Shown here in pieces: positions 1 to 64,000 of a stretch of 64,000 bases of DNA (position 1 is the first letter of the stretch; the number at the start of each line of letters is the position of its first letter). The stretch comes from Desulfoferula mesophila (GTDB lineage Bacteria; Desulfobacterota; Desulfarculia; Desulfarculales; Desulfarculaceae). The stretch covers positions 325,501-389,500 of the forward strand of contig NZ_AP028679.1 of assembly GCF_037076455.1 (NCBI RefSeq). Direction: 5' to 3'. The position numbers were made by a program, and so were the translations under genes. The notes below the pieces were generated by a model. That model saw only the letters and a program-made list of their open reading frames with translations. It had not been told where the DNA came from and made no database searches.

Positions 1-33
1 CATCACCGTCTTCCAATAGGGGGTCAAATCCAT
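1..33 (-). CDS. N-terminal 11 codons of a leftward gene, possibly a PAS/sigma-54-type regulator
   Basis: On the minus strand an ATG at 33-31 opens a frame reading MDLTPYWKTVM that runs off the left edge. From memory, N-termini of the form MDLTPYWKTV begin PAS-containing sigma-54-dependent regulators or sensor proteins in sulfate reducers, so that is the guess, but eleven residues are too few to confirm a family. The frame lies directly downstream (leftward) of an AT-rich run of GTTAAC palindromes, which fits a promoter/operator region shared with the rightward rhodanese gene. No strong Shine-Dalgarno is visible. Confidence 0.4.
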   Translation of the reverse strand, partial: MDLTPYWKTVM

Positions 34-47
34 AGCCAGCCGCCAGT

Positions 48-86
48 GTTAATTAATAACTGTTAACTTAATGGTTAACCGTTAAC
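48..86. promoter_or_regulatory. Cluster of GTTAAC palindromes, putative operator
   Basis: GTTAAC occurs at 62-67, 74-79 and 81-86, and an imperfect relative (GTTA-N5-TAAC) at 48-60. A further single copy lies at 324-329. They stand just upstream of the leftward start codon at 33, in an AT-rich stretch that is unusual for this GC-rich window. Repeated short palindromes next to a start codon suggest a repressor or activator binding region. The binding protein is not identifiable from the sequence. Confidence 0.4.
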
Positions 87-600
87 GCTCCGCTTCAAGG
101 CTTGGCCCAGGCGTTTGCCATAAAATACAGATACTTGACTGCAAGAGCCTGGCCGGGGGACGCGGGGGTCACGACCCGCCATTGCTGATAAAAGCAAAAC
201 ACCTGCCAACTTTGCCGACCCTTTCGTGCTTTTAATGCTTCCCCACTCCGTGGCCCTGGTTGGGGTGGGTATATATCCGCTTTAATTAAAAAGATAAATA
301 GTCTTCTCCATCAACGGGGCCGGGTTAACTCAAAGCTTCTCCAGCGGCTTACTAGGCGTTCAATTCACACTTGTTATATTAACACATGTTCAAAAACTTA
401 ACATAAAGTTCCTTTGTCCTGGGTGTTTTAGGGACACAAAATAGACATAATCAACTGAATATCAATCAATTAAACGAGAAACCCGATAATGGCATGGGTG
501 TTGCTGTGTTTGCCCTTACCGCCTGGCCGCCCCCAAGTGAGCAGGCGTTAAGTCGCGATTTACAGGTCGGGACGGGATTGGCAGCCGCCCGGCAGGTAAG
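87..600. other. Non-coding, AT-rich intergenic region
   Basis: No convincing gene on either strand. The stretch is much more AT-rich than its surroundings, especially 270-500, and probably carries the promoter of the rhodanese gene at 627. No -10/-35 pair stands out clearly. Confidence 0.5.
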
Positions 601-626
601 CCATATCAACTCACGGAGGTAGACAC

Positions 627-1997
627 ATGATTGCTAAAGCCCTTAGGCGCGCCTCTTTGCTGGCCCTGCTTTTGGTCGCGGGGGTGGGCGCCTCCCTGGT
701 CCCGGCGGCCCCGGTCCAGGCCGAGGTGATGGCCAACCAGAAATGCTTGAAGTGCCACGCCGAGCTCAAGGACATGGAAAACGTGGTGGCCGGCGACTTT
801 CAAAGCCGCTCGGGCAAGGCCAAGTCCATTTCGGTGATGGTGGCTCCGGGCAAGAACATCATCCTCAAGTTCACCCCCGAAACCACGGTGGAGAACGTCC
901 CCAATATCAAGGCCCTCAAAAAGCCCATCCCGGTGCAGGTCACCTACAAGAAGGTGGGCTCGGACCTGGTGGCCACCGAGATCGTGGCCAAGCCGGTGAT
1001 CAAGGTCTCCGACAAGCAGCTCATCAAGGTGGACGAGCTGGCCGCCTTGGTGGCCCAGGGGCCGGACAAGGGCGGTTACACCCTGGTGGACTCCCGTCCG
1101 CCCATCCGCTTCAACGAGGGCCACATTCCCACTTCCATCAACATGCCCTTCCCCAAGATGCCCGACATGATGGGCAAGCTGCCCAAGGACAAGAGCAAGC
1201 TGGTCATCTTCTACTGTGAAGGCTTCAGATGAGTGCTCTCGCCCATGGCCGCCAGGTTGGCGGAAAAAAAGGGTTACACCAACGTCAAGGTCTTCCACGC
1301 CGGCATGCCCGCCTGGAAGAAGGCGGGCCATCCCGCCCTTACCACCTCTGATTTCGTCAAGAAACGCTTGGGCTACATCGTGGTCATCGACACCCGCGGG
1401 GTCGAGGCCGCCAAAAAGGGCCACGTGCAGGGCGCGGTGGCCATACCCAAGGCCAAGGTCATCGCCGAGCGCGAGCAGTTCCCCCTGGACACCAAGGCCT
1501 ACATCGTGCTCTACGGCCAGAACACCGACATGGCCGGTCTCAAGGATATCGCCAAGACCATCGGCACCTGGGGATATCAGAACGTGGCCATCCTGCAGGG
1601 CGGCTACGACGGCTGGGTAAAGGACAACGGGCCCATCCAGAAGGACCTGGTCAGCACCCAGATCTTCTATCTGCCCCGTCCCCACCCGGGCGAGATCACC
1701 GGCGACGAGTTCATGAACATCGTGCGCAACCATCCCCAGGGCAAGCTGATCCTGGACGTGCGCACCACCGCCGAGGCCGCCGGAGGCATGCTGCCCGGCG
1801 CGGTGAACATCCCGGTGGACGAACTCAGCGCCCGCCTGGGCGAGCTGCCCAAGGACAAGGAGATCATCACCCATTGCCGCACCGGCCTGCGCGCGGAGAT
1901 GGGCTACAACATCCTCAAGAACGCCGGATACAACTCCCGCTTCTTGAACGACAAGGTCACCATTCTCCAGACCCAGGTTTTCTGCTGCTATAAGTAG
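627..1997 (+). CDS. Exported cytochrome c/triple-rhodanese protein, candidate selenoprotein (in-frame TGA at 1230-1232)
   Basis: Read through one in-frame TGA, this encodes 456 residues. It starts with a Sec signal peptide (1-32), then a CxxCH haem-c motif (CLKCH, 40-44), then three rhodanese-like domains (about 135-240, 245-345 and 350-450). The first domain loop reads FYCEGFR-TGA-VLSP. The TGA (codon 202) sits where, from memory of the family, homologues carry a second Cys (YCGGxxC-LSP pattern), so UGA as selenocysteine is the best reading. Homology continues in the same frame on both sides. Domain 3 has a normal CRTGLR loop; domain 2 lacks the catalytic Cys. The start follows a CGGAGG ribosome site (613-618). 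Likely role: periplasmic sulfur transfer or redox. The alternative is a nonsense-mutated pseudogene or a sequence error. A strong terminator follows. Confidence 0.75.
1230..1263 (+). promoter_or_regulatory. UGA recoding site with bacterial SECIS-like hairpin
   Basis: TGA at 1230-1232 is followed by a perfect 5-bp hairpin, CCGCC (1249-1253), loop AGGTT (1254-1258), GGCGG (1259-1263). The apical loop starts 21 nt after the UGA and has G near its 5' side. Known bacterial SECIS elements lie immediately after the UGA with a G-containing apical loop roughly 16-37 nt away, so the geometry fits. The hairpin is short and its function is inference. Confidence 0.55.
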
Positions 1998-2016
1998 CGG
2001 CTCGACTGCCCCTTGC

Positions 2017-2052
2017 GGCGGCGGCTCCTTTGAGGGGCCGCCGCCTCTTTTT
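2017..2052 (+). terminator. Rho-independent terminator of the rhodanese gene
   Basis: Stem GGCGGCGGC (2017-2025) pairs with GCCGCCGCC (2037-2045), extendable inward by three pairs, and is followed by a T-rich tail to 2052. Confidence 0.85.
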
Positions 2053-2106
2053 GTGCGGGCGGCTGGCTGTGCCGCCAATACGTTGCTTGTCTTTTTTTAT
2101 TGAAAG

Positions 2107-2567
2107 CGTAGGTTAGGTTGAGCGAAGCGAAGCCTAACAAACCCCTTGTCGTTGCGAGGAGCGTAGCGACGAAGCAATCTCTGCCCCGGCAAGACGCCTC
2201 CACCAGCCAAGAGGGCGAGGATGAACCCCGTCGGTTAGATTGCGATTTCAGTCGATAGTCGTCATTGCGAGGCCGGGCAGTGGTCAACGTGCGGGTAAAC
2301 CAGGCCGCCCGGTCTGCCCGGCCGCGGCAATCTTCCGTTTCCTTTGTCATGCCTTGGCTAACCATATCCATCCAACCCGCCTTCCTTGCTCCTACCCATC
2401 CCGCTTGGGGGAAGGCGAAGATCACCGCGTCGCATCTCTGTTGAGATGCTCCTCGTGATGACGGCTGTTACTGGATTGCTGAAGGAAGCGAGCAGGGGCA
2501 AACCCCGGCCCTGCGTGGCTTGTCCAGCGAAAGTGTAGATTAGGTTGAGCGAAGCGAAGCCTGACAA
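2107..2567. repeat. Intergenic cluster of dispersed repeats
   Basis: A 34-nt unit occurs at 2107-2140 and again at 2534-2567 with a few differences. Its core is TAGGTTGAGCGAAGCGAAGC, and TTAGG/CCTAA form small inverted ends. Between the copies are pieces of another family: GTTGCGAGGAGCGTAGCGAC (2151-2170) followed by GAAGCAATCT, a fragment CGTCATTGCGAGG near 2260, and an inverted relative around 2420-2462. Sequences of the type CGTCATTGCGAGGAGC...GAAGCAATCT are a known class of dispersed bacterial repeat. No gene is supportable in 2053-2668. Confidence 0.7.
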
Positions 2568-2668
2568 GCACCTCTATTCCCCCCGCCCCGCCCCCTGCGG
2601 GAGCCCTTGTGTGCCAACCCACTGCGCGGTATCTTGATGCCAACCCTTGGGCGGGAGAGCGACCGAGC

Positions 2669-3787
2669 ATGATCCGCGTATCGCAACCAACGACCGGGCC
2701 GGAGGAACTGGCGGCCCTGGAGCGCGGCCTGGAAATGGCCTACTTCGGCCACGCGGCCAACGTGGTGGAGCTGGAAAAGGCCCTGGGCGAGTTCCTGGGC
2801 GCGGCCGAGCGCCCGGTGGTGTGCGTAAACTCCGGCACCGCCGCCCTGCACCTGGCCCTGGCCTGCCTGGACCTCATGCCCGGCGACGAGGTGCTGGTGC
2901 CCTCGCTCACCTTCGTGGCCAGCCTGCAGGCCATCACCGCGGTGGGGGCCAAGCCGGTGCTCTGCGAGGTGCGCGAAGAGAACCTGCTCCTGGACCTGGC
3001 CGACGCCGAGCGCCGCCGCACCGCCCGCACCAAGGCGGTGATGCCGGTGCACTATGCGGGCAACCCCGGCGACCTGGAGGGGCTGCATGCCTGGGCCGGG
3101 GAGCGGGGACTTCGGGTGGTGGAGGACGCGGCCCACGCCTTCGGCAGCTCGGTGGGCGGCCGCAAGGTGGGGGCCCTGGGCGACCTGACCTGCTTCAGCT
3201 TCGACTCGCTCAAGAACATCACCTGCGGCGAGGGCGGGGCCCTGGTCTGCCCCGACGCCGAAACCGCCCGCCGGGCCGGGCTGATGCGCGGCCTGGGCAT
3301 GCAGCGGCCCCAGGCCTCCCTGGGCGGCCCGCCCAGCCGCTCGACCTACGACGTGGTGTGCCAGGGCTGGCGCTTGCACATGAGCAACCTCAACGCCCTG
3401 GTGGGCCTTGAGCAGCTCAAAAAGGCCCCGGCCTTTTTCGCCCGCCGCCAGGCCATCGCCCGGCGCTACGACCAGGCCCTGGGCGGCCAGCACGGCCTGG
3501 CCCGGTTGCCCCTGGACTACCAGCGGGTGGTGCCTTTTATCTACACTCTGCGGGTATTGGACGGCCGCCGGGCCGGGCTGATCGAACACCTGCGCTCCCA
3601 GGACATCGAGACGGCGGTGAACTACCCGCCCAACCACCTGCACAGCCTCTATCAAGGCCTGGGCGGCGCGCCCCTGCCTATCACCGAAAAGCTGGGCGAA
3701 GAGATTCTGTCCCTGCCCCTGCACTGCGCCCTGAGCGACGAGCAGGTGGAATACGTTATAGACAAGGTAGGCGAGTTCCTGGCCTGA
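2669..3787 (+). CDS. DegT/DnrJ/EryC1/StrS-family sugar aminotransferase
   Basis: A 372-residue PLP enzyme of the family that transaminates keto-sugars on nucleotide carriers. Visible features are the cofactor phosphate region NSGTAALHLAL, the aspartate motif EDAAHAFGS, and the Schiff-base lysine in SFDSLKNITCGEGGA. Length is normal for the family. The ATG at 2669 is chosen over an upstream one at 2609 because family members begin close to the MIRVSQP segment and GGGAGA precedes it. The genes that follow (glycosyltransferase, gmd, nucleotide-sugar dehydrogenase) suggest a role in making an amino sugar for a surface glycan. The exact sugar cannot be read from the sequence. Confidence 0.88.
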   Translation: MIRVSQPTTGPEELAALERGLEMAYFGHAANVVELEKALGEFLGAAERPVVCVNSGTAALHLALACLDLMPGDEVLVPSLTFVASLQAITAVGAKPVLCEVREENLLLDLADAERRRTARTKAVMPVHYAGNPGDLEGLHAWAGERGLRVVEDAAHAFGSSVGGRKVGALGDLTCFSFDSLKNITCGEGGALVCPDAETARRAGLMRGLGMQRPQASLGGPPSRSTYDVVCQGWRLHMSNLNALVGLEQLKKAPAFFARRQAIARRYDQALGGQHGLARLPLDYQRVVPFIYTLRVLDGRRAGLIEHLRSQDIETAVNYPPNHLHSLYQGLGGAPLPITEKLGEEILSLPLHCALSDEQVEYVIDKVGEFLA

Positions 3788-3814
3788 GCCCGCGCCGGGC
3801 GGCGCGGTCCTCTC

Positions 3815-5146
3815 TCAAGCCGGAGGCTGCCACTCCAAAACCCAAACCGGTTGCGGCCCCAGGCGCTCCAATTTCTCGCCATCCCCCTGACCCACCTTTT
3901 GCACCATGAGGTGCAGCAGCCCCTTTTGCAGCCACAGCACGCTGTCGTGGGTGGGCTCCCAGGCGCCCACCCCCTCGCGGGTCAGGTCAACGAAGCGCCA
4001 CTGGGGATCGTCCAGGTTGTCGCAGGTGGCCAGTGATACCCGGTGGCCGCGCTCCACGTCGCGGAAAACCATATGGCAGCGGGTTTGCCCCGCTTGTCCC
4101 CGGTCCAGCAAGAGCAGGGGGCGCGAAATGGGTATGCTTTTGGTGCCCAGCCCGCTCAGGCTGAAGGGCGTGCTCCGCCGGGACACCTGGCTGGTTTGCC
4201 AGCGGCCGCCTCGGCGATGGACCAGAAAATATTGGGGGACTTCGCTGCCCTCGGGCGTCCAATAGGTGGCCACGCAGGGGTCGCCTCGCTGGTCCACGGC
4301 CATGGAGGTCTGGTTGATCAGCCCCCGGCCCTGGGGTATGCGCCGGATGTATTCCGCCGAGGCGGCGGTGATGGGCAGTTGGTAACGGCTGCCGTCGGAG
4401 CGCAGCCAGGTGCGCCCCCCGTCCGGGGACTGGGCGTAGCAAAGGTCGTGGTTGCTGGCCACGTCCGGGGTTTCGCGCCACACCCAGGACAGGTGCAGCA
4501 CCCCCCGCTCATCCAGGGCCGCCTGATGATAGGCGCTGCGCCGCCCCTGGCCGTCGATCAGCCCCTCCTGCACCCGGCTCCAGGTACGGCTGGCGGGGTG
4601 GTAGCGGTTGAGCATGAGGTCGCCGTTGCCCGAGGCCCCGTGGCGATAGAAAAACAGCAGGTCGCCGTCAGCCAGGCGCAGGAACTCGGGATAGGTGACC
4701 CGCTTCTCGCGAAGGCCGGTCATGGCCGTGGCCGGGCCCAGGCGCAGCGAACCCGGCTCCTTGCCGCGGCAATAGCGCAGGGGGCTGTCGTGGGCGTCCC
4801 AGGCCAGGTGCAGATAACCCTCGCCGTCGGCCATGAGGCTGAGGCAGTTGTGGGCGTCCCGGGTTCCGCCCTGGTGGAGGGTCCGCTCCGTCTCCCAGGC
4901 CGCCTCTCCCAGGCGGCGCCGGGCCAGAACCACCCGCCCCCTGGGGCCGTAGAAGGCGGCGTACTGCATGCCCAGGTGGGAGGTAAGGGAGTCGCGCCGA
5001 AAAATCACGGCGTTGATCGAGGTGCGCGCCCAGCCCCGACCCAGGCAGGTGACCCGGGCCGGGTTTGACTCGTCCGTGCTCGGCGGGTAAATTGAATCAT
5101 CGGGGTCCGCCGTGCATGGGGCGCGTTTGTCTTTTTTCCAGATCAT
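3815..5146 (-). CDS. BNR_4 repeat (sialidase-like beta-propeller) protein
   Basis: 443 residues, convergent with the upstream aminotransferase. The pattern INAVIFRRDSL...AAFYGPRGRVVLARRRLG, then HNCLSLMADGEGYLHLAWDAH, repeated NHDLCYAQSPDGGRTW-type Asp-box strands and IRRIPQGRGLINQTSM match the BNR_4 family of beta-propellers found in polysaccharide lyases and uncharacterised proteins. There is no obvious signal peptide. A TATAAT (5153-5158, minus strand) ends only 6 nt before the ATG, so the message may be leaderless. It probably binds or cleaves a polysaccharide; enzymatic activity is not established. Confidence 0.75.
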   Translation of the reverse strand: MIWKKDKRAPCTADPDDSIYPPSTDESNPARVTCLGRGWARTSINAVIFRRDSLTSHLGMQYAAFYGPRGRVVLARRRLGEAAWETERTLHQGGTRDAHNCLSLMADGEGYLHLAWDAHDSPLRYCRGKEPGSLRLGPATAMTGLREKRVTYPEFLRLADGDLLFFYRHGASGNGDLMLNRYHPASRTWSRVQEGLIDGQGRRSAYHQAALDERGVLHLSWVWRETPDVASNHDLCYAQSPDGGRTWLRSDGSRYQLPITAASAEYIRRIPQGRGLINQTSMAVDQRGDPCVATYWTPEGSEVPQYFLVHRRGGRWQTSQVSRRSTPFSLSGLGTKSIPISRPLLLLDRGQAGQTRCHMVFRDVERGHRVSLATCDNLDDPQWRFVDLTREGVGAWEPTHDSVLWLQKGLLHLMVQKVGQGDGEKLERLGPQPVWVLEWQPPA

Positions 5147-5206
5147 GGCCGCATTATACCCTCGGGGCCACCCCTAGGTCCCAGGGGCGAAATCGATCCA
5201 CCGGCG

Positions 5207-7219
5207 ATGGTGTCGATTCGGCGGTGCTACTGGGTTTTGCGTCTTGATAGCCGGGGGATGATCGGCGTGGGCAAAGCGGGAATCTTGAGGTTGGTCACGC
5301 TGGGTTATGGCCGGGTAATCCCGCCCCGGGTAAACCGGGTGCTGCCCCGCCGACTGCGGGTTTTGGCCAAGTACGGCTTGAACGCCGTGAGCGGCGGCCC
5401 GTCGGCTCCCCGGGGGCCGGTGGAGTATCTCCACACCCATGAGCACGGGCGCCACAAGATCAAGGCCAGCGTGCGGGCGCGCCTGGCGCGTTTGCCGGAG
5501 TGCCAAACAAGCATCGCCGCCTACCAACAGGCCCGCGATCAACGCGATCCGTCCGCGTTGAAAATCGCGGTCTACGTGACCATTACCAATAATTACGACT
5601 CCATCAAGCTGCCGGAGAGCTTCAACCCCGGCCTGGACTACGTGTTGTTCAGCGACCGCCCGGTGGCCGACACCGGGGTTTATGAGGTGCGGCCCATCAC
5701 CTACCACAACGACGATCCCACCCGCACGGCCCGCTTCGTCAAGACCCATCCCCACGTCCTGCTCGGCGATTACGACGTGGCGGTGTGGGTGGATTCCAAC
5801 ATCATGCTTTTGGATGACATCTTTCCCCTGGTGCAAAAGTTCCTCGTCTCCGGCAAGCTGGTGGCCAGCAATCCCCATCCCTGCCGAAACACCCTGTATG
5901 AAGAAGCCCGCATCTGCCGCCGGTTCAAAACCGACGACGGCGATCTGATCAAAAATCAGGTTAAAACCTACCGGCGTCTTCAGTTCGCGCACAACGACTT
6001 GGTCGAGAACAACGTGATGATGTTCGACCTGCGCGATGAGCGGACGGGGCGTTTTTTGGACGCGTGGTGGGCCGAGATGGAGCGCGGCTCCAAGCGCGAT
6101 CAACTCAGCTTCAATTACTGCCTGGCGTCCCTGGGCCTGGATTGGCACCGGATTACCGACCGCGCGGCCCCGGTACTCGACCACCCCTGCTTCGCCCTGA
6201 TGGTGCACGATCACGCCCAGGGCCCGGCCCAGGAGCTGGTGGAGGCCCTGGGGACTGGATTGGTGGACCCCTACGCCGGCCCCGGCTTCGCCGGACTGCG
6301 CGACGCCCGTGTCCGGGCCCATAGCCGGCGGGCCATCGACATCGTCGTCTGCGTGCACGACGCCTTGGACGACGTGCGGCGCTGCCTGGATTCGGTGGCG
6401 GCCAAGCGCGCGGGCGACCGGCAAAAACTCATCTTGATCGACGACGGCTCCGGACCGGAGACGGCGGATTACCTGCGGGGTTTCGCCCGGGGCAAGGACT
6501 GGGTGACCCTGCGGCGCAACGAGGCGGCCCGCGGCTTCAGCGGCGCGGTAAACCAGGGCCTGGTCCTGTCCAGCGGCGAGTTGGTCATCGCGCTAAACAG
6601 CGACACCGTGGTTACCGACGGCTGGGCCGAAAAGATGGCCGACGCGGTATTTTCCACTCCCGGCGCGGGTTTGGTGGGGGTCATGTCCAACGCCGCCGGC
6701 TACCAGTCCCTGCCCGATCGCACCGGAACCCGGCACCAAACCGCCATAAACCCGCTGCCGCCGGGCATGGGCCCCGACGATCTGAACCGTTGGTGCGAAC
6801 AATGGGCCGGGGCGGACAGCCTGCCCCTGGTCCCCCTGGTGCACGGCTTTTGCCTGGGTTTCACCCGCCAGGCCCTGGAGCGCGTGGGCCTTTTGGACGA
6901 GGAGGCCTTCCCCGGAGGTTACGGGGTGGAGGACGACTACACCATGCGGGCGGCGGACGCCGGAGTCCTGGCGGTGCTGGCCGGGCACACCTACGTCTTT
7001 CACGCCAAGTCCAAAAGCTATGCTCCGGCGCGGCGAGCGGAGTTCATGCGCCGGGGCCTGAGAACGCTGGGGCACAGGCACGGCTCCCATCGCTTGGTTC
7101 GGGCCATGGCCAGCATGGCCGGCAATCCCTTTTTGGGGCGAATGCGACGCAGGGCCGCTGAACTCTACACGGGGGACAATCAGGCCCGGCCAGAGGCGCC
7201 CTCCCGGTGGGGGCGATAG
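5207..7219 (+). CDS. Fusion of DUF616 glycosyltransferase-like domain and family 2 glycosyltransferase
   Basis: About 670 residues. Residues about 120-350 match the DUF616 (TOD1/MUCI70-like) fold: KIAVYVTITNNYDSIK, LDYVLFSDRP, the DxN-type VWVDSNIMLLDD and a terminal FALMVHDHA. Residues about 375-650 are a GT-A family 2 domain: IDIVVCVHDALDDVRRCLDS, LILIDDGSG, an ALNSDTVV metal site and GGYGVEDDYTMRA. The start is uncertain: ATG 5207 or ATG 5258, neither with a good ribosome site. It lies in a polysaccharide cluster and probably adds two sugars to a surface glycan. Both domains look intact. Confidence 0.82.
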   Translation: MVSIRRCYWVLRLDSRGMIGVGKAGILRLVTLGYGRVIPPRVNRVLPRRLRVLAKYGLNAVSGGPSAPRGPVEYLHTHEHGRHKIKASVRARLARLPECQTSIAAYQQARDQRDPSALKIAVYVTITNNYDSIKLPESFNPGLDYVLFSDRPVADTGVYEVRPITYHNDDPTRTARFVKTHPHVLLGDYDVAVWVDSNIMLLDDIFPLVQKFLVSGKLVASNPHPCRNTLYEEARICRRFKTDDGDLIKNQVKTYRRLQFAHNDLVENNVMMFDLRDERTGRFLDAWWAEMERGSKRDQLSFNYCLASLGLDWHRITDRAAPVLDHPCFALMVHDHAQGPAQELVEALGTGLVDPYAGPGFAGLRDARVRAHSRRAIDIVVCVHDALDDVRRCLDSVAAKRAGDRQKLILIDDGSGPETADYLRGFARGKDWVTLRRNEAARGFSGAVNQGLVLSSGELVIALNSDTVVTDGWAEKMADAVFSTPGAGLVGVMSNAAGYQSLPDRTGTRHQTAINPLPPGMGPDDLNRWCEQWAGADSLPLVPLVHGFCLGFTRQALERVGLLDEEAFPGGYGVEDDYTMRAADAGVLAVLAGHTYVFHAKSKSYAPARRAEFMRRGLRTLGHRHGSHRLVRAMASMAGNPFLGRMRRRAAELYTGDNQARPEAPSRWGR

Positions 7220-7389
7220 CCAAGAACGGTATGATTTTGAGGCATTAGTGCCTGGACAATATAGCGCTTACCCCCTAGACTTGTCCAAGTTCGGCCAAGC
7301 CGGGGGGATGCGGCGTAACTGAAACGGCTGACTATAAAAAAATGCTCCGCACCGCCAGGTGCGTTAGAACCAATGTAGGGGAGGCACTC

Positions 7390-8382
7390 ATGCCCGAAGC
7401 CAAGCGTGCGCTGATCACCGGCATTACCGGCCAGGACGGTTCCTATCTGGCCGAATTACTCTTGAGCAAGGGCTATCAGGTGTGGGGGATAATTCGCCGG
7501 AGCAGCTCGCTCAACACCAGCCGTATAGAGCACATCCGCCGGTCTTCCCCGGAGCAGGAGTCCAACTTCCAGCTGGTCTATGGCGACCTTACCGATTCTT
7601 CCTCGCTGAATCAGATCCTGCAAAGCGTGCAGCCCCATGAAATATACAACCTGGCCGCCCAAAGCCATGTCAAAGTCAGCTTCGAGGTGCCCGAGTACAC
7701 CGCCGATACCACCGCCCTGGGGGCCTTGCGCCTTTTGGAGGGCATGCGCCAGTTGGGGGTAAAGGCCCGGTATTATCAGGCCAGCTCCAGCGAGATGTTC
7801 GGGCAGACCGAAGCCGACGCCCAAAAGGAGACCACTCCCTTCCATCCCCGCAGCCCTTACGCTTGTTCCAAGGTGTTCGCCTATTGGATTACCATCAACT
7901 ACCGCGAGAGCTACGGCATGTTCGCGGTCAACGGCATCTTGTTCAACCACGAGTCTCCCCGGCGCGGCGAGACCTTCGTGACCCGTAAAATCTCCATGGC
8001 GGTGGCCCGCATCAAGGCGGGCCTGCAAGACAAGCTCTATCTGGGCAACCTGGACGCCCAACGCGATTGGGGCTATGCCGGCGATTACGTCGAGGCCATG
8101 TGGATGATGCTGCAACAAGACCAGCCCGAGGATTACGTGATCGGCACCGGCGAGACCCACAGCGTGCGCGATTTCGTCGAGGAGGCCTTCACTTCGGTGG
8201 GCCTGGACTGGCGCGACTACGTGGAGATAGATCCCCGCTTTTTCCGGCCGGCGGACGTGGAATACCTGCGTTGCGATCCCGGCAAGGCCAAGCGCAAGAT
8301 GGGCTGGGAGCCCAGGGTCAAGTTCCACGAGTTGGTCAAGATGATGGTGGAAGCCGACCTGGAGGAGCTCAAAGCCCGCTAG
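7390..8382 (+). CDS. gmd: GDP-mannose 4,6-dehydratase
   Basis: 330 residues of the extended short-chain dehydrogenase family, converting GDP-D-mannose to GDP-4-keto-6-deoxy-D-mannose, precursor of fucose, rhamnose and perosamine types. The NAD(P)-binding [16 protein letters not shown] is followed by [15 protein letters not shown], the catalytic ASSSEMFG region, the YACSK (YxxxK) pair and the signature [19 protein letters not shown] 7390 is preferred to 7342 because GGGGAGG precedes it at good spacing. The DegT aminotransferase upstream could use its keto product, as in perosamine synthesis; that link is inference. The 170 bp upstream probably contain the promoter. Confidence 0.93.
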
Positions 8383-8581
8383 CCCGTCGCTAACAATCGA
8401 CAGCGCGGCGACGCCGGCGGTGCCGGCCGATAACGGCCCGGCGGCGGCGGGTGTTGCCAAGACCCACCCCGTGGCCGGGCGGCTGTGTTGAGCTGGAAAA
8501 CTCTCCTTGTATTCGGATCGGCTTCTATAAGGCACCCAATCGCCTTGTGTACTGGACCCCCATCAGGAGACTGGTAACCAG

Positions 8582-10222
8582 ATGAACCAAGATGTGCCGC
8601 AGGTTTCCCTTAGCCCCGAGGGAGAATCCTTTGCCCTACCCACGCAGGAGGATTACGATGCTGAAAACCAGCGCCTAGCCTCCCTGGTGGCCGAGCAGAA
8701 GGAACTGGGGCGCGAGATCGTGGTGGTCATGGGCGTTGGCTTCGTGGGCGCGGTGATGGCCGCGGTGGTGGCCGACAGCGTGGACTCGGACGGCCGTCCC
8801 GGCAAGTTCGTCATCGGCATGCAAAGGCCCAGCACCCGCAGCTATTGGAAGATTCCTCTGCTCAACCGGGGACTTTCCCCGGTGAAGGCGGAAGATCCCG
8901 AGGTGGACATCACCATCGAGCGCTGCGTGAACCAAAAGAAAACCCTTACCGCCACCTTTTCCTACGAGGCCCTGGCCTACGCGGACGTGGTGGTGGTGGA
9001 CGTGCAGTGCGATTATTCCAAGGAAGCCCTGGCCGACGTGGTGCGGGGCAAGGTGGAGATGGCCGCCTTGGAGGAGAGCCTGCGCATCATCGGGCAGAGG
9101 ATGCCGGCCGAGTGCCTGGTGCTCATCGAGACCACGGTCCCGCCGGGCACCACCGAATACGTGGCCAACCCCATCTTGAAAAAGGCCTTTGAGAAGCGGG
9201 GCCTGGGCTCGGAACCTCTCCTGGCCCACAGCTTCGAGCGGGTCATGCCCGGCCGCGAATACGTCCAAAGCATCCGCGACTATTGGCGGGTATGCGCCGG
9301 GGTAAACCCGGCCAGCCGCCAGAGGGTCCAGAAGTTCCTCTCCGAGGTGATCAACGTGGCCGAATATCCCCTCACCGTGCTGGACCGGCCCATTGAGAGC
9401 GAAACCACCAAGATCATGGAGAACAGCTTCCGGGCCACCATCCTGGCCTTCATGGACGAGTGGAGCACCTTCGCCGAGAACAACGGGGTGGACGTGGTCA
9501 AGGTCATCCAGGCCATAAAAAAGCGCCCCAGCCACAACAACCTCATGTTCCCGGGCCCGGGTGTGGGCGGCTATTGCCTGCCCAAGGACGGCGGCCTGGG
9601 GGTGTGGGCCTATCACCACCTCATGGGCTTCCAGCAGCCGCTTTTCAAGATCACCCCCCTGGCCATCGACATCAACGACAGCCGGGCCCTGCACGCCGCC
9701 GAGGTGGTGCGCGACGCCCTGCGCAGCATGGGCACCCTGGTGCCCAACAGCCGCATCGTGGTGTTGGGCGCGGCCTACCGCGAAGACGTGGGCGACACCC
9801 GCTATTCGGGCAGCGAGCTGGTGGTGCGGCGTTTGGCCGAGATGGGGGCCGAGCTGGCGGCGCACGACCCCTACGTAAGGGTGTGGTGGGAGTTCGCCAA
9901 GCAGGAAGAGTATCCGGCCACCAGCGCCAGCCGGGCCCGTTTTTTCCGCAACCAGGAAGACCTCAAGGATCTGGAGGTGCACCAGGACCTGTCCGCCGCT
10001 CTTTCGGGGGCCGACGCGGTGGTGCTTTGCGTGCGCCACGCCCAATACCTGGAGTTGGACCCCGACTGGGTGGTGGAGGCCTGCGGCGGGCCGGTGGCGG
10101 TGGTGGATTGTTTTGCCATCTTGGACGACGAGCGCATCCGGCGCTATATTGAACTGGATTGTGAAGTGAAGGGCCTGGGGCGCGGACATATAAATCGCAT
10201 CAAGGACGAGGTGAGGGGCTAG
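8582..10222 (+). CDS. UDP-glucose/GDP-mannose dehydrogenase family protein
   Basis: 546 residues, longer than the usual 430-450 owing to N-terminal and internal additions. The Rossmann motif VVVMGVGFVGAVMAAVV (about 41-57), the ETTVPPGTTEY stretch and the catalytic-Cys motif GPGVGGYCLPKDGG identify a nucleotide-sugar 6-dehydrogenase that oxidises C6 to a carboxylate in two NAD-linked steps. The C-terminal NAD-like domain VVLGAAYREDVGDTRYS and DPYV are present. Substrate (UDP-GlcNAc, UDP-ManNAc or other) is not determined. AGGAG precedes the ATG. It follows gmd after about 200 bp containing a GC-rich hairpin near 8400-8455. Confidence 0.87.
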   Translation: MNQDVPQVSLSPEGESFALPTQEDYDAENQRLASLVAEQKELGREIVVVMGVGFVGAVMAAVVADSVDSDGRPGKFVIGMQRPSTRSYWKIPLLNRGLSPVKAEDPEVDITIERCVNQKKTLTATFSYEALAYADVVVVDVQCDYSKEALADVVRGKVEMAALEESLRIIGQRMPAECLVLIETTVPPGTTEYVANPILKKAFEKRGLGSEPLLAHSFERVMPGREYVQSIRDYWRVCAGVNPASRQRVQKFLSEVINVAEYPLTVLDRPIESETTKIMENSFRATILAFMDEWSTFAENNGVDVVKVIQAIKKRPSHNNLMFPGPGVGGYCLPKDGGLGVWAYHHLMGFQQPLFKITPLAIDINDSRALHAAEVVRDALRSMGTLVPNSRIVVLGAAYREDVGDTRYSGSELVVRRLAEMGAELAAHDPYVRVWWEFAKQEEYPATSASRARFFRNQEDLKDLEVHQDLSAALSGADAVVLCVRHAQYLELDPDWVVEACGGPVAVVDCFAILDDERIRRYIELDCEVKGLGRGHINRIKDEVRG

Positions 10223-10251
10223 CCCCCCGCGGGATCTTTAAGGAAGGTATC

Positions 10252-10959
10252 ATGGCCAAGGTTGATCGCAAGAAGTTGCTCAAGGAGCCCGACGAGTTCC
10301 TCACCCTCAGCGGCCAGGTGATCCGTTGGGGCAAGGGTAATCTCAACAAGGTGCTGTGGAGCGCCACCGCCGTGGCCCTGATCGTGGCCGCGGTCCTGGG
10401 CTTCAAGACCTACCTGGATTGGCGCGAGCAAAAGGCGGCCGCAGAGCTGGCCGGGGTTATGACCGGCTACGCGGCGGCGGTGGACGGCAAGCTGCCCCAG
10501 GACAAGACCGCCAAGCTGGCCGCCGACCTGACCAAGGTCACCGACCAGTACGGCTCCACCCCCGCCGGGATGCAGGCCCGCCTGGCCCTGGGCGACCTGC
10601 GCCTGGGCCTGGGCCAGTGGGAACAGGCCCAAAAGGTGTTTGCCAGCCTGACCGAGGAAGGCGGCCTGGGGGCCGATCTGGCGCCCTTGGCCTACCACGG
10701 GCTGGGCCAGGCGTTGGAAGGGCGCGAGGACTACAAGCAGGCGGCCCAGGTCTATGCCCAGGCCATCGCCGCCGCCGGGCCCAACCTGGGACAGATCTAC
10801 AAGCTGGACCGGGCCCGCGTCTTGGCCGCCTCCGGCGACAGCCAGGGAGCCGCGGCCATCTACAAGGAGATTCTGGGCCAGCCTGCCGGGCAGGCGGTGC
10901 ATGAGCGGGCGCGGGGCGCCTTGGCCGCCCTGGGCCAGGAGGTCCCCGCCGAGAGCTAG
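10252..10959 (+). CDS. YfgM-like tetratricopeptide membrane protein
   Basis: 235 residues: a basic cytoplasmic N-terminus, one transmembrane helix (about 37-55, VLWSATAVALIVAAVLGF), then TPR-like helical repeats with APLAYHGLGQALEGREDYKQA and DRARVLAASGDSQGAAAIYK. This is the architecture of YfgM/TPR_21 proteins, periplasmic chaperone partners of the Sec translocon. AAGGAAGG precedes the ATG and the gene lies 29 bp after the nucleotide-sugar dehydrogenase, so the two may be cotranscribed. A strong terminator follows. Confidence 0.72.
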   Translation: MAKVDRKKLLKEPDEFLTLSGQVIRWGKGNLNKVLWSATAVALIVAAVLGFKTYLDWREQKAAAELAGVMTGYAAAVDGKLPQDKTAKLAADLTKVTDQYGSTPAGMQARLALGDLRLGLGQWEQAQKVFASLTEEGGLGADLAPLAYHGLGQALEGREDYKQAAQVYAQAIAAAGPNLGQIYKLDRARVLAASGDSQGAAAIYKEILGQPAGQAVHERARGALAALGQEVPAES

Positions 10960-10986
10960 CCTCGTCCCCAATTAACGAGACGCCGT

Positions 10987-11023
10987 CGCGCCGGTTTCCC
11001 TCGGGGAGACCGGCGCGTTTTTT
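10987..11023 (+). terminator. Rho-independent terminator
   Basis: CGCGCCGGT (10987-10995) pairs with ACCGGCGCG (11009-11017), followed by TTTTTT (11018-11023). It ends the rightward polysaccharide/TPR transcription unit. Confidence 0.9.
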
Positions 11024-11044
11024 GGGGTCTCGCCTTGGTCGGCC

Positions 11045-11881
11045 CTAGGGGAGCGGGCCGGTTGGTCCCTGCCAGAAGTTTTCATCCAGGATTATTTTGA
11101 TCCGCCGCTCTGGCTGGCCGGGGTTGGCCAGGACGGCCCACACCTCCGGGGACCCGGTCAATGGCAGGCGCACCAGGAACGAGGCCAGGGTGCGGGTGCC
11201 CTGGGGCCGGGAGCCGGTGCGCCACAGGCTGTTGTCCGGCCCGGCCCCCCGGTCCTGGCTCAGCCTCTGGAATTCCTCCAGGGTCAACGGGCGGGCCGCG
11301 GCGGCCAACAGGGCCTCCACCTGCGCCTGGCGGGCGTGGCTGCTCAGGGCCGGGCGCTGGTTGAACCCGGCCAGGTCGGGGCTTTGATAGTGGTTGGTGT
11401 GGGCCAGCTCTCCCTGGCGGGCGCTGGTGATGCGCGCCTGCCCGCCTGGGGCTATCTCCACCAAGGCGATCTGGCGGGCGTCGGCCAGCAGATAAAAGCG
11501 CGGCCCCAGGCCCTGGAACATCCAGTCTTGGTCCAGCACCGCCTGCACCGAGGCGAAGCCGGACAACAGGCGGCGGCTGATGCCCGGCGGGCCGCCGCGC
11601 CGGTTCTTGGGCAGGGCCGAGGCCGAGGCGCTCAGGACCGTGAGCCCGGCCTGGTTCACCCCGGCCCGCACCCCCCAGCCCTTGCGGCCCCCGGCCATGA
11701 GGGCCAAGTAGGCCAAGCCTCCCCGGGGGCGCACCAACTCCAGTCGACCGGGGCTGTCCGGGGTCCAGTCGCGGTTCTTGGCTGCCAGAGCGCCGCCCCC
11801 GGCCACCCCGGAGCCCACCGCCGCCCACAGGGTGCAGGCTCCGGCCGGGGCCGCCATTACCAGGGCCAGGAGGAGGGCCAC
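11045..11881 (-). CDS. Exported C45/AAT-family Ntn hydrolase
   Basis: 278 residues. A hydrophobic leader ending APAGA is followed at once by CTLWAAVGSGVAGGGALAAKNRDW. An N-terminal Cys exposed by cleavage plus the NRDW motif is typical of acyl-CoA:6-APA acyltransferase-like (peptidase C45) hydrolases, which act on amide bonds. The start is a GTG 28 nt after the preceding stop, because no ATG is available in frame. The upstream in-frame codons would give a basic ARRGFIW n-region, so translation may begin earlier at a non-standard codon. It is the last gene of a leftward group with the flavoprotein and CorC-like genes. Substrate unknown. Confidence 0.7.
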   Translation of the reverse strand: MALLLALVMAAPAGACTLWAAVGSGVAGGGALAAKNRDWTPDSPGRLELVRPRGGLAYLALMAGGRKGWGVRAGVNQAGLTVLSASASALPKNRRGGPPGISRRLLSGFASVQAVLDQDWMFQGLGPRFYLLADARQIALVEIAPGGQARITSARQGELAHTNHYQSPDLAGFNQRPALSSHARQAQVEALLAAAARPLTLEEFQRLSQDRGAGPDNSLWRTGSRPQGTRTLASFLVRLPLTGSPEVWAVLANPGQPERRIKIILDENFWQGPTGPLP

Positions 11882-11909
11882 CGCCCAGATGAAGCCGCGT
11901 CTGGCCGTA

Positions 11910-13280
11910 TCAGGCCTTCAATTTAGAGGCCAGCCGCCCGGCGGCGAACTCGCTGATCTCGCCCAGGCAGGGGTGGATGTAGGGAATGGAGGCGATGTCG
12001 GCCGCCGTGGCTTTCATCTTGATGGCCACGGCCATGTCGTGGATCATCAGCGAGGCCTCCGGGGCCACCAGCTCGGCCCCCACGATGCGCCCGCTGCCCT
12101 TTTCGCCCCGGATGCTCATGTAGCCGCGCACCCGCTCCGGGTAGGTCTTGGCCGGGCCCATGTCGCCCAGGTCGTAGTCGGCCTCCAGGCAATCCAGCCC
12201 GGCGGCCCGGGCCTGCTCCAGGCTCAGCCCCACCCGGGCGAACTGGGGGTCGGTGAACACGGCCGTGGGCAACACCCGGTCGTCGATCTCCCGAGGAGCC
12301 TCGTGGGTGGCGTTGTATCCGGCGGTCTGGCCCTGCAACACGGCCAGGTTGACCACCATGTTCCAGCCGGTGACGTCGCCCGCCGCGAAGATGTGGGGCT
12401 GGCTGGTGCGCATGTGGCGGTCCACCGCCACCTCGCCCCGCTGGCCCAGGGTCACCCCGGCGGCCTCCAGGTTCAGGCCCGCCACGTTGGGCCGCCGCCC
12501 CAGGGAGAGCAACAGGGCCTGGGCGCTCACGCTCACCTCTTTGCCCTGGTGCTCGAAGAAGGCGGTGACCTTCTCGCCTTCCCGTTGCACCCGCTTGAGC
12601 TCGGTGCCGGTGTAGATCTGGGCCCCGTCCTCGGCGAGGGCGTCGGCCAGAATGTGCCCATAGCGGTGATCGACCTTGCTCATCAGGTGCTCGGATCGCT
12701 GCACCATCGTGGTGGCCACCCCCAGGCGCGCCGCCGCCTGGGCCAGCTCCACCGCCTGGGTCCCCCCGCCCAACACCAGCAGGGACTGGGGCAGCTCGGC
12801 CAGGGCCATGAAGGCCGCCGAGTCCAGGTAGCCGCTTTCGGCCAGGCCGGGCACCGGGGGCACCACCTCGGCGCTGCCGGTGGCGATGACGATCTTGGCC
12901 GCGCTGATTTTTTGGCCAGCCACCTCCACGGTGTGGGGGTCCAGGAAGCGGGCGGCTCCCCGGTAGAGCTGAAGGCCCTGCTTCACCTTGGCCTCCACGC
13001 TCTCCACCCGGCCTCCGGCCAGGTAATCCACCACGCCCTTGGTGAATTGGTGCAGCGCGGGGTAGGCGGCCCGGCCGCTCACCCCCCTGGCCTTCACCTG
13101 GGCCGCCCCGTGCAAAAGAGTCTTGGATGGCATGCACCCGGCCAGGATGCACAGGCCGCCCAAACGGCCTCCCTCGGCCATGCCCACCTTGGCTCCCGTC
13201 TTCATGGCCGTGGTGGCCGCGGTGAATCCGCCGCTGCCGCCCCCGCCGATCACCATCAGGTCCAGATCAAAGGTGCTCAC
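11910..13280 (-). CDS. FAD-dependent pyridine nucleotide-disulfide oxidoreductase (dihydrolipoamide dehydrogenase-like)
   Basis: 456 residues. FAD site LMVIGGGGSGGFTAA, redox disulfide in GGLCILAGCMPSKTLL (C-x4-C), NAD site LLVLGGGTQAVELAQAAA, second FAD motif IFAAGDVTG, and a C-terminal dimer region with HPCLGEISEFAAGRLA, where the usual His-x-Thr/Ser appears as HPCLGE. Family members include lipoamide dehydrogenase, mercuric reductase and soluble transhydrogenase. There is no N-terminal HMA domain and no C-terminal Cys pair, arguing against MerA. Its ATG overlaps the TGA of the upstream CorC-like gene (ATGA), so they are translationally coupled. The true substrate is unknown. Confidence 0.85.
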   Translation of the reverse strand: MSTFDLDLMVIGGGGSGGFTAATTAMKTGAKVGMAEGGRLGGLCILAGCMPSKTLLHGAAQVKARGVSGRAAYPALHQFTKGVVDYLAGGRVESVEAKVKQGLQLYRGAARFLDPHTVEVAGQKISAAKIVIATGSAEVVPPVPGLAESGYLDSAAFMALAELPQSLLVLGGGTQAVELAQAAARLGVATTMVQRSEHLMSKVDHRYGHILADALAEDGAQIYTGTELKRVQREGEKVTAFFEHQGKEVSVSAQALLLSLGRRPNVAGLNLEAAGVTLGQRGEVAVDRHMRTSQPHIFAAGDVTGWNMVVNLAVLQGQTAGYNATHEAPREIDDRVLPTAVFTDPQFARVGLSLEQARAAGLDCLEADYDLGDMGPAKTYPERVRGYMSIRGEKGSGRIVGAELVAPEASLMIHDMAVAIKMKATAADIASIPYIHPCLGEISEFAAGRLASKLKA

Positions 13281-14323
13281 GATTGGTCTTCCTCGCTGGC
13301 TTTGAGCATGGCCCGGGCCCGGCGGCGGGCCGGCTCCTGCAAATCAACTTCCTGATCGGTTTCGTCCACTATCTCCGAGCCCACCAGGGATTCGATGACG
13401 TCCTCCAGGGTGACCATCCCCATGACCCCGCCGTATTCGTCCACCACCACCACCAGGTGCTCCTTGCGGGCCAAAAATCCGGCCAGCAGCTTTAGGGCGT
13501 TGGCTCCCGGCGGCACGAAGCGCACCGGCTTGACGAAATTCAAGAGGGTCTTGTCCAGGTCGCGCCCCTCCAGGCGGATGATGTCGTCCTTGTGCACGTA
13601 GCCCACCACCTCGTCGGGGGTGTCGCGCCACACCGGGATGCGGGTGTGGGCCCAGCGGCGGGCCTCCAGCTCCACCTCGTCCACGGTCAGTTCGCCGCTC
13701 AAGGACATCATCATGGTGCGCGGGGTCATGATGTCCGAGGCGGTGATCTCCTCCAGGCCGATGATGTTGCCGATGAGCTCGGCTTCCATGCGGCTGATCT
13801 CCCCGCCCCGGGCCCCCATGGCCGCCGCGGCCAGGATCTCCTCCTCGCTTACCGCCGAACCTATTTTGCTGGTGCGGGTAATCAGGCCGGTAAGGGCCTG
13901 GGTCATCCAGATGAAAGGCCGCAGCAACAAGATCATGACCCGCAGAGGAAAGATGGAGGGGGCCCACAGGCTGCGCCAATGCACCGCCCCCACCGTCTTG
14001 GGCAGGATCTCGCTGAAGATGAGGATGGCCAGGGTGAAAAACAACGAAAAGGCCCACAGGGAACCGGGCCCCCACACCTGTCCGGCGGCCCAGCCCGCCA
14101 GGGCCGCCCCGGCGGTGTTGGCCGCGGTGTTCAAGATGAGGATGGCGGCCAAGGGGCGGTCCACCTTGGACTTGAAGGCCCGCATGGCCAGGGCCAGGCG
14201 GTTGCCCGAGGCGGCCGCCGCCTCCAGGGTGATGATCCTGGTGGAGTAGAGCACCGACTCCAGCAGGGAACACAGGGCCGATATGATTATCGACGCGCAT
14301 ACCGCGACAATGAGCGTAGTCAT
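13277..14323 (-). CDS. CNNM/CorC-type DUF21-CBS membrane protein
   Basis: 348 residues. An N-terminal DUF21 domain of about four membrane helices with LLESVLYSTRI and FSEILPKTVG is followed by a CBS pair: DIMTPRTMMMSLSG, HTRIPVWRDTPDEVVGYVHKDDI and VVVDEYGGVMGMVTLEDVIESLVG. These proteins are linked to Mg2+ transport and are often called haemolysin-like. The C-terminal CorC_HlyC domain present in many members is missing: the protein ends soon after the CBS pair. GGGAGA precedes the ATG. Confidence 0.88.
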   Translation of the reverse strand: MTTLIVAVCASIIISALCSLLESVLYSTRIITLEAAAASGNRLALAMRAFKSKVDRPLAAILILNTAANTAGAALAGWAAGQVWGPGSLWAFSLFFTLAILIFSEILPKTVGAVHWRSLWAPSIFPLRVMILLLRPFIWMTQALTGLITRTSKIGSAVSEEEILAAAAMGARGGEISRMEAELIGNIIGLEEITASDIMTPRTMMMSLSGELTVDEVELEARRWAHTRIPVWRDTPDEVVGYVHKDDIIRLEGRDLDKTLLNFVKPVRFVPPGANALKLLAGFLARKEHLVVVVDEYGGVMGMVTLEDVIESLVGSEIVDETDQEVDLQEPARRRARAMLKASEEDQS

Positions 14324-14428
14324 GGTTTCTCCCGCCGGTTCCTACGAACTCCGGCTTTGCCCAAGAATACCATGGCCGGCTCGGGTGATTAACCGTCCGG
14401 CGGCCAAATTCGCGCGCGCTGCGTCTAA

Positions 14429-15730
14429 TTAATAAATCACCTCCGGCAACCAGGTGGCCAGCTGGGGCAGGGCGGTGAGGAGCGCCGCGCCCAGGGTCAG
14501 GGCCGCCAGGAAAGGCATGGCCCCCTTGAAGATGGCCGACAGGGAGGTGTGGCCGTCGATTCCCGCCACCACGTAGACGTTCACCCCCACCGGCGGGGTG
14601 ATGACCCCCATCTGGGTTACCAACACGATCATCACCCCGAACCAGATGGGGTCGTAGCCCAGGCCGGTGATGAGCGGGTAGAAGATGGGGATGGTGAGCA
14701 TGATCAGGGCCAGGGCGTCGATGAAGCAGCCGCCCACCAGGTAGATGAGCACCACCGCCGTGACCACCAGCCAGCCGGGCCAGGCCTGGGAGGCCACGGT
14801 CTGGCCGATCATGAAGGGCAGGCGGGTGACCGCCAGGAAATGGCCCAGCACCACCGCCCCGGCCACCAGCATCATGGTCATGGCCGAGGTCCACAGGGTG
14901 TCGCTCACCGCCTTTTTGAAACCGGCCCAGGTGAGCGAGCGGCGGATGAGCCCCACCAGGAGCATGCCCCCGGCGCCCACCCCGGCGGCCTCGGTGGGGG
15001 TGAACATGCCGGCGATGAGCCCGCCCATGACCAGCAGGAACACGGCCAGCACCTCGGTAAGCTGGGCCAGGGAGGCCATCTTCTGCCGCCAGGGCACTTT
15101 CTCTCCGGCAGGGCCCAGCTCCGGCCGCCGCCAACACACCAGGAAAACGGCCAGCATGAACAGGCCGCAGATCACCACCGCGGGCACCACGGCGGCCACG
15201 AACAGGCGGCCGATGGACTGCTGGGTGAGGATGCCGTAGACGATGAGCACCACGCTGGGGGGCATGAGCATGCCCAGGCCCCCGCCGGAGGCCACGGTGC
15301 CCCCGGCGAAACCGGGGTCGTAGCCGAAGCGCTTCATCTCCGGCAGGCCCACCGTGGCCATGGTGGCCGCCGTGGCCGGGGAGGAGCCGCACACCGCGCC
15401 GAAGCCGGTGCAGGCCAGCACCGTGGCCATGGCCAGGCCGCCCCGGGTGGCCCCGCTCATGGCCCGGGCCGCGTCGTAGAGGCGCCGGCTCACCCCGCAG
15501 TGCAGGGCCAACTGGCCCATGAGGGTGAACAGGGGGATGACCACCAGGCCGTAGTTGGAAAAGGTGCCCACCAGATCCCGCGCCAGCAGGCCCAGGCCCG
15601 CCTGGGGCGAGACCAGCCAGGAAAAGCCCAGCCAGCCCACCAGGGCCATGGTGTAGGCCACGGGCATGCCGCTGAAAAAGATGAGCAGCATCAGGGCCAG
15701 GGCCACCAGGCCCACCACCGCCGGGCTCAT
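14429..15730 (-). CDS. TRAP transporter large permease (DctM-like)
   Basis: 433 residues with about 12 membrane segments; MPVAYTMALVGWLG, TVLACTGFGAVCGSSPATAATMATVGLPEM (read in two parts) and a second repeat with FIDALALIMLTIPIFYP identify the ion-coupled large subunit of a TRAP carboxylate transporter. The start ATG overlaps the stop of the small permease gene (ATGA). It is the last gene of a leftward dctPQM operon. Confidence 0.93.
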   Translation of the reverse strand: MSPAVVGLVALALMLLIFFSGMPVAYTMALVGWLGFSWLVSPQAGLGLLARDLVGTFSNYGLVVIPLFTLMGQLALHCGVSRRLYDAARAMSGATRGGLAMATVLACTGFGAVCGSSPATAATMATVGLPEMKRFGYDPGFAGGTVASGGGLGMLMPPSVVLIVYGILTQQSIGRLFVAAVVPAVVICGLFMLAVFLVCWRRPELGPAGEKVPWRQKMASLAQLTEVLAVFLLVMGGLIAGMFTPTEAAGVGAGGMLLVGLIRRSLTWAGFKKAVSDTLWTSAMTMMLVAGAVVLGHFLAVTRLPFMIGQTVASQAWPGWLVVTAVVLIYLVGGCFIDALALIMLTIPIFYPLITGLGYDPIWFGVMIVLVTQMGVITPPVGVNVYVVAGIDGHTSLSAIFKGAMPFLAALTLGAALLTALPQLATWLPEVIY

Positions 15731-16212
15731 GGCCGCACCGCCTTTTTAACCAGCGCCGCAGCCTGCCCGGCGATGACCAGGCAGGTGACCCCCAGGCCCA
15801 GGGAGACCACCCGGGCCAGCACGTGCTGGGGCAGGCCCAGGGTCATGGATATTTCATGGCCCTCGGCCAACTGGCCCGCGTAGACCCAGCACTGCCAGGC
15901 CGCCGCGCCGCACAGGGCCAAGGATCCCAGGGCGGCCAAGATCTGCACCACCAGCGAGGGACGCCGGGGCAGGCGCTTGACCAGCGACATCAGCCCCACG
16001 TGGCCCTGGCGGGCCTGGGTCTGGGGCAGGGCCAGGGCCAACACCAGGGCCCCCAGCCAGGCCACCAGCTCCACCGCGCCCTCCAGGGGCTTGCCCGCCA
16101 CGCGCAGGACCACGTCCAGGCAGGTGAGGGCCATCATGGCCACCAGGCACAGGCCCCCACCCGCCTTTAGTCCGCCCACCAGCCAGCCGGTCAGGCGATT
16201 GAAGGTTTGCAT
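15727..16212 (-). CDS. TRAP transporter small permease (DctQ-like)
   Basis: 161 residues with four membrane helices and the internal motif VELVAWLGALVLALALPQTQARQGHVGL, whose R-x-GHV-type core is typical of DctQ subunits that bridge the binding protein and large permease. AAGGAA precedes the ATG, which lies 10 bp after the dctP stop. Middle gene of the TRAP operon. Confidence 0.9.
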   Translation of the reverse strand: MQTFNRLTGWLVGGLKAGGGLCLVAMMALTCLDVVLRVAGKPLEGAVELVAWLGALVLALALPQTQARQGHVGLMSLVKRLPRRPSLVVQILAALGSLALCGAAAWQCWVYAGQLAEGHEISMTLGLPQHVLARVVSLGLGVTCLVIAGQAAALVKKAVRP

Positions 16213-16222
16213 GGCCGGTTCC

Positions 16223-17242
16223 TTACTTCACCGGAGCCTGGGCCAGGGCTTCCTGGGCCGCCTTGACCACCGCCTTGCCGTCCAGGCCCCGCTCCGTGGC
16301 CGATTTCTCGTACTCCGCGATCACCGGCTGGGCCGCCTGGCGCCAGCGCTCGCTCTCGGCGGGGCTCAGCTTGATGACCTCGCGGCCGGGCTGGGCCAGG
16401 AAAAACTCCAGGCCCTTCTGGTCGGCCTGGTCCCAGGCCTGGCCGGTCTTGGCCGCCCATTCCCGGTTGATCTGGCGGATGGTGTTCTTCACCTTGTCGG
16501 GCAGGGCGTTCCAGCGGGCCTTGTTCATCACTACGAAAAAGCTGGTGGTGTAGGCCACCGACAGGCTCCAGGTGCCGTACTTGACCGTCTCGGCCAGCTT
16601 CCAGCCCAGGTTGGACTCCACCGGGTAGAAGGAGCCGTCCACGATGCCCTTGGCCAGCGATTGGTAGGTGTCGGGCATGGGTAGGGTCACCGGCACGCCG
16701 CCCAGGGCCTTGACCAGCTTGGCCGAGGTGCCGTGGGAGCGGATCTTGAGGCCCTTGACGTCGTCCAGGGTCCTCACCGCCTTGTCGCGGGTGAACAGCA
16801 GTCCCGGACCATGGGCGTGCACGTACATCACCACCACCTGGTCCAGCTCCTTGGGCTTGATCCGGTCATAGAAAAGGTTGGCCGTTTGGGTGGCCTGCAC
16901 GCCGCTCTTGTAGCCCAAAGGCAGATCCAGGGCCTCCATGGCCGGGAAACGGCCCCTAGTGTAGGCGAAGCAGCCCATGGCCAGGTCGGACAGGCCGTTG
17001 ACCACCCCGTCGTAGGCCTGGCGGGCCGGGGTGAGGGTCTGGCCGGGGAAGTACTGCACGCTCACCTGGCCGTTGGTGCGCTTTTTGACCTCGTCGCACC
17101 AGGCCTGGGCCAGCTGGCTCTGGGCGTGGGTGGGGGGGAAGAAGTTGCTGTAGGTGAGGCTGGTTCCGGCCAGGGCCGCGGGAGCCGAGGCGGACAGGGC
17201 AAGCAACAGGCTGAGAACTACCAACAGGCATCGGCGCAACAT
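16223..17242 (-). CDS. TRAP transporter solute-binding protein (DctP-like)
   Basis: 339 residues from ATG 17242, which has GGAG 6 nt upstream and gives a clean signal peptide (MLRRCLLVVLSLLLALSASA...ALA); GTG/ATG codons at 17254 and 17248 are alternatives. The mature part starts TSLTYSNFFPPTHAQSQLAQ and includes DLPLGYKSG and DVKGLKIRSHGT, typical of DctP/TeaA periplasmic binding proteins. The ligand is normally an organic acid bound through an Arg. The Tyr-rich leader upstream hints at an aromatic or tyrosine-linked ligand or regulation, which is inference. Confidence 0.92.
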   Translation of the reverse strand: MLRRCLLVVLSLLLALSASAPAALAGTSLTYSNFFPPTHAQSQLAQAWCDEVKKRTNGQVSVQYFPGQTLTPARQAYDGVVNGLSDLAMGCFAYTRGRFPAMEALDLPLGYKSGVQATQTANLFYDRIKPKELDQVVVMYVHAHGPGLLFTRDKAVRTLDDVKGLKIRSHGTSAKLVKALGGVPVTLPMPDTYQSLAKGIVDGSFYPVESNLGWKLAETVKYGTWSLSVAYTTSFFVVMNKARWNALPDKVKNTIRQINREWAAKTGQAWDQADQKGLEFFLAQPGREVIKLSPAESERWRQAAQPVIAEYEKSATERGLDGKAVVKAAQEALAQAPVK

Positions 17243-17276
17243 GATCATCTCCACGAACTACGGGGTGCGTCTCCCG

Positions 17277-17364
17277 GCCGCCAAAAAGCGGCGAAGGCGC
17301 AATTATCCTAATGGGAAGGGGGTATGGGTGTTTATGTAGGGGTAGTTTTCAGCCGCGGGGCGGC
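17277..17364 (-). promoter_or_regulatory. Four-segment attenuator-like leader between Tyr-rich peptide and dctP
   Basis: On the minus strand four short segments alternate: GCCGC (17364-17360), GCGGC (17356-17352), GCCGC (17292-17288) and GCGGC (17281-17277). Segment 1 can pair with 2, 2 with 3, and 3 with 4 (loop TTTTTG). Segment 1 directly follows three adjacent Tyr codons of the leader peptide. This repeats the layout of the aroF attenuator at 39 kb. There is no T-run after segment 4, so if it is real the control would act on translation or through Rho. A nearby AACTAC/GTAGTT complement could also touch the dctP ribosome site. Confidence 0.45.
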
Positions 17365-17426
17365 CGATAGTAGTAGCAATAGACGTAAGCATAGGCGCGG
17401 ACGCTATGGGAGGCGCTGCTGACCAT
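17349..17426 (-). CDS. Tyr-rich leader peptide upstream of the TRAP operon
   Basis: A 25-codon frame, ATG at 17426 to TGA at 17349, reading MVSSASHSVRAYAYVYCYYY then RPPRG. Six of nine residues in YAYVYCYYY are Tyr. It lies about 110 bp before dctP in the same direction, the position of an attenuation leader. Its AGGAG is about 16 nt from the ATG, farther than usual. The RAYxxxxYYY...P pattern resembles the aroF leader at 39 kb. An upstream hairpin (CAAC...CGGGCG/CGCCCG...GTTG, about 17455-17485) has unknown meaning. A chance frame is possible but less likely given the matching structure. Confidence 0.5.
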   Translation of the reverse strand: MVSSASHSVRAYAYVYCYYYRPPRG

Positions 17427-17577
17427 GGTGTTGCTTTCGTCGCTCCTTGCTACCAACTGGACGGGCGGGACGCCCGATGGTTGAGCAAGCTAGCACAGCT
17501 GATTAGCGCCCGCAAGATTATTTTAGGGGGGTGACGCCCATGGGGGCGCCGGGCTAAGATGAAACCGCCCGGGCCGG

Positions 17578-18294
17578 CTAGCCCCACTCCATGAGCTGCC
17601 AGGCCTCCAGGCCCCGGCGGGCGGCGTCCTGCTCGGCCTCCTTTTTGGAGCGGCCGCTGCCGGTGGCCACCCGGCGGCCGTCGATCACCAGGGCGGCGGT
17701 GAACAACTTGGCGTGGTCCGGCCCCTCGGCGTGGATCAGCTCGTAGACGGGAGTGAAGTGCAGCACCTGTTGCACGTCTTCCTGCAGGCGGGTCTTGTAG
17801 TCCTTTTTGGGAGAGCGCAGCATGGCCTTTTCCGTGGCCTCGGCCAAAAGGCGGCCGAGCACCTCCCGGGCCTGGTCCAGGCCGCCGTCCAGGTACACCG
17901 CCGCGGCTATGGCTTCCACCACGTCGGCCAGGATGGAGGGCTTTTCCCGGCCGCCCTGCATCTCCTCGCCCCGGCCCAGGAGCAGGCAGGGGCCCAGGTC
18001 CAGCGAGCGGGCCACCCCGGCCAGGCGGTTTTCGTTGACCACCCCGGCCCGGGCCTTGCTGAGATGGCCTTCGCTGGCCTCGGGAAAGCGCTGGTACAAC
18101 AGCTCGGTTATCACCAGCTCCAGCACCGCGTCGCCCAGAAACTCCAGGCGCTCATAGCTTTGGTCCATCTCTTCGGGGTGCTCATGGATGTAGGATGAGT
18201 GGCGCACCGCCTGCAGGAGCAGGGCGGGCTCGCTAAAGGAATAACCCAGGCGCTCGCAAAGCTGTGTCAGGCTCGGTGGTAGTTGGCTATTCAA
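17578..18294 (-). CDS. rnc: Ribonuclease III
   Basis: 238 residues from a TTG start at 18294, chosen because GGAGGAG lies just upstream at ideal spacing and residues before it resemble no RNase III. The signature ERLEFLGDAVLELVITELLY holds catalytic acidic residues, a second metal site is in ILADVVEAIAAAVYLDGG, and the C-terminus is a double-stranded RNA-binding domain (DYKTRLQEDVQQ...GSGRSKKEAEQDAARRGLEA). It cleaves double-stranded RNA in rRNA maturation and mRNA decay. Divergent from the envelope operon that starts at 18398. Confidence 0.94.
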   Translation of the reverse strand: MNSQLPPSLTQLCERLGYSFSEPALLLQAVRHSSYIHEHPEEMDQSYERLEFLGDAVLELVITELLYQRFPEASEGHLSKARAGVVNENRLAGVARSLDLGPCLLLGRGEEMQGGREKPSILADVVEAIAAAVYLDGGLDQAREVLGRLLAEATEKAMLRSPKKDYKTRLQEDVQQVLHFTPVYELIHAEGPDHAKLFTAALVIDGRRVATGSGRSKKEAEQDAARRGLEAWQLMEWG

Positions 18295-18397
18295 TATGCT
18301 CCTCCGGGCCAAGTATCGACCCGGCCAAGGTAAAATGTCAATGCGCCGATTCGGGGGAAGCTTGACGCGGACCACCGGCTACCGTAAGAAAGGCCTC

Positions 18398-19504
18398 ATG
18401 GAGTCTCTTAGCATCATACATTCCGAATGGTCCAACGGCTGGGGCGGCCAGGAGATACGCATCCTGAGCGAGTGCCTGGGCATGGCCCGGCGCGGTCACC
18501 GGGTGGCGCTGGTGGGCTGCCCCACCGGCAAGCTGCGCCAGGCCGCCGCCGCCGAGGGGCTCACCTTCCACCCCCTGGAGATGCGTGGCCCCTGGGACCT
18601 GGCGGCCATAGTCAAAATGCGCGCCCTGCTCAAGAGCCAAGGCGTCGACGTATTGCACACCCACTCTTCGGTGGACGGTTGGGTGGGGGGCATGGCCGCG
18701 CGCTGGGCCGGGGTGGCCAACCTGCGTACCCGCCATCTTTCGGCCAAGGTGCCCAACCACCCCTTCAACTTCGTCTACCGCCTCCCCCAGGCGGTGGTGA
18801 CCACCGGCGAGAGTATTAGAAACCATTTGGTAAACGACTACGGCCTGGCCCCGGAGCGGGTGGCCTCCATACCCACGGGCATCGACGTGGAGCGCTACGC
18901 CCCCCGCCGGGCCGATGCCGGCTTGGCCCAGGAGCTGGGCCTCAGGCCCGGCGTGCCGGTGGTGGGTATCGTGGCCATCCTGCGCTCCTGGAAGCGCCAC
19001 GACCTGTTCTTGGCCATGGCCCGGGAGCTCTTGGGCCAGGGGCGCGAGGCGCAGTTTCTCATCGTGGGCGGGGGGCCCAAGGAAGAGGAGGTGCGCGGCC
19101 TGGTGCAAAGCCTGGGCCTGGGCGAGCGGGTGGTGATGACCGGCATGCGACCGGACGTGGAGCGCCTGCTGCCCTTGATCGAAGTGGGGGTGTTGGCCAG
19201 CGACAAGAACGAAGGCGTGCCCCAGGCGGTGTTGCAGCAGATGGCCGTCCGGCGGCCGATGGTGGCCGCCCGGGCCGGGGACGTGGGCCAGGTGGTGATC
19301 AACGAACAGACCGGCCTGTTGGTGGAGCCCGGCAGCGCCTCGGCCTTGGCCGCCGGGGTGGCCCGCGTTTTGGACGATCCCGAGTTGGCGGCCCGGCTGG
19401 GCCGGGGGGGGCGCCGGCTGGTGCTGGAGCACTACTCCATGGAGGCCATGCTGACCGCCACCGAGGAGCTTTACGGCCGGGTGTTGGCCGGGAGGACGCG
19501 GTGA
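18398..19504 (+). CDS. Family 4 glycosyltransferase (GT-B), envelope glycan
   Basis: 368 residues from ATG 18398. HSEWSNGWGGQEIRILSE with its GGxE loop, a DVLHTHSSVDGW segment, VASIPTGIDVERYAP between the two Rossmann domains, and an EGVPQAVLQQMAVRRPMVA donor-sugar site are hallmarks of GT4 enzymes of LPS core or exopolysaccharide synthesis. The first of three tightly linked genes: its TGA overlaps the GTG start of the deacetylase (GTGA). Acceptor and sugar not known. Confidence 0.9.
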   Translation: MESLSIIHSEWSNGWGGQEIRILSECLGMARRGHRVALVGCPTGKLRQAAAAEGLTFHPLEMRGPWDLAAIVKMRALLKSQGVDVLHTHSSVDGWVGGMAARWAGVANLRTRHLSAKVPNHPFNFVYRLPQAVVTTGESIRNHLVNDYGLAPERVASIPTGIDVERYAPRRADAGLAQELGLRPGVPVVGIVAILRSWKRHDLFLAMARELLGQGREAQFLIVGGGPKEEEVRGLVQSLGLGERVVMTGMRPDVERLLPLIEVGVLASDKNEGVPQAVLQQMAVRRPMVAARAGDVGQVVINEQTGLLVEPGSASALAAGVARVLDDPELAARLGRGGRRLVLEHYSMEAMLTATEELYGRVLAGRTR

Positions 19505-20283
19505 GCTGGTGGCCGGCCGCGCTGGCCGGGCTGGGGGCCGCGGCCCTGAGCGCCCGCTTCCATTGGTGGCGGCCCCGTCTGGCCGGAGCGCCGGTGCTCA
19601 TGTACCACCAGATCGTGAAGGAGCTTGACCGCACCCCCTTGCCCAAGCTCAGGGTGCCGCCCCGGGCCCTGGAACGCCAGTTGGCCGCCCTGGAACGCCG
19701 GGGCTACCGGGTGAGCGGCCTGAGCGGGGCCCTGGCGGCCGCGCCGGGAGCCAAGGCGGCGGCGCTCACCTTTGACGACGCCTTTCAGGACTTCGCCGAC
19801 AACGCCTGGCCGCTCATCAAGGCCAGGGGCATGGGGGCCACGGTGTTCGTGGTCACCGGCCAAATCGGGGGCTCCAACGTGTGGGACCAGGGCAAGGGCA
19901 TTCCTTCGGTGCCCCTTCTAAGCGCCGAAGAGATCGCGGAGTTGGCCGCCCAGGGGGTGGAGTTCGGGGGGCACGGCCATGCCCACCGCGACCTGACCTC
20001 TTTGAGCCCCCAGGAGTTGGCCGACGACCTGGGAGCCTGCCAGGAGGTTCTCACCGGCTTGCTGGGCGCCCCCGCCAGGAGCTTCGCCTATCCCTACGGC
20101 CTGTTCAACGACGAGGTGAAGCAGGCGGTGGCCCGGGCTGGCTTTCACGCGGCCTGCGCCACCCGGCCCGGCCTGCTCACCGGCCGGACCGACCCCCTGG
20201 CCATACCGCGCGTCATCGTCAAGCGCTCGGACACGGCCTGGGACTTCGCCCTCAAACTGACCCGCTCCAAGAGCCGCTGGTAG
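19501..20283 (+). CDS. Membrane-anchored polysaccharide deacetylase (NodB/CE4)
   Basis: 260 residues with a hydrophobic N-terminus (about 3-18) that may be an anchor or uncleaved signal. The NodB homology domain shows VLMYHQI, ALTFDDAFQDF (catalytic Asp and metal Asp), the metal His pair in GGHGHAHRDL and AYPYGLFND. Such enzymes remove N-acetyl groups from glycans in the envelope. GTG start overlaps the upstream GT4 stop; the GT2 gene follows after 7 bp, forming an operon. Confidence 0.9.
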   Translation: MSWWPAALAGLGAAALSARFHWWRPRLAGAPVLMYHQIVKELDRTPLPKLRVPPRALERQLAALERRGYRVSGLSGALAAAPGAKAAALTFDDAFQDFADNAWPLIKARGMGATVFVVTGQIGGSNVWDQGKGIPSVPLLSAEEIAELAAQGVEFGGHGHAHRDLTSLSPQELADDLGACQEVLTGLLGAPARSFAYPYGLFNDEVKQAVARAGFHAACATRPGLLTGRTDPLAIPRVIVKRSDTAWDFALKLTRSKSRW

Positions 20284-20290
20284 AAGAGCC

Positions 20291-21061
20291 ATGAAGCTGT
20301 CCATCGCCATAATCGTCCTGAACGAAGAGGCCAACCTGCCCCGCTGGCTGAAGGCGGTGGCCCCGGTGGCCGACGAGATCGTGGCCGTGGATTCGGGTTC
20401 CAGCGACCGCACCGTGGAGATGCTGGAGCGGGCCGGGGCTCGGGTCTACCACCGGGAGTGGACCGGCTATGCCGATCAGCGCAACTTTTTGGCCGAGCGT
20501 TGCGCCGGCGATTGGATTTTGATGCTGGACGCCGACGAGGTGCTCGACGAGGAGTGCCGTCAAACCCTGAGGGCGTTCAAGGTCAACCCCGAACCGGAGG
20601 AAAACGCCTTTCTGATACCATCGCGGGTGTGGTTTTTCGGGAGTTTACTGCGCCACGGCGGTTTTTTCCCGGAGTGGAAAATCCGGCTGTACCGGAAAGG
20701 GTCGGGGGCCTGGGTGCGCGAACAGGTGCACGAGCGCCTGGAGGTGAGGGGCGCGACGGGCCGCCTGAGCTGTTTTTACGACCACCACTCCTATGCCAGC
20801 GTGGAAGAATACCGCCAGCGGGCGCAGCGCTACGCCCAGGCCGGAGCGAAGCACATGTTCGAGGCGGGCAGGCGCTGCGGCCCCCTTACCGCTCCGGCTC
20901 ACGCGGCTTGGAGCTTTGTGCATAGGTATCTGCTGCGACTGGGTATTTTGGACGGCAAGGCCGGGTGGTGGGCCGCCTGGCTGGAGGCGGGATACACCAT
21001 GCATAAGTACCGTGACCTGGCGCGGCTGATCCACGAGGCCAAGGACGGGGACCAGGCCTAG
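20291..21061 (+). CDS. Family 2 glycosyltransferase, LPS core WaaE/KdtX-like
   Basis: 256 residues. LSIAIIVLNEEANLPRWL, VDSGSSDRTVEML, the metal site ILMLDADEVLDEEC and a W-rich segment match the LPS inner-core beta-1,4-glucosyltransferase group (WaaE/KdtX). The C-terminal part DHHSYASVEEYRQRAQRYA is shared by that group. Last gene of the GT4-deacetylase-GT2 operon and likely cytoplasmic-membrane associated. The specific linkage is inferred only from family resemblance. Confidence 0.87.
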   Translation: MKLSIAIIVLNEEANLPRWLKAVAPVADEIVAVDSGSSDRTVEMLERAGARVYHREWTGYADQRNFLAERCAGDWILMLDADEVLDEECRQTLRAFKVNPEPEENAFLIPSRVWFFGSLLRHGGFFPEWKIRLYRKGSGAWVREQVHERLEVRGATGRLSCFYDHHSYASVEEYRQRAQRYAQAGAKHMFEAGRRCGPLTAPAHAAWSFVHRYLLRLGILDGKAGWWAAWLEAGYTMHKYRDLARLIHEAKDGDQA

Positions 21062-21081
21062 GCTGCGGATATACTTTAAGC

Positions 21082-21110
21082 TTGACACCGCCACGGGGTC
21101 TATTTAAGGT
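21082..21110 (+). promoter_or_regulatory. Candidate sigma-70 promoter of sat
   Basis: A perfect -35 TTGACA (21082-21087) is followed 17 bp later by TAAGGT (21105-21110), a weak -10; a TATTTA lies closer (13 bp). Transcription from here would give a 5' leader of about 240 nt before the sat ATG. Confidence 0.5.
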
Positions 21111-21133
21111 AGCCAAGAATCTTGTAATGCGTG

Positions 21134-21312
21134 GACGAGGCAAATCCGGGCCGGCAGGGCCGGTTGGGTTTGCGTGACAAGGGCCTGAGGGCCCCAAGTT
21201 TTTGCCCACCAAAGTGCCAAAAGGCACAAAGTGGTCGCCGTCAGTAAAGCCGGGACGCTTCCGCCCCGGAGACGAAGGAAAAATCAAATCACCCGCCCGC
21301 AAGGCGGGCGCT
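21134..21312 (+). promoter_or_regulatory. Highly structured 5' leader of sat
   Basis: At least five consecutive hairpins: GCAAATCC/GGGTTTGC (21140-21173) enclosing a GGCC-rich inner stem; GGGCC/GGCCC (21181-21194); a two-part stem CCAC...GTGG enclosing GTGCC-AAAA-GGCAC (21206-21234); CCGGG/CCCGG (21250-21269); and a GC-rich stem at about 21292-21310. The density of stems before a highly expressed gene suggests a cis-regulatory RNA or a stability element. The consensus features of SAM, cobalamin, c-di-GMP-I, TPP and fluoride riboswitches were not found by eye. Confidence 0.5.
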
Positions 21313-21354
21313 CCCAACGGGGGGCGCGGGAACTATCGTAAGGAGGCTTAGACA

Positions 21355-22557
21355 ATGGCACTTATCGAACCTCATGGCGGCGGAAACCTCAAGCCGCTAT
21401 TCGTGATGGATGAAGCTCAGCGCGCGGACTTGGCCAAAGAGGCCCTGACTCTGCCCTCGATCGTCATCAGCTCCGCCGCGGCCGGCAACGCGGTGATGCT
21501 GGGTGGCGGCTACTTCACCCCCCTCGAGGGCTTCATGAACAAGGCCGACGCCCTGGGCGTGGCCACCGACCTCAAGACCGCCTCCGGTCTGTTCTGGCCC
21601 ACCCCGGTGCTGAACATGGTCGAGGACGCCGGCGCCATCAAGGCCGGTGACCGCATCGCCCTGCGCGACCCCAACGTGGCCGGCAACCCGGTCCTGGCCA
21701 TCCAGGACGTCAAGGCGGTGGAGACCTTCACCGACGACGAAATGGCTCTGATGACCCAGAAGGTCTACCGCACCGACGACATGGCTCACCCCGGCGTGAA
21801 GGCCTTCAACACCGTGGGCAAGACCTGCATCTCCGGTCCCATCAAGGTCCTGAACTACTCCTACTTCGAGAAGGACTTCCCCGGCACCTTCCGCACCGCC
21901 TACCAGATCCGTGAGGAAATGGAAAAGCTGGGCTGGTCCAAGGTCGTGGCCTTCCAGACCCGCAACCCCATGCACCGGGCCCACGAAGAGTTGTGCCGCA
22001 TGGCCTACAACGACCTGAAGTGCGACGGCATCCTCATCCACATGCTGCTGGGCAAGCTCAAGGCCGGCGACATTCCCGCCGACGTGCGCGACGCCTGCAT
22101 CCGCAAGATGGTGGAGCTGTACTTCGAGCCCAACACCGTGCTGGTCACCGGCTATGGTTTTGACATGCTCTATGCCGGTCCCCGCGAGGCCGTGCTGCAC
22201 GCCGTGTTCCGTCAGAACACCGGCTGCACCCACTTGATCGTGGGCCGCGACCACGCCGGTGTGGGCGACTACTACGGCGGCTTCGACGCCCAGACCATCT
22301 TCGACGAAGAGGTGCCCGCCGGCGCCCTGAAGATCGAGATCTACCGGGCCGACCACACCGCCTACTCCAAGGTGCTCAACAAGGTCATCATGATGAAGGA
22401 CGCTCCCGAGGGTCACACCAAGGAGGACTTCGTGCTTCTGTCTGGCACCAAGGTGCGCGAGATGCTGGGCCAGGGCATTGCCCCGCCGCCCGAGTTCTCC
22501 CGCCCCGAAGTGGCCAAGATCCTCATGGACTACTACCAGATCGTCGACAAAAAGTAG
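21355..22557 (+). CDS. sat: Sulfate adenylyltransferase (ATP sulfurylase)
   Basis: 400 residues. Activates sulfate to adenosine 5'-phosphosulfate, the entry step of dissimilatory sulfate reduction in the cytoplasm. The ATP-binding QTRNPMHRAHE (QxRN plus HxxH), the LIVGRDHAGVGDYYGG loop and the C-terminal VLLSGTKVREML are intact, with the length of the homodimeric prokaryotic type. An ideal AAGGAGG precedes the ATG, codon use is strongly biased, and a strong terminator follows directly, all fitting very high expression as a single-gene unit. Neither aprAB nor pyrophosphatase genes are next to it in this window. Confidence 0.96.
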   Translation: MALIEPHGGGNLKPLFVMDEAQRADLAKEALTLPSIVISSAAAGNAVMLGGGYFTPLEGFMNKADALGVATDLKTASGLFWPTPVLNMVEDAGAIKAGDRIALRDPNVAGNPVLAIQDVKAVETFTDDEMALMTQKVYRTDDMAHPGVKAFNTVGKTCISGPIKVLNYSYFEKDFPGTFRTAYQIREEMEKLGWSKVVAFQTRNPMHRAHEELCRMAYNDLKCDGILIHMLLGKLKAGDIPADVRDACIRKMVELYFEPNTVLVTGYGFDMLYAGPREAVLHAVFRQNTGCTHLIVGRDHAGVGDYYGGFDAQTIFDEEVPAGALKIEIYRADHTAYSKVLNKVIMMKDAPEGHTKEDFVLLSGTKVREMLGQGIAPPPEFSRPEVAKILMDYYQIVDKK

Positions 22558-22600
22558 TTCATAGCCAGCCGGCCCCGGTCGGTTCGGCAGCCTGAGATCA

Positions 22601-22637
22601 AAGCCCGCCTTCCGCTATGCGGAGGGCGGGCTTTTTT
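22601..22637 (+). terminator. Strong terminator of sat
   Basis: GCCCGCC (22603-22609) continues through TTCCGC, loop TAT, then GCGGAG and GGCGGGC, a 13-bp stem with one G-T pair, followed by TTTTTT ending at 22637. Confidence 0.93.
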
Positions 22638-22712
22638 GCGCGGCGGGGCGATTAGGCTTGGCCGGGGGGCCGGCCTGCCGGAAAATGGAGCCTAAGCAAT
22701 CGGGAGGAGCGC

Positions 22713-23888
22713 GTGGACAAGAATTACCGGGAACGCTATCAGTTCTACCGCCGCCTGGGCCGCCGCCTGGCCGCGGTGATGGAGGTGAACCACATCCTGG
22801 AGGCGGTGCGCGCCGAGGCCAAGCAGGTGGTGCCCGCGGCCATGGAGGCCTGCATTCTGCTGTTGGACCCCGAGGCCGCCGCCTACACCCGGCCCCTGCA
22901 ATGCGACCTCTACGACACTCCGCGCAACTGCCTTAGCTGCAAGCGCAACCGCTCGGCGGTGCAGACGGCCCTGGCCCGGCGCAAGGCGGTGGTGCTCAAC
23001 CGCCCCGGCTCGGTTACCCGGCCCGACGGCACGGTGGTGGCCACCGGCCCCGAGGCGGCCATGCCCATCCTGGTCAAGGGCGAGGCCCTGGCCGTGGGCA
23101 CCGTGTTGATCCGGCCCGGAGCCCGCTTCACCCGGCGGGAGTTCTTCCTCATGCGCGACCTGGCCGACATCGCGGGCAACCATCTGATGGGGGCCAAGCT
23201 GCACTGGCAGGTGACCCAGGAGAAGATGAAGATCAGCCAGAGCCTGACCCAGCTCATCCCCTTCGTGCCCCGCACCGTGGCCCGGCTGGCCCACGAGGAA
23301 CCCGAGGGCCTGGCCCAGGGCAAGCAGCGCCGCCAGGTGGCGGTGTTGTTCGTGGACATCGAGGGCTACTCGCGCCTGTTCGCCAGCATGCCCGAGGAAA
23401 AGGTCAACCAGTTGGTGGAGCGCTTCTTCTCCAGCTTCGTGGACCCCATCCACCGTTCCGGGGGCGACATCAACGAGACCGCCGGGGACGGGCTGATGAT
23501 CATCTTCGCCGACCCCGACCCCGCCGCCGGGGCCAAGAAGGCGGTGGAGGCGGCCTTTGACATCCAGGCCAGCGCCTCCATGAACAACCTGTCCCTGGGC
23601 CGCGACGCCGACCCCCTGCGCCTGAAGATGGGCATAAATCTGGGCCAAGCCCTGGTGGGGCCCACCCGCCTGGCCGGCAGCCTGGGCAGCCGCATGACCT
23701 ACACCGCCAGCGGCCCGGTAACCAACCTGGCCGCCCGCCTGGCCGACATGGCCCAGGGCGGGGACATCCTGGTGAGCCAGGCAGTGCAAGAGCACATCCA
23801 GGGCCTGTGGCCCTCCTACTCCAAGGGCGAGGTGTGCTTCAAGGGCATGGACCAGGCGGTGCGGGTCTACTCGCTCATGAGCGGCTGA
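22713..23888 (+). CDS. GAF-domain class III adenylate/guanylate cyclase-like protein
   Basis: 391 residues from a GTG start preceded by GGGAGGAG. Residues about 15-170 resemble a GAF sensor domain with a Cys pair (NCLSC) that could bind metal or sense redox. Residues about 205-385 form a class III cyclase domain: VAVLFVDIEGYSRLFASM (first metal Asp), GGDINETAGDGLMIIF (second metal Asp), LRLKMGINLGQALVG and GPVTNLAARLADMAQGG. Likely makes cAMP in response to a cytoplasmic signal. The substrate-selecting residues were not assigned. Convergent with the following small gene. Confidence 0.85.
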   Translation: MDKNYRERYQFYRRLGRRLAAVMEVNHILEAVRAEAKQVVPAAMEACILLLDPEAAAYTRPLQCDLYDTPRNCLSCKRNRSAVQTALARRKAVVLNRPGSVTRPDGTVVATGPEAAMPILVKGEALAVGTVLIRPGARFTRREFFLMRDLADIAGNHLMGAKLHWQVTQEKMKISQSLTQLIPFVPRTVARLAHEEPEGLAQGKQRRQVAVLFVDIEGYSRLFASMPEEKVNQLVERFFSSFVDPIHRSGGDINETAGDGLMIIFADPDPAAGAKKAVEAAFDIQASASMNNLSLGRDADPLRLKMGINLGQALVGPTRLAGSLGSRMTYTASGPVTNLAARLADMAQGGDILVSQAVQEHIQGLWPSYSKGEVCFKGMDQAVRVYSLMSG

Positions 23889-23903
23889 AAACTCCGGCCG
23901 CGC

Positions 23904-24311
23904 CTATTTGCCCCCCGTGGTGAAGACGATCTGGTAGCCCGCGCAGGAGACGCCCGGCGCGGCCTGGGCCTGGAAGTTGCCGTAGCCTCCGGTGTTGATG
24001 CCCACCGCGTAGGCGGTGCCCGGCTTGAGCTGCACCGGCAGCCGGCAGGTGCGGGCGTCCACGAACTTGGGCTTGCCGGTCACCACCGGGAAGGCCCCCA
24101 GCTTGGGGTCGGTGACCCAGGACCAGCGGTCGGTGAGCATGTCCTGGTCGAAGCGCACCTCGATGTAGGTCAGGCCCGGGTCCACCTGGGCGGCCTGGGG
24201 GGCGGGGACGCTGGCCACCACCCGGCAGGGCCCGGCCAGGGCCGAGGCCGAGGCCAGCAGGACCAGGAGGAGGACCAGGGCCAGGAGCGAGTTCAGGCGT
24301 TTGCCGAGCAT
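23904..24311 (-). CDS. Exported single Ig-like (Big_5) domain protein
   Basis: 135 residues: a signal peptide (MLGKRLNSLLALVLLLVLLA...ALA) followed by one SbsA/Big_5 Ig-like domain (SVPAPQAAQVDPGLTYIEVRFDQDM, then LKPGTAYAVGIN and VFTTGGK). Two Cys (about C29 and C122) could form a disulfide. The gene starts just 13 bp beyond the OYE-like gene's stop, so the two may share a leftward transcript. Function unknown; probably periplasmic. Confidence 0.72.
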   Translation of the reverse strand: MLGKRLNSLLALVLLLVLLASASALAGPCRVVASVPAPQAAQVDPGLTYIEVRFDQDMLTDRWSWVTDPKLGAFPVVTGKPKFVDARTCRLPVQLKPGTAYAVGINTGGYGNFQAQAAPGVSCAGYQIVFTTGGK

Positions 24312-24324
24312 GGGTGTCTCCTTG

Positions 24325-25443
24325 TCAGTCGCGGGTGGCGAAGTGTTCGCGTTTTTGTTTGGGCCACTGGGAGCAGAAGACGGGCTGGCCCTTGGCCACC
24401 CGCTGGAAGCACAGGCCGCAGGTGGGCTCGCAGCCCACGATCTCCGAGGCCCGGCCTTCCTGGGCCTTGCGGACCCACTGGGGATCGGCCAGCAGCACCC
24501 GGGCCAGGCCGATGAGATCGGCCTTGCCCTCGGTGAGCGCCGCCTCGGCCAGGGCCGGGTCCTGCATGCGCCCGGCGGCGATCACCGGCACCTGGACCGC
24601 CTGCTTTACCGCCGCGGCCAGCGATAGCATGTAGCCGGGCTCCTGCTCCTGGGCCTTGCGCTCGGGCAAAAAGAACGACTCGTAGGTGCCGCCCATCACC
24701 GACAGATAGGCCAGACCCGCCTCGGCCAGGCGGGGGGCGGCCAGCAGCGCCTCGCTCAGCTGCAGGCCGTCGGGCAGCCACTCGTCGGCCAGGAAGCGGT
24801 AGCCCACCGGATAGTCCGGGCCCACCTCTCGGCGCACCGCCGCGATCACCTCCAGGGGAAAGCGCAGCCGGTTATTGAGCGAGCCGCCATAGGCGTCGTC
24901 GCGGCGGTTGGTGCGCGGCGAAAGGAACTGGGCCAGAAGGTAGCCGGTGCCGCCGTGCAACTCCACCAGGTCGAAGCCCGCCTGGCGCACCCGGCGGGCC
25001 GCCCGGGCGAAGGCCTGGGTGATCCCGGCGATCTGCTCGGCGCTCAGGGCCTCGGGCACCATCTCCCCCAGGGGCACCGCCGAGGGGGCCAGGGGATGGC
25101 CGGTGCCGTGGGCGAAACGCCCGGCGTGGTTTATCTGCAACCCCGCCTTGGCCCCGCCCGCCTGGATGGCGGCCGCCAAGCCGGCCAGGCCCTGGGTGAA
25201 GCGGTCCTCGTCGATGCGCATGGTAAAGGGGCTGCCCTGGCCCCGGGGATCGATGGAGGCGTTTTCCACCATGACCATGGCCGCGCCCGAGGCGCCCATC
25301 TCCTGGTAGTGCTCCAGCAGGCGTTTATTCACCAGGCCGTCCATATTGGCGTAGCCCAGGTACAGGGGGGCCATGGTGACGCGGTTGGCCAGGGTCAGGC
25401 CGCCCAGCTCCAGGGGGGAAAACAGGGTGGGATAAGGCTGCAT
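24325..25443 (-). CDS. Old Yellow Enzyme-type NADH:flavin oxidoreductase, single TIM-barrel form
   Basis: 372 residues from ATG 25443, chosen because AGGAG lies 7 nt upstream (the TTG at 25458 is the alternative). The FMN barrel shows LFSPLELGGLTLANRVTMAP, AGLQINHAGRF, DLVELHGGTGYLLAQFLSP with RTNRRDDAYGGSLNNR, and PVIAAGRMQDP. A Cys cluster GCEPTCGLCF near the C-terminus matches the 4Fe-4S ligands of the 2,4-dienoyl-CoA reductase/TMADH branch, but the following FAD/NAD domain of those enzymes is missing. Likely reduces an activated alkene using a partner electron donor. Substrate unknown. Confidence 0.87.
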   Translation of the reverse strand: MQPYPTLFSPLELGGLTLANRVTMAPLYLGYANMDGLVNKRLLEHYQEMGASGAAMVMVENASIDPRGQGSPFTMRIDEDRFTQGLAGLAAAIQAGGAKAGLQINHAGRFAHGTGHPLAPSAVPLGEMVPEALSAEQIAGITQAFARAARRVRQAGFDLVELHGGTGYLLAQFLSPRTNRRDDAYGGSLNNRLRFPLEVIAAVRREVGPDYPVGYRFLADEWLPDGLQLSEALLAAPRLAEAGLAYLSVMGGTYESFFLPERKAQEQEPGYMLSLAAAVKQAVQVPVIAAGRMQDPALAEAALTEGKADLIGLARVLLADPQWVRKAQEGRASEIVGCEPTCGLCFQRVAKGQPVFCSQWPKQKREHFATRD

Positions 25444-25499
25444 GGCGTTCTCCTGCAAGGTGTCCTTGTTGCTTGGGCCGGTTCGCGGCGGAAGGCCGC

Positions 25500-25754
25500 T
25501 CAGTCGATCTTGTATACCTCGTCGCCGGGGCGGCAGCGCTCCGGCACCTGGATGCCCACCAGCTGGCCCCGCCCGGCGCTCTCGATCACCGCGTGCTCCT
25601 CTTGCATGGACTCCACCACGGTCTGGAAATCGGTGGTAAAGCCCACCAAGTGCAGCCGGTCGCCCTTGGCCAGGGTTCCGGCGGTGAGGCGGATGGCCGC
25701 CACCATGGGCTTAGCGAAAAACTTGAAGACCTCGCCTATTTTCATCTCGGGCAT
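25500..25754 (-). CDS. Translation elongation factor-like protein (EF-Tu domain 2-like)
   Basis: 84 residues from ATG 25754, supported by GGAGGG just upstream. GEVFKFFAKPMVAAIRLTAG, LAKGDRLHLVG, VESMQEEHAVIESAGRGQLVGIQV and the final PGDEVYKI form a single beta-barrel like domain 2 of EF-Tu/IF2. Free-standing copies occur in archaea and some anaerobic bacteria, often near peptidase U32 genes. Its role is not known. It lies 56 bp before the OYE-like gene in the same direction. Confidence 0.8.
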   Translation of the reverse strand: MPEMKIGEVFKFFAKPMVAAIRLTAGTLAKGDRLHLVGFTTDFQTVVESMQEEHAVIESAGRGQLVGIQVPERCRPGDEVYKID

Positions 25755-25894
25755 GGCGCCCTCCGATTGGGGGTATGTATCTACCATAGCCGCGAGGCCG
25801 GGTGTCTTGTCAACAAGGGCGGCACGCTCCGGCTTTGGGGCGGCCCGCGTCCCTAAGGGCTTGGCCCGTGAACAGGGGGGGATTATACTCAGCC

Positions 25895-26539
25895 ATGCTT
25901 TATTTACGCCTTATAATAGCGACCCTGACGATGCTGGCGGTCCTGGCCGCCGGAGGGGCAGAGGCCCGGGCCGAGGCCCCGCCCCAGGTAATCGCCCAGG
26001 CCCAGGCCGACCTGGACGGCGACGGCCGGACGGAGACCCTGGAGGTGCTGCTGCTCCAGGGGGAGCGCCGCGACGACGCCGAGCCCTGGTGCGGCGCGGG
26101 GGACAAGTGGGAGGGCCGCTTCGCCCTGCGGGTGCGCCGGGGGCCGGCGGTCCTGACCCAGGCGCGCTGGGAGAGCTTGATCTATCCCCGCTGCTCCGTG
26201 GCGGCCGACGAAAGCTTCTTTTTCTGGGCCCCGCTCACCCTGCATTTGGCCGACTACAACGGCGACGGCCACCCGGACTTCAGCCTGGGGGTCTACGGTA
26301 ACTGCAACGGCAATTTCTATCGCCTGTTCACCCTGGGTCCCGACGGCCGCCTGGCCGAGCTGCCTACGCAGGGCGGCGGGGCGCTGACGGTGTCCGGCGC
26401 GGGGCACCACAACTCCACCCCTCTGATCCGGGTGGAAAAGGGGCTGCTGGTCAACACCTATTACGACCAGGCCAAGGGCGAGGAGGTGACGGTCCGCCGC
26501 CGTTGGCAAAACGGGCGCTTCGTGCCCGTGGCCCCCTGA
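25895..26539 (+). CDS. Exported protein with EF-hand-like/VCBS calcium loops
   Basis: 214 residues from ATG 25895, which begins a clear signal peptide (MLYLRLIIATLTMLAVLAAG...ARA). Two loops, DLDGDGRTETLEVLL and DYNGDGHPDFSLGVYG, follow the DxDGDG calcium pattern of FG-GAP/VCBS repeats. Four Cys in the mature region may pair in the periplasm. The upstream ATG at 25802 would bury the signal peptide and is rejected. Function unknown. Confidence 0.7.
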   Translation: MLYLRLIIATLTMLAVLAAGGAEARAEAPPQVIAQAQADLDGDGRTETLEVLLLQGERRDDAEPWCGAGDKWEGRFALRVRRGPAVLTQARWESLIYPRCSVAADESFFFWAPLTLHLADYNGDGHPDFSLGVYGNCNGNFYRLFTLGPDGRLAELPTQGGGALTVSGAGHHNSTPLIRVEKGLLVNTYYDQAKGEEVTVRRRWQNGRFVPVAP

Positions 26540-26739
26540 CCTCTCCGCCGCCCGCCGGCGGATAAAAGCGGGGTTGGCCATCTGGCCACTGAAAAGGCGA
26601 ATGCGGGTATATTGGTATACAACGCATGACGCTTTGAGGTTCTATTGGGGTAGCCGTCATGAATCCAAACTTTCGCGTTGTCCGGCGGTTCATGGGCGGT
26701 AGGCAATAACAAGGCAGATTTGGCTGAATGGAGACGGGC

Positions 26740-27327
26740 GTGAGAAAAGAACGCTTTTTTAAGGTCGGCGTGGTTGCAGCGTTGGTGTTGGGCCTGATCC
26801 TGGCGGTGGGGACCGCCCAGGCCATGACCAAGAAGGAAGCGGACCAAACGCGGGCGGAGATCCGCAAAATGGCCCAAGAGACTTTGTCCCGCTTGTATAA
26901 GCTGCGGCCCTCGGCCAAAGGGGCCATTTCCAGTGCGGCCGGTTACGCGGTTTTCAGCAACTTCGGCACCAAGATTTTCTTTTTCGGCGGGGGCGCGGGC
27001 AAGGGCGTCGCCGTGGATCAAAAGACCAAAAAGGAAACCTTCATGAAGATGGTCGAGGCTCAGGCCGGGCTGGGCCTGGGGGTGAAGAAGTACCGGGTGG
27101 TAATAGTCTTCGAGCGCCAGAAGGACTTGAACCAATTCGTGAACTCCGGCTGGGAGTTCGGAGGACAGACCTCGGCGGCGGCGAAGTATGGCAGCGACGG
27201 CGGCGCCTTTGCCGGGGCCATTTCGGTTTCACCGGGGGTATGGATGTACCAGTTGACCGATTCGGGCCTGGCCCTGGAGCTAACCGGCAAGGCCACCAAG
27301 TATTACAAGGACAGCGATTTGAACTGA
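26740..27327 (+). CDS. SYLF/Ysc84-type lipid-binding exported protein
   Basis: 195 residues from GTG 26740, with GGAG 6 nt upstream; an ATG at 26728 without a ribosome site is the alternative. A signal peptide (RKERFFKVGVVAALVLGL...AQA) is followed by the SYLF domain: GYAVFSNFGTKIFFFGGGAGKGV, AQAGLGLGVKKYRVVIVF and a C-terminal GLALELTGKATKYYKDSDLN. Such domains bind phosphoinositides in eukaryotes; bacterial members are periplasmic and mostly uncharacterised. Monocistronic, with a terminator-like hairpin following. Confidence 0.85.
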   Translation: MRKERFFKVGVVAALVLGLILAVGTAQAMTKKEADQTRAEIRKMAQETLSRLYKLRPSAKGAISSAAGYAVFSNFGTKIFFFGGGAGKGVAVDQKTKKETFMKMVEAQAGLGLGVKKYRVVIVFERQKDLNQFVNSGWEFGGQTSAAAKYGSDGGAFAGAISVSPGVWMYQLTDSGLALELTGKATKYYKDSDLN

Positions 27328-27346
27328 GCGGGTTTTTCGCCGTCAG

Positions 27347-27385
27347 AGGGCCGGGGCGCGAGAGGCGCCGCGGCCCTTTGCTTTG
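27347..27385 (+). terminator. Probable terminator after the SYLF gene
   Basis: AGGGCC (27347-27352) pairs with GGCCCT (27372-27377) around an inner GGGCGC/GGCGCC stem; the tail TTGCTTT is only moderately T-rich. Confidence 0.6.
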
Positions 27386-27427
27386 GGGCCCACGAAGAAG
27401 GGCCCAAGGCCCGGGCGACGACGGGGA

Positions 27428-29104
27428 CTAAAACAGGGCCAGGGTGAACCCCTTGGGGCCGGTGCTGGTCACGTAGTCGGGCGGGGGCAGCTTGGGCAGC
27501 ATTCTTTGGGCCACGTCGCTGCGTATGATCAAGGCGGTGTTGCCCCGGTTGCGCGAGATGAGCCGGCTGGCTGCGGGCAGGCGCAAATGCCGCTTGCGAG
27601 AGTCGGGGTAGGAGAGCCCGTACTTCAGCTCGCCGGGGCTGTCCAACACGTAAACGTCGGCGCGGCGCAAATAGCAGCAAGTGGCGGCGGCGGCATCCTG
27701 ACCCGCGATCACCACGGTGCCCGGCTTTATGGGATGCCCTTCGAGGCGAAAGAGGGGGCCGGGATCCGAAGCCTGCAGGGTAAGGTCCGGCATCAACCAC
27801 GGCGCGGTGGCCAAAAGCAGCAGCGGGGCGATAGCCAAGGTCACGATTTTTCTTTTGACGCCGGTGGCTCTGACGGCTCCCAAGCAGATGGCGACAAAAA
27901 AGACGAGGCCGCCCGCGGCCAGCAGGGTTTTCCAGGCGGCTCCATAGAGGTGGAAGCCCTGGAAACCGAAAATTTGCACGTAGAGCAGGGCCAACAGGAC
28001 CAGGGCCAAAAACGCCGCCAGAATCATCACCCCCAGGTTGAACAGCTTGACCTTGCCCCGCTCCAGGGTGTTGGCCAGCCCCTGGGACAGGAGTATGGCC
28101 AAAGGCGGCACGCAGGGCAGGATATAGGTCAGCAGCTTGCCCTTGCTGAGGGAAAAGAACAGGAAGGGCAGGACGAACCAGCACAGGGACAGGCGCAACA
28201 CCGAATTTTTGCGATCCGGCTCGGCCATGCGCCGCTTGACACCGGCCACCGCGGTGGGGAGCACGAAGGCCCAAGGCAAGAACATCCCGGGAGCGGCGAG
28301 GAAAAAGAACCAGAAGGACCTTTTGTGCTGGGCGCTGTCGGCCAGAAAACGGTGGATGTGCTCGTACCAGGCGAAGCGCACCCAAAAGTCCGGCTCCCGC
28401 AAGTGGACCAGGATGCTCCAGGGCAGGGCCACGGCTATGGCGGCCAACAGCGGCGGCCAACCCAGCCGCCACAACTCCCTGAGGCGCTTCTGCCAGAGAA
28501 GGTAGGGGAAAAGCGCCAGCACCGGCAAGACGAAGCCCAGGAAACCCTTGGTGAGAAAGGCCAGGCCGCTGGCGGCTCCCGCCAACAGCAGGAAAGTTAT
28601 TTCCCTGCCCGAGCCTCGCTGCGCCTGGGTGGCGAAAAAAAAGGCGGTGATACAGGCCGTTATGAAAAAGGAAAACATGCCGTCCAGCAGGGCAAAGGTG
28701 CCCACGCCGACCACCAGGAAACAGGTGATATAAATAAGCGCGGAAGACGTGGCCAACCAGTGATCCGCTTCGGGATCTCGGCCGCCGCCCCGCAGGACCA
28801 ACAGGTAGATCAAAAGGGCGCTGAGCCCCACGGCCAAGGCCGAAGGCAGCCGTAGCGCGAAGCTGTTTTCCCCGAAGATAAGGATGGAGGCGGCCTGGGC
28901 CCAGTAACCGAACACCGGTTTTTCAAAATAGCGCAGGCCGTTCAGGCGCGGGACCACCCAGTCGCCGCTGGCGATCATTTCCCGAGGAATCTCGCCGTAG
29001 CGGGTTTCGTCCGGAATAAGAAGTTCCCTGGCTCCTAAGGGGAACAGGTATACCAGCAGAAAAAGAGCCAGCGGAATCAGGGGCAGAGCTTTGCTTGGGC
29101 GCAC
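27428..29104 (-). CDS. ArnT-like GT83/PMT-family membrane glycosyltransferase
   Basis: 558 residues with about 12 membrane helices. The first periplasmic loop carries the GT-C motif IPDETRYGEIPREMIASGDW (catalytic acidic DE) and then LNGLRYFEKPVFGYW, closely like ArnT, which moves a sugar from undecaprenyl phosphate to lipid A. It starts at GTG 29104 without a strong ribosome site. Isolated from other lipid-A modification genes here, so the donor sugar (aminoarabinose or other) is uncertain. Confidence 0.88.
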   Translation of the reverse strand: MRPSKALPLIPLALFLLVYLFPLGARELLIPDETRYGEIPREMIASGDWVVPRLNGLRYFEKPVFGYWAQAASILIFGENSFALRLPSALAVGLSALLIYLLVLRGGGRDPEADHWLATSSALIYITCFLVVGVGTFALLDGMFSFFITACITAFFFATQAQRGSGREITFLLLAGAASGLAFLTKGFLGFVLPVLALFPYLLWQKRLRELWRLGWPPLLAAIAVALPWSILVHLREPDFWVRFAWYEHIHRFLADSAQHKRSFWFFFLAAPGMFLPWAFVLPTAVAGVKRRMAEPDRKNSVLRLSLCWFVLPFLFFSLSKGKLLTYILPCVPPLAILLSQGLANTLERGKVKLFNLGVMILAAFLALVLLALLYVQIFGFQGFHLYGAAWKTLLAAGGLVFFVAICLGAVRATGVKRKIVTLAIAPLLLLATAPWLMPDLTLQASDPGPLFRLEGHPIKPGTVVIAGQDAAAATCCYLRRADVYVLDSPGELKYGLSYPDSRKRHLRLPAASRLISRNRGNTALIIRSDVAQRMLPKLPPPDYVTSTGPKGFTLALF

Positions 29105-29335
29105 TTTATCGGGCAGTCTCGTTTTGAGGTCTCGTATTCTGGTTTAGGGTTCCGCTACCGCTATCGGTGACCGCGTGTCTCGCCAAATGAGCTGTTTTAA
29201 TTGCCCAGGGTCAACCAAAATACCCCATCAAACGAATATTGGCAATAGTTTGGCTGGGCGCTCGGGCGCGCCCTCAAGTGCCGCGAAACGGACCGGAATC
29301 CGACCGATCACGGATGTGGCGCGAGCGGACCAAGG

Positions 29336-29370
29336 AAAAAGGCCGCAACGCGGGTAGCGCTACGGCCTTT
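29336..29370 (-). terminator. Terminator downstream of tRNA-Ser(GGA)
   Basis: On the minus strand AAAGGCCG (29370-29363) pairs with CGGCCTTT (29345-29338) and is followed by TTTTT-rich sequence. The loop contains a further TAGCGCTA palindrome. Confidence 0.8.
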
Positions 29371-29377
29371 GAAACTC

Positions 29378-29471
29378 TGGCGGAGAGAGAGGGATTCGAA
29401 CCCTCGGTACACCTTTTGGGCGTACACACGATTTCCAGTCGTGCACCTTCGGCCAGCTCGGTCATCTCTCC
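29378..29471 (-). tRNA. tRNA-Ser (anticodon GGA), CCA encoded
   Basis: 94 nt on the minus strand. Acceptor GGAGAGA (29471-29465) pairs with TCTCTCC (29388-29382), discriminator G, CCA encoded at 29380-29378. The anticodon loop reads CTGGAAA between CGA and TCG stem ends, giving GGA. A long variable arm and the GGTTCGAATCC T-arm are present, as expected of type II tRNA-Ser. Confidence 0.96.
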
Positions 29472-29499
29472 ATATGCTTAGTTATTCAAAGTAAAGGCA

Positions 29500-29528
29500 G
29501 AGATACCCGAAAGCCGGGTGGATGTCAA
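29500..29528 (-). promoter_or_regulatory. Candidate promoter of tRNA-Ser(GGA)
   Basis: On the minus strand TTGACA (29528-29523) is separated by exactly 17 bp from TATCTC (29505-29500). Transcription would begin about 20 bp before the tRNA 5' end. Confidence 0.6.
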
Positions 29529-29580
29529 CCTGGGCAGCCAAGGTTTTTGGCGGGTCGCCGGGTTTGGCATCTGCTCCGGC

Positions 29581-30750
29581 TCAGTCCATCAGCCGGCGCA
29601 GGCCTTGAGCGGCCAGTTCCAGGGTCTCGGCCTTCTTGCAGAAGCAGAAGCGCACCTGGGTGTGGCCCAGTTCGGGCCGGGAGTAAAAGCTGGAGCCGGG
29701 CACCGTGGCCACCCCGGTAAGCTCGATGAGCTTCAGGGCCATGGCCGTGTCGTCGGCGTAGCCGTAGCGCTCCATGAGGTGGGCCACCTCGGTGATGATG
29801 TAATAGGCGCCCTTGGGCAGGTTGGGGTTGAAGCCCAGTTCCTCCAGCACCCCGAAGAGCTGGTCGCGGCGCTCAAGATACAAGCCGCTGAGGCCCTGGT
29901 AATAGGAATCGGGCAGGCGAAGCCCGGCGGCGCAGGCCTCTTGCAGGGGATGGGCCGCGCCCACGGTGAGGAAGTCGTGCACCTTGCGCACCGCCGTGGT
30001 CACCTCCGGCGGGGCGATGACCCAGCCCACCCGCCAGCCGGTGGCCGAAAAGGTCTTGGACATGGAGTTGACGGTGATGCCCAAATCCTCCATGCCCGGC
30101 AGGGCGGCGGGGGAGATGTGCTCCTCGCCGTCGTAGAGAATGTACTCGTAGATCTCGTCGTTGATCAGGTAGGCGTCCCAGCGGCGGCACAGCTCGGCGA
30201 TGGTGGTTAGCTCCTGGCGGGAAAACACCTTGCCGGTGGGGTTGTTGGGGGTGTTGACCACGATGGCCTTGGTCTTGGGGCCAAAGGCGGCGGCCAGCTC
30301 GTCCGGGTCGAAGCTCCAGTGGGGGGGCCGCAGGGTGACGTAGCGGGGAGTGGCCCCGGAGAGCAGGGTGTCCGGGCCGTAGTTTTCATAAAACGGCTCG
30401 AAGATCACGATCTCGTCGCCGGGGTTGATGATGGCCTTGAGCGCGGCCAGCATGCCCTCGGTGGCCCCGCAGGTCACGGTGATCATGCTTTCGGGGTCCA
30501 CCTCCAGGTGGTTGTAGGCCCTGGCCCGGTCGGCGATGGCCAGGCGCAGGTTGGGGGTGCCCCAGGTAACGGCGTATTGGTTGTAGCCGTCCTGGATGGC
30601 CCGAATGGCCGCCTCCTTGACCTCCTCGGGGGTGTCCCAGTCAGGGAAGCCCTGGGCCAGGTTGATGCCGCCGTGCTGGGCGCAGACCCGGCTCATGCCC
30701 CGGATCACCGATTCGCCGAAACGCAAGGTTAGTTCATTGACCGGCTTCAA
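29581..30750 (-). CDS. Class I/II PLP aminotransferase (AspC/methionine or kynurenine aminotransferase type)
   Basis: 389 residues. NLAQGFPDWDTPEEVKEAA, the NQYAVTWGTPNLRLAIA substrate loop, TCGATEGMLAALKA, NTPNNPTGKVFSRQEL and the PLP lysine in NSMSKTFSATGWRVGWV are all present; the C-terminal RFCFCKKAETL contains the substrate-carboxylate Arg. The sequence resembles broad-specificity YbdL/kynurenine aminotransferases that use Met, Phe or Tyr, but substrate is not proven. Confidence 0.9.
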   Translation of the reverse strand: MKPVNELTLRFGESVIRGMSRVCAQHGGINLAQGFPDWDTPEEVKEAAIRAIQDGYNQYAVTWGTPNLRLAIADRARAYNHLEVDPESMITVTCGATEGMLAALKAIINPGDEIVIFEPFYENYGPDTLLSGATPRYVTLRPPHWSFDPDELAAAFGPKTKAIVVNTPNNPTGKVFSRQELTTIAELCRRWDAYLINDEIYEYILYDGEEHISPAALPGMEDLGITVNSMSKTFSATGWRVGWVIAPPEVTTAVRKVHDFLTVGAAHPLQEACAAGLRLPDSYYQGLSGLYLERRDQLFGVLEELGFNPNLPKGAYYIITEVAHLMERYGYADDTAMALKLIELTGVATVPGSSFYSRPELGHTQVRFCFCKKAETLELAAQGLRRLMD

Positions 30751-30849
30751 AGCGCGCTACTCCCCGCCTGGGCCGCCCGCCCCGGCGGCGCGGCGAAGTT
30801 ACTGGGTAAAAGGCAAGGCTATCTCAAAGTCGCCCCTCAGGCAAAACAA

Positions 30850-31026
30850 TCATTGCTCGCCCTGCAGGCGGGGGCAGGCCTCGGCCACCCGGCCCAGGGC
30901 CTGCACCACGCCGCGAAGGATTTCCAGCACCTGGGTGGGGTGCGGCTGGCCTTCGTTGTGCATTACCTGATAGGCCTCTTCCACCCGCGCTTGCAGGCTT
31001 TTGATGGTTGGGCGCATATCTTCCAT
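30850..31026 (-). CDS. Small hypothetical protein coupled to the GT-C gene
   Basis: 58 residues from ATG 31026, MEDMRPTIKSLQARVEEAYQ then a helical remainder ending CPRLQGEQ. AAGGAG lies just upstream and the ATG begins 2 nt after the stop of the large membrane gene, so translation is probably coupled. It looks like a soluble two-helix protein. Not recognised. Confidence 0.6.
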   Translation of the reverse strand: MEDMRPTIKSLQARVEEAYQVMHNEGQPHPTQVLEILRGVVQALGRVAEACPRLQGEQ

Positions 31027-31028
31027 GC

Positions 31029-34000
31029 TCACTCCTTGCTTTGCCGCCAGGCGGCCAGGGCGTCCAGGCGCGGGGCCAACACGCTCCAGCGCCAAGCGAA
31101 CTCGGCCCCCAGGTCGGGCTCCAGGCGTAGCGCCTTGATCCGGTTGCCCGGCGCGTCCAGCTTAAACTCCAGGAACACCGGCCCCTGGTTTACCAGCAAG
31201 CCGATTTCCGCTTGGCTTTGGCCCGCCGCCAGGGGAACCTGGGCCAGCACGGCGGCGTGGTCCCAGCCCAGGGAGCGCACCGTCAGGCGGGCGGAGGCCT
31301 CCAGGGGAGCGTCCAGCTCCAGCCTCAGGCGCAGCGGGCCGGGCAGGAAAGGCTGGGAGAGGGTCAGGCGGCTGCCTTGGGGGGTGCTCTCCAGCTTGGC
31401 CGGGGGCCAGCCCCGGTCGCCCGCCCCATCGGGCCATTCCAGGCGCTCCCAATACAGCAGGGCCGGGGGCAGGTTGCTCAGCTTGCCCAGGGCCCCGGCC
31501 AGGGCCGGACCGCCGCCCGCATGGGCCAAGGAGCGGTAGGCGGCCAGGAAACCGGGATGCTCGGCCCGCAGCCGAGTCAGGGCCGCCTCGGCCGCCTGGC
31601 GTTTGCCCGCTTCCAAGAGGGCGGCCACGGCCATCAACCGGGCCTCGGCCGGGGCCCCCGGCCCCAGGCGGGCGGCCAGATCGGCCATGGCCTTCCACTC
31701 GCCCCGGCGCAACAAGAGGGGCAGGGCGGTCTCGGGTTGGGGGAACAGCCCCACCCACACAAAGGCCCCCTCGGGGTGGCGGCGGCCCTCCAGCTTGTAG
31801 GCCCTGATCCGGGGGGGCACCAGCCGTGGCCAGGGGCGCACCCGCCCGCTGAGGGTGCGGTCCCACTCCAGGTCCAGGGGCAGGCCCAGCTCCGGGGCCC
31901 AGAACAGGCGGGCCCGGCCCCGCCCCAGGGCGGCGAAGGTCATCTCCCCCGGCGATTGGGGGCTGATGAGCCACAGGTCCTGCTTGAAACCCAGGCCGCG
32001 ATCCAGGCGGCGGCCCACCAACAGATCCCGGGGCCGGGAGCGGGCCCAGGGGGTGGTGAGGTAGGCGGGCTGGGGCAGGTCCACCCGCACGTGGGGCAGG
32101 ATTACCTGGTTTTGATAGTCGGGCATCGCCGGGACGTATAGGGCTATCTCCGGGTTTTCCCAGTAATAATTGCGCGCGGCGAACAGCTGCACCGGGCGCA
32201 GCCAGGCCTGGGGCGGGGGCGGCTGCCACCAGAAGCGCTCCAGGGCCAGCACCTCCAGCGCGGCCGCCTCGGGGCGTCCCCGGTCGCCCAGATCGTCGCG
32301 CAGCAGCCACTTGTGGGAGCGGGGGTAGACCTCGGGTGTCAGCCAACGGCCGTTGCTCGCCGGGTACTCGCCGGCCATGAGTTGCCCCGGGGCCAATACC
32401 CTGGCCACCCAGCGCCCGGCCAGTTGGCCGGTGGCGGGCAGGCGGGCCTGCCAGGCGTCGCCCAGGGCCAACAGGCCCTGCCAGACCAGGAAGATGGCCA
32501 CCAGGCCCAGCACCGCCCCCCGCCAGGGACGGCCGCTGAAGGCCTGGAACACCAGGGCCAGCAGGGCGGCCAGGGGCAGGGCCAGGAAGGGGGTGAGGTT
32601 GACCAGGTCCCACTCGCGCAGATAGCCCAGGCGCACCCAGACCAGGGCCAGGGCGGCCAGGGCGGCCAACAGGGCCAACAGGTCGGCCTTTTTGTGGCGC
32701 AGCAGCAAAAGGAACAGGCCCGCCCCGGCCAAGAGCGGCCAGGTCGTGCCCACCCGGCGGGTCAGGGCCTCCCAGGCATAGGTCAGGCTGAGCAGGGCGT
32801 CCTGGTTTTGGGCGGCCGGGTTTTGACTGGCGACGATTTGCATGAGATCCGCCCACCAGCGGGCCGGGTCCACCCAGAACAGGGGCGAGAGCAGCAGGCA
32901 GCCCAGCACCAGGCCCAGGCCCAAGGTGATCAGCGGAGCCCAGCCTCCCCAGGGGCGGCGCAGGCCCCAGGCGGCCAGGGCCAGGATGATCACGTAGCCG
33001 CCGTAGACCTTGGCCGCCACCGCCGCGCCGGCGGCCAGACCGGCGACGAGGTAGTCCCACCAGCGGCCCTCTTGCAGTATGCGCGCCGCGAAGAGAAAGG
33101 CCAGCCACACCGCCAGGGTTTGGGGCACCTCGCCCATGAGCTGGCGGGAATAGGTGAGCTGCAGGGGGTCCAGGGCCAGCAGCAATCCGGCCAACAGACC
33201 GGCCCCCAGGCCCCAGAGGCGACGGGCCGCCAAAAAGCCCAGCAGGGGCAACAAGGACCCCAGGGTGGCCTGCAGGCAGGTGGCGAAAAGCACGTAGGCG
33301 TGCCAGCCCTCGCCGCCCGTGGCCCAAAGGTGCCAAGGGGAATCAGGTGAGAAAATCCAGGCGCTTAGCCGTCCCAAGGCCGCGTAGAGGTACACGTGGC
33401 CCAGGGGGTAGCTCATGGGCGGGGTCAAATCTCCGCGCATGAAGGCGGGCAGCAGGGCCAGTTGCTTGGGGGTGTCCACGTGGGAGAGGAAATCGGGCCA
33501 GCCGTGGGCCACCCCGGCCAGGCGCAGCCCCAGGCCCAGGGCCAGGATGCCCGCCAGGGCCAGGCCGCCCCAGGGCATGGCCGGGCGGGCGTCTTGGGGT
33601 TCCAGGGCCAGGCGGCGGGCCAGGGCCACGAAGTAAAGGGCTCCCAGCAGGGAGGTGGGCGCCAACCAAACCGGAGGGCCGGGCCCCAGGGCCCCCCACA
33701 ACAGCAGCCAGGCCGGAGTCAGGGCGGCCAGGGCCCAGCCAGCGGCCCACAGGGCCAGGGGGCGGGCGAGCATCAGGGCCAGGAGCGCGGCGGGCAGCAG
33801 CCACATGAGAGGCAGGCGGGAGAAGGTTTCCCAGGCCAGCCAGGCCAAGGGGGCGAGCCCCAGGAGGGACCAGGCGGCCGGCGACGGCCCTCCGACCTCG
33901 CGCCGCTCCCCCAGCCGGTCCAGGCCCCAGGCCAACAGCCCGCCCAGCAGGGCCCCGGCCAAAAGGCCGGCCGGCAGGCGCAGCCAGGCCTGGGCCCAGC

Positions 34001-34118
34001 CGTCCCAGCTAAGGAAGTACAACTGGCTCTTGAGCCCCAGGAGCCCCCCGGCCAGCCAGGCGGGGCCCAAGGCGGCCCAGGGCGGGCGGGCCAGCTTTTT
34101 AGGCAGTGGCATGCGCAT
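31029..34118 (-). CDS. Very large GT39/PMT-like membrane glycosyltransferase with C-terminal globular region
   Basis: About 1029 residues from ATG 34118 (or ATG 34112). The first 570 residues hold many Leu/Ala-rich membrane helices; the early loop DFLSHVDTPKQLALLPAFMRG and RQLMGEVPQTLAVWLAFLFA resemble the Asp-containing periplasmic loops of dolichol-phosphate-mannose-type GT-C enzymes. The last 450 residues are soluble, with an alpha-helical repeat-like segment (EARLMAVAALLEAGKRQAAEA) and a beta-rich end. A terminator at 34169-34204 lies inside the longer frame (ATG 34217), which is why that start is rejected. Probably a lipid-linked-sugar transferase in the inner membrane; acceptor unknown. 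Confidence 0.75.
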   Translation of the reverse strand: MRMPLPKKLARPPWAALGPAWLAGGLLGLKSQLYFLSWDGWAQAWLRLPAGLLAGALLGGLLAWGLDRLGERREVGGPSPAAWSLLGLAPLAWLAWETFSRLPLMWLLPAALLALMLARPLALWAAGWALAALTPAWLLLWGALGPGPPVWLAPTSLLGALYFVALARRLALEPQDARPAMPWGGLALAGILALGLGLRLAGVAHGWPDFLSHVDTPKQLALLPAFMRGDLTPPMSYPLGHVYLYAALGRLSAWIFSPDSPWHLWATGGEGWHAYVLFATCLQATLGSLLPLLGFLAARRLWGLGAGLLAGLLLALDPLQLTYSRQLMGEVPQTLAVWLAFLFAARILQEGRWWDYLVAGLAAGAAVAAKVYGGYVIILALAAWGLRRPWGGWAPLITLGLGLVLGCLLLSPLFWVDPARWWADLMQIVASQNPAAQNQDALLSLTYAWEALTRRVGTTWPLLAGAGLFLLLLRHKKADLLALLAALAALALVWVRLGYLREWDLVNLTPFLALPLAALLALVFQAFSGRPWRGAVLGLVAIFLVWQGLLALGDAWQARLPATGQLAGRWVARVLAPGQLMAGEYPASNGRWLTPEVYPRSHKWLLRDDLGDRGRPEAAALEVLALERFWWQPPPPQAWLRPVQLFAARNYYWENPEIALYVPAMPDYQNQVILPHVRVDLPQPAYLTTPWARSRPRDLLVGRRLDRGLGFKQDLWLISPQSPGEMTFAALGRGRARLFWAPELGLPLDLEWDRTLSGRVRPWPRLVPPRIRAYKLEGRRHPEGAFVWVGLFPQPETALPLLLRRGEWKAMADLAARLGPGAPAEARLMAVAALLEAGKRQAAEAALTRLRAEHPGFLAAYRSLAHAGGGPALAGALGKLSNLPPALLYWERLEWPDGAGDRGWPPAKLESTPQGSRLTLSQPFLPGPLRLRLELDAPLEASARLTVRSLGWDHAAVLAQVPLAAGQSQAEIGLLVNQGPVFLEFKLDAPGNRIKALRLEPDLGAEFAWRWSVLAPRLDALAAWRQSKE

Positions 34119-34168
34119 GGTTTTTTGTAGCACAACCCGCCCCGGCTTGTCCCCATGGGGCTGAGGGC

Positions 34169-34204
34169 AAAAAACAAGGGCCTCTCGCCAGGAGAGACCC
34201 TTGT
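34169..34204 (-). terminator. Terminator of the HEAT-repeat gene
   Basis: On the minus strand ACAAGGG (34204-34198) pairs with CCCTTGT (34180-34174), with CTCTC/GAGAG continuing the stem inside, followed by a run of T. It lies between the HEAT gene and the large GT-C gene and rules out a start at 34217 for the latter. Confidence 0.85.
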
Positions 34205-34257
34205 CGCTTTGGGGCATTTTGCCGGTTCGGGGGAGAACCGGCCAACTTCCACGGCCC

Positions 34258-34800
34258 CTAACGGGAGCTAAGCATCGTGCCTATTACGTTATGCACCCGT
34301 CCTTTTGTCCGGGGGTAGGAGGCAAAAAGAATCCGCGAAGCCCGGTCGCAAGAGATTCTCCCGATGGCCGAGGCGGCGGCGCAGCGGACCATCACCCGCT
34401 CGTTAGGATTGTTGAGCAGGTAGGCCAGGGGGTAAACCGCCCTAGGATCGTTGATCTTGCCTAAGGCATGGGCGGCTATGCGCCTGATGGTGGGGTCCTC
34501 GTTGCTGAGCAAGGCAATGAGAGGCTCCACGGCCCGGGTTTCGCGGATGTCGCCCAAGGTGTAGACCGCCACGCAGCGCACCTGGTTGCAGGGTGCGGTC
34601 AGAAGTACCAGCAAGGTGTTGCGGTCCACCTCTTGGGCGACAGGAGTCATGAGACCCTTGGCGGCGGCCTCCTGGCAGACCGCCGTAATTTTATTTTGCA
34701 GATGGGGGGGCACTGAATGCCCACTGGCCGCCCCAGCCAGGGCGGGGATCAGGCATAACAGGGCCGCCAGCAGTCCGCTTCGTAATATGAAGCTTTTCAT
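34258..34800 (-). CDS. Exported HEAT-repeat protein
   Basis: 180 residues from ATG 34800, giving a signal peptide (MKSFILRSGLLAALLCLIPA...AGA). Three HEAT repeats follow: CVAVYTLGDIRETRAVEPLI, AAHALGKINDPRAVYPLAYL and CAAASAIGRISCDRASRIL, the last weaker. Such superhelices bind proteins; the partner is unknown. The longer frame to 34932 has no ribosome site and hides the signal peptide. A terminator follows. The 250 bp upstream hold no gene. Confidence 0.75.
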   Translation of the reverse strand: MKSFILRSGLLAALLCLIPALAGAASGHSVPPHLQNKITAVCQEAAAKGLMTPVAQEVDRNTLLVLLTAPCNQVRCVAVYTLGDIRETRAVEPLIALLSNEDPTIRRIAAHALGKINDPRAVYPLAYLLNNPNERVMVRCAAASAIGRISCDRASRILFASYPRTKGRVHNVIGTMLSSR

Positions 34801-35049
34801 TGCATCCGGCCCCTTGGAAAGATTTGCTTTGCGTTCTGGCTCTTCCTTCCCGTGTCCGGGGCGGAAGAACAGGCTCTTTGTATTGAGAATTAACGCACAT
34901 GAGGGGGTGGGTAAATGAGGGATCGGCCTCATTGGGCCGCCGGGAAATTCCCAGGCAAGGGGGGTATTTCACCCTATGGGATAATTATTGTAGCGATAAC
35001 GAATGGTTGTCTAGGCGCTCGGCGGCGGCGCCCGGCGCCCCTAAGCCGA

Positions 35050-35484
35050 TTATTGTTGCTCGGCCTTTTCAAAGGCCGCCCGGGACCCCTTGAGGTCGCC
35101 CCGCTTGCCCCGGGCCTGGCCGATGATGCGCCAGTTGGCGGCCTTGAGGCTGCGGTCGCCCTGGGCCAGGGCGTTGGATTTGGCGGCCAGGTTTTCGGCC
35201 TGACGGTATTGGCCCTGCTCCAGACGCACCCGGGCCAGCTCCTGCCAGAGGTAGGGATTGCGCGGCTCGATGCGCAGGGCCCGCTCCAGGGTGGCTCCGG
35301 CCGAGGCGTCCTGCCCGGCGGCGGCCTGGGTTTTGGCCTGGTCCAAGAGGGCCAGCACCGCGCTGTTGCCGGAGGCCTGGGCCGTGGGGGGCGGCGGGGT
35401 TGACGGCGGGGTGTAGGACGGGCCCGCGCAAGCGGCCAGGAAAAGGGCCAGGGACAGAACCAGGGCGTAGCGCAAGGCCTTCAT
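35050..35484 (-). CDS. TPR lipoprotein
   Basis: 144 residues with a lipobox (LFLAAC, Cys about 19) and a Pro-rich linker, then two TPR motifs (LLDQAKTQAAAGQDASAGAT, LRIEPRNPYLWQELARVRLE) and a third partial one. It is the second gene of a leftward pair with PBP1b: TGATG overlap makes the A of the PBP stop part of its ATG. This suggests an outer-membrane lipoprotein that helps or regulates PBP1b, like LpoB in concept though not in sequence; that role is inference. Confidence 0.78.
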   Translation of the reverse strand: MKALRYALVLSLALFLAACAGPSYTPPSTPPPPTAQASGNSAVLALLDQAKTQAAAGQDASAGATLERALRIEPRNPYLWQELARVRLEQGQYRQAENLAAKSNALAQGDRSLKAANWRIIGQARGKRGDLKGSRAAFEKAEQQ

Positions 35485-37952
35485 CAATCGAAAATCCTTT
35501 CAAACCATCTCTTCACTTTGGTGCCCATCTTTTCCATGCCTTGGCCCAACTCCTCCATGCTTTGCTCCAGGGAGCCGCCGCAGGCCGCCCGTCTGGTGGG
35601 GGCCGAGCCCGCGATAAAGGGCAGGTTCATCGCTCCGGGGCAGCCCCGGGCGCTGAGCAGGCCCGAGGCCGGGTCCACCCAGGCCCAGGCCACGTTGTCC
35701 GGCTGGGTGGGCACCAGGGGCTGGGGGTCCAGGGCGGCCAGGGCCTGGCCCCAGACTACCATGGCTCCCGAGGCCCCGGTAAGCCCGGTGGGCCGGTTGT
35801 CGTCGCGCCCCACCCAGGCCACGGCCAGGCGGTCGCCGGTGAAGCCCGCGAACCAGGAGTCGCGCAGCCCGTCGGTGGTGCCGGTCTTGCCCGCTATGTC
35901 CAGCGAGGCGGGCAGGTAGCGGTCCAGCGAGCGGGCGGTGCCCCGGCGCACCACCTCCTGCATGGCGGTGGTGAGCAAATACAGGGCGGCCGGGTCGCTG
36001 GTCTGCTCCACCTTGAGGGGGTAGCGCTTGAGCGGCTCGCCCCGGCTGGTGAGCACCGCCCGGATGGCCCGCAGCGGGGTGCGGAAGCCGCCGGCGGCGA
36101 TGGTCTGGTAGACCTGGGCCACCTCCAGGGGCGCCAGCTCCCCCGCCCCCAGCAGGCTGGAGGCGAAGCCGGGCAGGGGGCTCCGGGCGCCCAAACGCCG
36201 CAGGTTGTCCAGCACCTGGGGGATGCCCACCGCCAGGCCCAGGCGCACCGTGGGCACGTTGTAGGAGTGCACCAGGCAATCGATCAGGGGCACCCGGCCG
36301 TGGAAGCGCTTGTCAAAGTTCTGGGGGGCGTAGTCCTCGGAGCCTTTTTGCTTGAGCAGCAGGGGGCTGTCGTCCAGCAGGGTGGCCAGGGTGTAGCGCT
36401 GGGGGTGTTCCAAGGCGGTGAGGTAGACCACCGGCTTGACGAGCGAGCCGATGGGGCGCTGGGCGTCCAGGGCCCGGTTGAAGCCCTCGAAGCGCGGATC
36501 GCGCCCGCCCACCACCGCCTGCACCTCGGCGTTTTGGGTGCTGGTGATGACCAGCGCCCCCTGCAGGGTGCCGCTTTTCAGGCGGCGGTCCTTTTCCAGG
36601 CGGGCCAGGCGGCCGCTCAGGGCCCGCTCGGCGGCGCGCTGGGCCACCGGATCCAGGGTGGTGATGATCCCCAGCCCCTCGGAGCGCAGGTCCTCGTCGC
36701 GGTAGTCGCGCTTGAGCTGGCGGTAGACCAGCTGCAAGAAGGCCGGGTAGGGCGAGGCCCCGCTGGGCGGCCGCGCCACCACCCCCAGAGGCGCGGCCTG
36801 GGCCCGGGCCAACTGCCTGGGGCTCAGCTTGCCATCCTGGGCCATCTCTTCCAAGACCAGGTTGCGCCGCTTCAGGGCCCGCTGGGGATGGCGGCGGGGG
36901 CTGTAGTAGCTGGGGCCCTTGAGCATGCCCACCAAGAGGGCCGCCTGGGGCACGCTGAGCTCGTTCAGGGGCTTGTCGAAGTAGAAGGAGGCGGCCAGGC
37001 CGAAGCCGTGGATGGCCCGGTTGCCGTCCTGGCCCAGGTAAACCTCGTTGAGGTAGGTCTCCAGTATCTCCTGTTTGGAGTAATGCAGCTCCAATAGCAG
37101 GGCCATCACCATCTCGGTGAACTTGCGTTGCAGGGTGCGCTCGGGGGTCAGGAAAAAGTTCTTGGCCAGCTGCTGGGTCAGGGTGCTGCCCCCCTGCACC
37201 CGGCCGCCCCCCACGGTGACCACCAGGGCCCGGGCGATGCCCAGCGGGTCCAGGCCGTAGTGGGAGTAGAAACGGCGGTCCTCGGTGGCGATGAGGGCGT
37301 CGATGAGCCACTGCGGGGCGTCCTTGAGCTGCACCAGGATACGGTCCTCGTTGCGGCCGGGGTAGATGCCCCCGATGAGCGGCGGGTCCAGGCGGGCGAT
37401 GGCCAGCGCTTTATTCCGGCCGCGCTGGGACAGCTCGGCCACCCGGCCGCCCCTAAACTCCACCCGGAGCGACAGGGCCGCCTGGGAGCCGTCGCCGAAG
37501 ACAAAGGGCCGGGTGCGCAAATCCAGGGTGGAGCCGTTCCAGGCGTAGGAGCCCGGCTGGCCGGGGTCCGCGGCCCGGCGGTAGCGCAGCAGGTCCAGCT
37601 CGTGGCGTATGTCCTCGGGGCTCAGCTTCAGGCCGGGGTATAGCTCCAGGGGCCTGGCGTAGACCCGGGCGGGCAGGGCGAAGCGCTTGCCCTCGAAGCG
37701 GGCGCGCACCGTGACGTCCAGGTAGAGGGTGAAGACCGCGGCGGCCAGCAAACCGATGAGCACCAGATAGGCCAGCAGGCGCTTGAGGGTGAAGCGGCGC
37801 TTCTTGGCCGTCTTGCGCTTGGTAGGCTTGCGCTTGGCGGTTTTGGCCTTGGCCTTGGCGGGACTCTTGCGCTCGGCGGGAGCCTTGCTTTTGGCCGCGG
37901 TCTTGCGCTTTGCCTTGGTCGCGGGTTTTTTGGGGGCGGGGCGTTTGGCCAT
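35484..37952 (-). CDS. mrcB: Penicillin-binding protein 1B, bifunctional peptidoglycan synthase
   Basis: 822 residues from ATG 37952 (GGAAG upstream). Order: a Lys/Ala/Pro-rich cytoplasmic tail (1-52), one membrane helix (about 58-80), a UB2H-like segment (FALPARVYARPLELYPG), the GT51 transglycosylase (EDRRFYSHYGLDPLGIARAL, QGGSTLTQQLAKN) and the transpeptidase with SLVK (Ser nucleophile), SYN and KTGTT. It polymerises lipid II and cross-links stems in the periplasm. A Cys pair near the end (SARGCPG...RRAACGG) is unusual. The TPR lipoprotein gene overlaps its stop. Confidence 0.93.
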   Translation of the reverse strand: MAKRPAPKKPATKAKRKTAAKSKAPAERKSPAKAKAKTAKRKPTKRKTAKKRRFTLKRLLAYLVLIGLLAAAVFTLYLDVTVRARFEGKRFALPARVYARPLELYPGLKLSPEDIRHELDLLRYRRAADPGQPGSYAWNGSTLDLRTRPFVFGDGSQAALSLRVEFRGGRVAELSQRGRNKALAIARLDPPLIGGIYPGRNEDRILVQLKDAPQWLIDALIATEDRRFYSHYGLDPLGIARALVVTVGGGRVQGGSTLTQQLAKNFFLTPERTLQRKFTEMVMALLLELHYSKQEILETYLNEVYLGQDGNRAIHGFGLAASFYFDKPLNELSVPQAALLVGMLKGPSYYSPRRHPQRALKRRNLVLEEMAQDGKLSPRQLARAQAAPLGVVARPPSGASPYPAFLQLVYRQLKRDYRDEDLRSEGLGIITTLDPVAQRAAERALSGRLARLEKDRRLKSGTLQGALVITSTQNAEVQAVVGGRDPRFEGFNRALDAQRPIGSLVKPVVYLTALEHPQRYTLATLLDDSPLLLKQKGSEDYAPQNFDKRFHGRVPLIDCLVHSYNVPTVRLGLAVGIPQVLDNLRRLGARSPLPGFASSLLGAGELAPLEVAQVYQTIAAGGFRTPLRAIRAVLTSRGEPLKRYPLKVEQTSDPAALYLLTTAMQEVVRRGTARSLDRYLPASLDIAGKTGTTDGLRDSWFAGFTGDRLAVAWVGRDDNRPTGLTGASGAMVVWGQALAALDPQPLVPTQPDNVAWAWVDPASGLLSARGCPGAMNLPFIAGSAPTRRAACGGSLEQSMEELGQGMEKMGTKVKRWFERIFD

Positions 37953-38177
37953 GGGTCTTCCGGTCCGGGTATGCCGTGGGCCTCGGGCCAAGACCCGGGG
38001 CGTACCTGCCTAGGCCAAGTCTACACCGGATCGGCCCGCGATGCGGTGCGCACCCGGCGGCGACCGGAGGCCAAACGGGGCAAAGCCCGGGGAGTGGCGT
38101 ATACTGCCGGAGAGGAAGCTTTTCGCCCCGCTTGGCGCAATAGCCGGTCAAACCTTCAGTCTAGTTGGGCAACCACC

Positions 38178-38885
38178 ATGGCGGAAAACCGCAAGGAATT
38201 CAAAAGGCCCCCCAAAAGGTATCAGCCCAGGGGGCTGACCATACTCTATGAAGACCAGGACATCCTGGTGGTGGATAAGATCGGCGGCCTCTTGACCATC
38301 GGCACGGAAAAAATCCGGGAGAACACCGCCTATTTTCTTCTGACCGACTACGTGAGGAAAGGGAATCTAAAATCCAAAAACCGGGTGTTCATCGTGCACC
38401 GGTTGGACCGGGACACCTCCGGGGTCCTGGTTTTCGCCAAAACCGAGGACGCCAAACGCTATCTGCAGGACCGGTGGCCGGAGTTCTCCAAGAAATACTA
38501 TGCCGTGGTGCAGGGGACCCTGCCGGAGAAGGAGGGGGTTATCAGCTCATACCTGGCGGAAAACCGCGCCCACCGGGTGTATTCCGTGGCCGACCCGGCC
38601 AAGGGCAAGCTGGCCAAGACCGGGTTTCGGGTGGTGAAGGAATCCAAGAGCTACACCCTGTTGGAAATCGAGCTGCTCACCGGCCGCAAGAACCAGATCC
38701 GGGTCCATTTCGCGGAAAAAGGCCATCCCGTGGTGGGTGACAAGGTCTACGGGGAAAAGAGCCGGGGGGCCAGGAAGCTGGCCCTGCACGCGGCCTCGCT
38801 GACCATCACCCATCCCTACACCCATGAGAAGATGACCTTCGAGACCCAGCCCCCCGCTTTCTTCAAATCCTTCGTGGCCATCTAG
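38178..38885 (+). CDS. RluA-family pseudouridine synthase
   Basis: 235 residues from ATG 38178; the longer upstream frame is not conserved-looking and is rejected. ILYEDQDILVVDKIGGLLTI, the catalytic HRLDRDTSGVLVFAK (Asp), TGRKNQIRVHF and GDKVYG are the standard motifs. It isomerises uridine in rRNA or tRNA. No S4 domain is present. No strong ribosome site is visible. Confidence 0.88.
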   Translation: MAENRKEFKRPPKRYQPRGLTILYEDQDILVVDKIGGLLTIGTEKIRENTAYFLLTDYVRKGNLKSKNRVFIVHRLDRDTSGVLVFAKTEDAKRYLQDRWPEFSKKYYAVVQGTLPEKEGVISSYLAENRAHRVYSVADPAKGKLAKTGFRVVKESKSYTLLEIELLTGRKNQIRVHFAEKGHPVVGDKVYGEKSRGARKLALHAASLTITHPYTHEKMTFETQPPAFFKSFVAI

Positions 38886-38943
38886 CGGCCTCGCCGGGGC
38901 CCAAAGGCGCCGGGGAGCCTTTGCCCCGCCCCAAAGACGGTGC

Positions 38944-38972
38944 TTGCCAAAAGCCGCTTTTGCGTCTATAGA
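38944..38972 (+). promoter_or_regulatory. Candidate promoter of the aroF leader
   Basis: TTGCCA (38944-38949), 17 bp, TATAGA (38967-38972). It places the start of transcription about 35 nt before the leader peptide ATG at 39013. Confidence 0.65.
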
Positions 38973-39012
38973 TGAAAGTATAGATCAGGCCGCATAACGC
39001 GAAGAGTGAAGC

Positions 39013-39150
39013 ATGAACCACCAGCGGGGACAATTTAAGAGCCTAGACGCCGCCATCGGCGGGCGTCCCCGCGCCTACGTGTTCGGCTATTATTATTATT
39101 ACGCCCCCGCCACCGGGACGGTGAGCTTGCATGGAGCGCGTAAGGCCTAG
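39013..39150 (+). CDS. Tyr-rich leader peptide of aroF
   Basis: A 45-codon frame, ATG 39013 to TAG 39148-39150. The middle reads RPRAYVFGYYYYYAPATG, with five consecutive Tyr codons at 39088-39102 and one more at 39076, plus one Phe. It sits between a good promoter and a terminator upstream of a DAHP synthase gene, the hallmark of ribosome-mediated attenuation. The encoded peptide probably has no function apart from being translated. Confidence 0.85.
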   Translation: MNHQRGQFKSLDAAIGGRPRAYVFGYYYYYAPATGTVSLHGARKA

Positions 39151-39205
39151 CATCTAACACGCCCTAAATCAGCAGCACCCACCGTCTCCGGACGGTGGGT
39201 TTTTT
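39088..39205 (+). promoter_or_regulatory. Transcription attenuator responding to tyrosine
   Basis: Segment 1 CACCG (39111-39115), segment 2 GACGGTG (39117-39123), segment 3 CACCGTC (39180-39186) and segment 4 GACGGTG (39191-39197). 1:2 is a small pause hairpin with loop GGA, 2:3 an antiterminator, and 3:4 (extended to CCCACCGTC/GACGGTGGG, 39178-39199) a terminator with TTTTTT at 39200-39205. A ribosome stalled on the Tyr codons (39088-39102) would cover segment 1 and free 2 to pair with 3, letting transcription reach aroF. This is the classical amino-acid attenuation arrangement. Confidence 0.85.
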
Positions 39206-39257
39206 ATTTGGCCGAAGACGGCGGGGCCCTGAGCGGCCAAGAACAAGGAAGAGGAAA

Positions 39258-40328
39258 ATGATCATTCAACTGAAGGCGAGCGCGGGAAAAAGCGGACTGG
39301 AAAAAATCGTGTCCCATCTGGCCCAGGACGGGGTTCCCCGGGAGCGGCTGGATATCTTTTCCGGGGACACCTATACGCTGGTGGGCGTCAAGGGCGACGC
39401 GGGCAAGCTGGATTTGGACAAGTATCAGGCCCTGGACTACGTGCTCACGGTGCACCGCATCTCCGATCCCTTCAAGGAGCTCTCGCGCCAGTTCCACCCC
39501 GACGACACCCTGATCGAGCTTCGGGGCGGGCATTGCCTGGGCCGGGATCTGAGCGTCATCGCCGGGCCCTGCGCCATCGAGAGCCGCGAGCAGCTTTTCC
39601 GGACCGCCGAGCTGGTGGCCCGGGCCGGGGCCAACATCCTCCGGGGCGGCGCCTTCAAGCCACGCACCATCCACCGCAGCTTCCAGGGCCTGGGCGAGGA
39701 GGGCCTCAAGCTCTTGGCCGAGGCCCGCGAGGCGGTGGGCCTGCCGGTGATCTCGGAGATAATGGACGCCCGCGACATCCCCCTGTTCGTGGAATACGAC
39801 ATCGACATCTGGCAGGTGGGGGCGCGCAACTGCCTGAACTACACCTTCCTGGACGCCCTGAGCCAGGTGCCCAATCCCAAGCCGGTGCTGCTCAAGCGCG
39901 GCGACCACGTGTCCTTGAACGAGCTGTTGGGCGCGGCGCTCAGGCTCTACGAGGGCAACCCCCAGGTGATCCTGTGCGAGCGGGGGGACAAGACCGCGGA
40001 CCGGGTGCACCGCAACGTGCTCAACCTGAACAACGTCTCCTACCTCAAGCACCACTACCATTTGCCGGTGATCGTGGACCCCAGCCACGGCACCGGGGTG
40101 CGCGAGCTGGTGGGGGACCTGGGCCTGGCCGGCATGGCCGCCGGGGCCGACGGCCTGATGGTGGAGGTGCACCATCAGCCGGAAAAGGCCTTGTGCGACG
40201 GGGCCCAGAGCCTCAACCAGGAGTTCGCCGCCCTGGTGCCCCTGGCCGCCGACATCCACCGGATGCGTAACGCCCTGAGCGCCGCCCAGGCGGCCAAGTA
40301 CGGCGGGCTGGCGGCCATGGCCGGCTAG
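39258..40328 (+). CDS. aroF: 3-deoxy-7-phosphoheptulonate (DAHP) synthase, type I-beta with ferredoxin-like domain
   Basis: 356 residues from ATG 39258 (GGAAGAGG upstream). Condenses PEP and erythrose-4-phosphate, first step of aromatic amino acid synthesis. An N-terminal ferredoxin-like regulatory domain ([20 protein letters not shown], about 1-70) precedes the barrel: [52 protein letters not shown] and [18 protein letters not shown], holding metal-binding Cys, His and Glu. In Thermotoga the same extra domain gives Tyr/Phe feedback inhibition, so here control may act on both transcript and enzyme. Preceded by the Tyr attenuator. Confidence 0.95.
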
Positions 40329-40463
40329 GGAGAGCCGGGCAAGGCCTCCCCCGGGGAGAGCGGGGATTCTCAGCCTGAAATGGGTTATAATTTTGATGAG
40401 GCAAAGGGCTCGTTAACCACCCGGAATAGGGGCGCCTGCTCGATCCGGCGCGAAAACTGACTG

Positions 40464-42308
40464 ATGTTGGATAACAAAAACGGCCTGGGCCTGTTCACCG
40501 TCTTCTGCATCGCCAGCGGGGCCATGATCAGTTCGGGCATCTTCGTGTTGCCCGGGCTGGCCCATGCCCTGGCCGGACCGGCGGTGATTTTCAGCTACCT
40601 CCTGGCCGGGTGCCTGGCCTGCACCGGCATGCTCAGCGTGGCCGAGGTAATCACCGCCATGCCCAAGGCGGGCGGGGATTATTTCTTCATCGCCCGGACC
40701 CTGGGCCCGGCGGCGGGGGCGGTCACCGGCCTGCTCTCCTGGTTCTCCCTGTCCTTGAAGAGCGCCTTCGCCCTGGTGGGCATGGGCGCTTTCATCCAGC
40801 CCTTGCTGGGCCTCAACCCCCTTTGGGCGGCGCTTTTCCTGTGCCTGGTCTTCGTGGCCATCAACCTTTTGGGGGCCGAGAAGGCCGGGTTGCTCCAGGT
40901 GATCCTGGTAGTGACGCTGCTGTCGTTGATGCTGCTTTACGTGCTAACCGGCTTCGGCTCCATCCAGTGGGCCCGCTTCGAGCCCTTCGCGCCCCAGGGC
41001 ATCGGAGCGGTGCTCTCCACCGCGGGGGTGGTGTTCGTCTCCTACGGCGGCCTGCTCAAGGTCGCCTCGGTGGCCGAAGAGATCAAGGACCCCGGCCGGA
41101 CCGTGCCCAAGGCCATGATCCTGTCCCTGTTGGTGGTGGGCCTTTTCTACGTGGCCATGGTTTTCGTCACCAGCGGGGTGTTGGGAGCGGCGGAGCTGGA
41201 CCACTCCCTCACCCCCATCTCCGACGGGGCCCGGGTTTTCGCGGGCGGCCTGGGGGCCCTGGTGATGGGCCTGGCCGCGGCCGCCGCCTTTGCCAGCACC
41301 GCCGGGGCGGGCATCATGTCGGCCTCGCGCTATTTGCTGGCCCTGGGGCGCGACGGCCTGGCCCCCCGGGCGCTCAGCCGCATCCATGAGCGTTTCGGCT
41401 CCCCTCACGTGGCCATCCTGGTCACCGGCGCCTTTGTCTTCGGCTCCCTGTTCCTGGAGTTGGAGATCCTGGTCAAGGCCGCTTCCTCGGTGCTCATCCT
41501 CACCTACCTGGCGGCCAACCTGTGCGTGATCGTGTTGCGCGAATCCCGGCTCACCAATTACCGCCCCCGCTTCCGCGCCCCGGGCTATCCCTGGCTGCAG
41601 ATCGCGGGCGCCATCGGGTTCGTCATCCTGCTGTTGGAGATGGGCTGGCAGGCCCTGATCATCAGCCTGGTGCTGGTGCTGGGGGGCTTGGCCTTTTATT
41701 GGCTCTACGGCCGCATCCGCTACGAGCGCGAGTACGCCCTGATGCACCTGGTGCGGCGCATCACCGACCGCGATCTGGTCAACGGCGGCCTGGAAGAGGA
41801 GTTGCGGGGCATCGTGCGCGAGCGGGACCAGCTTTGCTGGGACGAGTTCGACCAGGCGGTGCAGCGGGCCGAGGTGATCGAGGTGGCGGGCGCGCAAAGC
41901 GGCGACGAGGTGTTGGCCCGCGTCGCCCTGGCCGGCGCGCGCCGCTTCGGCCTGGACGCCTTGTGGCTGGGCCAGGCCCTGAAAAAACACCAGATGGCCC
42001 AGGCCACCGAGTTGGTGCCCGGCGTGGCCATCAGCGACGCGGCCCTGCCGGGCTCGGGCCAGGTGGAGTTGATCATGGCCCGGCTGGCGCCCCCGGTGGC
42101 CCTGAACCCCGGCCAGGCTCCCTGCTCGGCCATGTTCGTGGTGCTCTTCAGCCCGGACAACCGGGGGGCTTATCTGAGCACCTTGGCGGCCATCGCCCAG
42201 ACCGCCGGCAACCCCGCCTTCGCCGACCAGTGGGACACGGCCCAGGACGCCGCCCGGCTGCGGGACATCATGCTCATCGCCAAGCGCCAGCGCACCTGCA
42301 CCATCTGA
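40464..42308 (+). CDS. APC-family amino acid permease with C-terminal EIIA-like domain
   Basis: 614 residues. Residues 1-425 form a 12-helix APC permease: FCIASGAMISSGIFVLPGLA (the GxG substrate loop in TM1), a PKAGGDYFFIART segment and GRDGLAPRALSRIHERFGSP. Residues about 470-614 resemble a PTS EIIA type-2 fold (ATELVPGVAISDAALP, then MFVVLFSPDNRGAYLSTLAA and a helical end), but where true EIIA has the phospho-His of the GVAIPH motif there is SD. The domain may therefore sense rather than transfer phosphate. Lies 135 bp after aroF and could be cotranscribed. Substrate unknown. Confidence 0.8.
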   Translation: MLDNKNGLGLFTVFCIASGAMISSGIFVLPGLAHALAGPAVIFSYLLAGCLACTGMLSVAEVITAMPKAGGDYFFIARTLGPAAGAVTGLLSWFSLSLKSAFALVGMGAFIQPLLGLNPLWAALFLCLVFVAINLLGAEKAGLLQVILVVTLLSLMLLYVLTGFGSIQWARFEPFAPQGIGAVLSTAGVVFVSYGGLLKVASVAEEIKDPGRTVPKAMILSLLVVGLFYVAMVFVTSGVLGAAELDHSLTPISDGARVFAGGLGALVMGLAAAAAFASTAGAGIMSASRYLLALGRDGLAPRALSRIHERFGSPHVAILVTGAFVFGSLFLELEILVKAASSVLILTYLAANLCVIVLRESRLTNYRPRFRAPGYPWLQIAGAIGFVILLLEMGWQALIISLVLVLGGLAFYWLYGRIRYEREYALMHLVRRITDRDLVNGGLEEELRGIVRERDQLCWDEFDQAVQRAEVIEVAGAQSGDEVLARVALAGARRFGLDALWLGQALKKHQMAQATELVPGVAISDAALPGSGQVELIMARLAPPVALNPGQAPCSAMFVVLFSPDNRGAYLSTLAAIAQTAGNPAFADQWDTAQDAARLRDIMLIAKRQRTCTI

Positions 42309-42474
42309 GCGCCGCCCATAAAAAGGCCCAACGGGCAAACCCGCAGGGTCTTAAAACAGTTGCGCCGGTCCATAGGCGAAGCGCCAAGGCAATCCGCTTG
42401 GCCAAGCCCTAGGGCCACCGTGATCAGGCTAGGCCCCGCCCCGCTGGTTGGAGGTGGGGGGGGATTTTGGCCCG

Positions 42475-42573
42475 CTAATCTATAACTTGCGAACCGTCTC
42501 TGCCGGCGGTGACTTGCGCGAGACTTTCGTGGGTGGTCAGTTGGGGCTTGTCGTATTCCTTCTTGCTGGTCAT
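42475..42573 (-). CDS. Lasso-type RiPP leader peptide, copy 1
   Basis: 32 residues, ATG 42573 to TAG 42475, with AAGGAGA upstream. MTSKKEYDKPQLTTHESL leads to AQVTAGRDGSQVID. The spacing Y-x2-P-x-L-x9-T-x-G equals the lasso-peptide leader recognised by the RRE protein B1, with Thr at -2 and Gly as core residue 1. The core GRDGSQVID has Asp at position 9, a permitted ring-closing residue, but no tail beyond it, so a normal lasso cannot form. No cyclase or peptidase genes are visible nearby. Nearly identical to copy 2, 220 bp away. Confidence 0.72.
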   Translation of the reverse strand: MTSKKEYDKPQLTTHESLAQVTAGRDGSQVID

Positions 42574-42700
42574 GGCGTCTCCTTTTCGTGTTCGCATAGT
42601 GCAGGGCATTTTAAATCGGCAAGGCAAGCGCGGCCGCGAACCGGCCAAACGCCAAGTTGGTCAACCTAGCCCACGTCCCAAGTCCACAAGCGGATTATAA

Positions 42701-42793
42701 TTACCTCTCCGAACCGTCTCTGCCGGCGGTGACTTGCGTGAGACTTTCGTGAGAGGTCAGTTGGGGCTTATCGTATTGCTTTTTGGGGGACAT
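42701..42793 (-). CDS. Lasso-type RiPP leader peptide, copy 2
   Basis: 30 residues, ATG 42793 to TAA 42701, with AAGGAGA upstream. MSPKKQYDKPQLTSHESL leads to TQVTAGRDGSER. Same leader rule as copy 1, but the core GRDGSER is shorter and lacks an acidic residue at positions 7-9 (Glu is at 6). Identity to copy 1 extends through the ribosome site and most of the coding region and stops in the last codons, so the tails have diverged after a duplication. It is preceded in the same direction by an exported protein gene at 42895-43209. Confidence 0.72.
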   Translation of the reverse strand: MSPKKQYDKPQLTSHESLTQVTAGRDGSER

Positions 42794-42894
42794 GGCGTCT
42801 CCTTTTTATAATTCCAACAGTATAGTGCATATTCACGCGGCCGGGCAAGCGTGGCCGCCTCGTCCCCGCCGGGTCCATGGGCTAGGCGTCATGT

Positions 42895-43209
42895 CTACTT
42901 CTTGTTGAACATGTCGTGCAGTTTTTCCAGGGTGTTGGCCGTTTTTTGGGAACTCTTGATGAGTTCAGGGGTCACCACCACGGAATCGGTGATTTTTCCC
43001 GTGTTGTCGTGCACCGCCAGGAACATGTAGCCCTTGCTGGTGAGGCTGAGGGTGCTTCTGGTATTGCCTTGGGCGTCCAGGAGCTGGAACTCCTGGCCCT
43101 TGATGATTTTGAATTCCTTGGCCAGAACCAGTTGACTGCCCGCCGTCCCGCCCGCCAGGCCGGCCGCGAAGGCCAAGAAGGTTATCAGCAAGATCAGCTT
43201 TTTATTCAT
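42895..43209 (-). CDS. Small exported hypothetical protein
   Basis: 104 residues: a signal peptide or N-terminal anchor (MNKKLILLITFLAFAAGLAG), then EFQLLDAQGNTRSTLSLTSK and KGYMFLAVHDNTGKI. The LLDxxGxxRxxLxL pattern recurs in many uncharacterised bacterial exported proteins. Transcribed in the same direction as, and upstream of, the two lasso-type peptides, so it could belong with them. GGGAGC precedes the ATG. Function unknown. Confidence 0.65.
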   Translation of the reverse strand: MNKKLILLITFLAFAAGLAGGTAGSQLVLAKEFKIIKGQEFQLLDAQGNTRSTLSLTSKGYMFLAVHDNTGKITDSVVVTPELIKSSQKTANTLEKLHDMFNKK

Positions 43210-43335
43210 GGTTGCGCTCCCTGTGCTTGTCCGGAAATAGCTATCCTGTCATCGAGGTAGCATAGCCGCCCGCGGCGGCTAAGCTATTTTTTTAAAATTC
43301 ACGGGTGGCGTTCACCGGTTTGGCGCCGTCCGCCC

Positions 43336-43370
43336 AAAAAGGGAGCCGGCCCGCTGGGCCGGCTTCCCTT
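43336..43370 (-). terminator. Terminator downstream of the HerA-like gene
   Basis: On the minus strand AAGGGAAGCCGGCCC pairs with GGGCCGGCTCCCTT through a 3-nt loop, followed by TTTTT. The stem is nearly symmetrical but only the leftward side has a T-run. Confidence 0.88.
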
Positions 43371-43499
43371 ATCGCTTTAGGGCGGGACGCGGGACATCCC
43401 CTTACGAGCCCAACGCTCTAACTCACCATCAAGGCAGCTATATCTCGGCCAAGCCCGCTTCCCGCTATGCCCCTGAACCGGTCGGCGCCGCCAGAAGGA

Positions 43500-45110
43500 T
43501 CACTTTTGGTTGCGCCACCGCTCGATGGTTCGGTCCACCAGCTCCCGGTCGGCCTGCTCCTCAAGCCACCCCTGGGAGACGCTCCTGGTGTCGCTGCTGG
43601 GGCGGTATTCGGAGTCGAGGGCTTCAAAATAAATCATCATCGGGAAGTTGACCGCCTCGCCCACCGCGATGGCCTCCTGGGTGCGCAGCACCGGCAGCGC
43701 CAGGAGCAGGCCGGCGGCGGTCTCCGGCAATACGTGGGCCACGAAATTCTGGTCGTACTCGGTGCTCATGCGCATTATGAACAGGGTGCTGCACTGAGAA
43801 ATGATCATTTCGGAGATTTCCGAGGGCCGCTGGGTGACCAGGCCCAGGGACACCCCGTACTTGCGGCCTTCCTTGGCGATGCGGGAGATGGCCCGCCTGG
43901 TGGGGGCGAAGCCCAGATCCGGGTCGTGGGGGGCGTAGCGGTGCGCCTCTTCGCAGATCATCAGGATGGGAACCGAGCGCTCTTTATCGCCCCACACGGC
44001 GAAATCGAAGATCATGCGGCATAGCAGGGAAACCACCACGTCCACGATCTCCGAGGGCATGCCGGCCAAGCCTATGATGCTGATCGGCTTGTTTTCCCCC
44101 GGCATCCGCAACAGGCGCGAGAGTATGTCGCCCATGGAATCATGCACGTTGGTATTGAAAAACATGAAGCGGTACCGGCTGTCCTGCTTCAGGCTCTCGA
44201 TTCGGTAGATGATCCGTTGATAGGCCTGCGGCTTCTCAGTCCGGTTGAGCCGTCCCATCGCGGCGTTCAGATGCTCCACCACCTTGTTCAGGTGATAGGG
44301 AATCGGCGTGTCCACGGTGAAGGGTATTCTCTCCCCGTTTCTTTCCATATAGGCTTTCTTGGCCTCGATGATCGCCTCTTTGAGCAGGGGAGCCTCCACC
44401 TCCCGGTTTCCCGGTTCATGACTGCACAACGCCTCGGTAATCTCCTCGAAGTTGAGCAGCCAATATGGCAGCTGAAGATTGTCGGGAGTGATGACCTCCG
44501 CTCTGTCCCCAAAGGTCTTGGTGTACTCGTCATGCGGGTCAAACATGACCACATGACCATCGGGGTAGTCATCGAAAATTGTCCTCAGGAGCAGGGTGAT
44601 GGCGCAGGATTTGCCGGTGCCGCTATGACCCAGAATGGCGAAATGCTTGCCCACGAGTTCGTCGACCTTGAGATAGGCCGGCTGCGAAAGGTCTTGGCGC
44701 AGCGCCCCTACCTTTATGGACGGTTTGGATGGCTGGGCGTAGATCTGGGCCAGATCCCGTGAGGTGGTGGACAGGATGGTGGCTCCCAACCCCGGATAGA
44801 TCGACACGCCCCGCTGAAAGATCAAATTCCCCGCCTCGTCCTGTCGCAGGGACTCCCCCACCAGGTCTATTTCGGTGATCCGGGTTTGATCGGAGGAAAA
44901 CGGATAGGAAGGGTCCTGGGTGGTGAGGCTGGCCAAGACGCCGAACACCAGGGAAGACGGCGTTTTTATGGTGACGATGGAGCCCACCTGGGTGGCGTTG
45001 GCCGCCTGCTCCGTTTGTTGGGCATCGCTGTGTTTGACCATGATCCCGGTTACCTTGGAACCGGCGACGGAAATGACTTGTCCGATCTCCAAAGATGTCT
45101 GCTGATCCAT
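43500..45110 (-). CDS. HerA-like hexameric ATPase/helicase
   Basis: 536 residues. An N-terminal beta-barrel (HAS-barrel; IGQVISVAGSKVTGIMV) precedes a FtsK/HerA RecA-type ATPase: Walker A ILGHSGTGKSCAI, Walker B SVPILMICEEAHRY, and the arginine/sensor segment SRIAKEGRKYGVSLGLVTQRPSE. HerA pumps DNA, normally with the nuclease NurA or, in anti-phage systems, with SIR2 or DUF4297 proteins. No such partner is adjacent; the upstream gene is a membrane protein. Could be an orphan DNA-repair translocase or part of a decayed defence module. Confidence 0.88.
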   Translation of the reverse strand: MDQQTSLEIGQVISVAGSKVTGIMVKHSDAQQTEQAANATQVGSIVTIKTPSSLVFGVLASLTTQDPSYPFSSDQTRITEIDLVGESLRQDEAGNLIFQRGVSIYPGLGATILSTTSRDLAQIYAQPSKPSIKVGALRQDLSQPAYLKVDELVGKHFAILGHSGTGKSCAITLLLRTIFDDYPDGHVVMFDPHDEYTKTFGDRAEVITPDNLQLPYWLLNFEEITEALCSHEPGNREVEAPLLKEAIIEAKKAYMERNGERIPFTVDTPIPYHLNKVVEHLNAAMGRLNRTEKPQAYQRIIYRIESLKQDSRYRFMFFNTNVHDSMGDILSRLLRMPGENKPISIIGLAGMPSEIVDVVVSLLCRMIFDFAVWGDKERSVPILMICEEAHRYAPHDPDLGFAPTRRAISRIAKEGRKYGVSLGLVTQRPSEISEMIISQCSTLFIMRMSTEYDQNFVAHVLPETAAGLLLALPVLRTQEAIAVGEAVNFPMMIYFEALDSEYRPSSDTRSVSQGWLEEQADRELVDRTIERWRNQK

Positions 45111-45249
45111 GGCCTATTTTTCCTTTCGGGTAAACGAGGGAGCAGTTAGCTTCGTCTACCATTTTAGCCATATTTGGACAAGGAAGTTTCCCGTCGCCCC
45201 AGGCCCGGCGACTGGCCGCAAGCCGAATTTTTCAGACAACTGGCTAGAA

Positions 45250-46365
45250 TCATTGAAATAACATATCAGAAAATAACGATGACAGAGGGATAAAGATCAG
45301 TACAGCGCCAGGAAAGGCCGCCAAAAAAGCAATGCCAATGTTAATCAAGGAAAACCTTCGCTTCTTATTAGCTGTCAGAAATACCTGAATTAAAATAGCG
45401 GCGACATAGGCGATTAAATAGGACAGCAGCCAGATGCCGGGAATGAAATCAAACATCCGGCCGGTTAGGGGTGCGATGCCCAGGCGGCCCAAGAGCATGA
45501 TAAAGAGCAGACCGCCTATGGGGGCGGCCCCAAATGCGCAAATAATATTTACCGCTCTCCTGTAGGCACGATTACTCTGGTAATAGCCCATGTCCATTTT
45601 GAAATGCCTTACACTCATCCAAATCGCTGGTGACAGGACCAGCAAAAAGATGACGACACCGGCTATACCCAAAATCCATATCATCGCATCCGTAGCCCAA
45701 GGAACCGAGACATTCACAAGACTGGCGGGCCAAGGGATGGCTACCAAGATAAACCCCACCACCTGCATGATCATGCCAAAGCAAAGCCAACCGCCAATAA
45801 CTAATAGCACTATGCCGATTGTTTTACTGTCATGGAACCAGCGAACGATGAGCGGTCTTTGGGCCTCCCGCCCATGATACAAACCTGCTACTACTTCGGC
45901 CCGCCTACGAAAATAACGGTACGTATAAATTGCTAGGCCTAAGGTCACCGCCCCAACGATAAGAGCCAAAAGAAAAATAAGGTCAAGGGACGGCCCCGTG
46001 TCGCGAGGAACAGGCGCATTTTCAGAAGTGATCCCTTGCGTTTCAACCGCGCTCTGCACTGCGGGCCGGATCAACATTTGCAAAAACAAGCCCGCCATGC
46101 CGGCCAAAGCCAAGCCGCCGAAGATGACCAAAAGCATGGACTGGCCCAGGACCTGATGGGAAAATTTATCACGGAATATTTCCGGCAATCCACCGGGGGT
46201 GGAATCAACCGGTTTCGCTTCGATTGCTAGGGCTCGTCTATGTAAATACCTCAAGCCCAAGGTTATGAAAAAACCGGCCGCGGCCAGGGGCAGCATGGTC
46301 GCCAACCACCAGGCTATCTGCAATATCCATAGCCAAACTAACGATGTAGTCTGATCGGCGGCCAT
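45250..46365 (-). CDS. Multi-pass membrane protein of unknown function
   Basis: 371 residues from ATG 46365 (TTG 46380 is the alternative). About seven to eight membrane helices, with short basic loops and one longer soluble loop (about 50-75) and a periplasmic-looking loop containing TQGITSENAPVPRDTGPS. Codons are visibly less GC-rich than in neighbouring regions. No family recognised. It stands between the HerA-like ATPase and the PAS kinase, all leftward, with gaps of about 140 and 230 bp. Confidence 0.65.
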   Translation of the reverse strand: MAADQTTSLVWLWILQIAWWLATMLPLAAAGFFITLGLRYLHRRALAIEAKPVDSTPGGLPEIFRDKFSHQVLGQSMLLVIFGGLALAGMAGLFLQMLIRPAVQSAVETQGITSENAPVPRDTGPSLDLIFLLALIVGAVTLGLAIYTYRYFRRRAEVVAGLYHGREAQRPLIVRWFHDSKTIGIVLLVIGGWLCFGMIMQVVGFILVAIPWPASLVNVSVPWATDAMIWILGIAGVVIFLLVLSPAIWMSVRHFKMDMGYYQSNRAYRRAVNIICAFGAAPIGGLLFIMLLGRLGIAPLTGRMFDFIPGIWLLSYLIAYVAAILIQVFLTANKKRRFSLINIGIAFLAAFPGAVLIFIPLSSLFSDMLFQ

Positions 46366-46593
46366 TTGGTTTCCCAACAAAGGAGGTGCGTGTTATTGCC
46401 TTTTCAGGACACCTTTCGCCCGGGAGTATAAACCGTGGCGTGGAGAGGTTTTTGCCGGCTTGCCGGGGTTAAAATGATTTGGCGATATGTCGCGGGTGGT
46501 GATCCGGAGGCATGGTCAAAAAGACGCTATTTGGTTACCGGTAATGTCGGGGGTGTTGATGGAATTTTTTGCGGCTCCAACCCCTCTGATTGC

Positions 46594-49314
46594 CTATTCC
46601 CGGCCGTCTTTCTCGGCAAATTCGACCATGCCTTCGGCCGGGAGAAAGTAAATACTGATCTTGGTGCCTTTGCCGGGCTCGCTGGTGCAGGTGAGATGCC
46701 CGTCGTGCGATCTGACGATCCCAAATACAACGGCCAGCCCCAGGCCGCTACCCTTGCCCACTTCTTTGGTGGTGAAAAATGGTTCGAAAACTCTATCCAA
46801 AGTCTCCTCGGCCATGCCCTCGCCGGTGTCGGTGACCGAGATAACCACATAGTCTCCGGAAAAGGGCTTCCCACAAGCTTGGCACATCAGGCCCGACACG
46901 TGCTGCCGGCCGGTGGCAATAGTGATGGTGCCTCCGTCGGGCATGGCGTCCCGGGCATTAGTCCCAAGATTCATGACAACTTGTTCTATCTGAAGCGCAT
47001 CGCTCATAACGGGGGTGATTTTTTCCGACAACTCCAGATGAATGTGGGTGTTGTCGGGCAAGGTTGTTTTGAGGAGATCCACCGCGGCCATCAGCGGCCG
47101 GTTGACGTTGAGCGGCTTGAAATTATAATTGGCCTGGTGGCTGAAATACAAAATGCGTTGCACTATTTCCTTGGCCCGGTCGGTTGCCTCCAAAATTCTG
47201 TCGATATCTGGCAGATTGATCTTGCCATCAGTCGCGTCGTCCCTGACCAAATCCGCATAGCCCATGATGACAGCCAGGATGTTGTTGAACTCATGGGCGA
47301 TACCACCAGCCAACGTGCCAAGGGCTTGTGCCTTTTGGGCCTGGACGAGCATCCTTTCAAGTCGCATCTTTTGTTTCAAGGATTGTTTCTGTTGCGTGAT
47401 ATCTTGGATGACACCGCTAACTTTTACAGGCGAACCTGAATCGTCTCTTTCGACCTCCGCTATGGATCGAATCGTCCTGATTTCAGTTGTTGATAACGGT
47501 TGGATGTCGAATTCGAGATCATACGGGACGTCGGAATCGATCAAATCTATCAGCGCCTGGTGAACTTTATTCCTTTCCGGGATACAGTTTTCCACTTCGT
47601 CCACGGTGAACCGGCCATTATCCAGGTCAAATCCATAAATGCGCTTGGCCTGGTCTGACCCCCAAAAGGTTTCGTTCGCTATATCATATTCCCAGTTGCC
47701 CACATTCCCCATGCGTTGGGCGCTTTTGTAACGCTTTTCGTTTTCTTTTAATAGGGCTTCCGCCTTTTTATGCTCTGTGATGTCCCTGGTGCTGAAAATC
47801 ATTTCAAAAGGGTTGTTGTCGTCGTCCAGCAAAAGTTCCCCGATGCTTTCAAGCCACAAATAATGTCCGGATTTGTGCCTATACCTGTATTGGGCGGTCC
47901 TTGAACCTCCTGCCTCCAGCAGGGATTTCAGCTCCGCTTCAACCCCTGGCAGGTCGTCAGGGTGAACTAACCTCGTGATATGGTTACCGAGCAAATCGGA
48001 CGCTTTATATCCCATGATTCTCTCGTGGGACTTTCCGGCAAAAGTGTAGGTTCCATTCAGATCGGCCAGCGTAACCATGTCGAACATTTTTTCGGTGACG
48101 CGCTCGAGGAGTTGCGATCTCTGCCGCAAGCCTTTTTCAGCGTTTATTCGCTCGGTGATATCACGAGACACGGACAAAAGCTCGCGCACGCCGCCCTCGT
48201 CGTCCAGGATGGGTGAAATAATTACACTCCACCATTTTGGGGTTCCCTTGCAGGTGGGGAAGTATCCCTCAAAGGAGCCGACGCGGCCCGCTTTCGCCGA
48301 CTGGATAGCCTGTTGGGCCTTTGGCTGGTCCTGGCCTTTCCAAAAGGCCGTCCAGGATTTATTCAGATACTGCTCTATATCGTCAATTTCCAACAATAGT
48401 TGGCCGCCTCGGCTCATGAAGAGCAAATTGCCGTTCAAATCAAGAGTGTTAATACAGTCCAGGCTGCTATCGATGATCGCCTTGTTGAATGTCAGACTTT
48501 GTCGCAGCTCTAACTCTTTTTGCTTCTTCTCAGTGATATCCAGGCCTATGCCATCCCAGACAACGCTGCCATCTTCCTGTAGCAAGGGAACGCCACGCGC
48601 GTACAGCCACTTTGTCCTGCCTCCGGGAAGTTTGAGGCGGGCTTCCTGCTCTACTATCGAGAGATTTTCGGCGGAGGCTTTTACGGCTTCAACGCATTTT
48701 ATCAGGTCGTCCTCGTGAACGCGTCCCCATAGCAAATCGAGGTTGCCGGAGGCGTCATCCTGTGAAACTTCAAAAATATCCTCAACGCCTTTGCTGATGT
48801 AAATTATCTCGTCCATGCCGTCTTTATTGCGTTTGTATTTAACCACCACGCCCGGCACATTATCAGCCAAACTCTGGTAATTTTTCTCACGGATCACTAT
48901 TTCCCTGTTGATTTTATCTTGTTCGGTAATATCTTGAGCCGCCCCGAACATTTTCGCGGGATTGCCCTGATCATCCAATATCAGTTTTCCGGAGGCGAGT
49001 ATGATTCTTTCCGCTCCGTCGTCCTGACGAATTATTCTGTGCTTAATGTTATAGTCGACTTTTTCTGCGATCGTCCTGTCAAAAGCCTTTTGAATATCAC
49101 CTCGATCGTCAGGGTGCGCGATCATGATCAGATCGGCTGTGGCCAACTGAGGCTGGGAGCAGCCATGCAAGCGGAGCCAGTTGGCTGAGAACGTCCAGGT
49201 GTCCTTGGATATGTCCCACTCCCACCCACCAGTGTGCGCCAATTTATCAGTCTCCCCCATAATGACGAGTAAGGCGTTTGGGTCCAAATTTGTGGGTTTA
49301 GTTTGGTCAGTCAT
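46594..49314 (-). CDS. Multi-PAS sensor histidine kinase, soluble
   Basis: 906 residues with no membrane helix. About five PAS/PAC units follow each other (e.g. GGWEWDISKDTWTFSANWLR near 30, FDMVTLADLNGTYTFAGKSH near 425, GNWEYDIANETFWGSD near 550), then HisKA with the phospho-acceptor His in LAGGIAHEFNNILAVIMG (about 685) and HATPase with NLGTNARDAMPDGG and GKGSGLGLAVVFGIV. A CQACG zinc-knuckle-like insert lies inside the ATPase domain. There is no receiver domain and no response regulator next to it. Sequence is AT-richer than surroundings, which may mean transfer. Confidence 0.9.
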   Translation of the reverse strand: MTDQTKPTNLDPNALLVIMGETDKLAHTGGWEWDISKDTWTFSANWLRLHGCSQPQLATADLIMIAHPDDRGDIQKAFDRTIAEKVDYNIKHRIIRQDDGAERIILASGKLILDDQGNPAKMFGAAQDITEQDKINREIVIREKNYQSLADNVPGVVVKYKRNKDGMDEIIYISKGVEDIFEVSQDDASGNLDLLWGRVHEDDLIKCVEAVKASAENLSIVEQEARLKLPGGRTKWLYARGVPLLQEDGSVVWDGIGLDITEKKQKELELRQSLTFNKAIIDSSLDCINTLDLNGNLLFMSRGGQLLLEIDDIEQYLNKSWTAFWKGQDQPKAQQAIQSAKAGRVGSFEGYFPTCKGTPKWWSVIISPILDDEGGVRELLSVSRDITERINAEKGLRQRSQLLERVTEKMFDMVTLADLNGTYTFAGKSHERIMGYKASDLLGNHITRLVHPDDLPGVEAELKSLLEAGGSRTAQYRYRHKSGHYLWLESIGELLLDDDNNPFEMIFSTRDITEHKKAEALLKENEKRYKSAQRMGNVGNWEYDIANETFWGSDQAKRIYGFDLDNGRFTVDEVENCIPERNKVHQALIDLIDSDVPYDLEFDIQPLSTTEIRTIRSIAEVERDDSGSPVKVSGVIQDITQQKQSLKQKMRLERMLVQAQKAQALGTLAGGIAHEFNNILAVIMGYADLVRDDATDGKINLPDIDRILEATDRAKEIVQRILYFSHQANYNFKPLNVNRPLMAAVDLLKTTLPDNTHIHLELSEKITPVMSDALQIEQVVMNLGTNARDAMPDGGTITIATGRQHVSGLMCQACGKPFSGDYVVISVTDTGEGMAEETLDRVFEPFFTTKEVGKGSGLGLAVVFGIVRSHDGHLTCTSEPGKGTKISIYFLPAEGMVEFAEKDGRE

Positions 49315-49825
49315 CGAATATACCTATACAAATTAAACATGAAACAAATATGCAATTTAGCCGCTTTCCAAAACGCATCCGTCCTCAAAACATGAGGCCG
49401 GCGGTGCGTGTACCGTTTTTCTATATCTTGCGTTATTTCTTGATGCGCCCGTAACTTGTCGCGACAACCCACAATGACCTGGCGGGCAATTCGCTGAAAC
49501 AACTGGTGTATTAAGCCTGATGCGAATTAAAAGCGATGAGGTTTCTCATGATAACCGCTCCCCCAAACCAAATCAACCGACTTTCGCCGGGCGCATCATG
49601 CCAATAACCGCGCCACCACGCCAAGCTTGGGAAACCAGGCATCCACGTGGGCCCAACCGCGTCGATCGCGGCTTGTCCCGTGGCCGGGGAGGCTGCGCCA
49701 GGTCGCCATCCTGGGGGTGGGCCGCTTGCAACGCGCGTCAAGGCAAACCATTGCGCGAGGGGCTCTGAAACGGCATCCGATTATTTGAAACTGGACCAGA
49801 GATACCCCGGGACCCCCCGCCAATG
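49315..49825. other. Intergenic region without recognisable gene
   Basis: The part up to about 49560 is AT-richer and presumably holds the kinase promoter; the rest is GC-rich with short frames on both strands that resemble nothing and lack ribosome sites. It may contain decayed sequence next to the island. Confidence 0.4.
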
Positions 49826-49858
49826 AAAAAAGGAGCCGGCCCCTGGGACCGGCTCCTC
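49826..49858 (-). terminator. Original terminator of tRNA-Ser(CGA), displaced by the island
   Basis: On the minus strand GGAGCCGG (49856-49849) pairs with CCGGCTCC (49839-49832), followed by TTTTTT. It lies just beyond the partial tRNA repeat at 49871-49890, where the terminator of the tRNA would be if the 3.4-kb insert were removed. Confidence 0.8.
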
Positions 49859-49870
49859 GCATCGTTTGAA

Positions 49871-49890
49871 GTGGCGGAGAGGGTGGGATT
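49871..49890 (-). repeat. Distal attachment-site copy (3' end of tRNA-Ser)
   Basis: These 20 bases are identical to 53329-53348, the 3' end of tRNA-Ser(CGA) including CCA, the acceptor strand and part of the T-arm. The match ends within the T-arm and no tRNA follows. This is the signature of site-specific integration into a tRNA gene. Confidence 0.8.
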
Positions 49891-49963
49891 TTCGCGATCA
49901 ACCACCCAAGCGCCATAAAATCAGCCACTTATCCTTGTCGCGCTGACCCGTAATGTAACACCT

Positions 49964-49978
49964 CACTGTAACAGTTTC
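49964..49978. repeat. Arm-type site candidate, left copy
   Basis: CACTGTAACAGTTTC, containing ACTGT/ACAGT inverted arms, identical to 53245-53259. The positions of the two copies, about 75-85 bp inside the two island ends, suggest integrase or excisionase binding. Confidence 0.5.
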
Positions 49979-49995
49979 AAGGACAGACTGGCTCA

Positions 49996-50435
49996 TTAGT
50001 GGTGCCTTGCGACAATACCTTTGGGGTAGGGCGAGCTGGCATAAGCCCCCTTCTCGTTCCGCTGCTTCTTGAACTCCCTGATCTCTTCCAGCCGGTGATC
50101 CACCAGCAACTCCACCGCCTCCTCCAGGTCCCCCCCGATATGCCGCAGCACCCGTCCTCGGCTCTTCGGATACCAGAGCTTCTCCTCGACCTCCTTGATA
50201 GGGGGCAAGCCGTGATGCAGGGGGTGGGGCTTTTCGCGCTCCCAGCGCTTGTGTGTCCCGCTGGCCATGCGGTGAACGATTTTGGCGGCCTGGACACGTT
50301 TGTACTCGGGCTTCAGCTCTGCCTGGGGGTCATCTCGAAGGACCATCTCCACAGCCAGCCAGGCGGCCACAGGGAGGCGGGGGTCTACCTCAGAAGCTCT
50401 CAGCCTGGCCCAGAGCGCCTTGGCGCGTTCCTTGG
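49996..50435 (-). pseudogene. C-terminal fragment of an unidentified gene cut by the IS21 element
   Basis: The minus-strand frame is open from the IS boundary at 50435 to a TAA at 49996, about 146 codons. It includes AKALWARLRASEVDPRLP, AAKIVHRMASGTHKRWE, KEVEEKLWYPKSRGRVLRHI and a charged end EIREFKKQRNEKGAYAS. There is no start codon with a ribosome site and the frame extends into the IS end, so the upstream part of the gene has been lost. It does not look like the catalytic part of the integrase on the other side. Family not recognised. Confidence 0.55.
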
Positions 50436-50537
50436 TGTGAATGGCGGAGTAAGTGCGGGACAGTTGGCGGTCTAAAACCGTGACACTTGTTTTAGAGATA
50501 TAGTCCTGTTGTTCATGCTGTCAATCATGATCTTGCC

Positions 50538-51314
50538 TTAGTTGGTTTTGGGCTTTGCCTGGGATCGTCTTTTGGCTTGGCGGAGCCGGTAGCTTTCTCC
50601 ATTGGCCTCGATGATGTGGCACCTATGGGTCAGTCTGTCCAGCAGTGCACCGGTGAGTCTTTCGGAGCCGAAGACCTCCGTCCATTGCTGGAAAGGGAGA
50701 TTGGTGGTGATCATGAGGCTTTGTTGTTCATATGCCCTACCCACCACCTCGAATAGCATTTGAGCGCCTATCTTGGAGAAGGGCACATAGCCCAGTTCAT
50801 CGATGACCAGCAGGTGTAGGCGCTGGAGCTGTTTCTGCAGGCGTTGCAGACGTCTTTCCTCGCGGCATTCCATGAGCTCTGTGACCAGGGCGGTGGCGCT
50901 GTAGAATTTCACCTTGCTTCCCTGGGCGCAGGCCGCAAAGGCCATGGCGCTGGCCAGGTGGGTCTTGCCGGTGCCGGAGTTTCCGATCAGGAGCACGTTT
51001 TCCTTTTTGGCGATGTACTCGCCCCTCATCAGCTCCCTGACCAGCTGCTGATTGATGGAGGGCTGTGCCTTGAAATCAAAGGTGTCCATGGTCTTGATCA
51101 CCGGAAAGGCGGCTTGCTTGATGCGCCTTTCGGCTGCCCGCTTCTCGCGGTCCAGAAGCTCCCGCTCGGTCAGGCGCAGCAGGTAGGTCATGTAATCGGA
51201 GCGGTCTTGGCTGCAGACCTTGGCCATGGCCGCGTATTCCCGGAGAATGGTGGGCAGCTTCAGCTTTTTGAGGTGGTACTCCAAGAGCACGGTGGGTTTG
51301 TCCTGGTCCTTCAT
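50538..51314 (-). CDS. istB: IS21 helper ATPase IstB
   Basis: 258 residues of the DnaC/IstB AAA+ family: Walker A LLIGNSGTGKTHLASAMAFA, Walker B LHLLVIDELGYVPF, and sensor MITTNLPFQQWTEVFG with RLTHRCHIIEANGESYR near the end. It loads and stimulates the IstA transposase on target DNA. Its ATG overlaps the istA stop (ATGA). Confidence 0.96.
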   Translation of the reverse strand: MKDQDKPTVLLEYHLKKLKLPTILREYAAMAKVCSQDRSDYMTYLLRLTERELLDREKRAAERRIKQAAFPVIKTMDTFDFKAQPSINQQLVRELMRGEYIAKKENVLLIGNSGTGKTHLASAMAFAACAQGSKVKFYSATALVTELMECREERRLQRLQKQLQRLHLLVIDELGYVPFSKIGAQMLFEVVGRAYEQQSLMITTNLPFQQWTEVFGSERLTGALLDRLTHRCHIIEANGESYRLRQAKRRSQAKPKTN

Positions 51315-52810
51315 GACAGCGCCCCTCCCTGCGCGAGGAGGGAGTCATAGACTGTGATATCGGGCCCGGCCACGCTCACTCGGCCCAGGTGCTCACGACC
51401 GTCCAGCAGGAAGGTGGCCGCGGGCCCTGATGATGGCGGCTCCAGCAGGTGGACAATGGCCTCCGGGGCATAGGCTCCCGCGTACAATGCCTGCTCCACC
51501 GCCCGCTTCAGTCTGGCCATGGAGTGGTCCTCCAGCAAACGTAGGACCTTTATGTATTTACGGGTGCCCTGGCCAGGCATGTCTTCCCCGGCCACCAGCC
51601 GCCGCCTCAAGACCTCAAAGCACTCAGACAGATCTAGGTCAGCCAGGGGGCGGGCGTGGTCCAGGGAGCCAGGCTTGCGCTCCAGCAAGGGCAGATAATG
51701 CCGGTAGTCGAAAAACACCCCTTCCTTGCCCCAGGATCGGGAGTGGCGGGCCACCACCACGTCATGGTGGCAGAGCACCACCCGATCCACATAGCCCTTG
51801 GCCACAATTTCATGGTGGGCACAAGCCACCGGCACCGAGTAGTCATTGTCGTCGAAGCGGACCAGGGACAATGAATTGGCCCGGGTAGGCTGTTTGCGGC
51901 AGGCATCGAAGCGGGAGGGAGGCAGGGGGACAAAGGCTGTCTGGTCTTCCTGCAAAACCTCGGCCTTGCTACCGCCCTTGCCACGCAAACGGCGCTTCAT
52001 GTCGTCGCGGCACTGCCTTAAAAGCATGGCATTGAGCTCGGCCAGGTCCTTCACCTGGGGCACTGGCACCAAAAAATTCTGCCGGGCGTACTTGACCACC
52101 CCTTCCACCACGCCCTTCTCGTTTGGACGCCGCACCCGACAAAAATGCTCCCGAAAAAGGTAATGGCTCTGCAGCTTGAGAAAACCATCGGTCAGCTTGC
52201 GCTCATGAGGCCCTATGATCTTGGAAACCAGGACCTTGCTATTGTCGTAACTGATCCGGTGGGGCACCCCACCGAAAAACTCGAACGCCCTGGCATGCCC
52301 TTCCCAGTAGCTCTCGCTGCACTCCTTGTCGAAGGCCGCCACGAAAAAGGCATCGGAGTACGGCAAGGCCATGATAAAAAGCGCTATCTTGCGAAGCTCC
52401 CCGGAAACCTTGGCCAGGGCATAGCCAAAGTCCACCTGCGCCTCGCCGGGACGATGGACCAGGGGCATGTACACCTCCTGGCTCACGCGCTTGATTGCGC
52501 GCACCGCCTCCTTTACCTGGGTGTACTTGCCCTGATAACCCGCCTCCTTGATGCGGTGATATATGCGCGTGGCCGTGTGCCTTTGCTTCTTGGGAACCTT
52601 TTTGTCCTCTTTTATGATCCGGGCGATCAACTCAAGGTAGGGGCCAAGCTTGGGCTTGGCTCGGGGGGTGCTGAGCCGGTATCCGGGAGGCTCGGGAAAA
52701 TTCTGAATCTTTTGCAGGGTATCCCAATGGATGCCCTCTCTACGCATTAACTCGCGCTTGCTCGCCTGGCCATCGCGCAACTCAAGTCTGATCCGGGCCC
52801 ATTGATCCAT
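51311..52810 (-). CDS. istA: IS21 transposase IstA
   Basis: 499 residues from ATG 52810 (MDQWARIRLELRDGQASKRE), the usual start region of IstA; an ATG at 52873 would add 21 residues. An N-terminal helix-turn-helix (SKRELMRREGIHWDTLQK) precedes a DDE integrase core: QVDFGYAL (first Asp), RISYDNSK (second Asp) and NEKGVVEGVV (Glu). C-terminal DNA-binding region intact. It catalyses cut-and-paste of the element. Confidence 0.94.
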   Translation of the reverse strand: MDQWARIRLELRDGQASKRELMRREGIHWDTLQKIQNFPEPPGYRLSTPRAKPKLGPYLELIARIIKEDKKVPKKQRHTATRIYHRIKEAGYQGKYTQVKEAVRAIKRVSQEVYMPLVHRPGEAQVDFGYALAKVSGELRKIALFIMALPYSDAFFVAAFDKECSESYWEGHARAFEFFGGVPHRISYDNSKVLVSKIIGPHERKLTDGFLKLQSHYLFREHFCRVRRPNEKGVVEGVVKYARQNFLVPVPQVKDLAELNAMLLRQCRDDMKRRLRGKGGSKAEVLQEDQTAFVPLPPSRFDACRKQPTRANSLSLVRFDDNDYSVPVACAHHEIVAKGYVDRVVLCHHDVVVARHSRSWGKEGVFFDYRHYLPLLERKPGSLDHARPLADLDLSECFEVLRRRLVAGEDMPGQGTRKYIKVLRLLEDHSMARLKRAVEQALYAGAYAPEAIVHLLEPPSSGPAATFLLDGREHLGRVSVAGPDITVYDSLLAQGGALS

Positions 52811-52962
52811 GTCCGTGTACACCCCTTCCGCTCCTCCAGAGAGTCCTGGCCTGGAAGCCACCATGGCCTCCATCGCACCAAAACACCTGAAGAAAACTGA
52901 ATCAATGTGTCACGGTTTTCAACCGCCACTAAAATCGTCTCGCTTTTGGACCGCCATTTACA

Positions 52963-53238
52963 TCTCCCGAGCTGCTTGATCTGGAATTCGGTCAGCTCAT
53001 CGAGGATGGGAGCGCTGGCCTGCTGTTGAAGCTTGTGGCGGTGCTGATCGAAGCGCCTGTCTATCTCCACGGCCGCAATACGGACGCGCTTGAGCGCTTC
53101 GTTGTAGTCCTTGGTCCCTAGCGAGAAAGTTTCTTCAGCCTTCGGGTAGGTATCCTTGATATCGACGGGGATGGCTGCACGGTGGTAATAGACCGCGCCT
53201 CGACGGTAAAGACGGGGGTGTCCAGGCATCTTCTCCAT
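52963..53238 (-). pseudogene. Truncated island integrase (N-terminal DUF6538-type domain only)
   Basis: From ATG 53238 (GGAGG just upstream) the frame reads MPGHPRLYRRGAVYYHRAAI, then DIKDTYPKAEETFSLGTKDY and ALKRVRIAAVEIDRRF, the N-terminal domain of tyrosine recombinases that integrate in tRNA genes. It runs into the IS21 terminus at 52962 and continues only into IS sequence, losing the whole catalytic domain. The expected remainder is not found on the other side of the IS. It begins about 90 bp from the tRNA, the standard place for an island integrase. Confidence 0.75.
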
Positions 53239-53244
53239 AACCTC

Positions 53245-53259
53245 CACTGTAACAGTTTC
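53245..53259. repeat. Arm-type site candidate, right copy
   Basis: Identical to 49964-49978. It overlaps the integrase start region, where autoregulatory or arm-type integrase sites are common. Confidence 0.5.
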
Positions 53260-53328
53260 CTGGAACAGCGCAACTGGAGAAGTGCCTGATATCGATACCT
53301 TGGAGTGGTTCCAAGGGGTTAGAAAAAG

Positions 53329-53348
53329 GTGGCGGAGAGGGTGGGATT
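53329..53348 (-). repeat. Proximal attachment-site copy in tRNA-Ser
   Basis: The 20-bp match to 49871-49890, lying in the 3' end of the intact tRNA-Ser(CGA). Confidence 0.8.
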
Positions 53349-53425
53349 CGAACCCACGTAGCGGTTATTAGCCGCTAACCCGATTTCGAGTCGGGCCCGT
53401 TACGACCGGACTTCGGTACCTCTCC
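53330..53425 (-). tRNA. tRNA-Ser (anticodon CGA), CCA encoded; island attachment site
   Basis: 96 nt on the minus strand. Acceptor GGAGAGG (53425-53419) pairs with CCTCTCC (53340-53334), discriminator G, CCA at 53332-53330. The anticodon stem CCCGA/TCGGG encloses CTCGAAA, giving CGA. The long variable arm TAGCGGCTAATAACCGCTA and the T-arm GGTTCGAATCC are intact. A TATACT (53447-53442) about 17 bp before the 5' end is a likely -10 element. Its terminator now lies 3.4 kb away beyond the island. Confidence 0.96.
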
Positions 53426-53456
53426 GCAAAGATTGGCCAATAGTATAGCGGCACCC

Positions 53457-53927
53457 CTAGCGGCGCGCCGCGAAAAACTCCTTTAGGATATCCGCCGCCT
53501 CCCCGGCCAGCAACCCCCCTTGCACGATGGGCTGGTGGTTGAGGCTGGGCACCGCGCCCAGGTCCAGGGCCGAGCCGTAGGCCCCGGCCTTGGGGTCATG
53601 GGCGGCGAACACCACCCGGGCCAGCCGGGCCCACACCACCGCCCCGGCGCACATGGCGCAGGGTTCCAGGCTCACGTACAGGGTGCAGCCTCCCAGGCGG
53701 TAGTTGCCCAGCGCCCGCGCCGCTTGGCGCAAGCAGAGCATCTCGGCGTGGGCCGTGGGGTCGCCTTGGGCGATGGTGGCGTTGCCCGCTTGGGCGATCA
53801 CTTGCCCCTGGGGGTCGGTCAACACCGCGCCGATGGGCACCTCGCCCTGGGCCGCGGCCCGGCGGGCCAACTCCAGGGTCCGGCGCATGTGGCCGGCGTC
53901 CGCGGGGCTGAATCCTGGCTGAGTCAT
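53457..53927 (-). CDS. tadA: tRNA-specific adenosine deaminase
   Basis: 156 residues from ATG 53927. Zinc-deaminase motifs PTAHAEMLCL (His ligand and catalytic Glu) and PCAMCAGAVVWARL (two Cys ligands), followed by FAAHDPKAGAYGS, identify TadA, which converts A34 to inosine in tRNA-Arg(ACG). Upstream ATG 53960 is also possible but the TadA core needs no more residues. Its start lies 37 bp from the purN-like stop, in the same direction. Confidence 0.93.
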   Translation of the reverse strand: MTQPGFSPADAGHMRRTLELARRAAAQGEVPIGAVLTDPQGQVIAQAGNATIAQGDPTAHAEMLCLRQAARALGNYRLGGCTLYVSLEPCAMCAGAVVWARLARVVFAAHDPKAGAYGSALDLGAVPSLNHQPIVQGGLLAGEAADILKEFFAARR

Positions 53928-53963
53928 GGGCAAATTACCACAGGCCCCAAGGCGCCGCAAGCC

Positions 53964-54752
53964 TCAGGCCAGCTCGGCGGGGCGCACCCCGCCCGGTTTG
54001 AGCGCGCCGTCCAGGGTGGCCACGCCGCCCTCGTCGGTGAGCCCCAGACGGCCCTGGGCGATCAGCTCCAGGGTGGTGGGGAACACCACCCAGTCCCCGG
54101 CCTGTTTCAGGCGCTCCTGGTGCTGGTCGGCCACCTGGCGCAGGTGCGCCGGATCGGCCTTGATCTCGGCCAGGGGGGCGGGCAGCTCCACGGGGATGGG
54201 GTCGCTGACCATGAGCAGGGGGCCCGAGTCCACCCCCAGGTCGGTGAACAGGGTGGAGGAGCGCAGCTCGCTTTGGCCGGCCACGATGGCGTCCAACACC
54301 GCGTCGTCGCCCACGAAACGGCGCTTGCCCGCCTCGTCCACTAGGCTCAAGTCGGCCGGGTGCACGTTGATGGCCCCGGTGAGGGTAAGAAAGCTCATGT
54401 AGCCGCCCAGGGCGATGATGTCGATGTCAAAGGCCTTTACCAGGCGCTGGGCCACCTGGTCGTAGGCGCGCCGGGCGGCCAGGCCCTCGGCGCTCTTCAC
54501 GCTGCGCTTGAGGCCGCGCTTTTCGTGAAAGCGGCGCACGTCATAGGCGAAGTAGGGCAGGTCGAAACGCCGGGCGATCTCCTGGCCCCGGCATTTGTCG
54601 GAGGCGGTGTCGCTGAAGATGAAGGCCACCTCGTAGGAGGCCCCCGGGGCCTCCAGCAGCTTGACCACGTTGGTGCCCGAGCCGGACATGAAAGCGGCCA
54701 CCCTGAGGGGGCGTCCCGCCCGGGAGGGATCGAATATGGGTTTGCCGGCCAT
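53964..54752 (-). CDS. Phosphoribosylglycinamide formyltransferase-like protein
   Basis: 262 residues, longer than PurN (about 200). VAAFMSGSGTNVVKLLEA matches the GAR-binding loop, DIIALGGYMSFLT the formyl-folate strand, INVHPADLS keeps the catalytic-region His, and TDLGVDSGPLLMVSDPIPV the Asp motif. A middle insertion (RFHEKRGLKRSVKSAEG) and a longer end distinguish it. It may be PurN in purine synthesis or a related formyltransferase. GGAGG precedes the ATG. Confidence 0.75.
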   Translation of the reverse strand: MAGKPIFDPSRAGRPLRVAAFMSGSGTNVVKLLEAPGASYEVAFIFSDTASDKCRGQEIARRFDLPYFAYDVRRFHEKRGLKRSVKSAEGLAARRAYDQVAQRLVKAFDIDIIALGGYMSFLTLTGAINVHPADLSLVDEAGKRRFVGDDAVLDAIVAGQSELRSSTLFTDLGVDSGPLLMVSDPIPVELPAPLAEIKADPAHLRQVADQHQERLKQAGDWVVFPTTLELIAQGRLGLTDEGGVATLDGALKPGGVRPAELA

Positions 54753-54951
54753 GGGGCCTCCAAGCGATAGGGGGTTGGCACCCCTAGTCTATAGGACGCG
54801 GGCCGCGCGGGGTCAAGGGCGTCGCTAAAACTGGTCCCGGGGCGCAGCGATCCCTTTACACCCGGGTGCGATTTCGTCGATAATTAATACTAAGAATTTT
54901 GACATTGAATCCCAGTTGGTATGAGTCCCCCTCCGGAGCCCCCCGGCATTC

Positions 54952-54980
54952 TTGACAAGCCACCATGGCCCCGACATAAT
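54952..54980 (+). promoter_or_regulatory. Promoter of ahbB-hemL
   Basis: TTGACA (54952-54957), 17 bp, CATAAT (54975-54980): a near-consensus sigma-70 promoter. Transcription would begin near 54987, just ahead of the ribosome site, which excludes a start codon for ahbB upstream of it. Confidence 0.8.
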
Positions 54981-54999
54981 CCATCTTTCGGGAGGCATT

Positions 55000-55494
55000 A
55001 TGGAGTTGGACACCACGGACCGCAAGATTATCTCCCGTTTACAGGGAGACCTGCCCCTGGTTCCCCGGCCCTTCGCTGCGTTGGCCGAAGAAGTGGGTCT
55101 GACGGAAGAGGAAGTGGTGCGCCGGGTAAGGGGCTTGGCCGAAGGGCGGGTGATGCGCCGTTTCGGGGCCACTCTTCGCCACCAGCGCTCCGGCTTCGCC
55201 AGCAACGTGATGGTCGCCTGGCGAGTGCCGCCCGAGCGGGCCTCCGAAGTTGGCGAGAAGTTGGCCGCCTTCCGCAACGTCAGTCACTGCTACTGGCGCG
55301 AACCCTGCGAAGGGTTTTCCTACAACCTGTTTTCCATGGTGCATGGCCGCAGCGAGGCCGAGTGCCGTTCCCTGGTTCGGGAAATGGCGGAGCAGGCCCA
55401 GGCCGAGGAGTTCGAGTTGCTTTTCTCCGTGGAGGAGCTAAAAAAAACCTCCATGCGCTACTTTGATACAGAAGGTGATATCCATGAAGGATGA
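55000..55494 (+). CDS. ahbB: Siroheme decarboxylase beta subunit (AhbB/NirL type, Lrp-like)
   Basis: 164 residues from ATG 55000, set by GGGAGG upstream and by the promoter at 54952-54980. An Lrp/AsnC-like winged helix (TTDRKIISRLQGDLPLVPRPFA, then VVRRVRGLAEGRVMRRFGAT) is joined to an RAM-like domain with VSHCYWREPCEGFSYNLFSM. AhbA/AhbB decarboxylate siroheme to didecarboxysiroheme in the alternative haem route of sulfate reducers and methanogens. Only B is here; AhbA must be elsewhere. The gene overlaps hemL by 11 bp, linking early and late tetrapyrrole steps. Confidence 0.87.
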   Translation: MELDTTDRKIISRLQGDLPLVPRPFAALAEEVGLTEEEVVRRVRGLAEGRVMRRFGATLRHQRSGFASNVMVAWRVPPERASEVGEKLAAFRNVSHCYWREPCEGFSYNLFSMVHGRSEAECRSLVREMAEQAQAEEFELLFSVEELKKTSMRYFDTEGDIHEG

Positions 55495-56767
55495 TAGATC
55501 CCGGGAGCTGTGGCAGCGGTCCCAAAAGGTGATTCCCGGAGGTGTCAACAGCCCGGCCAGGGCCATGCTTGCGGTGGGGCGCGAGCCTTTGTTCATCCGC
55601 TCGGCCCGCGGCTGTTACATAGAAGACGTGGACGGCAACCGCTACATAGACTACGTGGGCTCCTGGGGGCCGCTGATCCTGGGCCACGCCGACCCCGACG
55701 TGGTGGCGGCGGTGAAAAAGGCGGCCGAAAAGGGCACCAGCTTCGGCGCGCCCACCGAGGCGGAGGTCAACTTCGCCGAGATGCTCACCCGCCTGATCCC
55801 CTCCATGGAGCAGGTACGCCTGGTAAGTAGCGGCACCGAGGCCACCATGAGCGCCCTGCGCCTGGCCCGGGGCTACACCGAGCGCGACCTCATCGTCAAG
55901 TTCGACGGCTGCTACCACGGCCACAGCGACGGCCTGCTGGTGGCCTCGGGCAGCGGGCTGGCCACCCTGGGCCTGCCCTCCTGCCCCGGCGTGCCCGCCG
56001 AGGTGGCCGGGCTGTCGGTGAGCATCCCCTACAACGACCTGGCCGCTTTGGAAAAGCTCTTCCACGAAAAGGGAGACAAGATCGCGGCGGTGATCATCGA
56101 GCCGGTGGCCGGCAACATGGGCGTGGTGCCTCCGGCGCCGGGCTATCTGCAAGGGGTGCGCGAGATCTGCGACGAGTACGGCTCCCTGTTGATCTTCGAC
56201 GAGGTCATCACCGGCTTCCGGGTGGCCCTGGGCGGGGCCCAGGAGCTCTACGGCGTCACCCCGGACCTGACCACCCTGGGCAAGATCATCGGCGCGGGCC
56301 TGCCCCTGGGGGCCTATGGCGGCAAGGCCGAGATCATGCAGAAGGTCGCCCCCTGCGGGCCGGTCTACCAGGCGGGCACCCTCTCGGGCAACCCGCTGGC
56401 CACCGCCGCCGGGCTGCGGGCTCTGGACATGCTGGACGTGGCCGGGGTGTATCAGCGCCTGGAAGAAAACTCGGCCAAGCTCTACGACGGCCTGGGCGAC
56501 ATATTCACCAAGGCCGGGGTGCCCCACTACGGCAACCGGGTGGGAGCCATGTTCTCCTACTTCTTCCAGAAAGGCCCGGTGACCGACTGGACCAGCGCGT
56601 CCAAGAGCGACACCGAGGCCTTTGGCCGCTGGTTTAGGGCCATGCTGGGCCGGGGGGTGTATCTGGCCCCCAGCCAGTTCGAGTGCACCTTCATGAGCCT
56701 GGCCCACGACGCCGACGCCATCGAGCAGACGCTGTCGGCGGCCGAGGAGGCCATCAAGGAAGTCTAG
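55484..56767 (+). CDS. hemL: Glutamate-1-semialdehyde 2,1-aminomutase
   Basis: 427 residues from ATG 55484. Converts glutamate-1-semialdehyde to 5-aminolevulinate, the C5 tetrapyrrole route. IPGGVNSPARAMLAVG, LVSSGTEATMSALRLARG, FDGCYHGHSDGLLV, FDEVITGFRVALGG and the PLP-lysine motif TLGKIIGAGLPLGAYGG are intact. Overlaps ahbB and is followed by a strong terminator, so the two form a haem operon. Confidence 0.96.
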   Translation: MKDDRSRELWQRSQKVIPGGVNSPARAMLAVGREPLFIRSARGCYIEDVDGNRYIDYVGSWGPLILGHADPDVVAAVKKAAEKGTSFGAPTEAEVNFAEMLTRLIPSMEQVRLVSSGTEATMSALRLARGYTERDLIVKFDGCYHGHSDGLLVASGSGLATLGLPSCPGVPAEVAGLSVSIPYNDLAALEKLFHEKGDKIAAVIIEPVAGNMGVVPPAPGYLQGVREICDEYGSLLIFDEVITGFRVALGGAQELYGVTPDLTTLGKIIGAGLPLGAYGGKAEIMQKVAPCGPVYQAGTLSGNPLATAAGLRALDMLDVAGVYQRLEENSAKLYDGLGDIFTKAGVPHYGNRVGAMFSYFFQKGPVTDWTSASKSDTEAFGRWFRAMLGRGVYLAPSQFECTFMSLAHDADAIEQTLSAAEEAIKEV

Positions 56768-56805
56768 GCCGGCCGGCTGCGCCAGCCCCCGACGAGATAA
56801 AATTT

Positions 56806-56839
56806 AAGGCGGGGCCGCATCCGCGGCTCCGCCTTTTTT
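56806..56839 (+). terminator. Terminator of ahbB-hemL
   Basis: AAGGCGG-GGCCGC pairs with GCGGCT-CCGCCTT around loop ATCC, followed by a TTTTTT run. Confidence 0.9.
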
Positions 56840-56865
56840 ATTTGGCAAAGATGTGTAAATAAGTT

Positions 56866-56997
56866 CGGCACAGCCAGGCACCGGCAGACAAGGCGTCCGG
56901 CGAGCGCGGACCGCAGGCGTATTTGCGATATACGCCGAGGTCCAAGCGATGCCGGCAACGCCGTATGCCGATGTCTGGCGAAGCCGGCGTGTTGCCG
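56866..56997. repeat. Long imperfect palindrome (about 130 bp) between hemL and paaK
   Basis: Nested arms are centred near 56926: GGACC (56908-56912)/GGTCC (56939-56943), GGCGTAT (56916-56922)/ATACGCC (56930-56936), then CCGGC/GCCGG, GGCGT/ACGCC, and outermost CGGCA (56866)/TGCCG (56993). The RNA would fold into one long interrupted stem. It reaches to within a few bases of the paaK stop codon. It may be a dispersed palindromic element, a convergent-transcription buffer or a small RNA. Confidence 0.6.
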
Positions 56998-56999
56998 AT

Positions 57000-58295
57000 T
57001 TAACTAAGCTTGCGGTGGTCCTGCACCCTCTCGGCCTTGCCCTGGGTCATGGGCAGGCCGTCGGGGTCCAAAATCTCCACCGCCGGGGTGACCAGCAGCT
57101 CGTCGCGCAGGGCTTTGGCCAGGTTGCGGGCCAGGCCCGCTCGCTCCAGGGGCGACAGCCCGGCCGCCTCGGGGCTCAGCTCGGCCCGTACGGTCATGGA
57201 GTCGGCCTCGCCCTTGTTTTCCAGGATGATGAGGTACTGGCCCCCCACCGCCTTGAAGTCCATGAGCACCGATTCCACCTGCATGGGGTAGACGTTGACC
57301 CCCTTGATGATGAACATGTCGTCGCTGCGCCCCACGATGCGGCTCAGGCGGCGGTGGGTGCGGCCGCAGGCGCATTCGCCGGGCAACAGGGCGGCCAGGT
57401 CGCGGGTGCGGTAGCGGATCAGGGGCATGGCCCGGCGCTCCAGGGTGGTGAGCACCACCTCGCCGATCTGCCCCGGCTCCACCGGCTCCATGGTCATGGG
57501 GTGCAGCACCTCCAGCAGAAAGGCGTCTTCCCACAGGTGCAGGCCGTTCTGCTCCGGGCACTCCATGGCCACCCCCGGCCCGTTGATCTCGCTGAGGCCG
57601 TAGCTGTTGTAGGCCTTCACCCCGAACAGGTCCTCCACCCGCTTGCGGGTCTGCTCGCTGTGGGGCTCGGCCCCGATAACGGCGATACGAAGCTGTGTGT
57701 CGCTGCGCGGGTCCAGGCCCTGCTCGGCGAACACCCCGGCCAGGCGCAGGGCGTAGCTGGGGATAAGGTGCATGGCCGTGGTGCCGAACTGGCGCATGAG
57801 CGCGATCTGGCGGCGGCTGTTGCCGGTGCCCACGGGGATGACCATGGCCCCCAGGCGCTCGGCACCCTGGTGGATGCCCAGGCCGCCGCTGAACAGGCCG
57901 TAGCCGGTGATGTTCTGGAACACGTCTCCCGGCCGCACCCCGGCCATGTACAGGCTGCGGGCCATGAGGTTGGCCCAGGCGCGCAGGTCGGCCTTGCTGT
58001 GCAAGATGGCGGTGGGGGTGCCGGTGGTCCCGCTGGAGGCGTGCAGGCGCACCACCTGGCTGCGGGGCACGGCCAACATGCCGTAGGGGAAGCTGTCGCG
58101 CAGGTCCTGCTTCACGGTGAAGGGCAGGCCACGCACGTCCTGGGGCGAGTTTATGTCCTGGGGGTCGATCCCCTTGAGGGCCTGGGAATAAAAAGGTGAT
58201 TTCTTGGCCTGGGCCAGGGAGCGGCGCAGGCGTTCGGTTTGCAGTTCGCTAAGCTCTTCGCGGGGCAGCAGTTCGATTTGTTCTTGCCAAAACAT
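57000..58295 (-). CDS. paaK: Phenylacetate-CoA ligase-type AMP-forming ligase
   Basis: 431 residues from ATG 58295, with GGAG upstream. HASSGTTGTPTAILHSKADL (ATP P-loop), SYGLSEINGPGVAMECPEQNG, RYRTRDLAALLPGECACGRTHRRLSRIVGRSDD and the conserved C-terminal Lys region LPMTQGKAERV match PaaK, which activates aryl acetates with CoA. In sulfate reducers similar enzymes also appear in amino-acid fermentation, so the substrate may be another arylacetate. Monocistronic and convergent with hemL. Confidence 0.9.
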   Translation of the reverse strand: MFWQEQIELLPREELSELQTERLRRSLAQAKKSPFYSQALKGIDPQDINSPQDVRGLPFTVKQDLRDSFPYGMLAVPRSQVVRLHASSGTTGTPTAILHSKADLRAWANLMARSLYMAGVRPGDVFQNITGYGLFSGGLGIHQGAERLGAMVIPVGTGNSRRQIALMRQFGTTAMHLIPSYALRLAGVFAEQGLDPRSDTQLRIAVIGAEPHSEQTRKRVEDLFGVKAYNSYGLSEINGPGVAMECPEQNGLHLWEDAFLLEVLHPMTMEPVEPGQIGEVVLTTLERRAMPLIRYRTRDLAALLPGECACGRTHRRLSRIVGRSDDMFIIKGVNVYPMQVESVLMDFKAVGGQYLIILENKGEADSMTVRAELSPEAAGLSPLERAGLARNLAKALRDELLVTPAVEILDPDGLPMTQGKAERVQDHRKLS

Positions 58296-58436
58296 GTTTG
58301 AATCTCCGGTGCGGGCAATGTTGCCCAAACATACTACCCCGCAAGGCGGCCCACAAGCCGCCGCCCTTGCCTCCGGGGCCCGCATGGGCAAAAATGGAGA
58401 AACCAAGCCCCAAACCCATGAGGAGACGTGGTCCCA

Positions 58437-60314
58437 ATGCCCGATTCAGCCGCCCAAAGAGGGGTGCCCCGCAAGATTCTCTACGACCGCAGGCCCAACT
58501 ACAGCCGCCCGGCCCTGGAGCTGGACCACGCCACGCGCGAGGACCTTCTGGCCCATCTCACCTTTCTCTACGGCAAGGAGCAGGCCCAAGAGGCCATGCC
58601 CGAGATGGAGCGCATCCTCAAGGTGCACCACGCCCACAAGTCCGAGGAACTGCGCGAGCTGCTGGCGGGGCGCGACCCCCGGCGCCTGTTCAGTGAAAAG
58701 GACATGATCCTCATCACCTACGGCGACATGATAAAGGACGGCGAGGGCACGCCCCTGGCGGTGTTGGCCCGGGCCTGCGACGACCACATGCTGGCCCCGG
58801 ACATCCTGCACATCCTGCCCTTTTTCCCCTATTCCTCGGACCGGGGCTTTTCGGTGGTGGATTTCAGCAAGGTGGACCCCCGCCTGGGCACCTGGGATGA
58901 CATCCACCGCCTGGCCGGCCGCTTTCGCCTGATGTTCGACGGGGTGCTCAACCACATCTCGGCCCACAGCCAGGCCTTTCACCGCTTCTTGGACGGCGAC
59001 CCCGAGCTGAAGGAATTTTTCATCGCCTACGACTCGCCCGACGAGCTGACCCCGGACCAGCGCTCCAAGATATTTCGCCCGCGGGTGAGCGACATTCTCA
59101 CCCCCTTCATGACCCTGGAGGGGGTGCGCTATCTTTGGACCACCTTCAGCCCCGACCAGATCGACCTGAACTACCGCAATCCCAAGGTGCTACTGAGCGT
59201 GGTGCAGGCGCTATTGTTTTACATCCGCCAGGGGGCGGACCTACTGCGCCTGGACGCGGTCACCTACATCTGGGCCGAGCCGGGCACCGAGTGCATCCAC
59301 CTGGACCAGACCCACGAAATCGTCAAGCTGTTGCGCACCGTGGTGGAGGCGGTGGCGCCGGGGGTGGCCCTGGTAACCGAAACCAACGTGCCCCACGCCG
59401 ACAACGTGCGCTACTTCGGCAGCGGCTACGACGAGGCCCACATGGTCTACAACTTCGCCCTGCCCCCCCTGGTGCTGCACGCCATCTACCGCCAATGCGC
59501 CAAATACCTGGCCGCCTGGGCCGCAGACCTGGAGCCGCCCAGCGAGGCCACCGCCTTTTTCAACATTCTGGACACCCACGACGGCATCGGCCTGATGGGG
59601 GCAAAGCAGATCCTGCCCCCCGAGGAGATAGAGTTAATCGTGGGCACGGCCCAGGCCCACGGGGCCCTGATTTCCCAGAAAACGGTGGAGGGCGGCGGCG
59701 AGGAGCCTTACGAGATCAACAGCACCTGGTGGAGCGCGGTCAACCCGGTGGGCGGCGAGGATCACGCCCTGCAACTGGAGCGCTACCTGGCCAGCCGGGC
59801 GGTGGCCCTGTCCCTCAAGGGGGTGCCGGGGATGTATCTGCACGGAGCCCTGGGCTCCTCCTCGGACCTGGAGACCTACCAGCGCACCGGCGTCAAGCGC
59901 GACGTGAACCGGGCCACCGTGGACTTGGCCGTGCTGGAGGCCGAGTCCCGCGACCCCTCTTCGCGCCTTGGGCGCCTGGCCCCGCGTATGAGCCTGCTGA
60001 ACCTGACCCGGGTGGCCCAAAAGGCCTTCCACCCCCAGGGGAGCCAAAAGGTGCTCGCGGCCCCGGAGGCGGTGCTGGCCCTCCTGCGCGTCTCCTCGGA
60101 CGGGGAGCAGCGCCTGTTGTCGTTGATAAACCTGAGCGCTTCGCCGGTGCCCTGCAGGTTGGAGCTGCCCGCCCCGGCCCGGGGCAAGGGGATCTGGGCC
60201 GATCTTTTGGGGCCCGGCCGGGTGACGGAGCAGGGCGGCGCCTTGGAGGTGGAGCTAAAGCCCTACCAGGTGATGTGGCTCAGGCCACGGGGAGAGGAGG
60301 GTGCGCCGGTCTAG
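58437..60314 (+). CDS. GH13 subfamily 18 sugar phosphorylase (sucrose/glucosylglycerate phosphorylase type)
   Basis: 625 residues from ATG 58437 (AGGAG 11 nt upstream; GTG 58428 is possible). HILPFFPYSSDRGFSVVDFS, LMFDGVLNHISAHS, the nucleophile Asp in LLRLDAVTYIW, the acid/base Glu in LVTETNVPHADN and FNILDTHDGIGLMG define GH13_18. These enzymes split a glucosyl bond with phosphate to give glucose-1-phosphate. The N-terminal extension of about 90 residues is unlike short sucrose phosphorylase and is closer to glucosylglycerate phosphorylases; substrate not proven. Probably acts in compatible-solute or reserve metabolism. Confidence 0.85.
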   Translation: MPDSAAQRGVPRKILYDRRPNYSRPALELDHATREDLLAHLTFLYGKEQAQEAMPEMERILKVHHAHKSEELRELLAGRDPRRLFSEKDMILITYGDMIKDGEGTPLAVLARACDDHMLAPDILHILPFFPYSSDRGFSVVDFSKVDPRLGTWDDIHRLAGRFRLMFDGVLNHISAHSQAFHRFLDGDPELKEFFIAYDSPDELTPDQRSKIFRPRVSDILTPFMTLEGVRYLWTTFSPDQIDLNYRNPKVLLSVVQALLFYIRQGADLLRLDAVTYIWAEPGTECIHLDQTHEIVKLLRTVVEAVAPGVALVTETNVPHADNVRYFGSGYDEAHMVYNFALPPLVLHAIYRQCAKYLAAWAADLEPPSEATAFFNILDTHDGIGLMGAKQILPPEEIELIVGTAQAHGALISQKTVEGGGEEPYEINSTWWSAVNPVGGEDHALQLERYLASRAVALSLKGVPGMYLHGALGSSSDLETYQRTGVKRDVNRATVDLAVLEAESRDPSSRLGRLAPRMSLLNLTRVAQKAFHPQGSQKVLAAPEAVLALLRVSSDGEQRLLSLINLSASPVPCRLELPAPARGKGIWADLLGPGRVTEQGGALEVELKPYQVMWLRPRGEEGAPV

Positions 60315-60317
60315 CTT

Positions 60318-60935
60318 TTAGCCCGGCTTGCGGTCCTGGCGGCCCATGAGCTGGGGGTAGAGCTCGGCGGCGCACTCGGGGCACAGGCCGTGGGTGAAGT
60401 CCACGTCCAGGTGCTTGCTGAAATAGTGCTCCACCCTGTGCCACAACTCGTCGGCGTCGCGCACCTTTTTGCACTTGGCGCAAATGGGGAGCAAGCGCCG
60501 CAACTCCTCGATTTCTCCCATATCCTCCAGGATCAGCACCACCAGGTCTTGCTGCTGGCGCCTGAGCGGCGCGGCCGAGACCAAGTAGTGCACCTCTTGC
60601 ACCTTTTGACCGTCGTTCAGCTCCAAGCGGGCCCTTTGCCGGGATACGGCCCCCGAGTCCAGGCAGCGGTTCACCGAACCGCGGATGACGCACTGGCCGC
60701 AGGGCTCCGCCCGGCCGCACCCCCCGGGGGATAACTCCGAGTTCAGGCAATGCAATACTTCGCCCGCCCGGCGGCGCAACACGCGCTGGGAGCTTGGCGC
60801 CAAGATATCGCCGGCAGCCTGGTTGTGATCAATGATGCGAACATCCTCGTCCACCACCAAGATGGGAGACGGCACGGCGTCATAGACAACGCGGCTAAAG
60901 GACAAGTCATTGTTAAAATTAACTTTATTAGGCAA
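60318..60935 (-). CDS. PAS-domain protein with Cys-rich insert and zinc-ribbon-like end
   Basis: 205 residues from TTG 60935, preferred because GGAGGG precedes it; ATG 60986 has no ribosome site. One PAS domain (YDAVPSPILVVDEDVRIIDH) contains a long insert with four Cys (LHCLNSELSPGGCG...EPCGQC), and the C-terminus has PICAKCKKVRD and GLCPECAAELYP, four more Cys that may form a zinc ribbon. No output domain such as HTH or kinase is present. The Cys-rich PAS may bind an Fe-S cluster or zinc for redox sensing. Convergent with the phosphorylase gene. Confidence 0.72.
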   Translation of the reverse strand: MPNKVNFNNDLSFSRVVYDAVPSPILVVDEDVRIIDHNQAAGDILAPSSQRVLRRRAGEVLHCLNSELSPGGCGRAEPCGQCVIRGSVNRCLDSGAVSRQRARLELNDGQKVQEVHYLVSAAPLRRQQQDLVVLILEDMGEIEELRRLLPICAKCKKVRDADELWHRVEHYFSKHLDVDFTHGLCPECAAELYPQLMGRQDRKPG

Positions 60936-61140
60936 TATCACCCTCCGGCTCAAAAAAACCTTGGCAGGGACGGCAAATGGGGGCATACATACGCTAAGTA
61001 GTTAGTTCCACATAGTCAAACACGGCTTTTTGCATGTGAACATGAACTGGATTCAAAAGCTCGCCTGGCAAGGATTGTTGTGTTAGCCTTGGGTCCAGAA
61101 AACAGTGCCAGCGTAACCTGAATTGAGAGTAACTACAATC

Positions 61141-62649
61141 ATGCCTGAACATCGAATACGCTATGCACCCCTGCGGGACAAGATTACCAGTGCCGCCGAG
61201 GCGGCCAGCCACATCAAAGACGGTACCAGCCTGTTCATCAGCGGGTTCACCGCCGGTTACCCCAAACTCATTCCCGCCGAGTTGGTCAAAAGGGCCGAGG
61301 CCGGCGAAAAGATGAAGATCAATATCTACGCCGGAGCCTCCACCGGTGACGCGGTGGACGGCGTATTGGCCCGGGCCGGCCTGGTCAAGTGGCGGCGCCC
61401 CTACATGAGCGACCGGGGCATGCGCGCGGCCATCAACCGTGAAGAAATCTTGTTCAAGGACGACCACCTGTCCAGCCTGTCGGCCGCGGTGCGCGCCGGG
61501 GAGTGGGGCCCGGTGGACGTGGCCGTGGTGGAGGTGGCCGCGGTAACCGAAAAAGGACAACTCATCCCCACCTTGAGCGTGGGCAACACCCCCAGCTATG
61601 TGAAAATGGCCGAAAAGGTCATCCTGGAGGTGGCCGCCGCCGACCCGCCCGAGCTGGAAGGCATCCACGACATCTACATTCCCGAAGACCCGCCCTGGCG
61701 CATGCCCATCCCCATCTACCGGGCGGGCGACCGGGTGGGCAAGCCCTTCATCGAGATCGATCCCGACAAGGTGGTGGCCGTGGTTTACAGCCAGGAGCCG
61801 GACGCCAGCGCCTATTTCTCCGACCCCGACGAGGTGTCTTTGCTCATCGCCGAACAGCTCTTGGACTTTGTGCAGCACGAGACCAAAAAGGGCCGTCTGC
61901 CCGAGGGCCTGCCCTGGCAGTCCGGCGTGGGCGACGTGGCCAACGCGGTGCTGGCCGGTTTCCAGGAAGACCATTTTTTCCAAGACCTTAGCATCTACTC
62001 CGAGGTGTTGCAGGACACGGTCCTGGATCTGATCGACATGGACAAGGTGCGCGCCGCCTCCGGCTCGGCCCTTACCCTGTCCCTGCACGCCCGCGAGCGT
62101 TTCTTCAAGGAACTGGAGCGCTACAAGGACAAGATCGTGCTCCGGCCGGTGGAGATATCCAACTCACCGGAGGTCATCGCCCGCCTGGGGGTCTTGGCGG
62201 TCAACACCGCCCTGGAGATCGACATCTATGGCCAGGTCAACTCCACCCACGTCATGGGCAGCCAGCTCATGAACGGCATCGGCGGCTCGGGCGACTTCGA
62301 GCGCAACGGCTCCATCTCCTTCATGGTTACTCCCTCCATCGCCAAGGGCGGGGCCATCAGCTGCATCGTGCCCATGGTCAGCCACGTGGATCATTCCGAG
62401 CACTCGGTGGGGGTCATCATCACCGAGCAGGGCCTGGTGGACACCCGCTCCCTGACCCCCCGCCAGGTGGCCGAGGCTCTCATCAACAAATGCGCCCATC
62501 CCATATACCGCGACCAGCTCATGGACTACTATCAGCGGGCGGTGCGTGAGGTGGGCGGCCACGAGCCCCATCTGCTGGGCGAGGCCTTCAGCTTCCACCA
62601 GCGCTTCATGCAGACCGGCGACATGCGCGTCGGAGGCGGCGGCGAATAG
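61141..62649 (+). CDS. Acetyl-CoA hydrolase/transferase family CoA transferase
   Basis: 502 residues from ATG 61141. LFISGFTAGYPKLIPAELVK, SVGNTPSYVKMAEKVILEV, the catalytic Glu in IYSEVLQDTVLDLIDM and IGGSGDFERNGSISFM with ITEQGLVDTRSLTPRQVA match class I succinyl-CoA:acetate or propionyl-CoA transferases. Such enzymes allow acetate activation or sparing of CoA thioester energy in anaerobes. The hydrolase gene starts within its stop codon (TAGTG), so both are cotranslated. The exact acyl pair is not known. Confidence 0.9.
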   Translation: MPEHRIRYAPLRDKITSAAEAASHIKDGTSLFISGFTAGYPKLIPAELVKRAEAGEKMKINIYAGASTGDAVDGVLARAGLVKWRRPYMSDRGMRAAINREEILFKDDHLSSLSAAVRAGEWGPVDVAVVEVAAVTEKGQLIPTLSVGNTPSYVKMAEKVILEVAAADPPELEGIHDIYIPEDPPWRMPIPIYRAGDRVGKPFIEIDPDKVVAVVYSQEPDASAYFSDPDEVSLLIAEQLLDFVQHETKKGRLPEGLPWQSGVGDVANAVLAGFQEDHFFQDLSIYSEVLQDTVLDLIDMDKVRAASGSALTLSLHARERFFKELERYKDKIVLRPVEISNSPEVIARLGVLAVNTALEIDIYGQVNSTHVMGSQLMNGIGGSGDFERNGSISFMVTPSIAKGGAISCIVPMVSHVDHSEHSVGVIITEQGLVDTRSLTPRQVAEALINKCAHPIYRDQLMDYYQRAVREVGGHEPHLLGEAFSFHQRFMQTGDMRVGGGGE

Positions 62650-63275
62650 TGAGCCAAAGGCGCGTTGCCATCGCAGTGGACCGGCAGGTGAGCCTGGAAG
62701 CCAGGCTGGACCTGCCGGCCCAGGCCGGGGGGGCGGCCCTGATCCTGCACCCCCACCCCCTGTTTGGCGGCTCCATGGACAACAACGTGGTCCAGGCCCT
62801 GGCCGGGGCCTGCGCCGAGGCGGGCTGGGCCTCGCTTCGCATCAATTTCCGGGGGGTTGGCCGCAGCACCGGCCATCACGACCAGGGGCTGGGCGAGCAG
62901 GACGACGTGCTCGCCGCCGCCGCCTGGCTGGCCGGGGAGGTTCCCGGCCCCCTGGTGCTCATGGGGTATTCCTTCGGCTCGTTGATGGGGGCCAAGGCGG
63001 CGGCGCGGGTTGCCGGGCTGGCCGGCGGCCTGTGGGTTTCCCCGCCCTACACCCTGGGCGATCTGCCCCCTTGGCCCGTGAACAGCGGCCCCTTGCTGGT
63101 CATCACCGGCGACAACGACGAGTATGGGAATCTGCCCCGCTTGCAGGCCTATATTCAGGCCATGGGTGCACTGGGGACCCTAAACCTGCATCAGGGCGGC
63201 GATCACTTCTGGTGGGAAGGCCTCAGTGCACTAAAACGGCAAGCCGTGGATTTTCTGGCCGCACTGAACGGTTAA
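62649..63275 (+). CDS. Alpha/beta hydrolase (KANL3/Tex30-like)
   Basis: 208 residues from a GTG that overlaps the upstream TAG. GGAALILHPHPLFGGSMDNN, ASLRINFRGVGRSTGHHDQG, nucleophile elbow MGYSFGSLMG (Ser), ITGDNDEYGN (Asp) and HQGGDHFWWEG (His) give a complete catalytic triad in a minimal fold without a lid. Coupled to the CoA transferase, so it may hydrolyse a related ester or thioester; that is inference. Confidence 0.85.
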   Translation: MSQRRVAIAVDRQVSLEARLDLPAQAGGAALILHPHPLFGGSMDNNVVQALAGACAEAGWASLRINFRGVGRSTGHHDQGLGEQDDVLAAAAWLAGEVPGPLVLMGYSFGSLMGAKAAARVAGLAGGLWVSPPYTLGDLPPWPVNSGPLLVITGDNDEYGNLPRLQAYIQAMGALGTLNLHQGGDHFWWEGLSALKRQAVDFLAALNG

Positions 63276-63677
63276 ACGTGCCCGATCCCCGGCCGATCTT
63301 GGCCAATATTTAGTGGGGATCAAAAAAATATCCACAATATATAGTTTTATGCTTGACATGGTGTAAACCACCTTGTTAATTTGTTGTTAATACAGAATGC
63401 ACTATACCTCTTGATGATTGCCCTCTCTCCACCCCGTAGCCGTGCCGTAAGCCTTTCCGACAGGGTGCACTGGACGCATACAGGGTGGTCGTTCCCCCCA
63501 GGAAGGTCACTGATCTTCCCCCTCCCCGCTCAGGGCCGGCTTAAAACCCCGGCCCTGATCCTTTGCCGGCCTTGATAAGGGCGCTTTGGCCTCCTTTAGA
63601 TTGTCTTGCCCCGGCGGTGGGCATCTGCTAGAAAAAGAACATGTAGAAATTGAACATGCTTCTGTTCAGGATTTACC
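63276..63677. other. Intergenic region with promoter, operator-like palindrome and hairpin
   Basis: About 400 bp with no supportable gene. AT-rich up to 63420, with a promoter at 63353-63381. The GC-rich part contains a stable hairpin AGGGCCGG/CCGGCCCT (about 63530-63555) in what would be the 5' leader of the PAS gene; its tail is not T-rich enough to be a clear terminator. Confidence 0.5.
63353..63381 (+). promoter_or_regulatory. Promoter with palindrome between -35 and -10
   Basis: TTGACA (63353-63358), 17 bp, TTAATT (63376-63381). The spacer begins with TGGTGTAAACCA (63359-63370), whose TGGT/ACCA arms form a compact palindrome well placed for a repressor. Confidence 0.55.
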
Positions 63678-64000
63678 ATGGTTCGCACCCCGGCCGACGA
63701 CAACACCTGCAGAGCCGAGCTCCACGAGGCCGCCCAGGAGCTGGAAAAGTTCCGCCAGATCGTGGAAACCGCCGAGCTGGGCGTGGTCACCATCAATGAA
63801 AACCACGAGGTGGTGTACATGAACGCCGCGGCCGAGGCCATGTTCGGCTACGGCCGCCAGGAGATCATGGGGGGAGACCTCTCGCCCCTGATCCCCTCGG
63901 AACACCGGGAGCGCCACCGCAACTACGTGGAACGCTACGTGCGCACCCGCCGGGGCAAGCTCATCGGCCACACCGCGGAGCTGGAGGCCGAGCGCCGCGA
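63678..64000 (+). CDS. PAS-domain signalling protein, N-terminal part (runs off window)
   Basis: ATG 63678 opens a frame of 107 codons still open at the window end. A short helical start (ELHEAAQELEKFRQIVETAE) leads into a PAS core LGVVTINENHEVVYMNAAAE, AMFGYGRQEIMGGDLSPLIP and an HRNYVERYVRTRRGKLIG segment. Output domain (kinase, GGDEF or other) lies outside. No strong ribosome site is visible. Confidence 0.8.
   Translation, partial: MVRTPADDNTCRAELHEAAQELEKFRQIVETAELGVVTINENHEVVYMNAAAEAMFGYGRQEIMGGDLSPLIPSEHRERHRNYVERYVRTRRGKLIGHTAELEAERR

Follow-up and report, generated by a model that had tools for sequence, protein, structure and literature searches.

The systems described so far that come closest to the peptides of this study are the linear polyphosphorylated peptides (LPP; lppAKBSDN of Paenibacillus alginolyticus, Bacillota), in which the kinase LppK phosphorylates Ser3 in the core of a linear peptide (PMC13381572, Nat Commun 2026), and the phosphorylated lasso peptides of the paeninodin/Bsf type, to which belongs BsfK of Bradymonas sediminis, a kinase that phosphorylates Ser3 of a lasso precursor with the help of B1 (PMC10368454). 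LPP share with the family described here a discrete RRE, a YxxP leader in common with lasso peptides, an HprK-like kinase, the absence of a cyclase (hence a linear product) and, in many loci, an NTP-transferase. They differ from it in the peptidase, which is a SipW-like (archaeal-type) signal peptidase (LppS) instead of B2, and in the precursors, which are 35-200 aa long with long cores (45 aa in LppA) and Ser3, in contrast to the short cores found here. The LPP core set also has an MsbA-like exporter and lists neither a B12 radical-SAM nor a DUF362 protein. In the case of paeninodin/Bsf, the B1, B2, HprK-like kinase and leader (YxxPxL, with T or I at position -2) are shared, and the phosphorylation of Ser with B1 help and the removal of the leader by B2 would have their counterparts here, but these systems possess the cyclase C, the Asp8 acceptor and the tail, all three of which are missing from the present family. 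Two NCBIfam models are similar at the level of the leader, namely NF033521 (lasso_leader_L3), matched by 10 of 34 family members, and NF033528 (lasso_cyano), matched by 23 of 34, in both cases with E up to 0.1; both models are silent on any short-core, cyclase-free system.

The window, i.e. the whole 64,000-nucleotide stretch analysed (G000:C1:325501-389500), belongs to the 4.48 Mb, single-contig genome of Desulfoferula mesophila (G000). As the first-pass annotation had claimed, it contains a tandem pair of genes for peptides with a lasso-type leader (Table 1); both frames are present, the Y-x2-P-x-L-x9-T-x-G spacing is exact in both, and profiles support them. The nominal core of peptide 1 has nine residues, with Asp9, and that of peptide 2 has seven, with no Asp/Glu at positions 7-9. 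The sequence AAAAGGAGACGCC before the ATG of either gene makes a good ribosome-binding site. When an HMM of the leader alone is built on 44 peptides from other lineages, leaving out the D. mesophila genome and its genus, it finds the two peptides at genome-wide E-values of 5.7e-5 and 6.6e-4 (25.4 and 22.0 bits), the top score among ten shuffled windows being 7.9 bits. With NF033528 they score 18-19 bits, under its cut-off of 33.

Table 1. Positions of the predicted genes and sites in the window, in the D. mesophila genome and in related loci.
Feature	Location	Position	Strand	Remarks
Precursor peptide 1 gene	window	42475-42573	minus	MTSKKEYDKPQLTTHESLAQVTAGRDGSQVID; predicted; 32 aa; leader MTSKKEYDKPQLTTHESLAQVTA, short nominal core GRDGSQVID with Ser5
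Ribosome-binding site, copy 1	window	42579-42586	minus	AAAAGGAG, 5 bases before ATG; read from sequence
Precursor peptide 2 gene	window	42701-42793	minus	MSPKKQYDKPQLTSHESLTQVTAGRDGSER; predicted; 30 aa; leader MSPKKQYDKPQLTSHESLTQVTA, short nominal core GRDGSER
Ribosome-binding site, copy 2	window	42799-42806	minus	AAAAGGAG, 5 bases before ATG; read from sequence
Weak promoter-like site	window	42819-42848	minus	TTGCCC-18-TATACT, upstream of copy 2
Lone precursor gene	D. mesophila genome	290.55 kb		protein search
Second RRE/HPrK locus	D. mesophila genome	~582-592 kb		HPrK-like kinase, PqqD-type RRE, two NTP-transferases, MsbA-like exporter, sulfotransferase, glycosyltransferases
PqqD-type RRE of the second locus	L035 (G000:C1:578000-593000)	6839-7342	minus	C-terminal extension ...SAYAPPTIETYSDMQELLLIDPVHEVDDTGWPNKGSDAN, leader/precursor-like
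DUF362 protein, predicted LarA-fold	D. mesophila genome	1102145-1103266	other strand than operon	near operon, beyond flippase gene
HPr-kinase-like protein	D. mesophila operon	1104713-1105726
B2 leader peptidase, lasso-type (transglutaminase-like)	D. mesophila operon	1105707-1106231
RRE protein B1 (PqqD-like)	D. mesophila operon	1106232-1106522		96 aa
B12 radical-SAM enzyme	D. mesophila operon	1106497-1107942
Five tandem precursor genes	D. mesophila genome	1108133-1109027	opposite to adjoining operon	protein search, translations
DUF362 protein	L071	11565-12497
DUF362 protein	L179	8569-9492
DUF362 protein	L017	4146-5267
Precursor array	L142	8815-10273
Second radical-SAM homologue	L073 (G021:C109)	11852-13201

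The two peptides are 79% identical over the 29 residues compared, and the two copies are a local duplication, 83% identical across 149 bases, ribosome-binding sites included. A run of 29 bases finishing at the core Ser codon is the same in both copies, whose ends diverge from there on, and codons 1-29 show 6 replacement and 2 silent differences. Two copies alone would not prove the coding status, and the argument is carried by the wider family. The promoter-like site upstream of copy 2 (one found vs 0.4 expected by chance) is no evidence of function. The neighbouring genes encode an amino-acid permease, a small secreted protein and a HerA/DUF87 ATPase, with no obvious RiPP connection, and no RNA families or tRNA genes were found near the peptides.

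The pair had been described as having no maturation genes nearby. This holds for the window, but not genome-wide, as an RRE, a B2 and their operon lie 740 kb away. The protein search gives eight such peptides in the genome, i.e. six beyond the window pair, five of them in tandem and one alone; a ninth match (3661302, E 0.88) lies within a long frame and was discarded. The eight peptides have 30-32 aa, and M1, K4, K5, Y7, P10, L18, T22 and S28 are invariant among them. The tandem five adjoin the operon, in which the genes of the radical-SAM enzyme (rSAM), B1, B2 and the HPr-kinase-like protein (HPrK) abut or overlap. B1 matches PqqD with 55.2 bits (match at 1106247-1106447), and B2 reaches 61.3 bits with NF033537 (cut-off 33); the Cys and His of B2 are invariant. 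The genome search for C, B1 and B2 proposed by the first-pass annotation thus returned the latter two but not a lasso cyclase. D. mesophila has three full-length homologues of Asn synthetase, which score 237, 221 and 67 against the 525-bit lasso cyclase cut-off, pass the AsnB model and are, by their scores, AsnB or EPS amidotransferases. No NTP-transferase is found in the 1.105 Mb cluster; the only two of the genome sit, like the MsbA-like exporter, in the 582-592 kb locus. The LPP-type signal peptidase (TIGR02228) has no match in the D. mesophila genome and none in 9 of the 14 family genomes. In the sister species G007 (82% complete), a single peptide of this kind occurs and B2 was not detected.

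The precursors collected number 53, of ~30 residues each, with the lasso-type leader Y-x2-P-x-L-x9-T; Thr occupies position -2 in 50 of them and Gly core position 1 in 39. The cores are 5-13 residues long (one of 32), with a median of 8 (n=53). Ser is present in 52 of the 53 cores, vs ~23 expected at 6.5% Ser, usually at position 4 or 5, and the remaining core has Thr. The excess is reproduced with a leader-only profile built from other loci, which speaks against an artefact of the search model. Beyond Ser and small residues, the cores vary in almost all respects. An Asp/Glu at core position 7-9 together with a tail occurs, on paper, in a single core of the 53, which is not that of a window peptide, whereas the cyclase-bearing loci of the same phylum (L127, L128, L129, L130, L133) combine a tail of 7-14 residues with Asp/Glu at core position 8. 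Asp9 of peptide 1, taken earlier for the ring-closing position, is incidental. The cores had also been called stunted, which is the wrong word, because a short core with Ser is what members of the family normally have, the five operon-side precursors included; judging from the sequences, they represent a different design. L142 has up to seven precursors in a single array, in which Met or Ala sometimes replaces Thr(-2) and two cores share the end LGCTRF; no B2 is seen on this 12 kb contig.

Homologues of the peptides, whose lack, or a lack of RRE proteins, was named in the first-pass annotation as speaking against its proposal, exist well outside D. mesophila, and this species itself has RRE and B2. 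The genome G021 (same class, other family) carries RRE, B2, HPrK, four short peptides, rSAM (36% identical, E 7e-99) and DUF362, with two additional peptides on other contigs, while G091 has six tandem peptides and the same genes plus an NTP-transferase. A second close rSAM homologue in G021 (36%; L073) has ABC transporter genes and an AMP-ligase-like gene as neighbours, and peptides, B2 and HPrK are all absent nearby. In a phylum sample of 395 genomes, seven match the peptide profile and all seven have B2 over the cut-off, vs 25 of 395 overall (hypergeometric p = 1.7e-9). Four of the seven (G225, G275, G349, G388) are ordinary lasso loci with a cyclase, because the leader profile cannot separate the two kinds.

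A scan with the rSAM alignment, using one genome per species, gave a clean split between 15 close loci (L135-L147, L149, L179) and 57 distant ones. In twelve of the former, rSAM comes together with DUF362, and the addition of the reference loci L017 and L071 gives 14 family loci (L179 is the G091 record again; L143 and L144, with rSAM alone, and L145, with rSAM beside a cyclase-type lasso locus, were left out of the count). Among the 14, HPrK is found in 12, B2 in 12, B1 in 10, an NTP-transferase in 8 and a cyclase in none; some of the absences are contig ends. No transporter is conserved across these loci, the MsbA-like exporter included. With the peptide profile, as many as 7 peptides are detected in a family locus, and the 57 distant loci give no match; they are likewise without matches to the leader-only HMM and without B1, B2, HPrK or DUF362. 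The gene set thus recurs in Thermodesulfobacteriota, Bacillota and others, its hosts (mostly MAGs) including Syntrophomonas, other Bacillota, Syntrophaceae and further deltaproteobacteria. In the B2 tree, the family and the cyclase-bearing groups are split by one branch (support 100/99), and the kinases divide in the same way, with the exception of the second D. mesophila kinase (L035), which falls on the family side. In L145 (a Desulforapulum autotrophicum MAG), a radical-SAM enzyme of the same B12 subfamily adjoins an Asn-synthetase-like cyclase, HPrK and RRE; this may be a lasso-type locus with a borrowed radical-SAM enzyme.

In respect to the enzymes, the kinase was compared as a profile with known structures and matches those of HPr kinase/phosphorylase at 1e-10. 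The D. mesophila operon kinase is divergent (20.6 bits with the Pfam HPr kinase model, under the 33.3 cut-off) and was assigned via its relatives; the assignment follows from the profile search, the single-sequence structure model reaching a pLDDT of only 32. ScmC of the SynChlorMet cassette (TIGR04249 and relatives) is the nearest NCBIfam model to this kinase and was rejected (25 bits vs a 125-bit cut-off); no other Scm families appeared in the operon scans. The rSAM profile matches AprD4, OxsB and TokK. As for DUF362, Pfam clan CL0471 holds it together with the LarA superfamily (DUF2088) (PMC11770544). When the L179 member is modelled with AlphaFold (pLDDT 88), all 17 matches of the model at E <= 0.001 are LarA-family structures, at 15% identity and a TM of 0.5 at best. 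In sequence, DUF362 weakly matches malate racemase Mar2 (E 0.82), and its His and Lys aligned in this way are invariant in 14 of 14 members. The DUF362 proteins of L071, L179 and L017 are thus predicted to fold like LarA (nickel-pincer racemases); the D. mesophila protein is 28% identical to the reference member. LarC (PF01969) is present in 10 of the 14 family genomes, but it says nothing on nickel-pincer use, because all five sister genomes tested that are without the system carry it too. The literature searched holds no report linking DUF362 to RiPPs.

The family does not consist of class II lasso peptides, as it has the leader, B1 and B2 and lacks the cyclase, the acceptor and the tail; nor is it LPP as defined, the LPP peptidase being absent. 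It works like both until the last steps, and can be described as RRE-dependent, kinase-bearing, lasso-related RiPPs, a combination not described in the literature searched. With a probability of about 0.73, we read the window genes as outlying precursor genes of such a multi-precursor, lasso-related RiPP system, which would have no macrolactam cyclase and a linear product. B1 would bind the leader (YDKPQL...T) in trans, and the HPr-kinase-like protein would phosphorylate the conserved core Ser (Ser5 of GRDGS), a likely target by analogy since LppK and BsfK act on a core Ser. The B12 radical-SAM enzyme and the LarA-fold DUF362 protein may alter the core further, and B2 would cut after T-A, leaving a linear peptide of 7-9 residues; we infer this product as well as its function and the order of the steps. 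The operon at 1.105 Mb most likely processes the window peptides. Precursors outside the clusters occur in several genomes (G000, G021, G441, G442, G454), so that processing in trans looks normal and the window pair would be a normal case and no relic. The evidence thus points to the first of the two proposals of the first-pass annotation, in which precursors are processed in trans and the product is not a lasso; the second, a leader serving as a signal for some other purpose, is unnecessary.

It is unlikely that the peptides serve instead as carriers, on whose core Ser, or a phosphate attached to it, a sugar or small molecule is assembled before its release, the core itself not being the product. 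The variability of the cores in nearly everything except Ser and small residues would suit such a role, as would the many precursors per genome, the NTP-transferase in 8 of 14 loci and the small substrates of enzymes structurally related to the B12 radical-SAM and LarA-fold proteins, but the presence of B2 suggests that the core peptide is set free.

Slightly less probable again is the processing of the window peptides by the second RRE/HPrK locus. Its RRE exceeds the PqqD cut-off (60 bits), it has an HprK-related kinase and an MsbA-like exporter, it holds both NTP_transf_5 genes of the genome, and its gene set is as described for LPP, minus the LPP peptidase. However, B2 is absent from this locus, its RRE bears a leader-like C-terminal tail of its own, and the nearest relatives of the window peptides in the genome adjoin the 1.105 Mb operon, which leaves the second locus as a possible but less likely partner. 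This RRE, found in a polysaccharide locus beside the HPrK-like kinase, the NTP-transferases, the sulfotransferase and the MsbA-like exporter, is, from its extension, possibly an RRE fused to its own substrate.

The view of the window peptides as decaying lasso precursors, left after the loss of maturation genes, is improbable and largely refuted. Asp9 of copy 1 and the ragged ends of the two copies past the shared Ser could be taken as its traces, but the same short cores occur in the five precursors beside the intact operon of the same genome and across phyla, the genome retains the maturation genes, and the precursors of the same-phylum cyclase loci differ in their acceptor and tail. That the two frames are chance or non-coding repeats resembling a RiPP leader is very improbable, since their shortness and the surplus of replacement over silent changes between the copies are outweighed by independent profile matches (genome-wide E 6e-5 and 7e-4, against a null below 8 bits), by the ribosome-binding sites of both frames and by the six further copies in the genome.

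As a preferred reading, the cyclase-free system of outlying and clustered precursors implies that the lasso leader and the RRE/B2 machinery are separable from lasso topology, with B2 present where the cyclase is not and the family defined by Ser and not by a ring acceptor. Since B2 and the lasso leader are used here without a cyclase, these systems will be mislabelled if annotation takes a "lasso leader" peptide or a B2 gene to mark a lasso cluster. More tentatively, and with the odds somewhat against it, the family may be a RiPP class undescribed in the literature searched, found in Thermodesulfobacteriota and Bacillota. Its Ser-bearing core of 5-13 residues would be modified jointly by three enzymes, namely a LarA-fold member of the nickel-pincer superfamily, a B12 radical-SAM enzyme and a kinase guided by the RRE, and scattered precursors would be matured in trans. 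To our knowledge, no RiPP pathway with a LarA-superfamily enzyme was known before, and if this reading is true, it would be the first. Two questions are made testable: what happens to one short peptide at the hands of a B12 radical-SAM enzyme, a LarA-fold protein and an HprK-like kinase, and whether scattered precursors are matured in trans.
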